Assembly (NCBI GenBank): GCA_905233525.1 | Contig: CAJOEW010000022.1 | Location: 43,549 to 99,037, forward strand | Reading direction: 5' to 3' | Length of the DNA: 55,489 nt | Source: an uncultured Synergistales bacterium | GTDB lineage: Bacteria > Synergistota > Synergistia > Synergistales > Aminobacteriaceae | In this document: in pieces, positions 1-55,489 of the stretch | Layout: every line of letters starts with the position of its first letter | Numbering within the stretch: the stretch's first letter is position 1 | The notes under the pieces: generated by a model | What the model saw: only the letters and a program-made list of their open reading frames with translations | Database searches by the model: none | What the model was told of the DNA's origin: nothing | Translations under genes and position numbers: made by a program

Positions 1-5
1 TGCAT
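1..5 (-). other. Start codon of a divergent gene that runs off the left edge
   Basis: On the minus strand an ATG lies at 5-3. It is preceded by a good Shine-Dalgarno sequence, AAGGAG, at 20-15, with nine bases between. Only two bases of the second codon are inside the window, so nothing can be said about the product. If real, the 110 bases between this start and the gene at 116 form a shared divergent promoter region. Confidence 0.3.
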
Positions 6-115
6 TGTCAATAACTCCTTTTACGTAGAAATTTTTTTATCGCGCGTCAATTCTACACGACTTGCAAAAATTTTTCCAGGTTGTAATAATTTCGGCGGGA
101 GGTTGAAAAATTCAA

Positions 116-613
116 ATGCTATACACTTCGGCGGAGGCTGCTAAACTTTTAAGGAGGCTCAATGACGATAAAGAGATTTTAGAAAACATGGAAGCTCAAT
201 CAAATACTTTTACAGCGTCGCTCGGTGAAGACGTTGAAAGCGTTAGACCGGATTATAATTATTATGATGTGAACGCAAAAATTAAAGAGCTTGATCAAAA
301 AATCAGACATGTTAAGCATATGATCAATTCATTTAATGTTTCGACAATAGTACCTGAATTTAATATGACTGTCGATCAAATTTTGATCTATATTCCGCAA
401 TTGACAAAGCTGCGCACAAAATTAAATTCTATGCAGAACAGATTACCTAAACAGCGCGAGGGAAATTATAATAATATAATCGATTATAGATATATAAATT
501 ATGATATTGATGCCGTGAAGAATGATTACGCTAAAGTTTCTGATGAGTTGGCACGCGCTCAAACTGCTTTAGACGTTTTGAATAACAGCGTGAAATTTGA
601 GATCGATATATAA
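116..613 (+). CDS. DIP1984-like small helical protein (tentative)
   Basis: A 165-residue, highly charged and mostly helical protein without signal peptide or membrane segment. The layout resembles the DIP1984/DUF6847 family. An N-terminal charged helix is followed by a segment with Asn-Ser-Phe-Asn and later TVDQ, then a helix rich in Leu and Arg, and a C-terminal helix ending in LDVLNNSVKFEIDI, like the LN-x-T-x-x-L ending of that family. The family has no firmly known biochemical role, so no function is assigned. The ATG at 116 is preceded by GGGAGG at 97-102. A possible promoter is TTGCAA at 62-67 with TAATAA at 84-89. The 355-base gap after it suggests that it is transcribed alone. It could instead be an unrelated helical protein. 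Confidence 0.5.
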   Translation: MLYTSAEAAKLLRRLNDDKEILENMEAQSNTFTASLGEDVESVRPDYNYYDVNAKIKELDQKIRHVKHMINSFNVSTIVPEFNMTVDQILIYIPQLTKLRTKLNSMQNRLPKQREGNYNNIIDYRYINYDIDAVKNDYAKVSDELARAQTALDVLNNSVKFEIDI

Positions 614-968
614 AAAATTTTCCTGCCGTGTTGATGAATTTTTAAATATTTATTACTCCTTTTAGTTACGGTTAATTTTTATGTTCAGTGTTAAAAAATC
701 AAGTTTAAAATTATTTTAGCCGTTATAAGTTTGTGTTCAGATATATTTTTGTTGCATATTATTCAAATTTTCTCATTGGCACGGCGAAAACTTTCTCAGG
801 AGCATTAAGTATAAGGTTATAAGCTCCTTTTATTATGTTTAAAAATTTTTCGTGCGTGAAAAAATTACAGGCGTTATAAAAAAAATTGCTCGTTGAAAAT
901 TATTTGACATTCACTCAGCGCGATATAATATTTAATATTATGTTACGGAAAGGCTTAAAAGTTCAAAT
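614..968 (+). other. 355-base intergenic region
   Basis: There is no complete gene here. Its right end holds the promoter of the exonuclease operon (904-931). On the minus strand a frame stays open from 899 down to a stop at 759-761 and reads like protein (for example NAPEKVFAVPMRKFE at its end). It has no start codon or ribosome binding site. It may be the decayed tail of a lost gene or chance. No clear terminator is seen after the gene that ends at 613. Confidence 0.4.
904..931 (+). promoter_or_regulatory. Sigma-70 type promoter of the yhaM operon
   Basis: A perfect TTGACA -35 box lies at 904-909. The -10 region at 924-931 contains TATAAT (spacing 14) overlapping TAATAT at 926-931 (spacing 16, the more likely usage). 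It sits 38 bases upstream of the ATG at 969 and would drive the run of four co-directional genes up to 4926. Confidence 0.6.
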
Positions 969-1976
969 ATGAAGAAGAACTTAACGATCAAAGAAGTTAA
1001 ATTGTTACCGCGTGAAACGAATTTCAATACTATAGGCATAGTCGCACGTTTAACCAGACGTAAAGATAAAAATGGGAATCCTTTTTGGGAAATGACGGTA
1101 AGCGACTCGTCAGGAGAACTTGACGGTAAAATTTGGCTTAATTCTAATTGGTGGACTCTTCAAAATTCCGATAAGCTCCCTGTTAATCCTGATACAACGC
1201 AGTTAAAATTTGAAGGCGCTACAGTAGGAATACAAGGCCGTGTCGGAGAATTTAGAGAACAAGTTCAATTTAACTTTAGCGAAATTTATTATCTTGATCA
1301 AAATAAATATCCTCCTCACGTTTATGCAAAACATTCGCCGCTTTCAATGGAATATCTTGAGGCCGAATTCAGAAAAATTATTAACGAAGTTGATGAGCCG
1401 CTGAATAATTTCTTAGAAGCTGTATTTTTTAAACATGGTCTTTGGGAGGATTTTAAATTTTGGCCGGCTGCAGTTTCTTTACATCATGCGTATACGGGAG
1501 GCTTGCTTGAACATTCGTTATCAGTTGCAAAAAGCGCACGCGTTATAGCAATGCACTATAAAGAATTTTTGATACCTGTAAATCTTAATGTCGTAATCGC
1601 AGGAGCTTTATTACATGATATAGGCAAGCTCGACGCTTATTCATTGGCTCCTGTTCCTTTAATTACGATTCAAGGCAATGTAATCGAACATATATTACTT
1701 GGCCATCATAAATTTATGAATATCGCTGAAGCTGAAAAACTTGATGAAAGTCTTGCGCTCGCGATCGCTCATATAATTGTTTCACACCATGGCCGGCGCG
1801 AATATGGAAGCCCTGTTTTACCTGCGACTACTGAAGCAATGATAATAAATGCCGCCGATGATCTTGACTTTAAATTAAATTACTGGCTCAATCAAATCGA
1901 AGCATTAAGCCCTCAAAGCAATGTAACTGATTATTTGCCAATGATCGAACGAAGATTATGGCGCGGCACGATTTAA
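969..1976 (+). CDS. yhaM: 3'-5' exoribonuclease, YhaM family
   Basis: A 335-residue cytoplasmic nuclease with the two-domain plan of YhaM (usual length about 315). Residues 1-110 form an OB-fold nucleic-acid binding domain containing TIGIVARLTRRKDKNG. Residues 160-310 form an HD phosphohydrolase domain with the metal ligands H182 (LLEHSLSV), H216-D217 (LLHDIGK) and a later HH in IVSHHGR. Family members trim RNA, and sometimes single-stranded DNA, from the 3' end in a metal-dependent way. It begins the operon that continues with an RluA-type enzyme four bases after its stop, which places it with RNA metabolism genes. The start at 969 is the first Met after the promoter. No strong Shine-Dalgarno sequence is seen, only GGAAAGG about ten bases upstream. 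Confidence 0.85.
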   Translation: MKKNLTIKEVKLLPRETNFNTIGIVARLTRRKDKNGNPFWEMTVSDSSGELDGKIWLNSNWWTLQNSDKLPVNPDTTQLKFEGATVGIQGRVGEFREQVQFNFSEIYYLDQNKYPPHVYAKHSPLSMEYLEAEFRKIINEVDEPLNNFLEAVFFKHGLWEDFKFWPAAVSLHHAYTGGLLEHSLSVAKSARVIAMHYKEFLIPVNLNVVIAGALLHDIGKLDAYSLAPVPLITIQGNVIEHILLGHHKFMNIAEAEKLDESLALAIAHIIVSHHGRREYGSPVLPATTEAMIINAADDLDFKLNYWLNQIEALSPQSNVTDYLPMIERRLWRGTI

Positions 1977-1980
1977 AATT

Positions 1981-2895
1981 ATGAGCTTCACTTTAAAAAT
2001 ATCAAACGATCATAACGACCGCCGGCTTGATCGTACGCTTAGATCCGTCTGGAAATGGATACCGCTCGGAGAAATCATGAAAGCTATCAGAAAAGGTGCT
2101 GTACGTGTAAATTCTGTTCGTGTTAAAGATCCAGGCGTGCATATTTTCGAAGGCGATGAGCTTATTGTTCCGTGGCCTTTACGTGAAGAAGAGAGCAAAA
2201 ATTATTTTTCAGAGCTTGGACGTATAAAAATTATATTTCAGGGCGATAACATCATGATTATTAACAAGCCTTCAGGAATGCTCGTGCAGCCTGATACAAA
2301 AAACGGCGACAGCGTCATAACACGTATTAAAGGCGTTTTAAAATCTAATTCGCCTGCAGCTGTTCACAGACTCGATCGCAATACTACAGGTGTACTTGCT
2401 GTTGCGTTAAACGGTTCTGCATTGCGCGCCATGGAAAAATTATTCAAAGAGCGTAATGTTCAAAAAAAATATCTCGCTATAGTCGAAGGCTCTGCACCTG
2501 ATAATATTGATATAGACGCGCCGTTATTAAAAGACTCTGAAAATAATATCGTGAGTGTAAATTATGAACACGGCTTAAAATCTTTATCGCGCGTTAAAAA
2601 AATTTCAGGCAATAAAAAATATTCGCTCGTTGAGATAGAATTATTGACAGGCAGAACACATCAAGCGCGTGTACACATGGCATATATAAAACATCCGATT
2701 ATAGGCGATCACAAATACGGAACGTTCAGAGCTGATAAAAAATTATCGAGGCCGTTTTTACATGCTTATAAATTAAAATTCCCTGATGAACTGCCGGACG
2801 TGCTTAAAGAAATTCAAGGCATGACATTTACAGCGCCGCTTCCTGATGACTTTAATACGTTCATGAAAAATAACAGCCTGGAGAATTTATTATGA
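1981..2895 (+). CDS. RluA-family RNA pseudouridine synthase
   Basis: A 304-residue enzyme that converts specific uridines in RNA, probably 23S rRNA, to pseudouridine. An S4 RNA-binding domain covers about residues 13-65 (LDRTL, GAVRVN, V-x-DPG, EGDEL). The catalytic domain follows. It contains NKPSGMLV, the catalytic Asp132 in AVHRLDRNTTGVL, and the family motif RTHQARVHM followed by HPIIGDHKYG. The order S4 then RluA matches RluC and RluD, but the exact target cannot be read from sequence. The start lies only four bases after the upstream stop, so it is probably translated by coupling. Its own stop overlaps the start of the next gene (ATGA at 2892-2895). Confidence 0.9.
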   Translation: MSFTLKISNDHNDRRLDRTLRSVWKWIPLGEIMKAIRKGAVRVNSVRVKDPGVHIFEGDELIVPWPLREEESKNYFSELGRIKIIFQGDNIMIINKPSGMLVQPDTKNGDSVITRIKGVLKSNSPAAVHRLDRNTTGVLAVALNGSALRAMEKLFKERNVQKKYLAIVEGSAPDNIDIDAPLLKDSENNIVSVNYEHGLKSLSRVKKISGNKKYSLVEIELLTGRTHQARVHMAYIKHPIIGDHKYGTFRADKKLSRPFLHAYKLKFPDELPDVLKEIQGMTFTAPLPDDFNTFMKNNSLENLL

Positions 2896-4022
2896 AAATG
2901 AGATTAAAAATTATATTATCGTTATTTATATCATGGTCATTATATTGCGCGTTTGATTATTTCACCGTAATAACATGGGATAACAGCGAGAGCATGATAA
3001 TAAAAATTATTTCCGCCGGTGAAGAATCAGAGGTAATACCAGATTATGAAGACTCTGACGAAGAGGAAGACGTATTTCCAACGCTTGAACGTGAAATTAT
3101 TTTCAGGGCTTTATCAGGTTCAGACACAGCGGCCGAACATAAAATTAAAGCTGTCAGATTAAAAGGCACAGGTTTAGACGTTCAGCCAGGCGGTAATTAT
3201 TTGCTTGTATGGGATATTTTCGAGGACGGCAGCATTCAATATTCAATAGCTGATAAATTTCGAGTATCGTCCGTAATATTCTTTATTGTTTTAATATGTA
3301 TGCTGCTCGTAGCTTTTTCAGGTAAACGCGGATTATTAGCATTAACCGGATTATTTTTATCGATAGCTGTTTTATTATTCGCAATGATCCCGTTAATGAT
3401 AAAAGGTTGGAAGCCTGTACCGCTCGCTATAATTTCAGTGTTTATAATTGCTACGTTAACGGTTTTATTTGTCGTGAAACATCAAAGATATAGGCTCGTT
3501 GCATTATTAGGGAGTTTAGGCGGAGTTTTAGGAGGCTTTCTTGTAGCGTGGATAGTAGTATATTTTTGGCAGTTAACAGGACTTGCAGGTGAAGGAGCAG
3601 CTCTTTTAGCTTCGACTGTGCCGGATTTGGACATGCAGGGAATTTTATTAGCGTCTGTTTTAATTGGATCTATAGGTGCAGTTTTGGACGTGGGAATATC
3701 TATTACTGCCTCAATGTCTGAGCTTGTTGACTATGACGAAGAGATACCGCTTGACAGGCTTTTAATATCAGGTCTCAATGTTGGCAACGAAGTATTAGGC
3801 AGCATGATAAATACTTTAATTTTGGCATATTTAGGGAGTTCGTTGCCTATGGCTGTTTTAATTGCGAGTGCGGGAGTAAATTTTATCGGTTTATTAAATG
3901 ATCCGTATGTTGCTCAAGAAATTGTTCAGAGTATAGCCGGAACGTTAGGATTATTATTTACGATACCGGCGACGGCATTTTTCTTTGTTATTCAGGAGGG
4001 AATAAGGCGGCGTGAAAATTAA
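2892..4022 (+). CDS. YibE/F family membrane protein
   Basis: A 376-residue inner-membrane protein. One N-terminal membrane segment is followed by an extracytoplasmic acidic domain of about 100 residues (DYEDSDEEEDVF). A bundle of about seven hydrophobic helices follows from residue 130. The C-terminal half has the YibE/F hallmarks: GAVLDVGISITASMSEL, then ISGLNVGNEVLGSMINTLILAYLG. The family occurs across Firmicutes and related phyla and its transport substrate is unknown. The gene overlaps the upstream gene by four bases and the downstream Ppx/GppA-like gene by eleven, so it is co-translated with both. Confidence 0.85.
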   Translation: MKMRLKIILSLFISWSLYCAFDYFTVITWDNSESMIIKIISAGEESEVIPDYEDSDEEEDVFPTLEREIIFRALSGSDTAAEHKIKAVRLKGTGLDVQPGGNYLLVWDIFEDGSIQYSIADKFRVSSVIFFIVLICMLLVAFSGKRGLLALTGLFLSIAVLLFAMIPLMIKGWKPVPLAIISVFIIATLTVLFVVKHQRYRLVALLGSLGGVLGGFLVAWIVVYFWQLTGLAGEGAALLASTVPDLDMQGILLASVLIGSIGAVLDVGISITASMSELVDYDEEIPLDRLLISGLNVGNEVLGSMINTLILAYLGSSLPMAVLIASAGVNFIGLLNDPYVAQEIVQSIAGTLGLLFTIPATAFFFVIQEGIRRREN

Positions 4023-4926
4023 AGCAGTTATAGACATCGGCAGCAATTCAATTAAAATGCGTGCAGGATATAAAGACGAGTCCGGAAAGATAATTATTAT
4101 TCACGATGAAACCGAAGTTGTAAAACTTGGGCGCGGAATGAATTTAACGGGAATGCTTGCGCGTGAGAACATGTTAAACGCATTGAAGGCATTAACGCGA
4201 ATGATAAGTACTGCTGAAAAGTTAGAAGCTGAAATTTTTATAGCAGGCACAATGGCATTAAGGACGGCTAAAAATTCAAACGAGTTTATAAAACTTGTGC
4301 ATGATTCTACAGGGCGCAATATAAATATATTAACAGGACTTGACGAGGCGAAATTTTCACGATTAGGAGCTTTAGACGGATTAGGCGGTGAATCTTCGAT
4401 TGTATTTGACACGGGCGGAGGCAGTACGGAATTTATAGCAGGCGGTGAAAAAATTGCGAGTGTACCTGTAGGAGCTGTAACTATAACCGATAAATTTTTT
4501 AATGATAATAACAGACCTGTATATAAATCCGAATGGGACGCGGCGTATAAATATATTCACGAAAAAATGTTTGAATATAAAATTCAGGACTTTAAAAACG
4601 ATTCATCAGGCCAAGTTATCGGAGTTGGAGGCGGATTAGCTGTGATGGCTTCTGTAAAATTATGCGAGGATATTTTCATGCCATTAAAGCTGCACGGAAT
4701 GAGTATTACACAGAAAGACATAGTCAAGCAGGCGAAATTATATTCATCATTAAATTTAAGCGAGCGTCAAAAAATTATCGGTCTTCCAGCGTCGCGAGCC
4801 GATGTTGTTTTAGGAAGTGCCTGTATAGTTTTATGTGCGTTAAGAATTTTAGAAGCTAATTCATGTATTGTGAGCATAAACGGTTTAAGGCACGGTATTT
4901 TGATCAGCGAATGCGGACGCGGTTAA
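4012..4926 (+). CDS. Ppx/GppA family phosphatase-like protein (short form)
   Basis: A 304-residue member of the exopolyphosphatase/guanosine pentaphosphate phosphatase superfamily with the actin-like ATPase fold. Phosphate loop 1 is AVIDIGSNSIK (residues 5-15). Loop 2 is VFDTGGGSTEF (131-141). The acidic residue of TGLDEAKFSRLGAL near residue 112 matches the catalytic Glu region. The C-terminal HD-like domain of long Ppx proteins is absent, so this is the short form. The start is GTG at 4012, supported by CAGGAGGG about twelve bases before it, inside the end of the YibE/F gene. The protein may adjust polyphosphate or (p)ppGpp pools; polyphosphate is the more common substrate of short forms, but this is inference. 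Confidence 0.85.
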   Translation: MKIKAVIDIGSNSIKMRAGYKDESGKIIIIHDETEVVKLGRGMNLTGMLARENMLNALKALTRMISTAEKLEAEIFIAGTMALRTAKNSNEFIKLVHDSTGRNINILTGLDEAKFSRLGALDGLGGESSIVFDTGGGSTEFIAGGEKIASVPVGAVTITDKFFNDNNRPVYKSEWDAAYKYIHEKMFEYKIQDFKNDSSGQVIGVGGGLAVMASVKLCEDIFMPLKLHGMSITQKDIVKQAKLYSSLNLSERQKIIGLPASRADVVLGSACIVLCALRILEANSCIVSINGLRHGILISECGRG

Positions 4927-5009
4927 AAAAAATGACACCAGCCTAAAAATTAAGCCGGCGTTAAATTGAGCGTTACTAAGAAATATATATTAAATCCAAA
5001 AAAAGAACG

Positions 5010-5032
5010 GCCTCTCATTTAATTTTGGAGGC
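5010..5032 (-). terminator. Rho-independent terminator of the O-acetylation operon
   Basis: GCCTC at 5010-5014 pairs with GAGGC at 5028-5032. On the minus strand the hairpin is followed by a run of T residues near 5006-4998. The stop codon of the SGNH gene lies in the loop. A shorter T run on the plus-strand side (5033-5036) might also help to end the upstream plus-strand operon. Confidence 0.55.
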
Positions 5033-6067
5033 TTTTGTAATTTTGCCATTGGCTTTTTAAAAGATGAATCAGCTCGTTAATATTATCGCGGTTAATTTTC
5101 ATTCCGAAGCCTTGATTATATAAGCCGTCGAATTTTTTACCGTTCCATATTACATCAATAATTAAATCTCCGATTTCAGCTCTGTAATGGCTTGTGTCGA
5201 TATAGTTATTATTATTCATCGTGATCTCATTGAGGCCGCTGAAATTGTAAAAATCTGTTATATCCGCGAGACCTTTTAAAAAATTCAGATAACCAATCTC
5301 AAGCGACCGAACGTGCGTAATATAATACATTGGATTTGTGAAGACGATAAGCTCAATATTATTTTCATCGCATAATTTTTTTATCTCGCGCATGTCACGT
5401 AAAGCTATTCTTATTCCTTCATCATAATTTATCATTTCGCGTATTCCGAGCGATGGCTTTTTTGCTTCCGCGCCGTTCCAATCGAAATCAGAAACATAAT
5501 TATATGCGCCTTGAAGATCGTTATAACCGTAATCCGGTAATTGGAATAATTAATCCATACTCTTTTCAAATCGCCAGGCAGCATAGCAGGATTAAAATAT
5601 AAATCAAACATATGAGGCCTTATAAAACCATGCTCATCAACTAAATATTCGTACGGACAATGGCCAGGCACTTCACTATTCCATTCGATAAGCTCTGTAT
5701 GTGTAAAGCTGTCAACGCCGATATAAATTTTTTTAGGTCTGATATTATTTTTAAGCATTGTCTTTAAATTCCAGAGATGTTCAGTAGCATTAGCCGCAGA
5801 ACTCGTCATGTTATAACATTTTTCGCCGGAGATCTTATCGTTATGTATATAACCAACGCGCGACGAACCAAATATAAAACTGTCAAATTTATCAGGCACG
5901 CTTAGAACATATTTCATTTTTGAAAAATTTCCGCTCGCTGAAATCAACTTGTTACCGCTGCCATCATTATAAAATAAATCATACACACCTATGATAAACA
6001 TCATGATATAAACTAATGCGATATATATCAAAAAAATTGAAAGCTTCATAATAAAACGTCTCATCAA
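5019..6067 (-). pseudogene. SGNH/AlgJ-like O-acetyltransferase partner, broken by a frameshift
   Basis: Two overlapping minus-strand frames together encode one protein of about 345 residues. The first (6067-5432) has an N-terminal membrane anchor and the SGNH block-I serine motif FIFGSSRVGY. The second frame is open from 5549 to 5019 and carries the block-V D-x-x-H motif (YIDTSHYR). Read across, NYSNYRIT shifts into GYNDLQGAYNYVSDFDWNG somewhere between about 5549 and 5515. As written, the first frame stops 31 residues later without the catalytic His. In AlgI/AlgJ-type systems such a protein receives acetyl groups from the MBOAT partner and transfers them to a polysaccharide. The partner gene lies twelve bases upstream in the same operon. 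The break could be a true mutation or an assembly or sequencing error. An ATG at 5435 would allow only the C-terminal piece. Confidence 0.75.
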
Positions 6068-6079
6068 ATTTTCACCGCC

Positions 6080-7519
6080 TTAAAACTGGAAATAAACAAA
6101 ATCGACTTCATTAGTAGCTCTGAAAAATAAAATCATCGTCACAAGACCAAAATAAAACGCGTAACGCAAAATTAAATATTTACTTGATGTTATAGCTTTG
6201 ATAACGTCATGTTTGAGCGAAAAATAATCGAACAGCGCCAGCAAAGACAATACAAATAAAATAATTTTCTTACCTCCGAACGTTTTTGAGCCGGCAATTA
6301 AATAAGATTTCAAATCCGAAAGTCCGTTAAAGCAATTTTGAAAAATATATACGGCTTCGTTAATCGTGTTAGCTCTAAAGAATGTCCACGTCGTAACAAC
6401 AAACATAAATACGCAGATCACACGCAGCCACCAAAATAAATTATGCGGATAATTTTCGAGCCTTTTTGAATTTGTGAACATGTTTTCAAAAATTTGCGCA
6501 GCACCGTGAACGAATCCCCATATTAAAAACGTTAAATTTGCTCCGTGCCAAAGTCCGCTTATTAAAAAAGTTATCAGCACGTTAAAATAATGCCGTAACT
6601 TGCTGCAGCGGTTGCCTCCCAATGGAATATATAGATAATCGCGAAACCATGTACTTAACGAAATATGCCACCGCGCCCAAAACTCATGTATACTTGCAGA
6701 AAAATAAGGACTCTTGAAATTTTCCATCAACTCGATACCTAACATTTTTGCACAACCTCGCGCTATGTCAGAATATCCTGAGAAGTCGCAATAAATTTGA
6801 ACCGTGAAAAAAATTACAGCCAATATTAACGCAAAGCCTTCATACTCATGAATATCAGCGAATATCCTATCAGCTTGTATTGCGATAACGTCAGCTATCA
6901 CCAATTTTTTAAAGAATCCGAATGTCATGAGCTTAATACCGTAAGCTGCTTGCTCGTAATTAAAAATTTTCTCATGAGCGTTTTTAATCTGAGGCAATAA
7001 ATTTTTAGAACGTTCGATCGGCCCTGCTACCAATTGCGGAAAAAATGATATAAACGTCGCGTAAATCCCAAAATTTTTTTCAGGCGTAATATTTTTTCTA
7101 TACACGTCTAAAACATATCCGAGCGTCTGAAATGTATAAAACGAAATTCCTACAGGCAATAATAAATTTAACGTAACCGGATGCAGTTTTATTGAGAACG
7201 CGTTTAAAATTTGTGTGAACGTTTCAGAAAAGAAATTAAAATATTTAAACACGAACAGCACGCCTAAACATGAAACGAACGTGAGAATTAAAATAATTTT
7301 ACGGAGCCTTTGATTTTGTGATTTATCTATTAAAATTCCGGCCAAGTAAGAAATTACGGTAGTGAACAAAATCAGAACGACATATTTTGCGCTCCAGCTC
7401 ATATAAAAATAATAGCTCGCTATGAATAATAAAAACCAACGGAAATTTTTAGGTATGAACCAGTATAAAATAAATATGACTGGGAAAAATATCCCGTACT
7501 GCCAGGAGTTAAACAGCAT
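6080..7519 (-). CDS. MBOAT family O-acyltransferase, AlgI-like
   Basis: A 479-residue, full-length integral membrane protein with about eleven hydrophobic helices. It has the MBOAT motifs FWARWHISLSTWFRDYLYIP, GGNR and the active-site region SGLWHGANLTFLIWG with the invariant His. Such proteins move acyl, usually acetyl, groups across the cytoplasmic membrane for O-acetylation of exopolysaccharide, peptidoglycan or other surface polymers. The SGNH partner gene follows after twelve bases, as in alginate-type acetylation modules. No polymer synthesis genes are nearby, so the acceptor is unknown. The ATG at 7519 is preceded by GGAGG (minus strand, near 7534). The upstream leader contains a promoter and four 7-bp tandem repeats described separately, which suggests variable expression. 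Confidence 0.9.
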   Translation of the reverse strand: MLFNSWQYGIFFPVIFILYWFIPKNFRWFLLFIASYYFYMSWSAKYVVLILFTTVISYLAGILIDKSQNQRLRKIILILTFVSCLGVLFVFKYFNFFSETFTQILNAFSIKLHPVTLNLLLPVGISFYTFQTLGYVLDVYRKNITPEKNFGIYATFISFFPQLVAGPIERSKNLLPQIKNAHEKIFNYEQAAYGIKLMTFGFFKKLVIADVIAIQADRIFADIHEYEGFALILAVIFFTVQIYCDFSGYSDIARGCAKMLGIELMENFKSPYFSASIHEFWARWHISLSTWFRDYLYIPLGGNRCSKLRHYFNVLITFLISGLWHGANLTFLIWGFVHGAAQIFENMFTNSKRLENYPHNLFWWLRVICVFMFVVTTWTFFRANTINEAVYIFQNCFNGLSDLKSYLIAGSKTFGGKKIILFVLSLLALFDYFSLKHDVIKAITSSKYLILRYAFYFGLVTMILFFRATNEVDFVYFQF

Positions 7520-7598
7520 GGCGCGAAAATCCTCCTGCAGTTCTGCGAATAAATGCTCGTGTTAGTCTTTTGCTTTTCTTGAGATAAATTAAGGCATA

Positions 7599-7665
7599 AT
7601 TATAACGATAGGCGATAGGCGATAGGCGATAGGCGATTATACAATACTGTATCACTTACCGTCAA
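7599..7665 (-). promoter_or_regulatory. Promoter of the O-acetylation operon, interrupted by tandem repeats
   Basis: On the minus strand TTGACG (7665-7660) is followed after 18 bases by TATAAT (7641-7636), a good sigma-70 promoter. The 7-bp repeats begin immediately after this -10 box, so transcription would start inside them. A second TATAAT lies on the far side of the array (7604-7599). Its spacing to any upstream -35-like element depends on the repeat number. The rest of the 303-base gap (7520-7822) holds the ribosome binding site of the MBOAT gene, the terminator at 7787-7817 and nothing else recognisable. Confidence 0.6.
7606..7637. repeat. 7-bp tandem repeat in the leader of the MBOAT gene
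   Basis: Four perfect copies of CGATAGG run from 7606 to 7633, followed by a partial copy, CGAT, to 7637. In the direction of transcription (minus) the unit reads CCTATCG. The array lies 87-118 bases upstream of the MBOAT start codon and directly abuts the -10 box of its promoter. Short tandem arrays in promoters change copy number by slipped-strand replication in several host-associated bacteria. Confidence 0.9.
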
Positions 7666-7786
7666 TGCGTGATTTACGTATTTTTGCATGATATTTTGTG
7701 ATGTCCTTTCCAGTATTAAACTATATCGCGCATTCTATCACAATACCGATAATATTTCCTTCTATTCTCGAACATAAAAAAACAAA

Positions 7787-7817
7787 AACGGCCAATAGTC
7801 ATACACCAAAGGCCGTT
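7787..7817 (-). terminator. Rho-independent terminator after the Sel1 gene
   Basis: AACGGCC (7787-7793) pairs with GGCCGTT (7811-7817). On the minus strand the hairpin is followed by TTTGTTTTTTT. It lies a few bases past the stop of the Sel1-repeat gene and separates that operon from the MBOAT promoter. Confidence 0.85.
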
Positions 7818-7822
7818 AAATT

Positions 7823-9190
7823 TTAAGCAGGATTTTTAATGCGGTTTATCTGCTGAGTGTCTCCTGTATTTTTATCAAGTACAAAACGTACTCTGCACCA
7901 TCCTTCACCGTAACGGCCGTCTTTATCTATGAGCAAAATATTATCCTGGTTTGTGACTGTAAATAAAATATTTCCATGCGTTCCAGGCGCTTCACGGACA
8001 TTAAGCTTGCTGTTTGAGGCGACGTTCACAAATGCAGTTTCTATATTATCTCTGTATAGCTGAAAAATATTCCTCATTTTATGCGTGAATGAATAAAAAT
8101 CTCCTGTTTCTGGATTGCGGTGAATATATTCGATGTAATCTATTTTGCCGTTTGTTACATGAATATCGGCATCATCAAGACCTTCAGATATAGACAATAT
8201 ACTGTTGCGAGCATTCCAGTCACTGAAATCGCCAAATAGATCTTTTATATTTTTGAAAGCCGATCCGATTTTAATTCCTCCAGCAAAAACAAATTCAGGC
8301 GAATATACTCTGAAACGTGCAATTTTGGCATTTTTTTTCGACCAGGACATATCAGGATAAAAGCAGAACATAAAATATTTCTCGTTATACCATAAACGCA
8401 TATAAACATTATCGCCAGCCATAAATTCTATATCCTGTGCTGTGTAAGGTTCTGTTGAGCTTAATTTTTCTGCAACGTCGTATATACTCATGAGAAATTT
8501 AGATGCATTCCCTTTTGCTTCGTTAAAATCTTTAGGCTCGCTCAAAGATACCGTATTATTATTTTTCGGTGCAGGAGTTTGAGATTTTGAAGGCTGAGAT
8601 TTTTTAGGCTGTTTATTACGTAATTCATTAAGCTCGCGGTTTATTAGCTCTTTGAGATCTTTACTGGCATATTCAAGCGATTTGTTTAGCCATGATTCGG
8701 ACTGCTTATAATCTTTCATAACAAATTCTTCATCGTTGTACATTCTGCCAACCAAAAATTTAGCTGCAGCTGTCATTTCTTCCGGTGTGCTGTATAGAGT
8801 ATGGCCATGTTCACTGAAACCATAAACTTTTTTTATAGTGTTTGGGTCTGTTTCGGCAATCTGCTTCGCTAAATCAAAAACTTCTCTTTTTTGTCTTGGG
8901 TGAACAAAACTAAGGGCAAGAGCATATAAAAATTTCGCTTCAATATTACCTTGCTTATAAGATTTTTCAAACCAGTAAAGCGCATTTTCATCATTTCGTT
9001 TGACATATTGTCCTGTAGCATACATGAGGCCGGCTCTTAATTGTGTGTCAGCATCGCCGTTTTCAAGATTTTTAATTATTTCGTCGATCTCATTTTGTGA
9101 TAGCTTTTCAGCTCCTGTTACTGCTGACGGGAAAATACATAACACAAACGCAAATACAGCAATACAATATAATAATAAAGCTCTTTTCAT
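7823..9190 (-). CDS. Secreted Sel1-repeat protein with a C-terminal SH3-like domain
   Basis: A 455-residue exported protein. Residues 1-26 are a signal peptide ending near VTGAEK. Sel1-type TPR repeats cover about residues 30-195, with readable cores such as LRAGLMYATGQYVKRNDENA, ALYWFEKSYKQGNIEAKFLY and SWLNKSLEY. A Pro/Ser/Lys/Gln-rich linker follows (about 195-215). A middle domain of unknown fold covers 225-375. A bacterial SH3-type segment begins at about 390 (ASNSKLNVREAPG, then GWCRVRF). SH3b domains often bind cell-wall peptides and Sel1 repeats mediate protein contacts, so a periplasmic scaffold is likely; this is inference. It follows the TPR gene by 22 bases with its own AAAGGAG, so the two form an operon. 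Confidence 0.8.
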   Translation of the reverse strand: MKRALLLYCIAVFAFVLCIFPSAVTGAEKLSQNEIDEIIKNLENGDADTQLRAGLMYATGQYVKRNDENALYWFEKSYKQGNIEAKFLYALALSFVHPRQKREVFDLAKQIAETDPNTIKKVYGFSEHGHTLYSTPEEMTAAAKFLVGRMYNDEEFVMKDYKQSESWLNKSLEYASKDLKELINRELNELRNKQPKKSQPSKSQTPAPKNNNTVSLSEPKDFNEAKGNASKFLMSIYDVAEKLSSTEPYTAQDIEFMAGDNVYMRLWYNEKYFMFCFYPDMSWSKKNAKIARFRVYSPEFVFAGGIKIGSAFKNIKDLFGDFSDWNARNSILSISEGLDDADIHVTNGKIDYIEYIHRNPETGDFYSFTHKMRNIFQLYRDNIETAFVNVASNSKLNVREAPGTHGNILFTVTNQDNILLIDKDGRYGEGWCRVRFVLDKNTGDTQQINRIKNPA

Positions 9191-9212
9191 GATATTTTCT
9201 CCTTTGATTTAT

Positions 9213-9935
9213 TTAATTTTTTCCTTCAAGCTCAAGCCTTAACGCTTCGATTTTAGATTTTTCTCTCTCGTTTCGCTCGTTGATTATTCTTTGATCGCGT
9301 CTTTCAATTGCTGAACGCTCTTGATATTTTTCGTACATAGGAATACATACGGCAATAATTACAAGACCTGCTACAATTGCCAAAATCAACAGCGTTATTT
9401 TTCTGGTTTTCTTAGCATTATCGAGCCTTTTTTGTTCCTGTTCAGCTTGTTCTTGTTTTTGAGCTTCAATAAATTTATTTTGCGCTTCGATATAACTTTC
9501 GAGCTGATTCTTTTCTTCGTCATTCGCAAAAGATAATGCGCGCTGGAAAAGTTTTTGTTCTTTCAGAGGCGTTGAAAGCTTTATCAATTCGTCAGTGTTA
9601 TGAATTTTTAAATCCGTCATGAGTTTTCCGAGATAAGCCTGTGAATTTTCAGGATCTTGTTTTAACGCCTGTTCAATATAACGTTCGGCTTCGTTAAAAT
9701 TATCGTCAGACATAAATATAAAAGCTCGCTTGATTAACGCAGGTGTTTCAATTCCGGTAAGAGGCTCAAAATTTTTTGGAGAGGTTATTATTTTATTTGA
9801 AACGCTTTCAGAATTTTTATCAGCATGAGCCAAAAACGCAGCAATACCATAACACGCAGCCCAAATTAAAGGAGTCGTGAACGGTATAATATTATTGAAG
9901 CCGCTCGACACGATCAACATATCAAAGCAAAACAA
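9213..9935 (-). CDS. TPR membrane protein with a long charged coiled coil, N-terminus doubtful
   Basis: A protein of up to 240 residues. A hydrophobic stretch occupies about residues 14-36. A TPR-like part follows (LIKRAFIFMSDDNFNEAERY, ALKQDPENSQAYLGKL). A Gln/Glu/Lys coiled coil covers about 145-175, then a transmembrane helix (TLLILAIVAGLVIIAVCI) and a charged tail. Many proteins with this TPR segment begin with a zinc ribbon (paired CxxC), which is missing here. The longest start is TTG at 9935, or ATG fifteen bases later. Neither has a convincing ribosome binding site, and the start lies only about 45 bases after the terminator of the upstream gene. The N-terminus may therefore be truncated, and the gene may be partly decayed. 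Co-transcribed with the Sel1 gene. Confidence 0.6.
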   Translation of the reverse strand: MFCFDMLIVSSGFNNIIPFTTPLIWAACYGIAAFLAHADKNSESVSNKIITSPKNFEPLTGIETPALIKRAFIFMSDDNFNEAERYIEQALKQDPENSQAYLGKLMTDLKIHNTDELIKLSTPLKEQKLFQRALSFANDEEKNQLESYIEAQNKFIEAQKQEQAEQEQKRLDNAKKTRKITLLILAIVAGLVIIAVCIPMYEKYQERSAIERRDQRIINERNEREKSKIEALRLELEGKN

Positions 9936-9978
9936 AATTTACACAGATTATTTTTTGGAGAGGGATTTAAAAAAAAAT

Positions 9979-10021
9979 GCTATTCATCTATCGCGGTTAA
10001 ATAGGACGGTAAATGAATAGC
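9979..10021 (-). terminator. Rho-independent terminator after the Synerg-CTERM gene
   Basis: A nine-base stem, ATGAATAGC against GCTATTCAT (9979-9987 and 10013-10021), encloses a loop of 25 bases. On the minus strand it is followed by ATTTTTTTTT. It lies 32 bases after the stop of the gene at 10053. Confidence 0.85.
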
Positions 10022-10052
10022 TGATTTTTGTTAGATTTTTGAGTTTATGAAA

Positions 10053-11777
10053 TTATTTTTCCGCAAATTTTTTTAGTATCAAATTCAGCAGCAACCCTAA
10101 AGCCACGAAGCCGAAGCCTGAATTACAAGCGCCGCCGCTGGTGCCTGAAAGTGAAACTCCACTATCTATAATGTCTTCACCGCCGCCTGCTCCCCATCGT
10201 TCGGCATTGCTTATTGAAACATTGACATTCATTAAAACATTTTCACCATTTTTTTCAAAGCCTGTGTCGTAATCGTAAATGAGTGTATAAGGCTCTCTGT
10301 CGAAAGTTATGTCGCCGGTATTTTCATCAAGCTCGTAATCAATTTTATTACCAGATGTATCGTAGCCTTGAATATTTTTTATGCTGTCGAGTTCTGAGAC
10401 ATCGGCGGCCGTTGCTGAAGAAGCCTCTAAATCTTGTAAAAAGTTATTGAAATTAAAACTTTTTGATACCTTGCTCGTAATTTTTTGAGATCCGCAAGTA
10501 AATTCGGTGAGGTTCGGAAAATCTGTTTTTGAAATTTTTAATCTCGGCAGCGAGTTATTTTCGAGATTCAGTGTTGTCAAGTTTGTGCAGCCATTGATGT
10601 CCAAATTTTTAAGGGCTGAATTCTCGCAGGATAACGTTGTTAAATTTTCGCAGCTTGTTACCACCAATTTAGCCAGAAATGTTCCGCTGAAATTTACTTT
10701 GAGAGCTTCTTTGCAGTTCTCGAGGGTAACTTCGTTGAGAATTTCGCAGTTGTTTATATCAATTTCTTGGACGCTGCTCTCAGAAAAATCTAAACTAATT
10801 ACGGAACTGTTTTTTGTCGCAAATTTTTTGATATTCGTATTGCCTTCTAAGTTGATATACCAGATAGTGACATCATCGAGATCCACTTCACTAATATTGA
10901 GTTTGCGCAAATCTAAATTTTCGACTACCGGCATAATATTTTCATTGTTAATACTCTTAAGGATGTTAGAAAGTTTTTCAGCACTATCAAGAGTTCCGGT
11001 TATAGTGATATTCGTTTTGTTGCTGTATTTTGCTTCGATTTCCTCATATGTCATTTCGAGAATAGAATTTCCGTCAGCTGTTACGCTGTCTGTTGTCGTA
11101 GTACCATTTTCCGTGCTGTCGTTTATCGGGAGCGTAACCCAAATCGCAGGACGAACACCGACTGTAGTATAACTGACTAAGCTGCCGTCGGACATAACTT
11201 TGCCCTTCGTAGATACGTAACCGGCTCTTGCGTAACTTTGTGTTGAGTAACGAAGCCACCATTTGACAGCCGAATTATTAAAATTACATATACGCTTTTC
11301 ATTGCTTTCAAAATATTTGTTTGCATCTGTAACGCCAAGCAAAAACACGTAGTCAGAGCCGGAAGAACTTATGATCTCGCTGCTTTTTTTGCTCAGGTTA
11401 TTTTTGTTGATTGAAATTTTGAGGATCTTAGCTTTTTCGTCGTCCGTGAAATTGCTGCTTGTGAAAAAATTATTGCCGTCAGTGCCGTTAAGATAAGCTC
11501 GGACGTAACTGTTGGACCATTCGTAATTGCTTTGTGCAAATGCCTGTTTTGCCACGCAATTTTCTGTGATAAGCAACGCGCGGTTATTTGTTTCATCAAC
11601 ATCGAGAACGAGCCAAGATAAATCGCTGCCGTTAAATTTTCCGAAGGTCACGATATCGCCGGCTGCAGGATTTTCGGCTGCTGTTTTTGCTTCGAACGAT
11701 AAGTCTTGCGCTGCTGCCTGAACAATCGAACAAAAAGCTATCAGGGCGGTTAACGAAAATAAAATTTTTTTCTTCAT
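10053..11777 (-). CDS. Secreted DUF6273/leucine-rich repeat protein with Synerg-CTERM sorting signal
   Basis: A 574-residue surface protein. Residues 1-23 are a signal peptide (cleavage near VQAAAQD). Residues 35-215 match the DUF6273 layout: GDIVTFGKFNGSDLSWLVLD, YVRAYLN, VKWWLRY and VGVRPAIWV. Residues 235-430 hold irregular leucine-rich repeats built on phrases such as LDFSESSVQEIDINNCE and LTTLNLENNSL. The C-terminus has a Gly/Ser stretch with GGACNSGFG, one hydrophobic helix (FVALGLLLNLIL) and KKFAEK. This tripartite tail is the Synerg-CTERM signal known from Synergistetes, presumed to be processed after export and to anchor or release the protein. AGGAG stands before the ATG. It is transcribed alone, with a strong terminator behind it. 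A role in adhesion is plausible but unproven. Confidence 0.85.
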   Translation of the reverse strand: MKKKILFSLTALIAFCSIVQAAAQDLSFEAKTAAENPAAGDIVTFGKFNGSDLSWLVLDVDETNNRALLITENCVAKQAFAQSNYEWSNSYVRAYLNGTDGNNFFTSSNFTDDEKAKILKISINKNNLSKKSSEIISSSGSDYVFLLGVTDANKYFESNEKRICNFNNSAVKWWLRYSTQSYARAGYVSTKGKVMSDGSLVSYTTVGVRPAIWVTLPINDSTENGTTTTDSVTADGNSILEMTYEEIEAKYSNKTNITITGTLDSAEKLSNILKSINNENIMPVVENLDLRKLNISEVDLDDVTIWYINLEGNTNIKKFATKNSSVISLDFSESSVQEIDINNCEILNEVTLENCKEALKVNFSGTFLAKLVVTSCENLTTLSCENSALKNLDINGCTNLTTLNLENNSLPRLKISKTDFPNLTEFTCGSQKITSKVSKSFNFNNFLQDLEASSATAADVSELDSIKNIQGYDTSGNKIDYELDENTGDITFDREPYTLIYDYDTGFEKNGENVLMNVNVSISNAERWGAGGGEDIIDSGVSLSGTSGGACNSGFGFVALGLLLNLILKKFAEK

Positions 11778-11954
11778 GTAAAATTTCTCCTTAAATTTTG
11801 AAAATTTTTTATGTCAATATTAAACTCTTTCGAAAAAAAATAAAAGGTTTATACGTCAAGCAGGACAACAGCATTTATTTTTCAGCTAAATTAAAAAATA
11901 TAAATGAACATGACATATAATAAAAGACAATTGCGTAAAATTAGTTAAAACTTT

Positions 11955-12356
11955 CTAAAAAGCGCGCTTCCATTGGTATAAATTTATATGTTCCTGGCTT
12001 GGACCCAATAATTGAATCACACGCAAGCCTCCCATCGGAGCGTCGTTATCTTCAATTTCTGTTGATAAAAGCGGCACGCCCTTAGCACAAAGATCATTCC
12101 AGACATTTTCAATACCTTCAACGCCTAAGCCGATATGATCAATAGAGCCTTTATCGCCGAAAGAGTCTTCATTTTGTTCATTTGGCTGAATCAATTCAAG
12201 TAAAGAGTCATTTAATCTCAACATTGCATACTCGCCAAAATCACACGTTTCACGGCCTATAACATTAAAGCCGATTATCTCACGATAAAATTTAATTGAT
12301 TTGTCTATATCAGGAGTGTGAACACAAACATGATGAATTCCATAAATTTCGCTCAT
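11955..12356 (-). CDS. VOC (glyoxalase/dioxygenase fold) family protein
   Basis: A 133-residue protein with the two beta-alpha-beta-beta-beta modules of the vicinal-oxygen-chelate fold. Likely metal ligands are His8 or His9 (GIHHVCVHT), the Glu of LLELIQ, the His of IDHIGLGV and the Glu of QEHINLYQ, which fit the H-E-H-E pattern of glyoxalase I-like enzymes. Substrates vary widely in the family (methylglyoxal adducts, aromatic diols, epimerase substrates), so none is assigned. It is the last gene after a ribose-type ABC importer on the same strand, 99 bases after the binding-protein gene and behind a hairpin. It may therefore be co-transcribed at a lower level and act on something derived from the imported compound. 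Confidence 0.85.
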   Translation of the reverse strand: MSEIYGIHHVCVHTPDIDKSIKFYREIIGFNVIGRETCDFGEYAMLRLNDSLLELIQPNEQNEDSFGDKGSIDHIGLGVEGIENVWNDLCAKGVPLLSTEIEDNDAPMGGLRVIQLLGPSQEHINLYQWKRAF

Positions 12357-12400
12357 TAAAAAAATACCTTCCTGTTTAAAAATCTTTTACAAAAATATAA

Positions 12401-12430
12401 GCAGAAGGAAGCACGAAGCCATCCCTCTGC
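12401..12430 (-). terminator. Hairpin between the sugar-binding protein gene and the VOC gene
   Basis: GCAGAAGGA (12401-12409) pairs with TCCCTCTGC (12422-12430) with one mismatch. On the minus strand the hairpin is followed by TTATATTTTT. It could end most transcripts after the binding-protein gene, or stabilise the abundant binding-protein message, while allowing some read-through into the VOC gene. Confidence 0.6.
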
Positions 12431-12455
12431 CTGAAATAAAAATTAAACGCTGTAT

Positions 12456-13550
12456 TTAGTCGTAAAGCAGGATCGCAATATTTTCGTCGTCAATATTTTT
12501 CGCGTTATACCATTTTGAGCCGGTATCAACGTCAGAAATTTTTTCTCCGTTTGCAGCACGTACAGCAAGTTCAACAGCCTGATAACCCATTTGATAAGGA
12601 TCCTGAGTAACGCTGCCGAAGAATTGACCGTCTTTAATTGCTTCACGCTGTGATGTGCCTGAATCAAATCCTACGACGTAAATATTTTTGTAAGCACCGT
12701 CAGCACGATCGAGATCTGTACCATCGTTTGTGGCGGAAATAACACCGTTAACTGCGTCTTGATTTGCAGCAAAAACAGCTACTAAATTATCCATTCTGAA
12801 AATTGTTTTTGAAGCGGCCTGAATGTCAGCAGCACTTGATGACGGCGGAACAACGATAACAATTTTTACTTTTTCTGCATTAGCTGCCGGCTTCGTCCAT
12901 TTTTCCTGGCCTGATACTGATACAGAACCGGCTAAACCTTCGAGAGCTTCAAGAGCTTCAACAGCCTTAGCTATAAAACCGTTAACGCGCTGAACGATTG
13001 ATCCTGATGTAGCGTCCTGAGCGAGAATGGCTAATACTGTAGGCGCGCCCTCTTTACCTTTTAAAATAGCAGCTTGAAAACCAGGATCAGCGATCAAATT
13101 TTCTGCAACATTAGCGCCGGCCTTTACGTTATCTGTAGCGGCAGTTGCTAAAACGGCTCCGGTTGTATCGCCTGGTACACCTGAATCAAAACCGATTACA
13201 GGGATTCCGGCCTCTTTAGCTGCGTCAAGTGTCTCTTCAAGTGAAGCTGTATCGCAAGCAGCAAGAATTATAGCGTCAGGTCTGGCATTAACAGCGGCTT
13301 TAACTTGTTCAACCTGTTGTGATGTATTTGTCTCTACGTCTGGGCCGTTCGTCGTGATTTTTACTCCGAGTTTTTCCGCAGCGTCAGCCGCTCCTTTAAA
13401 AGCAGCCTGATAAAACTGGTTATTGAAGCTCTTAGAAATAATGCGGATATCCATAACCTTACCGGATTTGTTAACGTCATCCGCAAATACAGAAGCAGCC
13501 AACGACAATACAAACAAACTGCATAACAACGCGCTGAGAAGTTTTTTCAT
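12456..13550 (-). CDS. Sugar ABC transporter substrate-binding protein, ribose type
   Basis: A 364-residue exported receptor. Residues 1-23 are a signal peptide (VLSLAASVFADDV). The rest has the two-lobed type I periplasmic binding-protein plan: FNNQFYQAAFKGAADAAEKL near the start, PDAIILAACDTASLEE, IPVIGFDSGVPGD near residue 125, and later NLVAVFAANQDAVNG and VVGFDSG with TQDPYQMGYQAVELA. This belongs to the RbsB-like class that binds pentoses, hexoses or related ligands. The ligand cannot be read from sequence. The gene follows the permease gene by 94 bases, an interval that contains a small CGGG/CCCG stem-loop and a strong AAGGAGG. No lipobox is present, so the protein is periplasmic. Confidence 0.9.
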   Translation of the reverse strand: MKKLLSALLCSLFVLSLAASVFADDVNKSGKVMDIRIISKSFNNQFYQAAFKGAADAAEKLGVKITTNGPDVETNTSQQVEQVKAAVNARPDAIILAACDTASLEETLDAAKEAGIPVIGFDSGVPGDTTGAVLATAATDNVKAGANVAENLIADPGFQAAILKGKEGAPTVLAILAQDATSGSIVQRVNGFIAKAVEALEALEGLAGSVSVSGQEKWTKPAANAEKVKIVIVVPPSSSAADIQAASKTIFRMDNLVAVFAANQDAVNGVISATNDGTDLDRADGAYKNIYVVGFDSGTSQREAIKDGQFFGSVTQDPYQMGYQAVELAVRAANGEKISDVDTGSKWYNAKNIDDENIAILLYD

Positions 13551-13644
13551 GATAATTTTTCCTCCTTATTTTTTTGACGGGTTTTTTCCCCGAATAAAAT
13601 ATTTATTTTTCACGAGCATAAGCCCGCAAATACCCAAAATTTAA

Positions 13645-14628
13645 TTATGTGCGTTTAGCTTTTTGTGCTCTGATAACGTCCACTAACACAGCCAAAAGAA
13701 CAACAACGCCGATCAATACCTGCTGCCACTGCACCGGAAGCTCCATTGAAAGTAATCCGGCCTTCAGAACTGATATAACAAATACGCCTAATATAGTTCC
13801 GAATAGAGTTCCAACACCGCCGGCTAATGACGTTCCACCGATTACACAGGCTGCGATCGCGTACATTTCTTCACCGTTACCAGTTTGAGGCGTAATCGTT
13901 GAATATGTTGCAGCGTAAATAATACCGGCTAAACCTACAAAAAATCCGTTAACGATATATACATAAACTTTCCATTTTGATGTCGAAATGCCTGAAAGCT
14001 CTACAGCGTCTTCATTGCTTCCCATTGCGTAAGTATAACGACCAAGAATGGTTTTATTTAACAATATCCAGCCGATAATGAAAAATACTAATAACCAGAT
14101 CGCACCAACCGGAAAATTATTATATTTGTAAATAACCTGCTTAAACCAGCCGTCAGCAGATTTCAATGAAGGATAAGTCTGTGTCTGAACTTTCGCAACA
14201 ACTGAACATATACCCATTGAAATAAATTGCATTCCCAACGTAGCAATAAACGGCGGAAGCTTCATTTTACCAACTAATAAACCATTGCAAAGACCAAATA
14301 ATAACGCAACGAGCATAACAACCAATAAACAAAACATTATCGGTAAATGCCAGACTTTATAAGCCACGCCGCCGATCAATGCGCTTCCTACCATGACAGT
14401 ACCGCAGGACAAATCGATTCCGCCTGTAATTACAATGAATGTCATGCCGATCGCTAAAAATCCAATATAGTACGAAGAGTCAAGAATACTTACAAAAGTA
14501 TCTAACGTAAGAAAGCGTCTGCCAAAAATTCCGAAAAATATATATAAAACTACTAAACAACCTACAGCGATGACTTTCTGTAAACCGTCACCCTTTAAAT
14601 AGGCCATGATTCCATTATTTTCTTTCAT
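13645..14628 (-). CDS. Sugar ABC transporter permease, RbsC type
   Basis: A 327-residue inner-membrane permease of the BPD_transp_2 class, with about ten hydrophobic helices. It shows the class features GMTFIVITGGIDLSCGTVMV, LVGKMKLPPFIATLGMQFI, GRYTYAMGSNEDAVELSGIS and IAACVIGGTSLAGGVGT. In ribose-type importers two copies form the pore that is driven by the dual ATPase. The gene starts 21 bases after the ATPase gene on the minus strand, with GGAGG before its ATG, and is followed by the binding-protein gene, which gives the usual ATPase-permease-receptor order. Confidence 0.92.
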   Translation of the reverse strand: MKENNGIMAYLKGDGLQKVIAVGCLVVLYIFFGIFGRRFLTLDTFVSILDSSYYIGFLAIGMTFIVITGGIDLSCGTVMVGSALIGGVAYKVWHLPIMFCLLVVMLVALLFGLCNGLLVGKMKLPPFIATLGMQFISMGICSVVAKVQTQTYPSLKSADGWFKQVIYKYNNFPVGAIWLLVFFIIGWILLNKTILGRYTYAMGSNEDAVELSGISTSKWKVYVYIVNGFFVGLAGIIYAATYSTITPQTGNGEEMYAIAACVIGGTSLAGGVGTLFGTILGVFVISVLKAGLLSMELPVQWQQVLIGVVVLLAVLVDVIRAQKAKRT

Positions 14629-14649
14629 GTTGTTTAATCCTCCGTAACT

Positions 14650-16158
14650 CTATTGATATTTTGTGGCTAATGTCATGATTTTGTCTTGTGTTGCTTCGGC
14701 TATATCTAACTCGCCGGTTTTACGTCCTTCACACATAACAACAATTCGATCGCTCATCTTTAAAACCTCTGTCATATCGGAAGATACCATAATGATAGAT
14801 TTGCCTTCTTTAACAAGCTCATCCATTAAATTATAAATTTCAGCTCTGGCTCCGATATCAATACCGCGTGTAGGTTCATCAAAGATCAGAATATCGCAGT
14901 TACGCAACATCCATTTAGCGATTACGACTTTTTGCTGATTTCCGCCTGAAAGATTCTTAACTAATTGACGGACTGAAGGCGTTTTTGTTTTGAGGCGTTT
15001 AACATATTTTTCTGATATTTCGGCGCTGCGTTTCTCGTTAACAAATAAACCTTTATGCAATTCCGCTAAATCATACGACGAAAGCACAGTATTATCCGTA
15101 ACAGATAAGCCTAAAACTAATCCGTAACGCTTGCGATCTTCTGAAAGATAGCCGATACCTTTCGTTATAGCGTCCTTCGAATGATGAATTTTAGCTTTAT
15201 GACCGTTAATGATAACTTCGCCGCCGTTTTTATGATCAGCTCCGTAAATCAGTCTCATTACTTCTGTACGTCCAGCACCAACCAAACCGGCAAAACCTAA
15301 TATCTCGCCTTTACGCAATTCAAACGAAACGTCTTTAACTTTGTTTGAGTTCAGATGTGAAGCACTAAGCACAACAGGCGCGCCCTCTGGAACATTGCTT
15401 TTTGATTTAGGCTCTTCCAAAACTTCACGCCCAACCATAAGACGCACAATATCCTGTATACTGCATGTCTTGGCATTAAGCGTATCAATATAACGTCCGT
15501 CGCGCATAACAGTTACACGATCAGAAACTCTCTTGATTTCCTCAAGACGGTGCGAAATAAATATTATTGATACATTTCGGGCTTTAAGCTGTTCCATTTT
15601 CTCAAAAAGATCTTCAGCTTCAGCTTCTGATAATGCTGCTGTAGGCTCGTCAAGTATTAACACCTTCGTAGCAGGATATGACATAGCGCGCGCAATTTCT
15701 ACCATTTGACATTTACCAACTGTTAAATTACGTATGCGGTCTGTCGGATTTACATCGATGTTAAAGTCTTTGATCAATGCGGCTGTCTTTTGATTGATTG
15801 CCTTATCGTTACAGAAAAAACCATTCGACTCGCGGCCTATGAAAATATTTTGAGCTACAGTTAAATCATTCATCATATTTAATTCCTGGTGAACGATCGA
15901 AATTCCTGCCTCTTGAGCTTCTTTAATATTCCTGAAATGAACCGGCTGGCCGAATAATTTATACTCGCCGGTGTAATCTGTATGGATGCCTGTCATGATT
16001 TTAACGAGAGTTGATTTTCCTGCACCGTTTTCACCGATTAAGGCGTGTACTTCTCCTTCTTTAAGATCGAAGCGGCAATGATCTAACGCGTGAACACCAG
16101 GAAAGGTCTTATCAATATCCGTCATCTCCAGAATTATTCGTTCCTGGTTTTCAGACAT
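14650..16158 (-). CDS. Sugar ABC transporter ATPase with two nucleotide-binding domains, RbsA/MglA type
   Basis: A 502-residue cytoplasmic ATPase made of two fused ABC domains. The first has Walker A GENGAGKSTLVKI (near residue 41), Walker B LILDEPTAALSE and a less typical signature (LTVGKCQMVEIARA). The second has the degenerate Walker A GLVGAGRTEVMRLI that is normal for this class, a good signature NLSGGNQQKVVIAKW and IFDEPTRGIDIGA. It is the first gene of the importer operon. AAAGGAG stands a few bases before the ATG, and the upstream 160 bases are AT-rich and probably hold the promoter, though no clear -35/-10 pair stands out. Confidence 0.92.
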   Translation of the reverse strand: MSENQERIILEMTDIDKTFPGVHALDHCRFDLKEGEVHALIGENGAGKSTLVKIMTGIHTDYTGEYKLFGQPVHFRNIKEAQEAGISIVHQELNMMNDLTVAQNIFIGRESNGFFCNDKAINQKTAALIKDFNIDVNPTDRIRNLTVGKCQMVEIARAMSYPATKVLILDEPTAALSEAEAEDLFEKMEQLKARNVSIIFISHRLEEIKRVSDRVTVMRDGRYIDTLNAKTCSIQDIVRLMVGREVLEEPKSKSNVPEGAPVVLSASHLNSNKVKDVSFELRKGEILGFAGLVGAGRTEVMRLIYGADHKNGGEVIINGHKAKIHHSKDAITKGIGYLSEDRKRYGLVLGLSVTDNTVLSSYDLAELHKGLFVNEKRSAEISEKYVKRLKTKTPSVRQLVKNLSGGNQQKVVIAKWMLRNCDILIFDEPTRGIDIGARAEIYNLMDELVKEGKSIIMVSSDMTEVLKMSDRIVVMCEGRKTGELDIAEATQDKIMTLATKYQ

Positions 16159-16326
16159 GTATTACACCTTCTTTCTCCTTTATCTTGTAAAATTGCGATA
16201 ATCATACTATTTTTCAGGATTAAATCACGATTAAAAATACGTAACACAAAACACAATCACGAAATTATTTTTATATTTATAACCGCGTGGCCTGTTATAA
16301 AAATTTACGGTGTGTGCATAAAAAAA

Positions 16327-16352
16327 GCAGCTCCGAAAAAAATCAGAACTGC
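16327..16352 (-). terminator. Rho-independent terminator of the liv operon
   Basis: TCAGAACTGC (16343-16352) pairs along its whole length with GCAGCTCCGA (16327-16336), with two G-U pairs in the minus-strand RNA. A run of T residues follows (16326-16320). It lies 38 bases after the stop of livF. The remaining bases up to 16158 are the upstream region of the sugar importer operon. Confidence 0.85.
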
Positions 16353-16389
16353 ATTTGAAAAATATTAAGCTTGAATGAAATTTTATTTA

Positions 16390-17106
16390 TTATCCTCCGA
16401 GATAAGCCTTTTTAATTTCAGGAGATGATAACAGATCTTCACCTGTACCTGTTGCGATAATTTTTCCTGTCTCCATTACGTAGCCTCTATTAGCAACAGA
16501 TAAAGCCATTTGAGCATTTTGTTCAACTAATAAAATCGTAGAGCCTGCTTTGTGAACATCGGCTATAATCGAAAAAATCTGCTCTACTAAAATCGGAGCT
16601 AATCCCATCGAAGGCTCATCAAGCATAAGTAATTTCGGTCTGCTCATTAAAGCTCTTCCCATTGCGAGCATTTGTTGTTCTCCGCCTGATAAAGTGCCTG
16701 CGATCTGTTTTCGGCGTTCCTTTAATCTTGGGAATAACGAATAAACTTTATCGAGATCATCATGAAAATAATTATTATTTAACTGCGTGTAAGCTCCCAT
16801 CTCAAGATTTTCTCTGACAGTCATTTGAGCGAATATCCTACGGCCTTCAGGAACTTGCGCCAAACCTTTCACGACGATTTTATGAGGCTGAATTTTTGCA
16901 ACGCTTTCGCCCAAAAAATAAATACTGCCTGTCGTTGGATGTAATAATCCTGATATTGTGTTGAGCGTCGTTGATTTTCCTGCACCGTTTGCTCCGATGA
17001 GTGTAACAATTTCGCCTGAATGAACTTCGAATGAAATGCCTTTTATAGCGTGAATGCTGCCGTAATACACGTTAATATTATCGACTTTTAAAATTGGTTC
17101 TGTCAA
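16390..17106 (-). CDS. livF: Branched-chain amino acid ABC transporter ATPase LivF
   Basis: A 238-residue ABC ATPase of the typical LivF length. Visible elements are Walker A GANGAGKSTTLNTISG (near residue 37), the LivF-type PEGRRIFAQMTVRENLEMGAY, signature GTLSGGEQQMLAMGRALM, Walker B LLMLDEPSMGLAP and the switch region LLVEQNAQMAL. It pairs with LivG to power the LivHM channel for hydrophobic amino acids. It is the last gene of the four-gene operon, 14 bases after livG, and a strong terminator follows. Confidence 0.93.
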   Translation of the reverse strand: MTEPILKVDNINVYYGSIHAIKGISFEVHSGEIVTLIGANGAGKSTTLNTISGLLHPTTGSIYFLGESVAKIQPHKIVVKGLAQVPEGRRIFAQMTVRENLEMGAYTQLNNNYFHDDLDKVYSLFPRLKERRKQIAGTLSGGEQQMLAMGRALMSRPKLLMLDEPSMGLAPILVEQIFSIIADVHKAGSTILLVEQNAQMALSVANRGYVMETGKIIATGTGEDLLSSPEIKKAYLGG

Positions 17107-17120
17107 AATAAAATCACCTC

Positions 17121-17957
17121 TTATTTTTTACGGCCTAAGTAAGCTTCAATTACAGCAGGATTTGATTGAATATCGTCAGGCGTTCCTTTAGCAATGATAT
17201 GACCGAAATTTAACACGCAAATACTTTCGCAGATATTCATAACTAAGCTCATATCATGTTCAATTAAAATTATTGCGACCTGAAACATTTCATGCACTTT
17301 TCTTATACTGTCCATGAGTTCTACAGTTTCAGAAGGATTCATACCGGCAGCAGGTTCATCAAGTAATAATAATGACGGATTTGTAGCTAATGCCCTGACA
17401 ATTTCCAAACGCCTCTGAGCACCATAAGGCAATGATCCGGCGCTTACGTCTGCTGAGTCTTGCATATCAAATATCGATAATAATTTCAAAGCTCTGTGAT
17501 GTATAGCAAGCTCTTCACGTCTGTAACTCGGTAATTTTAATACAGCGCTCAATAAATTATATTTCATTTCGTTATTCATGGCTGCTTTAACGTTATCAAT
17601 CACGCTTAAATTTTTAAACAGCCTTATATTCTGAAACGTTCGAGCGATTCCGGCCTTGTTAACCTGAACAGTATCAAAGCCGTGAGTATCTTGACCATTT
17701 AATAAAATTGTTCCTGTCGTAGGTTGATAAACTTTTGTTAATAAATTAAATACCGTTGTTTTACCAGCACCATTAGGACCGATCAAGCCTGCTATTTCAG
17801 TTCGTCCGATCGTTACATTAAAATCTTCGACTGCCTTGATACCGCCTAACGTTATTCCTAAATTTACGCATTCAAGAACAGGTGCGCGGGCGATATCTCG
17901 TTCAGGTATCATAGCTTTTGAAGGAACAGGAACTAATTTAGTTTTATTCTTGCTCAT
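17121..17957 (-). CDS. livG: Branched-chain amino acid ABC transporter ATPase LivG
   Basis: A 278-residue ABC ATPase. It has a short N-terminal extension of about 28 residues compared with ordinary LivG proteins, then Walker A GPNGAGKTTVFNLLTKVY, the LivG-type GIARTFQNIRLFKNLSVIDNV, a relaxed signature AGSLPYGAQRRLEIVRALA, Walker B LLLLDEPAAGMNP and IILIEHDMSLVM. Two bases separate its start from the livM stop. If the extension is not real, translation could begin further in, but no better start with a ribosome binding site was seen. Confidence 0.93.
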   Translation of the reverse strand: MSKNKTKLVPVPSKAMIPERDIARAPVLECVNLGITLGGIKAVEDFNVTIGRTEIAGLIGPNGAGKTTVFNLLTKVYQPTTGTILLNGQDTHGFDTVQVNKAGIARTFQNIRLFKNLSVIDNVKAAMNNEMKYNLLSAVLKLPSYRREELAIHHRALKLLSIFDMQDSADVSAGSLPYGAQRRLEIVRALATNPSLLLLDEPAAGMNPSETVELMDSIRKVHEMFQVAIILIEHDMSLVMNICESICVLNFGHIIAKGTPDDIQSNPAVIEAYLGRKK

Positions 17958-17959
17958 GG

Positions 17960-19021
17960 TTATTCGGCCTCCTGTTTATTTCTGAACGGATTTAATTTTC
18001 TGAAGAAGTATTTAATTTCATCGTTATTGCTTATTAACATGGCCATGATCAGAATTACGGCATATAAAAGCATTCTATAATCAGCAAATTCTCTGAGCTT
18101 TTCAGGCAAAATTGTTAACGCCGCTGCCGCAATCATCGAACCTAAAAAATTTCCCTGGCCTCCTAATACAACAAATACAAGTATTAAAATCGACATATTA
18201 AAATCAAATTTTCTTGCTTCAATCGTGAAATAATTCATAGCAAATAAACAACCTGCCGCGCCTGCCAATGCTGCTGATATTACAAACGCTGTCATTTTAG
18301 ATTTCGTTACGTCAAGTCCAATGCTTTCAGCCGCGATTCTGTCATCCCTTATAGCCATGAGAGCACGTCCTAAACGCGAGTTAACGAGATTAAAAACTAT
18401 TATTAACGCTATCATTACCAGTATAAAACCGGCTATAAACGTCGAAATTTTTGTAATACCGTTTATGCCCATGGGACCTCTAATAATTAAGCGTCCGCCT
18501 TCTGCTAAATTTGTCGTATCTTTTAACATGCTCATGTGCAGGCCGTTTTGATCAATGCCTAAAAAGAAATTATTTAAGATACTTTTTATTATTTCTCCGA
18601 ATGCCAATGTAACTATAGCTAAATAATCGCCCTTTAATCTAAGAACAGGAACACCGATTAAAAATCCGGCTATCGAAGCAAATAAAGCTCCTATGATCAT
18701 AGCTAAAGCCAATCTCAACGGCGCGTAAGTTATAAAATTTTGCATTATGATCGCTGCAGCAACACCGCTAAAAGCTCCGACTGACATAAAACCGGCGTGA
18801 CCTAATGATAATTCACCTGATACGCCTACGACTAAATTTAAAGATATTGCCATGACCATATAAGCGCATATCGGAACTAACATACCCTGCATCGACGAAC
18901 TTAATAAACCGGCCATGCTCAATCCCTGACAAATTATAAAAGCTGCTATGACGGCTATATATGTTATGAAAACTTTTCTATTTTCAGAGCGTTTTAAACT
19001 TATAAATTTTTTCAATGCCAT
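17960..19021 (-). CDS. livM: Branched-chain amino acid ABC transporter permease LivM
   Basis: A 353-residue inner-membrane protein with about ten hydrophobic helices. It contains LVVGVSGELSLGHAGFMSVGA, LRLKGDYLAIVTLAFGEIIK, the EAA-like loop SRLGRALMAIRDDRIAAESIGLD split across the cytoplasmic turn, and VFVVLGGQGNFLGSMIAA. This is the second pore subunit of a Liv-type importer. The short N-terminal soluble stretch SLKRSENRK precedes the first helix. It begins three bases after livH ends. Confidence 0.93.
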   Translation of the reverse strand: MALKKFISLKRSENRKVFITYIAVIAAFIICQGLSMAGLLSSSMQGMLVPICAYMVMAISLNLVVGVSGELSLGHAGFMSVGAFSGVAAAIIMQNFITYAPLRLALAMIIGALFASIAGFLIGVPVLRLKGDYLAIVTLAFGEIIKSILNNFFLGIDQNGLHMSMLKDTTNLAEGGRLIIRGPMGINGITKISTFIAGFILVMIALIIVFNLVNSRLGRALMAIRDDRIAAESIGLDVTKSKMTAFVISAALAGAAGCLFAMNYFTIEARKFDFNMSILILVFVVLGGQGNFLGSMIAAAALTILPEKLREFADYRMLLYAVILIMAMLISNNDEIKYFFRKLNPFRNKQEAE

Positions 19022-19024
19022 GAT

Positions 19025-19906
19025 TTACACCTTCTCTTGAGTCATTTTACCTAACAGTCCAGCCGGTTTAACAAGCAGCACGATAATTAAAACAGCAAAC
19101 ACAACCGCGTCAGATAATTGGCTTGATATATAAGCTTTTGCAAAAATTTCGATCACGCCTAACAATAAGCCTCCTAAAAGTGCGCCTGATATAGATCCGA
19201 TTCCTCCGAATACTGCCGCCGTAAAAGCCTTTATACCTGGTAACGCTCCAGTTGTCGGCATAAGCGTGGGATAAGCTGAACATAATAAAGCACCTGCTAT
19301 TGCCGCTAAACCTGAACCTATTGCGAAAGTCATTGAAATTGTAGCGTTAACGTTAATTCCCATTAAGAGCGCCGCGCCTTTATCTTCTGAACATGCCCGC
19401 ATAGCCTTGCCTAATCTGGTTTTATTGACGAACAAATTTAAAACTATCATGATCAAAACGCATGTAACTATCGTTAAAATTGTAATATGCGATATTGAGA
19501 GCTGACCGCCAAATAATTTTATACTTGCGCGTTTTATGATCGACGGGAAAATTTTAGGATTCGACGACCATAATAATAAAGCCGTGTTCTGTAAAAAATA
19601 ACTTACACCGATCGCCGTTATCAAAACTGCTAAAGAAGGAGCCTGCCTCAAAGGTTTATAAGCTAGACGCTCGACAATTATTCCTAAAATCGTGCATAAT
19701 AAAACAGCTAAAGCAACTCCAACAAATGGAGGTAATTTATAACGCGACACAGCATAAAAACATACATACGCACCAACCATAATTACATCGCCGTGCGCAA
19801 AATTTAACATCTTTGCTATTCCGTAAACCATCGTATAACCTAGAGCTATGATTGCGTAAATGCTTCCTAAACTCATTCCGTTAATAAAATGTCTTAGTAA
19901 ATCCAT
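19025..19906 (-). CDS. livH: Branched-chain amino acid ABC transporter permease LivH
   Basis: A 293-residue inner-membrane permease with about eight hydrophobic helices. The N-terminus is typical of LivH: NGMSLGSIYAIIALGYTMVY followed by MLNFAHGDVIMVGAY. Later come AYKPLRQAPSLAVLITAIGV, LGKAMRACSEDKGAALLMGI and KAFTAAVFGGIGSISGALLG. It is the first gene of livHMGF. No livJ/livK-type receptor gene lies in or beside the operon, so the binding protein must be elsewhere. AAGGAG stands about twelve bases before the ATG. Confidence 0.93.
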   Translation of the reverse strand: MDLLRHFINGMSLGSIYAIIALGYTMVYGIAKMLNFAHGDVIMVGAYVCFYAVSRYKLPPFVGVALAVLLCTILGIIVERLAYKPLRQAPSLAVLITAIGVSYFLQNTALLLWSSNPKIFPSIIKRASIKLFGGQLSISHITILTIVTCVLIMIVLNLFVNKTRLGKAMRACSEDKGAALLMGINVNATISMTFAIGSGLAAIAGALLCSAYPTLMPTTGALPGIKAFTAAVFGGIGSISGALLGGLLLGVIEIFAKAYISSQLSDAVVFAVLIIVLLVKPAGLLGKMTQEKV

Positions 19907-19952
19907 TAAAAATTATTTAACTCCTTTTGAAAATTTAACACTCACTAAGCAA

Positions 19953-19958
19953 ATTATA
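19953..19958 (-). promoter_or_regulatory. Probable -10 box of the liv operon
   Basis: TATAAT on the minus strand, 47 bases upstream of the livH ATG. No good -35 box is visible at the usual distance. The 102 bases between the large protease gene and livH hold no terminator hairpin that I can see, so read-through from upstream is possible. Confidence 0.4.
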
Positions 19959-20008
19959 TTACACAGCTTTCACAGAGACGCTTGTAAAAAATTCAAACTG
20001 AAAAAATT

Positions 20009-23000
20009 TTAACGTGTCTTAATTGCTAAAACAGGCTCGTAAATAATTCCAGCTTCCAAATATACTGAAACAGTAACTAAATTATCTTCCGGCGCGTTCG
20101 TGATCTCATTGCCTTCGCTGTCAAAGAATAATGTTACGTTTTCTTGTGCGTCAGGTTCTTCATCTTCAACAGGGAATTTAAACAACACTAACTCACCATC
20201 GGTAATATCTTCGTAAAGCTCAACAGCTATATCATAAAATCCTGACTCGTCAACAGTTACCGCAGGTAATACAGCCGCAATTGAATATTCTTCGTTTTGG
20301 GCAAGCTCTACCATTTCAGCTGTAAGATCTCCGCGCGCAAATTCTGATAACGATCCTGAGCCTGTGCCATTAGAATTCGTCAATATGTCAATTTCTGATA
20401 CGCTCTCATCAAAAGCTATAGCCGTATCACTATCAGAAGCAGCAGCATTTACAACAAACGTAACTTTCTGGCTTGTTGTTCCTGTCGCGTTTTTGGCTTT
20501 GAACGTAATTTTGTAGGTCTTTGCTTTTGTCGGAGTGCCTGATAATTCGCCGGTTGATGAATTCAAAGTTAAGCCAGGGACTTTTGGCGACATAGTCCAC
20601 GTAACAGGAGAACCTACATCTGCCGTCAATTGAGCTGAATAACTTACACCAACAGTTGCATCGCTCAAGTTAACACTGAATACAGGCTTCAAAGGCATAA
20701 TTACGAGCTTGTAAGTTTTGTAAGCTGTGCCTGCGTCGTTCGTTGCAGAGATCGTAACGTTGAAATCGCCTGCTTCTGTTGGAGTTCCTAAAATTTCACC
20801 GGTAGATGTGTCTAAAGTTATTCCGGCAGGGAATAATCCGCTGTACGACCAAACTAACGGAGCTGTACCTTTAGATTTAAGCTTGACCGAATAACTTTTA
20901 TCGATCTTGCCTTTTTTAAGTGAGCTTGTGCTGATCTTAGGCGCTACAGGATTTATAACGAGCGTGAATACTTTTTCAGCCGTTCCAACTTCTGTCGTAG
21001 CAACAACCGTAAAATTAAATGTGCCGTAACCTGTTGGTTTACCTGAAATTTTACCGCTCTTGTTAAATTTCATTCCAGCCGGCATTGATGAACCGTCCGC
21101 TAAACTCCACGTAACTTTTTTCGGGCCAGCTGATAATTTTATTGTGGCACTGTAAGATTTTCCTGTTGTACCTTCTTTCAAATTTACATCAGCGATCACA
21201 GGCTTATCATAAACAGTAATTTTGATCGTCTTGCTAGCTTTACCTGTATCATTCGTAGCCGTGAATTTCACACTGTAAGCTCCTGATTTTGTTGGTGTGC
21301 CTGTTATTTCGCCTGCGCTTGACATTGTGAGGCCGGCCGGTAAATTTGTTGCTGTAAGAGTTATAGGCGTTGTTCCTGTGTATGTGAGATCGGCTGAATA
21401 CTCTTCGCCAACAATACCGGTAGCAAAATTCTTAGCAACTGATTTTATTACAGGTTTAACTCCTTTTATCGTGAGCTTTAGTGTCTTTTCAGCACTGCCT
21501 GCATCATTTTCGGCTTTGAATGTAATTTCACGATCTTTACACATTTCCGTCGGCGTTCCTGAAATTTTACCGGTATCAGCGTCAATAGCAAGTCCTTCAG
21601 GTAATTCGCCGTCAGTGATTGACCATGTAGCTGTGTTGCTGTTCTTAAGCTTGATCGTACAGTTGTAAGACTTTCCGTAAGTTCCAGTTGTTAATTTCGT
21701 CGTGGAGAATACAGGAACTTCTGCTACAGTTATCGTAAATTCTGCTGTATCAGTTCCGTAATCATTTTCAGCCTTGACAGTAAAAGTATATTCGCCTTTC
21801 TTCGTTGGTGTACCTGTGATTACGCCGGCACTAGTGATCTTTAAACCTGTAGGCAATGATCCGGAAGATAAGCTCCATGTTATATCGCCTGAACCGTCAG
21901 CTTCTAATGTCTGTGAATAAGTCGTTTTCAGAAGCGCTGCCTCAAGACTTGCTGTTGTGATTTTCGGTGCTGTTTCTTCTTCGATATCGACTGTAATTGT
22001 AAACGTCTTGCGAACTTCATCGACTCTATTTGACGCGGCGATCTCAAATTCAAATGTACCGCCTTTCGATGGAGTTCCTGTTATAGCTCCTGTTGAAGAA
22101 CTCAAGCTTAAACCATCAGGAAGCGATCCGCTTGAAAGTGTAAATCCGATCGGGCGTGTACCTGTTACATTAAGCTCAACGCTGTATTCTTCACCGAACA
22201 TAGCATTATCCAAGCTTTCAGTTACAAAAATCGGTGCGACTGGTGCGATATAAAGCGTGAAATCCTGCGAATCAGTTCCGGATGAATTTGTAGCACTGAT
22301 CGTAAATTTGAAAGTATTCGCGGCTGTAGGAGTTCCTGAAATTTCACCGGTCGAAGTGTTTAATTCAAGTCCTGTAGGTAATGATCCGCTCTCTAAATTC
22401 CATGTTATCGGAGTGTCGCCTAATGCTTCAAGCGTGTATGAATAATTTTCATCGTTGATAACGTCGCGTGATGTCATGGAAGGCAAAGCTTTTTGATTCA
22501 CGATTGAAGGCTCTGAATTTGGCTTAAGATTAACGATTAAATTTGCGCCTGTTAAACCGGTTGCATATTCATATTTCAAGAATGCCGGTAAACTTTCAGC
22601 TTGAATTATTCCGTCTGCGTAAGTGCTTGTTATTGAGTTCTCGCTGGAATCATAAGCTAACACGCTGGAAATATTTGACACGTCACTGACATAATTACTC
22701 ATATCAGAAACATAAACATCGCCGGATCTCGTAACCGTTAAACCTGTGATAATTTGATCCTGTATATTTAATTTAGCGATATCGCTTGGCGTGAGCTTTG
22801 TATTATTCGTTAAATCAAGCTCGTTAATTTTATTGCCTGATAATAATAACGTCGAAAGGTTCGTGTTATTAGACAGATCCAAGCTCGTCAAATTGTTATT
22901 CGTAACGTAAAGACATAACAAATTTTTATTATTACTCAAGTCAAGACTCTCAAGACTTCCGCCTATAGAGTACAGGTATGATAATTTCGTGTTCTTGCTC

Positions 23001-26000
23001 AAATCCACACTTGTTATATTTGAACCGGTAAGGTGCAGCTTCTGAAGCGATGTGAAATATTCGATACCCTTCAGACTTTTCACAGTCTTGTTATCTTTGA
23101 CAGTTAATAACGTTACAGCAGCGAGTTCAGTGTCGCTCAAATAGCCGTTTGAGTTCGTATCTTTACCTTCGATGTATGTTCTGAAATTCTCATCAGGGAA
23201 ATTTTCTTCATTGATCTCAATTCCTGGATCTTCGACCGTGAGTGATAATTCTGCTTCGTCCGATCCTTGTGAGTTATAAGCGTCAACAGTAAATGTAAAC
23301 GTTCCGTATTCAGTCGGTGTACCTGTGATCGTTCCGTTTGTTTTGAGCGTTAAACCTGCCGGTAATTTCCCATCGACTAATGACCAAGAAATTGTTTTTG
23401 ATCCTATAGCTTCAAGTTCACATGTATACGCAACATTTATATCGGCGTTATCAAGAGATGTTGTTTGAATCTCAGGCTGTGTAGAATTTACGGTTAATGT
23501 AATCGATTTCGTTTCGCCGTCGCCTGCAGAATTCTGGACTTTCACAACAAATGTAAATGTACCTTCTTCAGTTGGCGCGCCTGTGATCGTTCCGTCTGAA
23601 TTTAAAGTTAGTCCGGCTGGTAAACTTCCGCTTTCAAGAGACCATGTCAACGTCTGCGAGCTGATGTCATTGCCTAAATAGCCTTTTGATTGAAGCGCGA
23701 AACTATAATCATATTCGTAACCGGCTGCGTCAAGATAATCTGTTGTTATAACCGGCGGTTCTAAATCTCCTTTTGTGACTCTGATTTTAAATTCTTTGCT
23801 GTCAGATCCGTAAGCATTCGTCGCATAAACTTTAAATGTATATGTTCCGGCGGCCATTCTACCATTACTGGCGAGGAGATTCCCATTTGATATCATTCCA
23901 AAATCTGTAGTCGCAGCGTTATCTTCAAGAGACCATGTGATCGGCGTTGATCCTGTTGCTGCGAGAGCCTTTGAAGTTCCTGAAGTACCTTTTATAAATC
24001 CTAAATCGCTGTCAGTTGTGATCGATGGAGCAATTCCGATAACTAAGCTTAATGTCGCTGTATCAGATCCGTAATCATTTGTAACAGTGAGGCTTATACT
24101 TGATGTTCCTGACGCTTTAGGAGTTCCTGAAATTCTGCCGGTCGTGCTTGAATATTTTAAGCCGTTAGGTAATCCTGTTATCGTCCATGTTAAAGGAGAT
24201 TCGCCTGTTGCTTTTACATCAAATGAATATTCTTGATTTAATGTTCCTGATGTTATAGCTGTCGTTACGATTTGCGGCGTTTGCTGAGTTTTTAATTTAA
24301 CAGTCATGTAAACGGGCGAACTTGACGAATAAAAACCGGTGTTGTATTTGTATTGAACGTAATAAGCAACGTCTGTAAGTGTTAATTTCCAGAGATTCGA
24401 ATTTAATGTCGACGTTACTAAATTGCCGTCGTAATCATAAGCTTTAACGCTGGTCGTATCAATATATTGACGCACGGTTTTATCAAATAACGAAGAGAGA
24501 TCAGCGGTGTAATTTGTTCCTGAAGCTGTGAATGATAATCCGTAAACAACTTGGCCGTCGCATTCAAGAGCAGTAAGAGCCGTATTACTCCTGAGATCAA
24601 CCCATGCAAGAGCGTTATTACTGCAATCAAGCGTTACTAATTTTGTATTATTATCAACGTCAAGAGCAGTTAAATTATTTCCGCCGCAATATAAGTTCGT
24701 TAAATTTTTATTATTCCAGAGATTTAGCGATGTCAATTCATTATCAGCGCATTCAAGATACTCAAGAGCAGTATTATTTGTAAGGTCAAGCTCTGTTAAA
24801 TTATTATTCGAACATTTCAGCCAGGTTAATTTTGTATTTCCTGAGATATCTAAACTCGTTAAGCTGTTGTTATAACATGAGAGCTTTAACAATTCCGTGA
24901 ACACTTCCAAGCCTGTTAAATCCGTTAAATTTTTATTGCTCACGTTTATTTCTGTTACAGCTGCAATTTCAGACGCGCTTAAATATCCGTCGCCGTCCGT
25001 ATCAAAATTTGACGTTACAAAAGATTTAAACGTGCTGTCAGGAAATAAAGACGATGTGATCTCCGTGCCTGCAGTGTCGGTTGAGCTGTCAACATTCGAT
25101 GTGAAAGCTTTTACACAGACATTTCCCGGCGTTGATTCTGTTGAGCCGTCCTTCCACTCGTTATAAGCCGGAATCGTATCACCTACATAATAATAACTTT
25201 CACCGGCATTTACAACACAGTTATCTGAGTAATTTGATGAAGACTTTTCTATAGGGATTGTTCCGCCTCCATTGCTTGACTCTGTCAAACTTACAACGAC
25301 TGAGAAATAATCGCCTGCGCTTAATAGAAATTCCGACGGAATCACAACAGTATGATAACCGGCATAAGCAAATGTCCCTGAAGCAACAGCCGTTACACCT
25401 GATACAGAACTCGGAACAGGCTGTGAAGGTTTCGACGCGCCTAAATTAAATAAATAAACTTCATAGGACGTGTTTACATCCAACGTGTAAAAACCAACGG
25501 CATTTAATTTTTCATCGCCATTAGCCTGAAAAACGTTCGCCATCCAGTTTTTCGCGCTTGTATATCCAAACGATCCAACGTTTCCTAAATCGTCATAACC
25601 GTAATAATTTTCGCCTGGAATTGTTGATGAAACGATATAAGACGTAATGTTAGCGATATATTGTTCATATGACATATAGAAATATCCGCCGGCACCAGAA
25701 CTTGGCCAATCAGCTCCCCATGAATTACGGACTATCCAAGCACCGTTACTTGATGGCGTTGATCCGGCTGTGAAATTTGACGCGCTGTAATTATCATCCC
25801 AGCCAACAAGCAATACAGCATGATTCGTTGATGTTCCGCTGGTGTCATCATAATACGAAGCTACACCGCCTGCTGATGATGTTGCACCGGTTCCTGCGTA
25901 ATAACTTATTTGTACTGCGCCGTTGTCCATGATGAGCTGTTTTATAATTTCTTTTTTCTCTGCGTAATCAGTGTCCGAAGTACTTAAATTTCCAATCCTG

Positions 26001-26680
26001 TAAGCGTCTGTTAAAAATATTGTCCTTGGAAAATAGTCGCTTGGTGATTTTCCGCTTGCGTCAGTATCAACCGTTGAAGCACCAGTGTACGGCATAGAAC
26101 TCTCATTCACAGCTCCGGCCATGCGTGATAAAAATGCTATGCTCATCGTAGAATTACCGCCTTGATTTAAAACACCTGATCCAAATTGCGAACTTGTCCT
26201 AATTGTGAATGCCTTGCCAGTTTCAGGATCTTTATAGACGAAATAAGCTAAATGCAATTCTGATAAATTCGGTTCGCTTCCAAGACCTTGCGTTAAATAA
26301 CTGCTCTCGAGTGCACCCATAGCAGCATGCGCCCAACACGTACCGTAACTTCCTTGATCGCGAATAGTTGAAACTCGGTTTAATGTCCTTAAATCGTAAG
26401 TATCTGGAAGTGTACCGCGGTCAAATGTTATTCCTGACGGCGCAAAATTCGTATAATCCAAATGCGAATAATCAACAGGATCGGGAATGTATCCGGTTGC
26501 ATGTCCTGGATCTGAACCGGCTTGATCAAATGTAATAGAAGAATTTTGCTGTTCCAGCCAGTCCTGAAATTCTTGAGACGGCTGCGCTATTTCATATTTG
26601 TACGTTTCAGCCATTGCCGCCGGAGCAATAAACATCAACGCAAAAATTAAATAAAAGAGCGCAAATTTTTTGAAACTCAT
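20009..26680 (-). CDS. Giant secreted papain-like protease with LRR, EF-hand-like and putative-Ig repeats
   Basis: A 2223-residue exported protein. Residues 1-24 are a signal peptide. A C1A (papain-like) protease domain covers about 95-350 with oxyanion Gln109, catalytic Cys115 (QGSYGTCWAHA), His287 (NHAVLLVGWDD) and Asn319 (VRNSWG); all are present, so it should be active. A lectin-like domain typical of such bacterial C1 proteases follows (about 355-530). Next come an EF-hand-like loop (DTDGDGYLSASE, from 560) with leucine-rich repeats, four putative-Ig (He_PIG) modules, a second loop (DTNSNGYLSDTE) with leucine-rich repeats, and eight more putative-Ig modules recognised by LP-x-GL and ISGTP or ITGTP. 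The last 150 residues are an acidic domain ending in YEPVLAIKTR. No Synerg-CTERM tail follows. Likely role: surface or released protease/adhesin; the target is unknown. AAAGGAGG stands before the ATG. Confidence 0.9.
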   Translation of the reverse strand: MSFKKFALFYLIFALMFIAPAAMAETYKYEIAQPSQEFQDWLEQQNSSITFDQAGSDPGHATGYIPDPVDYSHLDYTNFAPSGITFDRGTLPDTYDLRTLNRVSTIRDQGSYGTCWAHAAMGALESSYLTQGLGSEPNLSELHLAYFVYKDPETGKAFTIRTSSQFGSGVLNQGGNSTMSIAFLSRMAGAVNESSMPYTGASTVDTDASGKSPSDYFPRTIFLTDAYRIGNLSTSDTDYAEKKEIIKQLIMDNGAVQISYYAGTGATSSAGGVASYYDDTSGTSTNHAVLLVGWDDNYSASNFTAGSTPSSNGAWIVRNSWGADWPSSGAGGYFYMSYEQYIANITSYIVSSTIPGENYYGYDDLGNVGSFGYTSAKNWMANVFQANGDEKLNAVGFYTLDVNTSYEVYLFNLGASKPSQPVPSSVSGVTAVASGTFAYAGYHTVVIPSEFLLSAGDYFSVVVSLTESSNGGGTIPIEKSSSNYSDNCVVNAGESYYYVGDTIPAYNEWKDGSTESTPGNVCVKAFTSNVDSSTDTAGTEITSSLFPDSTFKSFVTSNFDTDGDGYLSASEIAAVTEINVSNKNLTDLTGLEVFTELLKLSCYNNSLTSLDISGNTKLTWLKCSNNNLTELDLTNNTALEYLECADNELTSLNLWNNKNLTNLYCGGNNLTALDVDNNTKLVTLDCSNNALAWVDLRSNTALTALECDGQVVYGLSFTASGTNYTADLSSLFDKTVRQYIDTTSVKAYDYDGNLVTSTLNSNLWKLTLTDVAYYVQYKYNTGFYSSSSPVYMTVKLKTQQTPQIVTTAITSGTLNQEYSFDVKATGESPLTWTITGLPNGLKYSSTTGRISGTPKASGTSSISLTVTNDYGSDTATLSLVIGIAPSITTDSDLGFIKGTSGTSKALAATGSTPITWSLEDNAATTDFGMISNGNLLASNGRMAAGTYTFKVYATNAYGSDSKEFKIRVTKGDLEPPVITTDYLDAAGYEYDYSFALQSKGYLGNDISSQTLTWSLESGSLPAGLTLNSDGTITGAPTEEGTFTFVVKVQNSAGDGETKSITLTVNSTQPEIQTTSLDNADINVAYTCELEAIGSKTISWSLVDGKLPAGLTLKTNGTITGTPTEYGTFTFTVDAYNSQGSDEAELSLTVEDPGIEINEENFPDENFRTYIEGKDTNSNGYLSDTELAAVTLLTVKDNKTVKSLKGIEYFTSLQKLHLTGSNITSVDLSKNTKLSYLYSIGGSLESLDLSNNKNLLCLYVTNNNLTSLDLSNNTNLSTLLLSGNKINELDLTNNTKLTPSDIAKLNIQDQIITGLTVTRSGDVYVSDMSNYVSDVSNISSVLAYDSSENSITSTYADGIIQAESLPAFLKYEYATGLTGANLIVNLKPNSEPSIVNQKALPSMTSRDVINDENYSYTLEALGDTPITWNLESGSLPTGLELNTSTGEISGTPTAANTFKFTISATNSSGTDSQDFTLYIAPVAPIFVTESLDNAMFGEEYSVELNVTGTRPIGFTLSSGSLPDGLSLSSSTGAITGTPSKGGTFEFEIAASNRVDEVRKTFTITVDIEEETAPKITTASLEAALLKTTYSQTLEADGSGDITWSLSSGSLPTGLKITSAGVITGTPTKKGEYTFTVKAENDYGTDTAEFTITVAEVPVFSTTKLTTGTYGKSYNCTIKLKNSNTATWSITDGELPEGLAIDADTGKISGTPTEMCKDREITFKAENDAGSAEKTLKLTIKGVKPVIKSVAKNFATGIVGEEYSADLTYTGTTPITLTATNLPAGLTMSSAGEITGTPTKSGAYSVKFTATNDTGKASKTIKITVYDKPVIADVNLKEGTTGKSYSATIKLSAGPKKVTWSLADGSSMPAGMKFNKSGKISGKPTGYGTFNFTVVATTEVGTAEKVFTLVINPVAPKISTSSLKKGKIDKSYSVKLKSKGTAPLVWSYSGLFPAGITLDTSTGEILGTPTEAGDFNVTISATNDAGTAYKTYKLVIMPLKPVFSVNLSDATVGVSYSAQLTADVGSPVTWTMSPKVPGLTLNSSTGELSGTPTKAKTYKITFKAKNATGTTSQKVTFVVNAAASDSDTAIAFDESVSEIDILTNSNGTGSGSLSEFARGDLTAEMVELAQNEEYSIAAVLPAVTVDESGFYDIAVELYEDITDGELVLFKFPVEDEEPDAQENVTLFFDSEGNEITNAPEDNLVTVSVYLEAGIIYEPVLAIKTR

Positions 26681-26810
26681 AATAAAAAACCTCCTTTTAA
26701 AAAATTATGAATACTAGAAGAATAAGCGAATATAATTTTAATAATTTTCGGTCATAAAAAAATTTTTTACAACAGCTTTTTTTGATACGGCAATTATTTT
26801 CAGGAGGTAA

Positions 26811-26819
26811 TGTTATAAT
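26811..26819 (+). promoter_or_regulatory. Extended -10 promoter of the coiled-coil protein gene
   Basis: TGTTATAAT is an extended -10 element (TG, one base, TATAAT) 42 bases before the ATG at 26862. No strong -35 box is seen, as is common for this promoter class. The divergent protease gene must use its own promoter in the same 181-base interval; a weak candidate is TATATT preceded by TTATGA on the minus strand. Confidence 0.5.
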
Positions 26820-26861
26820 TTTTTCAAACATATCTTCAAAACGATCGGAGCTGTTAAATAA

Positions 26862-27407
26862 ATGCGTAAAATAATTTGCCTGATGTTCGTATTTTTATTG
26901 TTACCTGTAAATGTTTATGCCGCCGTGTCAAATGATCAAAATGTATATCTTCGTAATGATGTCTTTGAGGCCAAAATGGAAGCTCTTAGATCTGATATGC
27001 GTCTTGAACATCAGAGGCTCGAAAACAAAATCGATAAGACACGTCAGGATCTTGAAAACAAAATCGATAAGACACGTCAGGATCTTGAAAACAAAATCGA
27101 TAGCTTACATTCAGAAATACTCAATAATCATAATAGTTTACGCGCGGAAATGAACGCAGGATTAAAACGGCTGGAAGATAAAATAACCGCTTTCGCTGAA
27201 AAAACTGATGCACGTATTGATGGCTTGCGCGACACGATTTATTGGGGATTATCGTTCTTCGGAATTCTTATAGCTGTGTTCACTCTTATTCCATGGGCCC
27301 AAAACGCTGCTAAAAAATATTTCACGCCTCCTGTAACTATTGAGCAGGTTGAAGAAATTATAAATGCAAAATTTTCTGAGTTAGCCGCCAAAAATGTAAA
27401 AGTGTAA
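26862..27407 (+). CDS. Exported or membrane coiled-coil protein with internal 11-residue repeats
   Basis: A 181-residue protein. Residues 1-20 form a signal peptide or anchor (LMFVFLLLPVNVYA). Residues 30-125 are a continuous heptad-rich coiled coil that contains the 11-residue unit LENKIDKTRQD twice and a third partial copy. One transmembrane helix follows (YWGLSFFGILIAVFTLI, about 128-145), then a short tail. The plan resembles small coiled-coil membrane proteins such as the DUF1640 type, but no firm family is recognised. The ATG is preceded by CGGAGC. It lies 25 bases upstream of the first TctC-type receptor gene on the same strand, so it may share its transcript. Confidence 0.65.
   Translation: MRKIICLMFVFLLLPVNVYAAVSNDQNVYLRNDVFEAKMEALRSDMRLEHQRLENKIDKTRQDLENKIDKTRQDLENKIDSLHSEILNNHNSLRAEMNAGLKRLEDKITAFAEKTDARIDGLRDTIYWGLSFFGILIAVFTLIPWAQNAAKKYFTPPVTIEQVEEIINAKFSELAAKNVKV
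27018..27101 (+). repeat. 33-bp tandem repeat inside the coiled-coil gene
   Basis: Two copies of a 33-base unit (27018-27050 and 27051-27083) differ by a single base, and a third partial copy runs from 27084 to 27101. The unit encodes LENKIDKTRQD. Because 33 is a multiple of three, changes in copy number would lengthen or shorten the coiled coil without breaking the frame. Confidence 0.9.
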
Positions 27408-27432
27408 ATAAATTATTAAGGAGCTGTTTAAA

Positions 27433-28431
27433 ATGCGTTGCCGTTTAAAATTTGGAATATGTTTTTTATTATTGGCCGTCTTGATGTGTGATTACGCTCA
27501 TGCAGAAAACAGAAAATTATATGCAGAAGGTGTTATAGCTTGGACACGAGGCGGCGGAACTGATACAACGTTTAGAGCACTCATAGATTATATTAACGCG
27601 CATAATTCTGACCTACATATAAATCCGATTAACAAAACAGGTTTTTCAGGTGCTTACGCAACAAGATACGTTTATGAAAAAAAACCTGACGGCAAAACTA
27701 TTTTAATCAATGCTGAAAATCCTCCGTTGTATAAAATGCTTGAATACGGAAATCATAATTATGACGATTTCGAATGTATATTACTCGCAGCTACAGAGCC
27801 GGCTTCTATTGTTGTTCCTGCAAGTTCAAAATGGCGCAGCTTAACTCAAATGTTTGAAGCCGTTAAAAATGGTGAAACAGTTACAGAAGCTTCAAGCAAT
27901 ATCGGCGGAATGCCATGGACTGTAAGTTCAATGCTTAATGGAGCGTCCGGTATTATTTTTCAGCGTGAATGGTATATAGACGACTTGTCAGCAATATTAT
28001 CAATTTTTGATGGAAGCAATGATTTAACGTTCGCTAAAGTTCAGTTAGTAAGAGAACCTGTACGCAACGGCCGATTAAGATTTATATCGATTATAGGCGA
28101 TGAACGAATTGAAGATCTCCCAGATATTCCGGCAATTGTTGAAGAAGTACCTGCGTTTAAAGATTATCTGCCATGGGGACCATTTTACGGAGCGTTCTTA
28201 AAAAAAGGGACTCCGCCTGAAATAATTCAACGCTGGCAAAAAGCTTTTATGGAGGCTTACGAATCTGAAGAGTTTCAAAGATTTTTATATACTCACGGCA
28301 TGACACCTTTAGGACTTTCAGGAGAAGAAGCCAATAAATATATTCACGACTGGCAGGAAAGGACATTAAAAGCTCTGGCTAAATCAAATTTAAATCTAAA
28401 TTTCAAATTCAACAGGCTTAACGAAGAATAA
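27433..28431 (+). CDS. TctC/Bug-type extracytoplasmic solute receptor, copy 1
   Basis: A 332-residue exported binding protein. Residues 1-24 are a signal peptide (VLMCDYAHAEN). The TctC pattern is clear: GVIAWTRGGGTDTTFRALI near the start, then INKTGFSGAYATRYVYEKKP and PDGKTIL. EASSNIGGMPW lies near residue 155, and KKGTPPEIIQRWQKAF near the C-terminus. Such receptors bind tricarboxylates, dicarboxylates, aromatic acids or similar compounds in the periplasm. It is followed 63 bases later by a close paralogue and then by TRAP-type membrane subunits. AAGGAGCTG stands about ten bases before the ATG. Confidence 0.85.
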   Translation: MRCRLKFGICFLLLAVLMCDYAHAENRKLYAEGVIAWTRGGGTDTTFRALIDYINAHNSDLHINPINKTGFSGAYATRYVYEKKPDGKTILINAENPPLYKMLEYGNHNYDDFECILLAATEPASIVVPASSKWRSLTQMFEAVKNGETVTEASSNIGGMPWTVSSMLNGASGIIFQREWYIDDLSAILSIFDGSNDLTFAKVQLVREPVRNGRLRFISIIGDERIEDLPDIPAIVEEVPAFKDYLPWGPFYGAFLKKGTPPEIIQRWQKAFMEAYESEEFQRFLYTHGMTPLGLSGEEANKYIHDWQERTLKALAKSNLNLNFKFNRLNEE

Positions 28432-28494
28432 AAAAATTTTTTAGAGTAAAATCTAACCAGTAACATAAACATCAATCGAAGGAGCGTTTTTAAT

Positions 28495-29514
28495 TTGCAC
28501 AGTTTACATAAACAACGCAAAATAATTTTTAAAATTTTCTTGTGCATGATTTTTTGTTTAATGCTTTCTCGTTCAGGATATGCAGCCGAAAAATTAAAGC
28601 ACATAAATGCAGAAGGCGTTATAGCATGGGGAAGAGGCGGCGGAACTGATTTGCTTGCTCGCACGTTAATATCTTATATCAATGCAAAATATAAAGATCT
28701 TAATATCGTGCCTGTTAATCGTACCGGTTTTGCAGGAGCCGCAGCTTTGCAATATGCTTATAATCAAAAACCTGACGGAACTACGATTTTATTTAGTGCT
28801 GAAAATCCAACGCTGTTCTCAATGCTCGGATATGGAGATAAAAATTATAAGGACTTCGATTGTATTTTATTAGCCGGTAAAGAAACTGTAGGGCTTATTG
28901 TTCCGACGAATTCAGGCTGGCGGACTGTTCATGATATCGTCGATACAGTTAAATCAGATGTAGAAGTCGTCGAAGCAAGTACAAATATCGGCGGCATGAT
29001 ATGGAATATAACAGGAATGCTGAATCATTTGACGGGCGTTAACTTCGTTCAAGAATGGTACACTGACGATAAATCAGCAATGGAAGCAGTTTTTACAGGC
29101 CAAGCTGATTTTACTTTTGCAAAAATTCAATTAGCACGTGAAGCGATTCGCAATGGCCGTGTCAGATATATCGCTATGATATCAGATGAAGAAATCGAAG
29201 GCTTTGAAGATGTACCGTCAATAACAAAAGAATATCCGGAATTTAAAAATTATTTACCGTGGGGATCTTTTTACGGAGTATTTGTTAAAAAAGGGACTCC
29301 TCCTGAAATAATTCAACGCTGGCAAGAGGCTTTTATAGACGCTTATAATTCTGACGCATTCCAAAGATATTTACGTATAAATCAAATGGACGCGTTAGGG
29401 CTTCAAGGCGATGAGGCGAATAAATATATAGACGCGTGGGGAAATAAAACCCTTACTGCACTTTCAAAAGGCGAATTAAATATGAATTACAGGTTTAGCA
29501 GTTTGGAGGATTAA
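28495..29514 (+). CDS. TctC/Bug-type extracytoplasmic solute receptor, copy 2
   Basis: A 339-residue paralogue of the preceding receptor, clearly similar along its full length (GVIAWGRGGGTDLLARTLI, VNRTGFAGAAALQYAYNQKP, PDGTTIL, EASTNIGGMIW, KKGTPPEIIQRWQEAF). The start is TTG at 28495, supported by GAAGGAG at a proper distance. The signal peptide ends near SGYAAEK. The two copies probably arose by duplication and then drifted, so they may bind different ligands for one membrane unit. The DctQ-like gene begins eight bases after its stop, which ties this copy to the TRAP-type membrane subunits. Confidence 0.85.
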   Translation: MHSLHKQRKIIFKIFLCMIFCLMLSRSGYAAEKLKHINAEGVIAWGRGGGTDLLARTLISYINAKYKDLNIVPVNRTGFAGAAALQYAYNQKPDGTTILFSAENPTLFSMLGYGDKNYKDFDCILLAGKETVGLIVPTNSGWRTVHDIVDTVKSDVEVVEASTNIGGMIWNITGMLNHLTGVNFVQEWYTDDKSAMEAVFTGQADFTFAKIQLAREAIRNGRVRYIAMISDEEIEGFEDVPSITKEYPEFKNYLPWGSFYGVFVKKGTPPEIIQRWQEAFIDAYNSDAFQRYLRINQMDALGLQGDEANKYIDAWGNKTLTALSKGELNMNYRFSSLED

Positions 29515-29521
29515 ATTATTT

Positions 29522-29947
29522 ATGAAGATCAAAAAAATTTTACAGAACTTAGATTTATTTATTATGTTCGTTTTATTTGTTTTCGTATGTGTTTTTGAGC
29601 TTACGGAGCTTGTACCGGATCTGCATATGAAAATATGGGCTGAAAGGTGCTGCGGCATGATCGTAATATTAGGAATTTTAATAACAGCACGCAAAAATAT
29701 TTTCATTACGTTTAACGGATTCTTATTTAAGAAATTAAAATTCATTATCAATATTCTCATGGCACTTACATATATTTTTCTTGAGACTATTTTAATAATA
29801 AGTCTTAACAGCTATTTAAGTTATGCCACGCCGTCAGAGGCTTATTTATGGTTCGGAGTGTTATATTTTACTTCGTTGATCGTTTATCCGTTATCGCTGT
29901 TCTTTTTGATACGTAATATTTTTAATCCAAATAGGAAGGATGCATAA
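29522..29947 (+). CDS. TRAP transporter small membrane subunit, DctQ-like
   Basis: A 141-residue protein with four hydrophobic helices (about residues 10-28, 42-56, 70-95 and 105-130) and charged ends. This is the size and topology of DctQ, and also of TctB. It ends at the base before the DctM-type gene begins, so the pair is tightly coupled. DctQ and TctB cannot be told apart well by eye; the call rests mainly on the DctM partner. In TRAP systems this subunit bridges the receptor and the large permease. Confidence 0.65.
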   Translation: MKIKKILQNLDLFIMFVLFVFVCVFELTELVPDLHMKIWAERCCGMIVILGILITARKNIFITFNGFLFKKLKFIINILMALTYIFLETILIISLNSYLSYATPSEAYLWFGVLYFTSLIVYPLSLFFLIRNIFNPNRKDA

Positions 29948-31228
29948 ATGGTTATAATCTCGTTAATAATTTTGCTCGTACTGTTGTTTTTGGGCGTGCC
30001 TGTATTTTTCAGTACGATGCTTTCTGTGGCAGGCTTTATTATTTCAGGCTCTATACAAATTTCTGATCTAGCATATATCGCAATAACAAAGAGCATGAAT
30101 TCATCGCAGGTATCAATATTATTATTCGTAATGACCGGTTTGATATGTTTCAGAGGAAATTTAACAGAGAGATTTTTTAACATCTTCGCTTATTTTTTCG
30201 GCAATAACAGAATATTTAGACCTGTCATGGGAATTTTATTAGCGTTAGTTTTTGCGTCGGTCTCTCAATCTACTACGGCGGTAATAGCTTTATCAGCTGG
30301 AATGTGTATGCCGTTATTATTATTGAGAGGTTATTCGCCAGGATTTGCAGCAGCGTTATTTATGTGTGCAGGCGTTTTAAGTTTTCTAATTCCTCCAAGT
30401 ACTTCATTAAGAGCTGTTATCGGACTTGCTAATATTACACCTGATATCGGATATTACGGCGGAATAATTTTAGGATTGGCCGGCGCTGTTGTTTTGATAG
30501 TATACGCGATCCTGCATTGCATAATCACAAAAGACGGCGACTTAGAAAAAATTCAAGAACATCAGAATGAATTATACGCTAAAGGTTTTCCGGTCGTATT
30601 TTTCGAAGGTTTGTTAGCTCTCACGCTTCCTGCACTCATTGTCGCGAGCATGGCCTTTAAAATATTTACATCAACACAGGCCGCAGCATTCTCAGTTGTA
30701 TATTCTGTTGTTGTGAGTACGTTTTTTTTCGGAACATTAAGCCTGAAACGCTGCCTCGAAGTCATAAAAGAAGGCTTGATTGATATTTCGCCGCTGCTTG
30801 TTTTAGTCTTTGCCGCTAATTTTTTCAGCGCTTGTATAGAAGAACTTGACGCAGTGAAAATTTTAGCTTCTCATATTCGTGAGGCCGGTAAAAATTCTCA
30901 AGAGATAACTTTATTGATATTCGCGGCTCTGTTTGTTTTAGGTATGTTTATGGATTCCGTCGACGCTTGTTATATGTTGGTGCCTGCAATTTTACCAGCG
31001 GCATTCATGGCAGGTGTAGAGCCTTATCATTTATTGATCGGTCTCGTTGGAATTGAAAGTATCGGTTTAATAACGCCTCCGATCGGTTTAGCAATGTATA
31101 CGATGATGGCGGTATCGCACGTAAAATTCTGGGATATGTTCAAAAATCTTATTTTACCGATGTTATTGCTAATGATTTTATTTACGGTTTTCGCTTTATT
31201 CCCGTCTTTAACTCCGTTCATAGGATAA
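29948..31228 (+). CDS. TRAP transporter large permease, DctM family
   Basis: A 426-residue permease, the normal DctM length (TctA proteins are about 500). It has about eleven to twelve hydrophobic helices and DctM hallmarks: LFLGVPVFFSTMLSVAGFI at the N-terminus, GVLSFLIPPSTSLRAVIGLA mid-protein and IESIGLITPPIGLAMYTMMA near the C-terminus. It would drive sodium- or proton-coupled uptake of a carboxylate. The upstream receptors are of the TctC type and not DctP or TAXI, which is an unusual combination. AGGAAGG stands before the ATG. A strong terminator follows. Confidence 0.88.
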   Translation: MVIISLIILLVLLFLGVPVFFSTMLSVAGFIISGSIQISDLAYIAITKSMNSSQVSILLFVMTGLICFRGNLTERFFNIFAYFFGNNRIFRPVMGILLALVFASVSQSTTAVIALSAGMCMPLLLLRGYSPGFAAALFMCAGVLSFLIPPSTSLRAVIGLANITPDIGYYGGIILGLAGAVVLIVYAILHCIITKDGDLEKIQEHQNELYAKGFPVVFFEGLLALTLPALIVASMAFKIFTSTQAAAFSVVYSVVVSTFFFGTLSLKRCLEVIKEGLIDISPLLVLVFAANFFSACIEELDAVKILASHIREAGKNSQEITLLIFAALFVLGMFMDSVDACYMLVPAILPAAFMAGVEPYHLLIGLVGIESIGLITPPIGLAMYTMMAVSHVKFWDMFKNLILPMLLLMILFTVFALFPSLTPFIG

Positions 31229-31244
31229 TGAGAATAAAAAATCG

Positions 31245-31266
31245 CCTCCGACCATGAAATCGGAGG
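31245..31266 (+). terminator. Bidirectional terminator between the TRAP operon and mutS2
   Basis: CCTCCGA (31245-31251) pairs with TCGGAGG (31260-31266) around an eight-base loop. TTTAATATTTTT follows on the plus strand, and ATTTTTTATT follows on the minus strand. It can end both the DctM gene and the convergent cvpA-mutS2 operon. Confidence 0.85.
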
Positions 31267-31307
31267 TTTAATATTTTTGTAAAGCTTTAATTTTTAAATT
31301 ATTTCAT

Positions 31308-33665
31308 TCAGCTTTTAAACGTTACAATTGTTACACCGTAACCGCCTTCGCTTTCTGTTCCTAATCTGTATTCTTTAACATAGCTTAAACGCGAGCAAAG
31401 AGCATGGACTTCACGACGTAAAATTCCTTCGCCGCGGCCATGAATGACTGTTACGCTTGTATGATTTGTCCGGTAAGCACGATCTAAATAATTTTCAACT
31501 AACGGCATAGCTTCACCAACATACATGCCTCGCACCATTATTGAAGCCGGTACAGTTTCAACGCGCGCTATTTGTTTAGTCGTATCAACAGGAGGATTTG
31601 CTACACGCGCTTTTTTATCAGTCGCTATTAAATTCTCAACAGGAACATCAACACGCATTGCGCCGGCGATCATGTATGCACGTCCGTTTTTAACTTCCTC
31701 AACGAGACCGACAAGACCGCTTCCTGCAATTTGAGCCGTAACTCCAGCAACAACTTCAAAAGGTTTTGGGCTGTTCTCAATTTCACGCGCTATTCTTTTA
31801 TTTCGTCTTGTGTCAATTTCTCCTCGTATCTTGTTAAATTCTTTACGCTTGTTTAATAATCCTTTACGCGCCGCAATTTTCATCGTCTCGTCTAATTCCT
31901 TCATAAATTCTTTTGATTGAGCTTCTGCATGCGATATAACACGTTCGGCTCGTCTGTCCGCAGCTTCCATTATTTTATCGCGCTGTATGTCAATTTCTTT
32001 AACGCGTTCGCTGTAAATTTTTTTAAGAGCTTCTGCCTCGCGCAATGTACTTTTAAAATTTTCTTCTGCCCTGTCTAATGCCGCTTTACGTTCGTTTAAT
32101 TCGCTCATAATATCCTCTGAAGTTACTACGCGAGAATCAAGTCCGGCCTGCGCAATTTTTAAAACCTCTTCAGGCATTCCATAACGGCGTGCTATTAAAA
32201 TTGCATTGCTCCGACCTGGTACACCCATCAATAATTTATACGTCGGCGTTAATTTGTTTATATCAAATTCCATTCCGGCCGTTTCTACATTTTCAGTTGT
32301 TAAGGCGTATTGTTTAATCGGATTATGATGAGTCGTCGCAAGCGTAATTATTCCTCGTTGTCTTAAAATTTCAAGAATAGCAACACCAAGCGCCGCGCCT
32401 TCATATGGATCAGTGCCTGAACCTAATTCATCAAGCAATATTAAAGAATTTGAACCAGCATTTTTTAGAATGTAAATTATTTTCTTTAAATGCGCTCCAA
32501 ATGTTGAAAGGCTTTGCTCAATTGACTGTTCGTCGCCGATATCTATAAATATCTGATCAAAATTCCCTATAACAGTTCCGTCACGCGCTGGAATCGGAAG
32601 CCCAAGCCATGAAAGAATTATCATTACGCCGATCGTTTTTAATACAACTGTTTTTCCGCCGGTGTTAGCTCCTGTTATTATTAACTGTGTGAAATTACCG
32701 CCGCATTCTGTATCTAAAGGCACAGCACGGTCTTTTAACATCGGATGACAAGCGCCAATGAGTTTAAAAAATTTCCTGTCTGAAAATTCCGGAATAATAT
32801 ATCTTTTATTGCGTATAAGCTCGTAACAGGCTGATAATAAATCAAAAGTTCCGATCGTGTTTTCTGCTATAAAAACTGCATTCTCACGATTTAAAATAAT
32901 TTTCGTCAAGCCTGATAATATATTATATTCTTCGTCACGCTCATCACGAGTCTTAATCAACAGGCTGTTATTCACACGAGATAAAATTGCAGGCTCAATG
33001 TAAACAGAATTGCCGGAGCTTGATCTCTCAATTGCTAAACCTGGAAATTTATTTATATGCTCCTGACGAACAAGTACTAAAAATTTTCCGTCGCGCCATA
33101 ATAAATTTTTTTCCTGCAGCATGTTCGTTATATTAGGATTTTCAAATAATTTATTCGCAATATTTTTCGCAGTACGTTTTAAATTTTCAAGCTCGCTTCG
33201 AATCTCATATAACGCCGGCGAAGCATTATCTGATAATCTGCCGCTGTCCTCGATGACGTTTAATGAATCAATTTCAGGCGCAAAATCACGTAAATTTCTT
33301 TTCAGAGCATCAATATTTTTATAATTATCAAGATCATTAAGGCTATCACGAATTTTTTTGGCACATACAAGAACTTGACGGACTTTTAATAATTCAACGC
33401 CTGATAAAATTCCGCTGTGTCTGGCATTTGAGAATAACTGCGTTACAGGCTCGACAGAAGCATTAAAAATAAATTCGCCGTTCAAATCAATGTAATCAAG
33501 CCATTCACGTAATAAATTCTCACGCTTCATTAAATCCGAAAAATCAGCGGCTGGTGATAATGAGCTTAATACCCTCTCACCAAGACCGCCGCGCAATAAT
33601 TCCCTGTATGATGATAAATTCTTTTGAAGCTCTAAAATTTCAAGAACATCTGAAGAAATCCGCAT
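31308..33665 (-). CDS. mutS2: Endonuclease/ribosome-rescue ATPase MutS2
   Basis: A 785-residue, full-length MutS2. Residues 1-300 form the helical core and clamp region. The ABC-type ATPase follows, with Walker A GANTGGKTVVLKTIG (332-346), SLSTFGAHLKKI and LILLDELGSGTDPYEGAAL. A long coiled-coil region covers about 510-630. A C-terminal Smr domain starts at about 705, with VRGMYVGEAMPLVENYLDRA and the conserved HGRGEGILRREV. The protein lacks the mismatch-recognition domains of MutS. In Firmicutes MutS2 acts on collided ribosomes; elsewhere it limits recombination. Four bases separate it from cvpA, the common gene order. Confidence 0.95.
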   Translation of the reverse strand: MRISSDVLEILELQKNLSSYRELLRGGLGERVLSSLSPAADFSDLMKRENLLREWLDYIDLNGEFIFNASVEPVTQLFSNARHSGILSGVELLKVRQVLVCAKKIRDSLNDLDNYKNIDALKRNLRDFAPEIDSLNVIEDSGRLSDNASPALYEIRSELENLKRTAKNIANKLFENPNITNMLQEKNLLWRDGKFLVLVRQEHINKFPGLAIERSSSGNSVYIEPAILSRVNNSLLIKTRDERDEEYNILSGLTKIILNRENAVFIAENTIGTFDLLSACYELIRNKRYIIPEFSDRKFFKLIGACHPMLKDRAVPLDTECGGNFTQLIITGANTGGKTVVLKTIGVMIILSWLGLPIPARDGTVIGNFDQIFIDIGDEQSIEQSLSTFGAHLKKIIYILKNAGSNSLILLDELGSGTDPYEGAALGVAILEILRQRGIITLATTHHNPIKQYALTTENVETAGMEFDINKLTPTYKLLMGVPGRSNAILIARRYGMPEEVLKIAQAGLDSRVVTSEDIMSELNERKAALDRAEENFKSTLREAEALKKIYSERVKEIDIQRDKIMEAADRRAERVISHAEAQSKEFMKELDETMKIAARKGLLNKRKEFNKIRGEIDTRRNKRIAREIENSPKPFEVVAGVTAQIAGSGLVGLVEEVKNGRAYMIAGAMRVDVPVENLIATDKKARVANPPVDTTKQIARVETVPASIMVRGMYVGEAMPLVENYLDRAYRTNHTSVTVIHGRGEGILRREVHALCSRLSYVKEYRLGTESEGGYGVTIVTFKS

Positions 33666-33668
33666 TAT

Positions 33669-34187
33669 TTATTTAACTGCCAAATGCTGTAAATTTAAAA
33701 ATCCGTGCTGGCTTAAAAAATCACGTACAACCGGCCATACCTGCGCTGTATATTTCATCGTATAGCTGTCCTTCATCCAGTCAGTAGGTAAAACGGGCGT
33801 AAAAGCTTCTAAAATCGCATAAACAAATAATAATAAACATGCCATTTTCACAGCGCCCGCAAAAATTCCTAAAACATGATCCAATAATGAAAGCTTCGCA
33901 GCACTCACAGCAAATGATAATATAAAACTGACAAGCGCAAAAATTATTTCAACACAGATAAAAATCACAACCGCACAAATCAATGCAGCTATAGTCTTAT
34001 CGAATGACGGGAGATAATTTAAAAATAATTCCGTAGCTCTGTCCGTGAAATTCCACGCGCAAAATATACTCACAACTAAACCGACAAGGCCGATAATTTC
34101 ACCTGAAAAACCGTTGATTAAGCCTCTGATCACGAAAAATAACAAAACACAGCCGGCAATAATATCAAATATTAAACCTGCGTTCAT
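33669..34187 (-). CDS. cvpA: CvpA family membrane protein
   Basis: A 172-residue protein with four hydrophobic helices. The N-terminus has the CvpA pattern DIIAGCVLLFFVIRGLINGF followed by SGEIIGLVGLVVSIFCAWNF. The loop LLDHVLGIFAGAVKMA is also typical. CvpA proteins are linked to colicin V production and to envelope stress tolerance in some bacteria; the molecular role is unclear. The gene starts the cvpA-mutS2 operon and is divergent from the ABC ATPase gene at 34306. AAAAGGAG stands before its ATG. Confidence 0.88.
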   Translation of the reverse strand: MNAGLIFDIIAGCVLLFFVIRGLINGFSGEIIGLVGLVVSIFCAWNFTDRATELFLNYLPSFDKTIAALICAVVIFICVEIIFALVSFILSFAVSAAKLSLLDHVLGIFAGAVKMACLLLFVYAILEAFTPVLPTDWMKDSYTMKYTAQVWPVVRDFLSQHGFLNLQHLAVK

Positions 34188-34305
34188 GAATTAAAAACTC
34201 CTTTTAAAAATATTGCAAATGATAATAATTTAATTTGCCTGCATATTTTACATTACGCAACAGATTTTCACAGAGTGCTATGATAAATTCTAAGAGGTGG
34301 TTTTT

Positions 34306-35874
34306 TTGCAGATTCTAAGGCTTGAACACGTCGGAAAAAATTATTTTAATAATCAAGTGCTTTGTGATATTTCATTCTCGCTGAATTCCGGTGAGATATT
34401 AGGCTTAATCGGTGAGAACGGAGCTGGAAAATCAACGCTGTTAAATATTTTATTCGGCATGCCTGAAATCTTTTCAACAGGAGGATATGACGGAAAAATA
34501 TTTTTTAATAACAAACCTGTAAAATTTAATTCTCCTGAACAAGCCATTAAGGCCGGTATAGGAATGGTACATCAGGAATTTTCATTGATACCGGATTTTA
34601 CAGCAACAGAAAATATTTTATTAAACCGTGAAATTTTAAATACAACGCTCCTGAAATATATATTCGGAAAAAGAACGGCGACGCTTAACAAATCCGAAAT
34701 GAATCAAAAAGCTAACGAGGCCATGAATAAATTAGGAATAAATATAGCTCCAGATATGCCGGTTAAAAAAATGTCTACAGGGTATAAACAATTTGTTGAG
34801 ACAGCACGCGAAATAAGTAAGACAAATATAAAATTATTACTGCTCGACGAACCTACAGCCGTTTTAACTGAAAGCGAGGCCGAAATTTTAATAACAGCTC
34901 TTCAAAAATTGGCGCATTCAGGAACGGCAATAATATTCACTTCTCACAGACTGGCGGAAATAAAAGAATTATGCGACAGAATTATCATATTACGCGACGG
35001 AAAAATGATTAAAGACTCTGCTGTATTCGGAATGTCAACAAAAGAGATCGCCGCGATGATGATTGGACGTGAAAAAAATCTTTCACAGGAAATTTATACG
35101 GACGATATAAAAAATTTTAATCAGCCTGAAAATAAAACGCCAAATAAAATTAAAAACGTTCGTGATATATCGTTCGAAGTTAAGCGCGGTGAAATTTTCG
35201 GTATAGGAGGTCTCGCAGGCCATGGTAAATTAGGAATTTCAAACGGTATCATGGGTTTATATCCTGCAAAAGGTAAAGTTAAATTATCAGGAAAAAAATT
35301 ACAGCTCAATAAACCTCGTGCAGCCTTATTAAATGGAGCGGCTTTTGTTTCTGAAGACCGTCGCAATATTGGATTATTACTTGATGAGCCGTTATATTTA
35401 AATATAGCTTTCACGGCCATGAGTGTAAAAAGAGATTTTTTAACCGGAATTCCATATATATTTCAAATCAGAGATGAAAACGCAATGAAAAATGAAGCAG
35501 GAAAATTTATTAAAGCCCTCGAAATAAAATGCAGCAGCGTCGAACAAAAAGCAGGCGAATTATCAGGAGGTAACCAGCAAAAAATTTGTTTAGCGCGGGC
35601 GTTTGTCATGAAGCCTGAAATATTATTTATAAACGAGCCGACAAGAGGAATTGATATCGGAGCTAAGAATTTAATTTTAAAGACTCTGCGAAAATATAAT
35701 CAGGATAACGGCATGACAATTATTATAACGAGTTCAGAGCTTGAAGAATTAAGAAATATCTGTAACAGAATCGCAATAATCTACGAAGGAAGGATCGCTG
35801 GAATTTTACCGGCTGCTGCTCCTGTCGAAGATTTTGGCTTGTTAATGGCTGGAAGATATGAAAAATTTAACTAG
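34306..35874 (+). CDS. Nucleoside/simple-sugar type ABC transporter ATPase with two nucleotide-binding domains
   Basis: An ATPase of about 522 residues with two fused ABC domains. The first has Walker A GENGAGKSTLLNILFG, a weak signature (KMSTGYKQFVETAREI) and Walker B LLLLDEPTAVLTESEAE. The second has a degenerate Walker A (GLAGHGKLGISNGIMG), signature GELSGGNQQKICLARAF and INEPTRGIDIGA. Such dual ATPases power BMP/nucleoside-type (YufO, NupA) and other simple-sugar importers. I place the start at TTG 34306 because AAGAGGTGG at 34292-34300 is a good ribosome binding site for it; a GTG at 34297 lies inside that site. The gene overlaps the first permease gene by 17 bases. Confidence 0.88.
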   Translation: MQILRLEHVGKNYFNNQVLCDISFSLNSGEILGLIGENGAGKSTLLNILFGMPEIFSTGGYDGKIFFNNKPVKFNSPEQAIKAGIGMVHQEFSLIPDFTATENILLNREILNTTLLKYIFGKRTATLNKSEMNQKANEAMNKLGINIAPDMPVKKMSTGYKQFVETAREISKTNIKLLLLDEPTAVLTESEAEILITALQKLAHSGTAIIFTSHRLAEIKELCDRIIILRDGKMIKDSAVFGMSTKEIAAMMIGREKNLSQEIYTDDIKNFNQPENKTPNKIKNVRDISFEVKRGEIFGIGGLAGHGKLGISNGIMGLYPAKGKVKLSGKKLQLNKPRAALLNGAAFVSEDRRNIGLLLDEPLYLNIAFTAMSVKRDFLTGIPYIFQIRDENAMKNEAGKFIKALEIKCSSVEQKAGELSGGNQQKICLARAFVMKPEILFINEPTRGIDIGAKNLILKTLRKYNQDNGMTIIITSSELEELRNICNRIAIIYEGRIAGILPAAAPVEDFGLLMAGRYEKFN

Positions 35875-36931
35875 CATTATTATCGCTTCGTTCGTAATTA
35901 TATTATTTATCGCTGCACCGTTTTTTGATGTAAGTATAAATAAATCGCTGTCAAATATTCTCGTAAGATTCGGCATGAACGGTATTTTTGTTTTAGCTAT
36001 GATACCGATGATACAATCAGGCTGCGGCTTAAATTTTGGTTTACCGCTCGGAATTTTGTCAGGTCTGTTAGGCGCGACTCTTTCAATAGAATTTAATGCT
36101 GAAATTTTGAACTGGTTAATAATTTTCTCGCGCGGTTTGAATTTTAACGAGGACTTTATTATGCTCCACCACGAAGCCGTAATTTTCTCGTCAGCATTTT
36201 TTATCGCAGTTCCAATCGCAATAATTTCAGGCTGGCTCTATGGAATTTTATTAAACACAGTCAAAGGCTCCGAAATGATGATCTCGATTTACATAGGCTT
36301 TTCGGCAGTGTCATTTATGTGCATGGCATGGCTGTTAATTCCGTATAAAAATCCTGTCATGATGTTAGGTTATTCAGGTAAAGGCTTACGAAGTACAATA
36401 AGCGTCGAAAATTTTTGGCTGCATGTTCTCAACGACAGCTTAAGCATAAATATTAACGAGGGCTTATATATTCCGACAGGTATGTTAATATTTTTTATGA
36501 TAATAGCGCTTTTATTATGGCTGTTCACAAAAACAAAAACAGGCACGGAAATTTTAATCGCCGGCTCAAATCCTGATTATGCAAGAGCTTCAGGCGTGAA
36601 TGTAAATCATATGCGTATAATTTCGGTGATAATATCAAACGTTTTGGCGGCGGTCGGAATTCTGGTTTATGAACAGAGCTTCGGATTTATTCAGCTTTAT
36701 AACGCACCGTTCTTAATGGCTTTACCGGCGGCGGCTTCAATTTTAATCGGAGGAGCAAGCGTGAACAAAGCAAATATTTTTAATGCGGTCATCGGAACAT
36801 TTTTATTTCAAAGTATTTTGACAATGACTCCTTTAATAATTAACAGCGCTGTTCAATCTGATATATCTGACGTGATAAGAATAATCATAAGCAACGGAAT
36901 AATTTTATATGCACTCACGAGGAAAAAATGA
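35858..36931 (+). CDS. Simple-sugar/nucleoside ABC transporter permease 1
   Basis: A 357-residue inner-membrane protein with about nine to ten hydrophobic helices, of the BPD_transp_2 class. Readable features are MIQSGCGLNFGLPLGILSGL, SGWLYGILLNTVKGSEMMI, GTEILIAGSNPDYARASGVN and AAASILIGGASVNKANIF. The last two match the cytoplasmic loop and the glycine-rich turn of the class. It overlaps the ATPase gene upstream and the second permease gene downstream (four bases), so the three are translated as one unit. The two permeases would form a heterodimeric pore. Confidence 0.85.
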   Translation: MKNLTSIIIASFVIILFIAAPFFDVSINKSLSNILVRFGMNGIFVLAMIPMIQSGCGLNFGLPLGILSGLLGATLSIEFNAEILNWLIIFSRGLNFNEDFIMLHHEAVIFSSAFFIAVPIAIISGWLYGILLNTVKGSEMMISIYIGFSAVSFMCMAWLLIPYKNPVMMLGYSGKGLRSTISVENFWLHVLNDSLSININEGLYIPTGMLIFFMIIALLLWLFTKTKTGTEILIAGSNPDYARASGVNVNHMRIISVIISNVLAAVGILVYEQSFGFIQLYNAPFLMALPAAASILIGGASVNKANIFNAVIGTFLFQSILTMTPLIINSAVQSDISDVIRIIISNGIILYALTRKK

Positions 36932-38046
36932 TTAAGAAAATAATAAATAATTCAGTGCCTTTAATTTTCATGACGGTGATAATTTTTGCGGTGCCTTTAT
37001 CAAATTTTTCAGCTGAGTATATTATTCAGGAATTATTAACACGAACTGCGAGAAATGCATTTTTAATATTATCGCTTTTAATTCCTATTACGGCTGGACT
37101 TGGTTTAAATTTCGGCATGATCTCAGGAGCTATGGCAGGTCAAATCGGTCTAATATTTTCGTGCGATTTAGGCTTTAAAGGTCTTAATGCGATTATTGCT
37201 GCGGCTCTTATCAGTACACCAATAGCAATTATATTAGGAATTTTCAGCGGAATAATTTTAAACAGAGCTAAAGGCCATGAGATGATCGCGTCGTATATTT
37301 TGGGCTTCTTCATGAACGGCATATATCAATTGATTGTTTTATATTTAATCGGCTGGCTGATACCTGTACACAACAAAGCATTATTATTATCGCGCGGATA
37401 TGGTGTTCGGAATTCTATAAGCTTATCAGGGATCAGAAGCGCGCTTGATAATTTTATACCTGCTGTAATAACCGGTTCTGAAGGCGCAAAAAATTTTTCA
37501 ATGCTCAATTCCGGAAATATATTTTTATTGATACAGCTTCCATTTTTCGACGGCGTTATAAAAATTCCATTAGGCACGATAATTTTAATAATAATATCCT
37601 GTTTAATAATGCGCTGGTTTCAAAATACAAAACTGGCTCACGACATGAAGGCAATCGCTCAAAATCAAACAGCGGCTTATTCTGCTGGTATACCGGTCAA
37701 CCGTACGAGAATAACTGCTGTCGTTATTTCAACTGTTTTAGCTTGTTACGGCCAAATAATTTATTTACAGAACATCGGCACGCTTAACACATATAGCGGT
37801 CATGATCAGGCGGCATTATTTTCGATCGCGGCTTTACTTATCGGAGGCGCAAGCATTTCAAGAGCCGGTATCAAAAATTTATTCGCAGGCGTTATATTAT
37901 TTCATTTAATTTTCATCACGGCTCCTAACGCTGGAAAAAATCTTATCGGCGATGCTCAAACAGGCGAATATTTCAGGGTATTTATTTCATATTTGATCAT
38001 TGCTCTTTCGCTTGTAATTCATTCACGGCGGCGGCATATAGATTAA
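36928..38046 (+). CDS. Simple-sugar/nucleoside ABC transporter permease 2
   Basis: A 372-residue homologue of the preceding permease (ITAGLGLNFGMISGAMAGQI, SGIILNRAKGHEMIASYIL, HDMKAIAQNQTAAYSAGIPV, AALLIGGASISRAGI). About ten hydrophobic helices. No BMP-type lipoprotein or other receptor gene follows; the operon ends here. Its last 50 bases are also the last 50 bases of the convergent restriction-modification gene, so there is no room for a terminator between them. The C-terminus IHSRRRHID is encoded entirely within this overlap and may differ from relatives. Confidence 0.85.
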   Translation: MIKKIINNSVPLIFMTVIIFAVPLSNFSAEYIIQELLTRTARNAFLILSLLIPITAGLGLNFGMISGAMAGQIGLIFSCDLGFKGLNAIIAAALISTPIAIILGIFSGIILNRAKGHEMIASYILGFFMNGIYQLIVLYLIGWLIPVHNKALLLSRGYGVRNSISLSGIRSALDNFIPAVITGSEGAKNFSMLNSGNIFLLIQLPFFDGVIKIPLGTIILIIISCLIMRWFQNTKLAHDMKAIAQNQTAAYSAGIPVNRTRITAVVISTVLACYGQIIYLQNIGTLNTYSGHDQAALFSIAALLIGGASISRAGIKNLFAGVILFHLIFITAPNAGKNLIGDAQTGEYFRVFISYLIIALSLVIHSRRRHID

Positions 38047-40822
38047 ATAATTTCGTAATGATTTCCTGTTCAGATATATTTTTTTCAAAGCCGTACGCTT
38101 CACACACTGCAATATCGTTTTCATCATGGGCTTTTCGTAAATCCGGCGGCATTGTATTTTCATCATAGAGGCTTGCGAGGCTTGAATTATATTTTGCGCG
38201 TGCGTCCAGAATTTTCTTTGCGGTATTCTCAATTTTTGCGTGTGATTTTTCATTTACGGACGGCCAGACGAAATTATTATATACGACGGTGTTTGAATAA
38301 CTGTAATCACTTTTCAGCCGGCCGCATGTTTTTCTCATCCAGGCCATATGAACGCGGCTTGTTAAAATTCCGAAGTGATATAAATCTGCGTCCGGAATAA
38401 CAAATAATTTAGCACCTGCGATCGTGTTCTTATCAAGCCAGCCGATCGGAATGTATCTGCGGTTTTCTGATGACACTACAGGAATCGCTATGTAATCGCT
38501 TGACGGCTGCCTGATCTCCGCAAATAACCATGGCACAACGGCTAAATCCCGCGTGGCTGATCTTGTGCTGGCTAATCTGAATTTTTTAACGGCCTTAATA
38601 CGTTCATAAACGAGGCGCATTTTTTTGAGTTTGTCCGGTTCAGCGTCAACGAGCCATAAACAGTAACGAGTTTTATTATTTATGAACTCATAGCCCATCA
38701 TGTAAGGACGTATAAATTTTTTTGCGTCAGGCTGTTTTTTTATGAACTCTTTGTAATCGTCGTCCTCTATTATTAAATTTCCTCCGTCTCTTAAAAAATT
38801 TCCCACTATCATCGCAGGAACATCACACAAAGGATTTTTTCTGCTCTCAATAAAAACATCCGGTGCAGCGTCCAAATAAAAATTTATATGATCTACGTGC
38901 GTTAAATTGTCGTGATCGTAGAGTTGTTTTTGTTTTTGTCCTTCGCCTGTGCTGAAACCTATCACAACGACATGAACATGAGCGATATTTTTGGCCTCGT
39001 TATACCAAACAAAAGATCTATGAGCGAAGTCAATATGGATCTTAAAACGTTCGGCCAGAGGTTTAAAAATCATGCTGACCTGTTCACCCTGCGTAACGGA
39101 GTTTGTAGAGACGAATGCCGCTTTGAAACGTGTATCTTGTAATAATTCGCAAGCCTTAAAATACCAGCCTGCGACGTAATCAATTTTTCCAGCGCCTCTG
39201 TAATTTTTGCCGTGTTCATCGACGTAAATAGCTTTAAGCTCATTTTTTTGTTCATCCGTTTGATTCGCATAACCTAAGAACGGCGGATTACTGGCTATGA
39301 AAATTTTATTTTTATCCGGCAGCAAAGAAGACCAATTTAATTTTAAAGCATTACCGCCAATGATTTTATTATAAGTTTTGAGCGGTATGATAGTTTTATA
39401 TTTGCATGCTGATGAAATTTTTTTGAGTTCCGTCAGCATTTGATTTTCAGAAATCCATAAAGCAATATGAGCGACGGATCTGGCAAGCTCATTTATTTCA
39501 ATGCCGTAGAATTGCGAGAGAGAAATTTTTGATTCGCTTATGGAATTTTTAATATCGTCCGGAAATTTTTTAATGATTTCGTGTTCGAGTTTTCTTAAAG
39601 ATAAATAGCTTTCAGTCAAGAAATTACCGGAACCGCACGCAGGATCGAATATAATAATCTGGCTTAAACTCTCACGGAAATTTTGGAGCTGTTGAATTTT
39701 ATCCTGCTCGCTGATATTTTTTGAGGAGCAAATTTTTTTGAACTCGTCATATAAATCATTCATGAACAACGGATCGATCACGCGGTGAATATTTTGTATC
39801 GAAGTGTAATGCATGCCGCCCGCGCGTTGTTCTTGAGGATCGATTGAACTTTCGAATATAGCGCCGAAGATCGTAGGATTTATATTTTCCCAATTGAAGA
39901 ATTTAGACATATCATTGAGAATAAATTCTGAAGGTGTGCCTGAAATATTCGGTATCTCAATTTTTTCTTTAAACAGGCCGCCGTCAATGTAAGGGAAATT
40001 TTTTAAATCGTCGTCAATTGATGAGCGGTCTTCTTCTTTTGTGTTAAGGACGTTAAATAATTCATTGATTGCTGCGCGAGCGATACCTTTATATTTTTTC
40101 AGGTAATCAGAAAATTGATCATCGTCAAGAATTCCAGAGTCTTCAGCGTATAACAGAAACATGACGCGGGAACAAAATAAGGCCGAATAATGCTTTATTG
40201 ATTTGTCAGCGTTCGTAATGAATTTTTTAACGCGTTCGTCTAATTCGTCTGATTTGTCTGATTTATAATCGTTTCGTGCAAATAATTCTTCATATAATCC
40301 AAGAACGTGATCGTAAAGATTTTTCACAAGTTCGCCGGCTTTTTTAGCATGCTCTTCGATCTTTGAAATCTCACGAATTTCTTTTGGCGGTCGTGCGTTG
40401 GGATTAACTAAAAATAATAACAGCTTCCATTCGTCAGCAAGGTTTTCTAATAAAATTTCTTCAGGCTCGTCGTTTGGAAGCTCCATATCGTAAATATAAA
40501 AGCTCTTGAAATTACACGTGACAATAAACCGCCCTCGCTCAGAAAACGGCAGATTAAGATAATAATTTTGCGCCTGCTCAAATGCAGAACTGTTTTTTAA
40601 ATCTATATCCGCGCTCTTCTGTTCGATAATAATATGCGTCTTAGGGATATATGCGTCGATAAATTTTGTATTGCCGATCTTTACGCGCTTTTCAAATTCG
40701 ATGAAACTCACAGGATCTTCAATATCGAGAATATTTTTTAAAAGATCTAACCAGAATTTTTGAGTGTCGCTTTTCTCGTTTGAGCCTTTCCAGCGCGTGA
40801 TAAAATCAATAAAATCATGCAT
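37997..40822 (-). CDS. Single-chain type IIL/IIG restriction-modification enzyme, MmeI-like
   Basis: A 941-residue enzyme that should both methylate and cut DNA. The N-terminal PD-(D/E)XK nuclease is seen as Asp56 and EQK at 67-69, with MmeI-like spacing. A helical connector follows (about 150-330) with GGMHYTS at 335-341. The gamma-type N6-adenine methylase has motif I FDPACGSGNF (392-401) and motif IV SNPPFLGY (511-518). Residues from about 600 to 870 would form the target recognition domain (FIRPYMMGYEFINN, RYIPIGWL), with a helical tail. No separate specificity, nuclease or methylase gene is nearby, as expected for this type. GGTGAG stands before the ATG. It starts 15 bases after the cdc48-type gene and overlaps the convergent permease gene by 50 bases. 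Confidence 0.88.
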   Translation of the reverse strand: MHDFIDFITRWKGSNEKSDTQKFWLDLLKNILDIEDPVSFIEFEKRVKIGNTKFIDAYIPKTHIIIEQKSADIDLKNSSAFEQAQNYYLNLPFSERGRFIVTCNFKSFYIYDMELPNDEPEEILLENLADEWKLLLFLVNPNARPPKEIREISKIEEHAKKAGELVKNLYDHVLGLYEELFARNDYKSDKSDELDERVKKFITNADKSIKHYSALFCSRVMFLLYAEDSGILDDDQFSDYLKKYKGIARAAINELFNVLNTKEEDRSSIDDDLKNFPYIDGGLFKEKIEIPNISGTPSEFILNDMSKFFNWENINPTIFGAIFESSIDPQEQRAGGMHYTSIQNIHRVIDPLFMNDLYDEFKKICSSKNISEQDKIQQLQNFRESLSQIIIFDPACGSGNFLTESYLSLRKLEHEIIKKFPDDIKNSISESKISLSQFYGIEINELARSVAHIALWISENQMLTELKKISSACKYKTIIPLKTYNKIIGGNALKLNWSSLLPDKNKIFIASNPPFLGYANQTDEQKNELKAIYVDEHGKNYRGAGKIDYVAGWYFKACELLQDTRFKAAFVSTNSVTQGEQVSMIFKPLAERFKIHIDFAHRSFVWYNEAKNIAHVHVVVIGFSTGEGQKQKQLYDHDNLTHVDHINFYLDAAPDVFIESRKNPLCDVPAMIVGNFLRDGGNLIIEDDDYKEFIKKQPDAKKFIRPYMMGYEFINNKTRYCLWLVDAEPDKLKKMRLVYERIKAVKKFRLASTRSATRDLAVVPWLFAEIRQPSSDYIAIPVVSSENRRYIPIGWLDKNTIAGAKLFVIPDADLYHFGILTSRVHMAWMRKTCGRLKSDYSYSNTVVYNNFVWPSVNEKSHAKIENTAKKILDARAKYNSSLASLYDENTMPPDLRKAHDENDIAVCEAYGFEKNISEQEIITKLFNLYAAAVNELQAKEQ

Positions 40823-40837
40823 TATCAGCTCACCGTA

Positions 40838-42847
40838 TTAAATCAAAAAATCCTGCCGGCTCAAAATAAAATGCTCAGGATCTTTTTTTAATGCGTTCAT
40901 ACAAGCTTTACGGCATATATCAGCAATTTCAGAGCCTGTTTTATTATTCGTAACGTCCGCAAGCTCATGAAGATCAATATTATTTGCCAAAGGCTTATCG
41001 CGTAATTCAATCCTGAAAATTTCGTAACGTGCTTCAAAATCAGGTAAAGGCACTTCAATTTTTAAATCAAATATTCCGGCGAGCAAAGCATTTAATTTTT
41101 CAGGTCTGTTAGTCGTAGCAAGAATAGTAACGCCGTTTAATTCTTCAATGCCTCGCAGCTCGTTTAATAATTGTCCTGAAAGTTTTTTATTATCTTCATC
41201 GAACATCAAATCGATATCATCAAAATATATAATCGACGGCGCAGCTTGTTTAGCAACTCTGAAAATATTATGTAAAGCTGAATTCGAATTTGCATTTATA
41301 AAATTAACGCCGCTTTCATGTGCCAGAGCCTTTGCAATTAAAGTTTTCCCTGTTCCTGAATCGCCGTATAATAAAATTGATCTGACAGGTTTTATTTTAT
41401 AGCGCTCAAAAGTATCATAATATTTATTTGGCCATGTGATAACGTTCATCAATTCGGACTTGATATTTTTTAAGCCTCCGATATCCTGCCAGCTTACATC
41501 CGGAATTTCAATAAAGACTTCACGTACGGCAGAAGGCTCAATTTCTAATAAGGCGTTCATAAAATGTTTCATAGTGACTTCGAGCGCAGCAATTTTTTCA
41601 TATGGCAGTTCGTAATTTTCATCATGCAGATTTATATACGGCAGAATATCACGTACACACGACATGGCCGCCTCTTTTGCTAAAGCTTCCAAATCAGCAC
41701 CGACAAATCCGTGAGTTAAATCAGCAATCCGTTTTAAATCAACATCTTGAGCCAATGGCATTCCGCGTGTATGAATTTTCAATATTTCCAATCTTCCTTT
41801 ACGGTCAGGCGTTGGAATTGATATTTCGCGGTCAAATCTTCCAGGACGGCGCAATGCAGGATCAATAGCGTTCGGAATATTAGTCGCTCCAATTACAATT
41901 AACTGTCCGCGCGATTTTAAACCGTCCATTAAAGCCAATAACTGAGCAACAACGCGGCGTTCGACCTGTTTTTCGCCTCCCATGTCCTCGCGTTTTGGTG
42001 CTATAGCGTCAATCTCGTCAATAAAAATAATTGCCGGCGCATGTTCTTGAGCTTCTTCAAAAATATTTCTCAAGCGTTCTTCACTTTCACCATAAAATTT
42101 TCCGATTATCTCAGGCCCGGAAATATGCGTGAAAAATGCGTCGGTTTCATTTGCTACAGCGCGCGCTATAACTGTTTTTCCTGTGCCTGGCGAACCGTAT
42201 AACAAAACACCGCGCGGAGGTTGAATGCCTAGACGTTCGAATATCTGCGGAAATCTTAAAGGCAGCTCAATCATTTCACGGACTTTTCTGATTTGTGAAC
42301 CTAAGCCTCCGATATCTTCATATGAAATTTTATGGACTGGTTTTATTTCAACAGGCTTTAATATATTCAAATACGTGGACTTGTTTAAAATTACAATACC
42401 TTCAGGAGTTGTTGCTGTAACGAGAAAATCACATACACGAGTGCCGAATAAATTTAATCTGATTCGATCGCCCGCTGTCACGCATTGGCCTTCTAATAGT
42501 GATAATATATAGCCTGAATCGTTTTCGCGGTTTGATAATTTTACGTCGCCCATAGGTTGAATACTTGCGCTTCCTGCAAAATGATAGGCCGGCTCGCTTT
42601 CAAGTTCTATATAATCATCAATTTGTACGGCTGCATTCTCGCGTATCAATCCGTCAATCTGTATAATGCCTCTGTCAGTTTCATTATCGCCCGTTCTGAT
42701 TCTTACAGGTGTGATTTTTTTGCCGTTGACTGTGCATAAGCTGTTTTCAGTCAAATTTAATTCAGCCATATCAACCGGATGAAGCCTTGCAATACCTTTG
42801 AGAGCGTCACCTGAATAAGCTTCTTTTACTTTGAATTTTCTTAACAT
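40838..42847 (-). CDS. Cdc48/VAT-type AAA ATPase with a degenerate second domain
   Basis: A 669-residue protein of archaeal/eukaryotic Cdc48 type. Residues 1-165 form the N domain (double-psi barrel type). D1 is canonical: Walker A GSPGTGKT (218-225), pore loop GKFYGESEERL, Walker B IIFIDEID (273-280), ATNIPNAIDPALRRPGRFDR with arginine fingers. D2 keeps Walker A GDSGTGKT (495-502), but its pore-loop segment is missing (ANSNSALHNIFR follows strand 2 directly). Walker B is IIYFDDID, with Asp544 in place of the catalytic Glu, and the arginine-finger region reads LNALLAGIFDLK. D2 probably binds but hardly hydrolyses ATP and cannot grip substrate. Family members unfold proteins or take apart complexes. 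It overlaps glmM by seven bases and precedes the MmeI-like gene by 15, so the three genes probably share a transcript. Confidence 0.9.
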   Translation of the reverse strand: MLRKFKVKEAYSGDALKGIARLHPVDMAELNLTENSLCTVNGKKITPVRIRTGDNETDRGIIQIDGLIRENAAVQIDDYIELESEPAYHFAGSASIQPMGDVKLSNRENDSGYILSLLEGQCVTAGDRIRLNLFGTRVCDFLVTATTPEGIVILNKSTYLNILKPVEIKPVHKISYEDIGGLGSQIRKVREMIELPLRFPQIFERLGIQPPRGVLLYGSPGTGKTVIARAVANETDAFFTHISGPEIIGKFYGESEERLRNIFEEAQEHAPAIIFIDEIDAIAPKREDMGGEKQVERRVVAQLLALMDGLKSRGQLIVIGATNIPNAIDPALRRPGRFDREISIPTPDRKGRLEILKIHTRGMPLAQDVDLKRIADLTHGFVGADLEALAKEAAMSCVRDILPYINLHDENYELPYEKIAALEVTMKHFMNALLEIEPSAVREVFIEIPDVSWQDIGGLKNIKSELMNVITWPNKYYDTFERYKIKPVRSILLYGDSGTGKTLIAKALAHESGVNFINANSNSALHNIFRVAKQAAPSIIYFDDIDLMFDEDNKKLSGQLLNELRGIEELNGVTILATTNRPEKLNALLAGIFDLKIEVPLPDFEARYEIFRIELRDKPLANNIDLHELADVTNNKTGSEIADICRKACMNALKKDPEHFILSRQDFLI

Positions 42848-44160
42848 AATTTTAAAATTTCCGCCTCTAAAATTTTTGAAAGCTCATCAACTTTTTCAGC
42901 CTCTTTAGCTTCAACGAGAATGCGCATCAACGGTTCAGTACCGGAAGCACGAATAAAGACGCGGCCGTTATTTTTCAAATCAGCCTGATATTTTTCAGCG
43001 ATCGAATTTATTTTCATCATGTCAATTTCATCGCGAGGACGTGTTAATTTTAAGTTCGTTAATTTTTGTGCGTAACGTCCAAATCTGTCGACTAAAGTAT
43101 TTATATCCTCGTTTAATTCGTGAATTGCATTAAGAAATAACATAGCTGTACAAACTCCATCGCCTGTACTTGTGAAATTATTTACGATAATATGTCCTGA
43201 CTGTTCACCGCCTAAAGCTGCACCTGAATTTCTCATTTCATCAAGGACATAACGATCGCCGACAGGACATCTCAAAGTTTTTATACCTTCGTTCATTAAA
43301 TGACTTTCGAGCGCCATATTACTCATAACTGTAACGACTGTTTTGGAGCTTCCGGAATAATTTTTTGATTTCAGCCACCGCGCAAGCACCCATAAAATTA
43401 TATCGCCGTCAATAATTCTGCCGTGAGAATCACATGCAAGCACTCGATCAGCATCACCATCAAACGCAAATCCTAACGACATATTATTATTTTTGACATA
43501 GCTTATTAAATTTTCCATGTGCATGACTCCGGCATTTAAATTTATATTCATTCCGTTAAAATCAGAAGCTATGATATCTCCGTTCAATCCTGTATCAGCT
43601 AATAATTCAGGAATAACGACGCTCGCTGCACCATTAGCACAATCAAATGCTATACGGTCAAATTTGAATTTTAATAATGAAGCTAAATGCTTTGAATAAT
43701 TTATTACTGCGTCCGGAATGTCATATATACTGCCGATTTTATTGCGAGGTGTATTTTTTTGTAAGTCGTGTTCTAAAATTTGTTCGATTTGAAATTCTTC
43801 GTCATCTGACAATTTGCAGCCGTCTTTACCTAAAAATTTAATGCCGTTATATTCCGCTGGATTATGTGAAGCACTTATAACCGCTCCGCCGTCAGTATGA
43901 AAATTTTTTATAACCCAGCTTACTCCAGGCGTAGGAATAATTCCTGTTAAATAAACGTCCGCTCCTTCCGAAGCCATACCTGAAAATAACGCGCCTTCTA
44001 ACATTCTGCAGCTTTGTCGAGTGTCTTGGCCTATTATAATTTTTTTAGCACCGCTGAATCTCACAAACGCACGGCCTAATTTTATCGCTAGTTCTGGTGT
44101 CATATTTCCGGTATTAGCTAAATCTCTAACGCCGTCCGTACCGAATAATTTTCTGTTCAA
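42841..44160 (-). CDS. glmM: Phosphoglucosamine mutase GlmM
   Basis: A 439-residue enzyme that converts glucosamine-6-phosphate to glucosamine-1-phosphate on the route to UDP-GlcNAc for peptidoglycan. Features are LFGTDGVRDLAN at the start, the phosphoserine loop VISASHNPAEYNG with Ser98, the metal loop FAFDGDADRVLA, the sugar-binding LGGEQSGHII and the phosphate-binding RASGTEPLMRILVEA. The length is normal. The start is TTG at 44160, supported by AGGAGGT. An essential housekeeping gene leads a transcript that continues into the AAA ATPase and the restriction-modification gene. Confidence 0.95.
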   Translation of the reverse strand: MNRKLFGTDGVRDLANTGNMTPELAIKLGRAFVRFSGAKKIIIGQDTRQSCRMLEGALFSGMASEGADVYLTGIIPTPGVSWVIKNFHTDGGAVISASHNPAEYNGIKFLGKDGCKLSDDEEFQIEQILEHDLQKNTPRNKIGSIYDIPDAVINYSKHLASLLKFKFDRIAFDCANGAASVVIPELLADTGLNGDIIASDFNGMNINLNAGVMHMENLISYVKNNNMSLGFAFDGDADRVLACDSHGRIIDGDIILWVLARWLKSKNYSGSSKTVVTVMSNMALESHLMNEGIKTLRCPVGDRYVLDEMRNSGAALGGEQSGHIIVNNFTSTGDGVCTAMLFLNAIHELNEDINTLVDRFGRYAQKLTNLKLTRPRDEIDMMKINSIAEKYQADLKNNGRVFIRASGTEPLMRILVEAKEAEKVDELSKILEAEILKLC

Positions 44161-44247
44161 AATTTTAATACCTCCTGAATTTTAAGTATTTATCGCATAT
44201 TCTAAGCATAAAATCAAATTATCATTCAAGAGGCATTATTAAATATT

Positions 44248-44502
44248 TTATTTTTCCAGCTCTATACCGTCATCACAAAGTGTTTCAGGATCGATATCAA
44301 TTTCATCAGGCCAAGCGACCGTAAAATTTTCAACGCGAGCCTGTTTAAAAAAGCCTGGATTTTTTAATTTTTCGAAGTATGGAATTTTTAACCATGGCTT
44401 CATATCAAAAATTTTTGTTTTGCCGTCTTTGAAAGTAACCAGCAATTTATAATCATCCTCGGTTTTAACGTCGGTTACAGTCCAACAATCTATATTATTC
44501 AT
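44248..44502 (-). CDS. DUF2442 domain protein
   Basis: An 84-residue protein with the DUF2442 pattern: DVKTEDDYKLLVTFKDGKTK, FDMKPWL, and VAWPDEIDIDPETLCDDGIE at the end. DUF2442 genes very often follow DUF4160 genes and the pair is sometimes annotated as toxin-antitoxin-like, without firm proof. Here the DUF4160 neighbour is a deletion remnant ending eight bases upstream, so the DUF2442 gene may be an orphan left from the pair. 87 bases separate it from glmM downstream. Confidence 0.85.
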   Translation of the reverse strand: MNNIDCWTVTDVKTEDDYKLLVTFKDGKTKIFDMKPWLKIPYFEKLKNPGFFKQARVENFTVAWPDEIDIDPETLCDDGIELEK

Positions 44503-44510
44503 GATTTTTT

Positions 44511-44625
44511 TTATCTCAACGGTTCGATCTTGTAAGGCTGTTCATTATTTTGAGCTATTTCCCAATCCGCATAAAGTTCATCATGATGAATATCAGCCCA
44601 TGCAGCTATATATTTACACGGGCAA
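44511..44625 (-). pseudogene. DUF4160 gene remnant with internal deletion
   Basis: The minus strand keeps AAGGAG (44640-44635) and, nine bases on, TTG CCC GTG (44625-44617), which encodes the usual DUF4160 start Met-Pro-Val. Directly after this, in another frame, stands the usual C-terminal third: KYIAAWADIHHDELYADW followed by EIAQNNEQPYKIEPLR and a stop at 44513-44511. About 40 residues of the middle are missing. The stop is eight bases before the DUF2442 start, the normal spacing of the pair. The gene is therefore inactive unless the assembly has lost bases here. Confidence 0.7.
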
Positions 44626-44662
44626 AATTTCCAACTCCTTTTAAATATTATTATTTGCCTTA

Positions 44663-46126
44663 TCAATTTTCACCAGGCTGGACGGCTCCCCCCCCCCCTA
44701 AATATAAATATCCGTTGAAATTTAATGATACGTTCAAGCCGGGAACAGGAACAAGCAGTAATATTACAAAAAAAGCTGAAAATACCGCGCCAAGAGTTCC
44801 CCAATTTTTTACACCGCGCTCATTATCTTCAATTGCATATTTACGGGCAGCAAGACACGTATAACAAAATCCTATCGCGCCTCCCACTGAAGCCATATCA
44901 AATATAGTTCCAAGAACAGAACGCCCTAATAAACACGATAACATTGAGACAAGCATACAAAATATTACGGCATTCCTTGGAACGTTATTATTATTTATGG
45001 AGCTGAACCATTTTGGAATAATCCGCTCGCATGACATTGCATATAATAATCTGCTCGTCGCCATGTAAAAGCCGCAAATCCCTGTAAACATCGCCGCAAG
45101 TACTGACGCTGATATGAAAAATAATCCGGCCTTGCCTAAAACTGAATAACTTACTCCAAGCGTAGGAATAGCTGACACGCCGTCGAGATTTTTAAGATCA
45201 TTTATATATTCAATCCAGTTAGAATAATTCTCAGGAACATATGAACACGCTAAAAACGTTAACGCAATATAAACAATACAGCCGCATAAAATACTGGAAT
45301 CCATTATTACTTTTACACGATCGTTTGAAAAATTAGACTCCTCCGAAAACTGCGGGACTGTATCAAATCCTACGAACGACATAGGAGCCGTTACAAATAC
45401 CGCTATAATCTGAGATATAATGCTCTCGCCTGAATTGTCATTGAACATCGGTTTTAAATGCAGTCCATTGCCTGAAACGTTTATAAATGTCACGCCTCCT
45501 AATACGATTACAATGCCGCCGATTAAAATAAATACCATTATAGTCTGCAATATTCCCGTTATGCGTGCTCCTAATGTGCATATAAAAGCAAATGTAATCA
45601 ATGCAAGACAGGCAATCAAAATTTCACCGAAATATACATCATAGCCGGACACGTTATAATGAAATCCAAACTCAAAGAAATCTCCGTATAACGTTCTCAT
45701 AATTAAATTTAATGCCGTGGCGTTCAATGGTATTACGCATAAATATGACAGACTTAAAAACCATGCGCATATGAAACCGTTCGCACGTCCAAAAGCTTTT
45801 CCGGCATATACAAATTCACCGCCTGACGATGGAAATTTTTTTATCATATAGCTGTAACTGTAAGAAATTATTAACATGATAAACGCGGCTAATTCTATTG
45901 CTGCCATTGTTCCTAAAGGGCCTGCACTGTTTAAAAATACAGCTCCAGGCATTATAAAAGCACTCCAGCCGATAACACAGCCAAAAGCTAACGCCCAGAC
46001 GTTCATCGGTGATAATGCACGCTTTAAATGATCCTTACTCATTTGTTTTTTTATCAGCTCTCTTGAATCTTGAAAATGAAAATATTTTGGCATTATATCA
46101 CGCGCTGGTGTTATACTGATTTGCAC
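44663..46126 (-). CDS. APC family amino acid permease, C-terminus possibly truncated
   Basis: An inner-membrane permease of up to 487 residues with about eleven hydrophobic helices. The N-terminal helix has the APC pattern ALAFGCVIGWSAFIMPGAVF. Later come KKFPSSGGEFVYAGKAFGRA, FVTAPMSFVGFDTVPQFSEE and GICGFYMATSRLLYAMS. It should exchange or import amino acids or polyamines. The protein ends soon after helix 11 with GYLYLGGGGAVQPGEN, where relatives usually continue into a twelfth helix. The change occurs at an 11-base G tract on the coding strand. The first Met at 46126 gives an unusually long N-terminus; Met12 or Met29 (MSKDHLKRALSP) are likely alternatives. Divergent from the histidine kinase gene. 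Confidence 0.82.
   Translation of the reverse strand: MQISITPARDIMPKYFHFQDSRELIKKQMSKDHLKRALSPMNVWALAFGCVIGWSAFIMPGAVFLNSAGPLGTMAAIELAAFIMLIISYSYSYMIKKFPSSGGEFVYAGKAFGRANGFICAWFLSLSYLCVIPLNATALNLIMRTLYGDFFEFGFHYNVSGYDVYFGEILIACLALITFAFICTLGARITGILQTIMVFILIGGIVIVLGGVTFINVSGNGLHLKPMFNDNSGESIISQIIAVFVTAPMSFVGFDTVPQFSEESNFSNDRVKVIMDSSILCGCIVYIALTFLACSYVPENYSNWIEYINDLKNLDGVSAIPTLGVSYSVLGKAGLFFISASVLAAMFTGICGFYMATSRLLYAMSCERIIPKWFSSINNNNVPRNAVIFCMLVSMLSCLLGRSVLGTIFDMASVGGAIGFCYTCLAARKYAIEDNERGVKNWGTLGAVFSAFFVILLLVPVPGLNVSLNFNGYLYLGGGGAVQPGEN
44688..44698. repeat. Homopolymer tract of eleven C residues in the permease gene
   Basis: Eleven consecutive C residues on the plus strand (G on the coding strand) in a very AT-rich background. 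The written frame gives four Gly and seven more residues before the stop. One base more gives a stop nine codons after the tract starts being read differently (ending PAW). One base fewer extends the tail to end in NNNI. Tracts of this kind are prone to slippage in replication and also in sequencing. Confidence 0.9.
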
Positions 46127-46188
46127 GCGGATTTTTTATAATTTTAAACCGTGTATATATTTTTCTCGTTAGGGAGATTTTTTTCTGC

Positions 46189-48012
46189 ATGGCATTATTA
46201 GAAAGAGTTTGGCTTGAGTTTGTAACGCTGCCTTTTTTAATCGTAATGAGCGGCGCTTTAGCTTTTAGATTCGGTGTAACTGCGGAAGCTAACAGACGTT
46301 TTTTTGAGCTTGTTTTATCGACGACGATAGCGGCATTTGTGGAACTATTGTCTGAATTTCATCCAGGGCATATTTTTTTGAAACGTGCTTATTATATCGC
46401 CATGAATATAAATGCGTGGTGTTTGCTGCGTTATGTTTCTGCGTATGTAAATGCTTCACGCTCTGCTGTAAGAATTCTTAATAATTATTTATTATATGTC
46501 TGTGCTTTAATGCCTTTAATGCTGCATGATAATAACTCTCTTTTCGGTGTATTAAATTTTACGTCAGCAGTAATTTTTATAATTCAGGCTTTTGGTTTGC
46601 AGATCATATTTCAAAAACGTTACAGGTCTGAAGAATTTTTGTTGATGAATTTTTCGTTTGTATTATTGCTGGACGCTTTTATATTGCAGTTTATTTTTGA
46701 TATCGGCATTCAAATCGTATACACGGCTGCGACAGTATTTTTATTTTTCACGTTCTTTTATCTTGAAGCGCCTGCACACCGTTCGATTATCAACACACAG
46801 CGAGCTACGAAAATAGCCAGACGAATAACCGAAGAAGCCATTGAACGCGCAAATAAATCAAGTCAGGCTAAAAGCGATTTTCTTGCAACGACTTCACACG
46901 AAATTAGAACGCCTATGAATGCAATTTTAGGTATGAACGAGATGATCATCAACGAGACGAACGATCCTGAAACGAAAAAACATGCTATAGACATTCGCAA
47001 CGCCGGTAATCATTTGCTGAATATAATAAATAACATTCTGGACATCTCAAAAATTGAAGCCGGCAAAATGGAAATTTTTAACAGCGATTATCATTTAGGC
47101 AGCTTAATACGTGAATGCGAGAATTATATTTTTCATTTACTGCGTTCAAAGCCTATAAAATTTCATTCAGACATACCGCAGGATCTTCCTGAACATTTAC
47201 ATGGCGACAGCGTCAGAATAAAACAGATATTACAAAATTTACTGGAAAACGCTGCAAAATATACGAAGTCAGGCAAAATTATTTTAAGCATTAACTACAA
47301 GCTTGAGCCTCATAACGTTGTAGCGCTTGATATTTCAGTTGAAGATACAGGAATCGGAATCCGTGATGAAGAATTGCCGTTATTATTTGAGCCGTTCAGC
47401 CGTGTTAATTTAAACGAGACTAGAAATATTTTAGGTGCCGGCTTAGGATTAACGCTTATACGCAATGTAATTCACATTATGGGCGGTAAGATTGACGTAA
47501 AAAGCAAATACGGCGAAGGCTCTGTTTTTACGGTTAAACTAAAACAGAAAAAAGCTGAATCCGGTGAAGACTTAACGCTTGCTGAATATGACTCGCGCTT
47601 CTTAGAATTTGAAAACGATATAGCCGGCGATGTTGGAGAATTTAAATGTCCTGGCGCTAGAATTTTAGTTGTAGATGATACGCCGGTTAATCTTGTCGTA
47701 GCGAAGGGCATGTTAAAAAAATCAGAGGCTATTATTGACACAGCCGAATCCGGTGAAGACGCATTGAACTTAATGAAATGGCATAAATACGACATAGTTT
47801 TCTTAGATCATTTAATGCCAGGTCTTGACGGTATTGAAACATTAGATCGCGCAAAACGTTCAAATCCTGACACGGTTTACATAGCATTAACAGCGAACGC
47901 CGGTTCAAATTCAAGAGCTACATATTTAGGTTACGGATTTAATGACTATCTGCCGAAGCCTTTTGAGCAGTCCGAGATAAACGCCTTATTACGAAAATTT
48001 ATACGTGAATAA
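46189..48012 (+). CDS. Hybrid sensor histidine kinase with N-terminal membrane domain and receiver
   Basis: A 607-residue membrane kinase. Residues 1-192 hold about six hydrophobic helices resembling a seven-helix type sensor. A coiled linker covers 200-230. The dimerisation domain has His237 in TTSHEIRTPMNAILGMNEM. The catalytic domain has QNLLENAAKYTKSG (N box), VEDTGIGIRDEELPLLFEPF (G1/F) and LGAGLGLTLIRNVIHIMGG (G2). A receiver domain covers about 489-607 with ILVVDDTP, phospho-acceptor Asp540 in FLDHLMPGLDG and the conserved Lys of YLPKPF. AGGGAG precedes the ATG. No separate output regulator follows. The convergent GGDEF gene beyond the terminator may be its partner, which is speculation. 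Confidence 0.92.
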   Translation: MALLERVWLEFVTLPFLIVMSGALAFRFGVTAEANRRFFELVLSTTIAAFVELLSEFHPGHIFLKRAYYIAMNINAWCLLRYVSAYVNASRSAVRILNNYLLYVCALMPLMLHDNNSLFGVLNFTSAVIFIIQAFGLQIIFQKRYRSEEFLLMNFSFVLLLDAFILQFIFDIGIQIVYTAATVFLFFTFFYLEAPAHRSIINTQRATKIARRITEEAIERANKSSQAKSDFLATTSHEIRTPMNAILGMNEMIINETNDPETKKHAIDIRNAGNHLLNIINNILDISKIEAGKMEIFNSDYHLGSLIRECENYIFHLLRSKPIKFHSDIPQDLPEHLHGDSVRIKQILQNLLENAAKYTKSGKIILSINYKLEPHNVVALDISVEDTGIGIRDEELPLLFEPFSRVNLNETRNILGAGLGLTLIRNVIHIMGGKIDVKSKYGEGSVFTVKLKQKKAESGEDLTLAEYDSRFLEFENDIAGDVGEFKCPGARILVVDDTPVNLVVAKGMLKKSEAIIDTAESGEDALNLMKWHKYDIVFLDHLMPGLDGIETLDRAKRSNPDTVYIALTANAGSNSRATYLGYGFNDYLPKPFEQSEINALLRKFIRE

Positions 48013-48019
48013 AAAAAAA

Positions 48020-48048
48020 CGCTCTCAAATAAATTTCAAACGAGAGCG
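48020..48048 (+). terminator. Rho-independent terminator after the hybrid kinase
   Basis: CGCTCTC (48020-48026) pairs with GAGAGCG (48042-48048), followed by a T-rich stretch up to 48063. An A run before the stem makes it usable on the minus strand too. Confidence 0.8.
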
Positions 48049-48054
48049 CATAAA

Positions 48055-48168
48055 TTATTTTTTAAAATTTAAGCCTTTCGATATATGAACGTAACATTCC
48101 CGGCTGTTTAATAATTTGTGAGTGTTCCAGTTTTTGCGCGGTGAAGCGTTTACGAATAAAGCTTTCAT
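48055..48168 (-). pseudogene. Remnant of a flavodoxin-like NAD(P)H-dependent FMN reductase gene
   Basis: A 37-codon minus-strand frame begins MKALFVNASPRKNWNTHKLL. This matches the first strand and the FMN-phosphate loop (SPRK-x-x-NT) of iron-sulfur flavoprotein/NADPH-dependent FMN reductases. After this it reads NSRECYVHISKGLNFKK and stops. The normal 180-200 residue body is missing, so an internal deletion has probably removed most of the gene. No strong ribosome binding site is seen. It lies 72 bases after the GGDEF gene on the same strand. Confidence 0.6.
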
Positions 48169-48240
48169 GAAAAAAATATTCTCACTCAAATAATATCGCT
48201 CGATTATCTCACATGTTCATGAGCTTTTCACGCCGGCAGA

Positions 48241-49098
48241 TTATTTATTTATATCGCAGGTGAAAATTTTACAGCATGCACGGCCGGAATTTTTAGCACA
48301 ATATAACGCTCGGTCGCTTTCCTGTAATAATTGTTCCATTGATTTTTGATTGTCTTGGCTTGATTGGGATATTCCAGCGCTCACGGACAAATTAGACATG
48401 AATAAACAGTTTTGATAATAATCTTCAAGTCTTATTAAAAACATACTGACTTTTTCTGCGACATCATTTATTTTTCGTTTACCGGTCAATATAACAACAA
48501 ATTCATCGCCTCCGAAACGTGCAGGGAAGCCTTCAGGAAATTCGAGCCTTAACATTTTCGCTGTATCTGCCAAAACTTTATCGCCTGTTTGATGTCCGTA
48601 CGTGTCGTTTATTTCTTTGAAGTGGTCGAGATCCATTATTATGCATGTTAAATTTTTTTCGTCTTTATTTTCTTCGAGATATTTCTGTAAATACCAGCGT
48701 GTCGCCAATCCTGTTAAATAATCCTGACGCGCCATTTTAAACATTAATTCGCGGTATTTACGTTCTTTTGAGCTGCCCTGTAATTCTTCGTGTATTCTGA
48801 CTTGGAGTTTACGCAAATAAAATCTAACCGCCTCATCAGTCAAAGGCCAGTTCCATAAATCATAAATATGGCTAAAATCTTCGGCTGTCAGATCATCAAT
48901 TTTTGACGAGCATAAAATATATTTCGGCAGCGGTAATTTCACGGTAGATATAGTCATTATGAAATCGCCCGTCAAATCGTCATCAGCTTTACAGAATATA
49001 TATTCGTATTTTCCAGGCACAGGCAGTTTTTTCATAACGTTTATAGTATGTGTATTAAGTCCATAAGTTTTTATTATTACGGTCTCGTGAGCGTTCAT
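48241..49098 (-). CDS. GGDEF diguanylate cyclase with an unusual N-terminal domain
   Basis: A 285-residue cytoplasmic protein. Residues 1-100 look like a worn receiver-type domain (VIIKTYGLN, FIMTIST, PKYILCSS) but lack a clear acidic pocket and phospho-acceptor. A short coiled linker covers 100-115. The GGDEF domain covers 120-285 with DYLTGLATRWYLQKYLEE, MDLDHFKEINDTYGHQTGD and an intact signature RFGGDEFVVIL (GGDEF at 196-200), so it should make cyclic di-GMP. The RxxD inhibitory site five residues before the signature is absent (FPEG stands there). It lies two bases after the gate-type membrane protein gene, so the two are co-transcribed. Confidence 0.9.
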   Translation of the reverse strand: MNAHETVIIKTYGLNTHTINVMKKLPVPGKYEYIFCKADDDLTGDFIMTISTVKLPLPKYILCSSKIDDLTAEDFSHIYDLWNWPLTDEAVRFYLRKLQVRIHEELQGSSKERKYRELMFKMARQDYLTGLATRWYLQKYLEENKDEKNLTCIIMDLDHFKEINDTYGHQTGDKVLADTAKMLRLEFPEGFPARFGGDEFVVILTGKRKINDVAEKVSMFLIRLEDYYQNCLFMSNLSVSAGISQSSQDNQKSMEQLLQESDRALYCAKNSGRACCKIFTCDINK

Positions 49099-49100
49099 GT

Positions 49101-49985
49101 TTAGAATAATAATGCAATACCGGAAAAAATCAAACTCAAAATTACGAACGGCAGTACAGTCATAAAATTTAATAATAAAATTTTCAACGCCAAATTAAAT
49201 TTAAACAATCCGAAATAATAGCCTGCGTCCTGTCTTAAAATTCTTGTAACGAGTCCTAAAGCGCTTCCTAGTATCAACGAAAATAAAGCCTGCGAATTAT
49301 TTAGACTTCCTGACGCAATTGCACCGCCTGTCAAAGCCAACGCCGAATTAACATGAGCAACAGACGCAGCAGCAACAGCCCAGCCTGACAAAGGAATTAA
49401 CATAAAATTATTTTCAAGCATGGCCTCTAGAAATTTATTTACATACGGCACAATTGAATAGGCTGTCGCGAAAAATAACCATGAAACAGGAAGATAACGC
49501 GCTAATTTTTTCACGAATGATTTTAAATTTATTCTCGTTGTTTTAGCCGTAATAATATTATTAAAATTTTCAGGCTCATCATATTTTTTAAGAAAACATA
49601 ACGCTAAAAAGAATCTCGCTAAACTCCTGCCTATTAAAAATAACGCAAATAGACCTCCCGGAAAACCTGCCAAACCTATCGCAAGCATAAAAGTCATCGG
49701 CCAGCGCTTTAAATATGAAATTAACGGCAGCATTAAAACCGACCAGATTACAATTTTTTCGGAGATTATTTTTTTATCGAGAGATTTAGCTAAAATTCCC
49801 GCGCCTGTTTTTGATGAGCCGATACTGACAGCGAGAGCGAGAGCTGTAATTTTATTTATGCCTTTGATATGTTTTAAAAAATATCCTGCGATATCGAATC
49901 TTAAAATTATTTCGCCGATTGCCAGACTTAAAATAATATCGAGCGTTAATTTTAATTCGCCCGTCAATAAATTTTTTAGCGCCAT
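49101..49985 (-). CDS. Gate/nucleoside-recognition type membrane protein
   Basis: A 294-residue protein with about eight hydrophobic helices. The segment ALAVSIGSSKTGAGILAKSL and the later WAVAAASVAHVNSALALTGG resemble the paired Gate (nucleoside recognition) motifs of the SpmA/FeoB/nucleoside-transporter superfamily, one in each half, which suggests an internal duplication. Similar orphan proteins are annotated as nucleoside recognition domain proteins; their substrate is not known. It overlaps the CbiL-type methylase gene by ten bases, so the two are translationally coupled. A role in corrinoid, cobalt or precursor transport is possible from context only. Confidence 0.6.
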   Translation of the reverse strand: MALKNLLTGELKLTLDIILSLAIGEIILRFDIAGYFLKHIKGINKITALALAVSIGSSKTGAGILAKSLDKKIISEKIVIWSVLMLPLISYLKRWPMTFMLAIGLAGFPGGLFALFLIGRSLARFFLALCFLKKYDEPENFNNIITAKTTRINLKSFVKKLARYLPVSWLFFATAYSIVPYVNKFLEAMLENNFMLIPLSGWAVAAASVAHVNSALALTGGAIASGSLNNSQALFSLILGSALGLVTRILRQDAGYYFGLFKFNLALKILLLNFMTVLPFVILSLIFSGIALLF

Positions 49986-50689
49986 AATAAAACAACGGTC
50001 ATATATTCTTTTATGAGCTTAATATTTTCGAGGCCGTAATAAATTTTTTCATCAGGCGAGCCGGCTTTTTGAACGGTTATAATTTTTTTAAAATTTATTG
50101 ATTGATTTAACTGCTCAATCATCTCGTATAAATTTTCATTAGCAGACGGTTTATATATTGCTGTAACGTCAGAATTTTTTATAGCGTTCAATATTTTTTG
50201 GTCATTTGCTGTAGCTGGTATTATCGTAAATATTTCGTCATTCATTGCCAGGAATTTTTTAGCACAAGCGCACGCAACAGAATGAGCCGATATTCCTGGG
50301 ATAATTTCAAGCTCAATATCAGGCAGTAATTTTTTCAACGCGTCATATAAATATTTTCCAGTAGAATATAAAACAGAATCGCCGATAACAGGAAAATATA
50401 TCACGCGCGAATTTTTTATGACTTGTAACAAATTTTCAAGCTGGTCAAAAATAATTTGTTCTCGTTCAGATTCGTTTAACGTCATTGGAAATAATAACGG
50501 CGTTAAAATTTTTTCAGGCGAGTATTTTAAAATTATTCTTTCTGCGATTCCCTGAACATTTATTTTTGAGCGAGGAACTAGAATTAAATCAGAGTTATGC
50601 AGCGCGTCAAGAGCTTTTAAAGATATTAAATCACTTTCACCGGCTCCGATACCAGCGATTATAATTTTGTGCGTAATAATTTTTAACAA
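49976..50689 (-). CDS. cbiL: Precorrin-2/cobalt-factor II C20-methyltransferase (CbiL/CobI) family
   Basis: A 237-residue SAM-dependent tetrapyrrole methylase of normal length. Motifs are IIAGIGAGESDLISLKALDA near the start, IYFPVIGDSVLYSTGKYLYD (SAM and substrate loop) and ELEIIPGISAHSVACACAKK, then LAMNDEIFTIIPAT, which is the CobI/CbiL form. The usual G-x-G-x-G-D loop reads GAGESD, a common variant. It would add the C20 methyl group during corrin ring synthesis. No other cobalamin genes lie in the window, so it is either a displaced pathway member or has a specialised role with the membrane protein it overlaps. AAAGGAGG stands before the ATG. Confidence 0.82.
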   Translation of the reverse strand: MLKIITHKIIIAGIGAGESDLISLKALDALHNSDLILVPRSKINVQGIAERIILKYSPEKILTPLLFPMTLNESEREQIIFDQLENLLQVIKNSRVIYFPVIGDSVLYSTGKYLYDALKKLLPDIELEIIPGISAHSVACACAKKFLAMNDEIFTIIPATANDQKILNAIKNSDVTAIYKPSANENLYEMIEQLNQSINFKKIITVQKAGSPDEKIYYGLENIKLIKEYMTVVLLWR

Positions 50690-50763
50690 GCCTCCTTTAA
50701 ATTTGAAGTATAGTACAATTACACAGGATAATAATATTATAAAAAATGAGAGGTGAATCTTTC

Positions 50764-51168
50764 ATGACTATGTTTTTATCATTTATAGCTGCTACGATTT
50801 TTCTATATGGTCTTTATCAATGGGCAGCAGGCGGTGCTAACTTATGGAGAATTTTTCAGATCAGGCGCAACGCTGCATACATGACCAATGAAGAATTAAA
50901 GCGTGCAGAACAAGAGATCAAGCAGCTTGAAAGCCATACCGATCGCACATTAGGATTAAGCTTTAAAATAATAGGAGCGATCGCTGTTTTAATTTGGGCA
51001 TTTTTAGGTGTAACGACGATCTTAAATATGTTTGGAATCGATTTGATCGGCAACATGTCATCGCGTGCAAAAATGTATTGGGCGCAGCCTGAAGTCAGTG
51101 CAAAAAAAGCTGTTCAAAACCGTTCTAAAATGTTAAGAGATATGAGTTCACGTCTTCGCGGTAATTAA
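50764..51168 (+). CDS. Small membrane protein of unknown function
   Basis: A protein of 134 residues with two transmembrane helices (MFLSFIAATIFLYGLYQWAA and IGAIAVLIWAFLGVTTILNM). They are separated by a charged helix that contains EELKRAEQEIKQLESHTDR; a basic C-terminal tail follows. I place the start at ATG 50764 because AGAGGTG at 50749-50755 is a ribosome binding site for it. An ATG at 50746 would put that site inside the gene. I do not recognise a family. It lies nine bases before the HAD phosphatase gene and is probably in one operon with it and the DUF255 gene. Confidence 0.7.
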   Translation: MTMFLSFIAATIFLYGLYQWAAGGANLWRIFQIRRNAAYMTNEELKRAEQEIKQLESHTDRTLGLSFKIIGAIAVLIWAFLGVTTILNMFGIDLIGNMSSRAKMYWAQPEVSAKKAVQNRSKMLRDMSSRLRGN

Positions 51169-51177
51169 AAGGAGGTT

Positions 51178-51834
51178 TTGAAGATAATAAAGCTTCTGAT
51201 TTTTGATCATGATATGACGGTTGTAGATTCGAGTTATGCGATCATGGAAGGATTTAATTTTGTTGCGCGTTCTGTGGGATTGCCGGAGGTGTCGCACGAA
51301 TTAACCATGAAGCATATCGCCGAGCCTATACCTGAATATTGTAAAAGCCTGTTAGGAGATTTCAAACCAGAATGGGTGGAGTTATACAGATCTCAAAGTG
51401 ACAGGTTAGAGCGCGAATTGATAAAGCCTTTTCCAGATACTATACCGACGCTTGAAAAATTACGTGCGTTAAATAAAAAATTGGCCATGGCTTCAAATCG
51501 TGAAAACCCTGTAAAAGTTTCAGAGCGTACAGGTTTGATTAAATATTTTGATTTGATTGCCGGTGCTGTTGTTCCATTTGGTAAGATAGCTTACAAGCCT
51601 GATCCTGAAATGTTAAACAGGACGCTTGAATATTTTGATATTCCTGTTGATGAAGCTGTTTATATCGGAGATTCAGAGATTGATATTCAAACGGCTTTAA
51701 ATGCAAAAATGCGTCCGATCGGAATCACGACAGGTAATTATTCTCACGAGGCATTTAAAAAAATGGGTGTTTGGCGCAGTATAGATAATCTTTCGGAATT
51801 ATTAGACATAGTACAGCACGATGGAGAGTGCTAA
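51178..51834 (+). CDS. HAD-superfamily phosphatase, phosphoglycolate-phosphatase like
   Basis: A 218-residue cytoplasmic hydrolase. Motif I is IFDHDMTVVDS with nucleophile Asp10 and acid/base Asp12. A helical cap follows (about 15-80). Motif II is MASNREN, motif III the Lys in IAYKPDPEM, and motif IV VYIGDSEIDIQTA. The layout fits the Gph/PgmB branch; substrates in this branch include phosphoglycolate, pyrophosphate and sugar phosphates, so none is assigned. The start is TTG at 51178, just after AAAGGAGG; the spacing of two or three bases is short, but there is no better start before motif I. Its stop overlaps the start region of the DUF255 gene. Confidence 0.87.
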   Translation: MKIIKLLIFDHDMTVVDSSYAIMEGFNFVARSVGLPEVSHELTMKHIAEPIPEYCKSLLGDFKPEWVELYRSQSDRLERELIKPFPDTIPTLEKLRALNKKLAMASNRENPVKVSERTGLIKYFDLIAGAVVPFGKIAYKPDPEMLNRTLEYFDIPVDEAVYIGDSEIDIQTALNAKMRPIGITTGNYSHEAFKKMGVWRSIDNLSELLDIVQHDGEC

Positions 51835-54004
51835 TAATTTTATGAATGATTTTGCTCTATCGTCATACGGCGAATATAACGAAGAGTCCGGCTATAATTC
51901 TCAAGACACTCAAAAAAATATATTCGTTCCGCAAAATAAATTATCTGACGAAACGAGCCTGTATTTGTTGCAGCATGCTGATAACCCTGTCGGCTGGTAT
52001 GCTTGGAATAATGAACCGTTTGAGATCGCGCGCCGTGAAGACAGACCTATATTTTTATCGATCGGTTATTCTTCGAGTCATTGGTGCCATGTTATGAACC
52101 GTGATTGTTTTAGCGATCCTGAAGTTGCCCAATTATTAAATAATACCTGCGTACCGATATTGATCGATCGTGAAGAACGCCCGGACATTGATGCCTTGTT
52201 TATGGAAGTCTGTTTAATTCAAAATGGCAGCGGAGGATGGCCTCTAAATATTTTTCTCACGCCTTACGGCAAGCCTTTTTTTACGACTACATGGCTTCCA
52301 AAAAGAACAACTGGACAAATGCCTGGCTTAACTGAAATTTTACCGCGCGTTAAATGGTTATGGGTAATGCAGCGTGAAGATATAGAGCGCTCATCAAATG
52401 AACTTGGCCAAATGATTAAAGAACGTCTTGATGAAATTTCAGGCTCTCGTTCAGGCGTTAAGCTTAGTAATTTTGCTGCACACAACGCATTTTTAAAGCT
52501 TCGTAACAAATTTGATGTTCAATGGGGAGGATTTGGGCAGGCTTCTAAATTTCCTGAGTTTACGAAATTATTATTTTTGCTCAGATTTGCAAATGAAAAT
52601 TCAGGAATGCACACGACAGCCTATGAACGTTATGACGCTTTCACAATGGTAGATATAACATTGAGGCGTATGTGGCGCGGCGGCATTCATGATCATTTAG
52701 GCGGAGGCTTTGCGAAATATACGACTGATCAGCGCTGGCTTGTTCCTAACTTTGAAAAATTGTTATGCGATCAAGCTATGTTATTATTAGCGGTCTCAAT
52801 TTCGCAGGAATTAAAATCGAACGTGTTTAATAAAATGATGGCTGAAGACATTATCAAATGCGTTACAAATGATTTTTGCGACGATAATTCATATTCGCAA
52901 GGTTTCAGAACATCTATAGACGCAGACACGCCGGAGGGTGAAGGACAATATTATTTATGGACGGAGGACGAGATCAGAAAAATTTTAGGTAACAATGCCG
53001 GATTATTTTGTTCAGCGTATGCAGTTTTGCCGAGCGGTAATTTTATTAAGGAGCTTTCAGGATCTCAAATGGGATATAACATTTTATACGAGGCTTCAAC
53101 TGTGAACGAGCTTTCAAAGCGTTACGGTATCAAAGGCAATGAAGTCGGAAGACGTTTATATGAGGCTCGAAAAATTTTATTAGAAGCTCGCAAAAAACGG
53201 CAGAATTTAATTTTCGACGATCGTATTCTAATGGATTGGAACAGCCTTTTAATCGGTGCATTATCAAGGGCTTCGGTCGTGTTCAATAATTCTGACTGGA
53301 AGGACATAGCGGAAAGAACAGCATTATTTTTACAGAAGAGTTTTAAAAATCCTAAAGGCGGTTATTTCAGACAATGGCGAGCCGGAAAAGCAAGTATTGA
53401 CGCTTTGACATGTGATTATGCTTCGTTATTATGGTCAATGATGGAATTATATGCGGCATGTAAAAATTTTAATTCCGGTGAAAAACAGCTCAAAGATCTT
53501 TTAAAATTCGCACAGGATACGGCTGATATAATGCTTGATAAATTTCTTGATAACAAGACAGGCGGATTATATCTCATGGCCGATAACGACATAAATATTT
53601 TTGCCAGATTAAAATCAGGAGCCGATCAGGGTTTACCTTCAGCGAATGCCTTAGCTTCAATCGGACTTAATGCCCTCGCTCATGTCTTGGAAGACAGAAA
53701 ATATTCTGACGCTGCAAAAAGAATTATCGAATGTTTTTCACGGCCTGCATTAAATAATACTGTTGATTATGTTTCTTTAATGACTGCTGAAAGTTTATGG
53801 ACACCCGTTAAAATAAAACCGATCGAAAAACCGAAACCTGAGCATATACCGACAGACGAAGAATTAAACGCTGAACCAGCCGAAAATATAAACGCTCAAG
53901 CCGGTGCAGATCAGCAAGGTGTTTCACATTCCAGAGCACAGCGCAGAGCAAGAACAGAACGATCAAGAAGAACAACGGGAACTCATCGTACGAGAACCCG
54001 CTAA
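51821..54004 (+). CDS. DUF255 thioredoxin-fold/six-hairpin protein (YyaL/SPATA20 family) with altered CxxC
   Basis: A 727-residue protein. Residues 40-160 are the DUF255 thioredoxin-like domain: SLYLLQHADNPVGWYAWNNE, PIFLSIGYSSSHWCHVM, VPILIDREERPDIDALFM and GGWPLNIFLTPYGKPFF. The remainder (about 200-660) is an alpha-barrel like that of glycoside hydrolases (FGQASKFPEF, GGIHDHLGGGFAKYTTDQRW, VPNFEKLLCDQAML, LIFDDRILMDWNSLL, DQGLPSANALAS). In relatives the redox motif reads CHWC; here it is S86-H-W-C89, so the first Cys is lost. The last 50 residues are a repetitive Glu/Ala then Arg-rich tail ending RTRTR. The first ATG at 51821 overlaps the HAD gene; ATG 51841 is an alternative with GGAGAG twelve bases before it. 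The biochemical role of the family is not established. Confidence 0.88.
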   Translation: MESANNFMNDFALSSYGEYNEESGYNSQDTQKNIFVPQNKLSDETSLYLLQHADNPVGWYAWNNEPFEIARREDRPIFLSIGYSSSHWCHVMNRDCFSDPEVAQLLNNTCVPILIDREERPDIDALFMEVCLIQNGSGGWPLNIFLTPYGKPFFTTTWLPKRTTGQMPGLTEILPRVKWLWVMQREDIERSSNELGQMIKERLDEISGSRSGVKLSNFAAHNAFLKLRNKFDVQWGGFGQASKFPEFTKLLFLLRFANENSGMHTTAYERYDAFTMVDITLRRMWRGGIHDHLGGGFAKYTTDQRWLVPNFEKLLCDQAMLLLAVSISQELKSNVFNKMMAEDIIKCVTNDFCDDNSYSQGFRTSIDADTPEGEGQYYLWTEDEIRKILGNNAGLFCSAYAVLPSGNFIKELSGSQMGYNILYEASTVNELSKRYGIKGNEVGRRLYEARKILLEARKKRQNLIFDDRILMDWNSLLIGALSRASVVFNNSDWKDIAERTALFLQKSFKNPKGGYFRQWRAGKASIDALTCDYASLLWSMMELYAACKNFNSGEKQLKDLLKFAQDTADIMLDKFLDNKTGGLYLMADNDINIFARLKSGADQGLPSANALASIGLNALAHVLEDRKYSDAAKRIIECFSRPALNNTVDYVSLMTAESLWTPVKIKPIEKPKPEHIPTDEELNAEPAENINAQAGADQQGVSHSRAQRRARTERSRRTTGTHRTRTR

Positions 54005-54044
54005 AAATAAATTTAACAAAAAATTTTTTCAGGAGGTAATAATT

Positions 54045-55489
54045 TTGAAAGTGTTTTGCAGGATCGCGAGTGTTTTAATAATTATTCTTGCGGTCATGTC
54101 AGGAACAAAGGCAAATGCTACACAAGCCGGTGCCGGTTACAGGTTTGATAATGTTTATACACCATACGGCCTTCAAACTCAATGGATGATAATAACAAAA
54201 GCTGGTAACACTGCCGGCGATTGGGCTTTTACACTAAACGGTGATGAAGAAGCTTCAGTTCCTTTAGAAATTGCAGGCAATATCGTTAATAAGCGTTCTT
54301 CATTATCTGTTATAAATGGCCGTGTTGGTTTAAACAGTCATTTAAGCGATGTTGAATCAGACAACGAGCTTAAGGTAATATTTCTGGTGCTTGCTGGAAA
54401 TTCTTCCGAAGAAGAAGAAAATACTTTTGCTATTGATTTCTATTATCCAGGCGTTATAAAGGATGATGATAATAAAGATGATGACGATGCCGTAACAACT
54501 GATACATTGATATATACAACGCCATATTACGTAGTAAAAAAAGTTCCTCAAAATGGAACGTTAACGGATTCTAAAAATGGAACCGGTAAACAATATAAAT
54601 TTCTTTTTCAACGTCAAAGCGCTGCAGAATATGGAAGTGTAAAAGGATATATTACATTTACACAAGTTCCAAGCGATACATACCCTTCGACAACATCACA
54701 GACGACGCAAATACCTTTTGTGCTTGCAAACGTCGATGGAGATACAGCGCAAAACCAGCCTTTAATATTTGATACGATATTGCGCAATAACAGAAATTTT
54801 AAGAACGGCGAAATAGTTGCATATGATCGTTTTACATGGACTGTTCAGGGCAAAGAGACACACCAAGAGAAGACGCCGTGGGTATTTGTGCCTGTAGGTT
54901 CTTTGAATTGGAGCAATAATAACGGCGAAAAGATAAATTATTATTTAACCACTAAAGTAACAAACAGAACAGGCACTCGTTACACAGTACACCCTTATGA
55001 CTATCCGGATCCATATCCTAAATATTGGGAGTTTGATTTACCGGCGTTAACTGATTACAGCGATTTGCCGTCATCTTTCTCTTTGGACGAATTAAGCCAT
55101 ATCGCACCAGGTTTAAGAACAGTTTTCCGAGATAATATAAATATGAATGAAGTAGAACCCTCTATTATGCAGTTATATCCGGTTGATCCTGCGATAGGAG
55201 AAGCTAAGACGTTAAGTTTGCGTTATAGACCTGTTTACGGATATACACTCGGTGAAGCTGAAGGAACGTCTTCAAAATCAAGTGTTCCTGTTCCTTACAG
55301 AGTTACAGCTTTTAATCCGCGTGCAGTGAGTCCAAGTTTTTCAAGTACTGTTGCCGTAAGAATGAGCGCTGACAACACAGTAAAAACAATTCTTGTTCCT
55401 GAAACTTCCGGATATTTTTCAAATTCTGATGTTACGGCTGATTATATTTCGAGCGGCGTTTATAAGTCTTTCGCTATAAGCAAGAATAT
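54045..55489 (+). CDS. Secreted protein of unknown function, cut by the right edge
   Basis: An uninterrupted frame runs from TTG 54045 to the window end (481 codons so far). AGGAGG at 54031-54036 gives ideal spacing. Residues 1-25 are a signal peptide (ASVLIIILAVMSGTKANA). The exported part begins TQAGAGYRFDNVYTPYG. It is rich in Asn, Thr, Ser and aromatic residues, with an acidic insert (KDDDNKDDDDAV) and beta-strand-like segments with no cysteines after the signal. No catalytic motif or known family is recognised. The style resembles the large secreted proteins elsewhere in the window, so a C-terminal Synerg-CTERM tail beyond the edge would not be surprising. It follows the DUF255 gene by 40 bases on the same strand. 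Confidence 0.8.
   Translation, partial: MKVFCRIASVLIIILAVMSGTKANATQAGAGYRFDNVYTPYGLQTQWMIITKAGNTAGDWAFTLNGDEEASVPLEIAGNIVNKRSSLSVINGRVGLNSHLSDVESDNELKVIFLVLAGNSSEEEENTFAIDFYYPGVIKDDDNKDDDDAVTTDTLIYTTPYYVVKKVPQNGTLTDSKNGTGKQYKFLFQRQSAAEYGSVKGYITFTQVPSDTYPSTTSQTTQIPFVLANVDGDTAQNQPLIFDTILRNNRNFKNGEIVAYDRFTWTVQGKETHQEKTPWVFVPVGSLNWSNNNGEKINYYLTTKVTNRTGTRYTVHPYDYPDPYPKYWEFDLPALTDYSDLPSSFSLDELSHIAPGLRTVFRDNINMNEVEPSIMQLYPVDPAIGEAKTLSLRYRPVYGYTLGEAEGTSSKSSVPVPYRVTAFNPRAVSPSFSSTVAVRMSADNTVKTILVPETSGYFSNSDVTADYISSGVYKSFAISKN

Follow-up and report, generated by a model that had tools for sequence, protein, structure and literature searches.

Receptor-dependent transporters are described as falling into three classes, ABC, TRAP, and TTT, each with fixed receptor families (PMC9352664). 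TRAP transporters use either a DctP or a TAXI receptor and TTT transporters (TctCBA) use TctC, and Rosa et al. 2018 did not settle whether TctC proteins might also serve the membrane components of another class (PMC5812351). Within the DctP-type TRAP transporters (DctPQM), a salt bridge between R32 of Q and E237 of M is reported to be fully conserved in work on PpSiaQM (7QHA; PMC9971032), and the substitutions R30E in Q and E429R in M of HiSiaQM (7QE5) abolish receptor binding (PMC9352664). Literature searches, within the collection of papers covered, found no report of a TctC-DctQM pairing.

The window, which is the whole stretch of 55,489 nucleotides that was analysed, contains two TctC-family receptor genes followed by genes for a DctQ- and a DctM-type membrane subunit. 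Like DctP-type TRAP transporters, this module has a large subunit of the DctM fold family, a DctQ, albeit divergent, and the sodium-site motifs; its Q and M genes are separate, as in PpSiaQM, and its receptor genes lie in the operon, as in DctPQM. Unlike them, it has TctC receptors in place of DctP and lacks the R32(Q):E237(M) pair. TAXI-TRAP is similar in joining a TRAP pump to a non-DctP receptor and in lacking E at the E237 position, but it has its own receptor family, a fused QM, and a separate permease clade, whereas here Q and M are separate genes, the receptors are TctC, and the permeases lie outside the TAXI clade. TTT shares the receptor family, and within the same genus the TctC proteins most closely related to the hybrid receptors precede TctB-TctA; however, the module contains neither TctA nor TctB. 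Because the receptor class and the docking pair both depart from those of TRAP, the module is not filed as an ordinary TRAP member. Judged from its sequences, it would function in the manner of a TRAP transporter and add a third class of receptor to those known for TRAP pumps.

Genes of the window module

The first receptor gene, R1, occupies positions 27433 to 28431 on the forward strand, with AAGGAG preceding its ATG, and encodes a protein of 332 residues with a signal peptide. R2 (28495 to 29514, forward strand; 339 residues) starts at a TTG preceded by a good ribosome-binding site. Both proteins contain GGGTD and PDG(K/T)TIL, and above the Pfam cut-off they match TctC alone (PF03401; 3.5e-24 and 86.2 bits for R1, 2.5e-20 and 73.6 bits for R2, with a cut-off of 27). 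Thus, the initial annotation, which read them as tandem receptors with the TctC/Bug pattern, is borne out, and neither TAXI nor DctP is the better match. The PDB sequences closest to R2 are also TctC/Bug receptors, and the first 17 fold matches to its AlphaFold model (pLDDT 83.6) are TctC structures, with TM up to 0.88; the first named TRAP receptor, IseP, appears at rank 49 with a TM of ~0.45. In this module type, the presence of a receptor pair may broaden the substrate range.

R2 is followed after seven bases, rather than the eight originally counted, by the gene for the small membrane subunit (29522 to 29947, forward strand; 141 residues), whose four predicted helices had been correctly described. 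By itself, this protein matches neither DctQ nor TctB in Pfam. However, its orthologues match DctQ (PF04290) weakly, at 5.3e-5, which falls below the curated cut-off, and 4.9e-3, and a profile of the family matches DctQ with an E value of 3.7e-6 (87%) versus 0.055 (1%) for TctB. These matches, weak but specific, identify it as a divergent DctQ. The same profile has no match in the PDB, and the fold model (pLDDT 66.6) is too uncertain to be informative; a fold search with it gave no match.

The large subunit gene (29948 to 31228, forward strand) begins immediately after the stop codon of the small one, with a gap of zero. Its 426-residue product is a DctM-family, 12-helix TRAP permease, as annotated: it matches PF06808 at 1.4e-45 (156 bits; cut-off 23.8), its significant PDB matches are exclusively TRAP QM proteins (best 7.3e-30), and a Pfam search returned no TctA match at E<=10. 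It scores 160 bits against TIGR00786, below that model's cut-off of 268 bits. The profile searches that the initial annotation had proposed therefore place the receptors in TctC, the permease in DctM rather than TctA, and the small subunit in DctQ rather than TctB. Residue matching to PpSiaM indicates that the permease keeps the sodium-site motifs S106/S108, IPPS, and TPP, with both twin-proline motifs preserved, and sodium-driven, receptor-dependent uptake is predicted for the module.

Ribosome-binding sites are found for R1, R2, and both membrane genes, that of the small subunit gene being GGAGGA. A terminator-like stem-loop at 31244 to 31267 (forward strand) follows the permease gene at a position that suits the end of an operon; it comes from a consensus scan only, which found 3 stem-loops where 3.8 were expected in shuffled sequences. 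On the other side, an open reading frame for a secreted or anchored coiled-coil protein (26862 to 27407, forward strand) ends 25 bases before R1. It belongs to the run of genes in the window genome and is missing at the corresponding locus of another genome, G036, and whether its product is part of the transporter is uncertain. The exported coiled-coil family to which it belongs, with an N-terminal YLRxDVFEA and a C-terminal membrane segment, adjoins three different TctC loci of the window genome in a search among the collected loci (window 26862-27407, L017:6402-7238, and L022:4719-5417). Farther upstream, positions 20009 to 26680 of the window encode an exported protein of 2223 residues; on visual inspection, a papain-like peptidase domain (GSYGTCWAHAA) comes first, and leucine-rich and immunoglobulin-like repeats follow it.

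Recurrence, descent, and docking residues

The initial annotation had left two readings, a new receptor-permease pairing or a chance fusion of two operons, and had proposed a survey of genomes for conserved TctC-DctQM neighbourhoods. Conducted through the small-subunit family, this survey finds the order TctC-DctQ-DctM in a few gut Synergistota, amounting to 5 of 183 Synergistales genomes, all of a single genus and all apparently metagenome assemblies. The arrangement is therefore present in related genomes, where it takes two forms. The first, with two tandem TctC receptors, occurs in the window and in G036, whose permease is ~59-60% identical to that of the window. In the second, aroD-TctC-DctQ-DctM lies opposite a LysR gene; this form is found in G004, G006, and G022, with permeases 46% identical to that of the window, and again in the window genome itself, on contig C18. 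Within the modules the genes overlap or come close to touching; in G004 and G022, four bases are shared between the receptor gene and the Q gene. In the other DctQMs examined in related genomes, a DctP gene adjoins each.

Outside the order, TctC relatives from ten genomes of other phyla lie beside TctA or have no detected permease, with none beside DctM, and in 394 genomes of the Lawsonibacter order (that of locus L041) a search at a strict 1e-85, run without a positive control, found no close hybrid permease. Loci of Halomonadaceae in which TctC lies near DctM (L057, L073, L099) were rejected as hybrids, since complete DctPQM and TctCBA systems are present there side by side. A TctC-TctC-DctQ-DctM run in another Synergistales genus (L177) was likewise rejected as an independent hybrid, given that DctP follows DctM and TctBA precedes the receptors.

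The permease and receptor trees indicate where the two halves come from. In the receptor tree (43 rows), the seven hybrid receptors group together as a single clade (100/100). Its sister group consists of TctC proteins beside TctB-TctA in other species of the genus, where these genes precede TctB-TctA in 12 genomes. Window R1 falls within the hybrid clade with R1 of G036; the R1/R2 duplication is older than the split between the two, and both copies have been retained in the window species and in G036, which agrees with the initial suggestion that the two receptors may differ in ligand preference. The hybrid permeases also form one clade (100/100), which groups with the DctP-type permeases and apart from the TAXI type. 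These positions are consistent with a single origin in the genus, in which a TctC from a TctC-TctB-TctA system would have joined a pump derived from a DctP-type DctQM; DctP would then have been lost, the docking surface of Q and M altered, and the module split into the aroD-linked form and the two-receptor form of the window. A plausible forerunner, rather than a hybrid, is seen in other Synergistales genera (L177, L181, L186), where complete TctCBA and DctQM-DctP systems also bring the TctC and DctQM genes close together, partly within aroD/aroE clusters, while keeping DctP and TctBA, so that each pump has its own receptor. A hybrid could arise from such a locus by loss of DctP and TctBA. In L177 and L186, aroD lies near the paired systems, accompanied in L177 by a gene of the shikimate-dehydrogenase type; the paired systems look as if both import related compounds.

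The docking residues differ as well. When the window permease is matched residue by residue to PpSiaM, in which E237 is the E of FTPTEAA, FTSTQAAA replaces FTxxEAA, placing Q at the E237 position. With the hybrid and fused groups set aside, the survey covered 107 M sequences, which are close matches to the query, many from Halomonadaceae, and hence not independent; this position is E in 105 of them, D in one, and Q in one. The lone Q belongs to a DctM on contig C40 of the window genome, where no receptor gene lies close by. The 33 fused TAXI-type sequences (the fused proteins of the order, with receptors taken as TAXI from the family definition) never have E here, but K in 21, R in 5, and others in the rest. 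The five hybrids have Q, Q, Q, Q, and R. On the other side of the bridge, 99 of the 101 canonical-type Q subunits aligned at this position carry the arginine, the exceptions being the C40 subunit (H) and another with S. The hybrids lack it, and the alignment used determines whether a deletion or D/E is seen in its place.

Proposed mechanism and alternatives

The established part families, conserved arrangement, lack of a spare DctP, tree positions, and docking-residue changes together make it likely, with a probability of roughly 0.8, that the module is a TRAP-type secondary importer in which TctC receptors have replaced DctP. As predicted from sequence features, the periplasmic R1 and R2 would capture a small organic acid and, by docking on the DctQ-DctM pair, deliver it to the pump, which would move it inward through an elevator movement driven by sodium. 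Quinate, shikimate, or 3-dehydroquinate is the probable substrate of the aroD type, as suggested by the dehydratase gene linked to it; the window type has no linked enzyme gene.

The genes could instead be neighbours that do not work together, the DctQM needing no receptor or relying on a distant one, and TctC serving as a sensor, a scavenger, or a partner of the genome's single TctBA. Partnerless Bug/TctC proteins are indeed common and have known signalling roles (PMC5812351), and the window genome, with its one TctA and several TctC genes lacking an adjacent permease, illustrates that TctC genes can sit without a nearby transport partner. Yet the pairing has survived divergence of the modules down to the 46% permease identity of the aroD type, the genes overlap in two genomes, no spare DctP is present, and the docking residues have changed, all of which render this explanation unlikely. 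A DctQM left behind by the loss of DctP, with a decaying pump and residue changes that reflect drift, is more improbable still. The damage seen in two of the six module copies and the short, divergent hybrid Q fit such a degenerating locus, but the M subunits of G004, G006, and G022 are intact and nearly identical, the window and G036 copies are intact and keep the sodium-site motifs despite their divergence, and the docking position is Q or R rather than random.

That two operons were joined by chance, or that the assembly is at fault, is effectively excluded, because the same gene order recurs in five separate genomes, of which two are named as reticulum assemblies from red deer and goat, and across both of the diverged module types; the trees and the lack of a spare DctP reinforce this conclusion. 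In favour of an artefact, the window genome is a draft in 66 contigs, with its C18 copy broken at a contig end. Of the two original readings, then, the pairing stands and the chance fusion does not.

A TRAP pump served by TctC receptors would provide a concrete case for the question left by Rosa et al. 2018, and it suggests that TRAP and TctC-using transporter families can swap parts. It offers a partner for some TctA-less TctC proteins, makes receptor-pump recognition testable by swapping one or two residues, and illustrates that annotating from the permease family alone can overlook the receptor. We lean, if only slightly, toward a broader proposal: that TRAP accepts TctC as a third receptor class, that the class is set by one docking residue of M (E for DctP, mostly K/R for TAXI, Q/R for TctC), and that, together with the TctC-CitMHS fusion described below, TctC is a portable receptor used on at least three kinds of secondary permease.

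Other transporter genes in the window genome

The window genome is 97.6% complete at 1.64 Mb and contains seven matches to DctM, eleven to TctC, one to TctA, and two to DctP. Both DctP genes adjoin the DctQM of contig C29, leaving no spare DctP for the window DctQM; spare receptors are counted here as DctP, with other TAXI-type receptors set aside. The sole TctA belongs to a canonical TctCBA on C14, and C12 carries a fused QM together with what looks like a TAXI receptor. The second hybrid module, on C18, is preceded by a gene for a type I 3-dehydroquinate dehydratase and lies opposite the LysR gene. Its M gene is frameshifted and runs off the contig edge (L019:9376-10000), and the end of C7 (L024) carries what appears to be the 3' part of this gene. 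The receptor gene of G006 contains an in-frame stop, and for both damaged copies decay and assembly error are indistinguishable.

The hybrid permeases have their closest relative in the M of a DctQ-DctM pair on C40 (L027:1371-3400), which lacks a nearby receptor gene. Because of this relationship and the Q at the E237 position, the pair may use one of the TctC proteins that lack a neighbouring permease. Two TctC loci with no permease gene nearby encode exported proteins with tandem TctC domains: one of 910 residues with four matched stretches on C10 (L018:4903-7635) and one of 607 residues with several domains on C25 (L020:4133-5956). Another permease-less TctC, on C48 (L022:479-4577), lies beside genes reading as citrate lyase subunits, and in the receptor tree it groups with the TctC domain of a fusion protein encoded on C3 (L017:4135-6468). 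In this protein of 777 residues, a TctC domain (9.2e-22) is fused with a citrate permease of the CitMHS type (1.2e-20), and it could represent another class of secondary transporter that depends on a receptor. About 30 of 43 genomes of the genus have the fusion at full length, as one open frame with 70-75% identity; it is truncated in two further genomes, and in G003 the two parts are adjacent separate genes.
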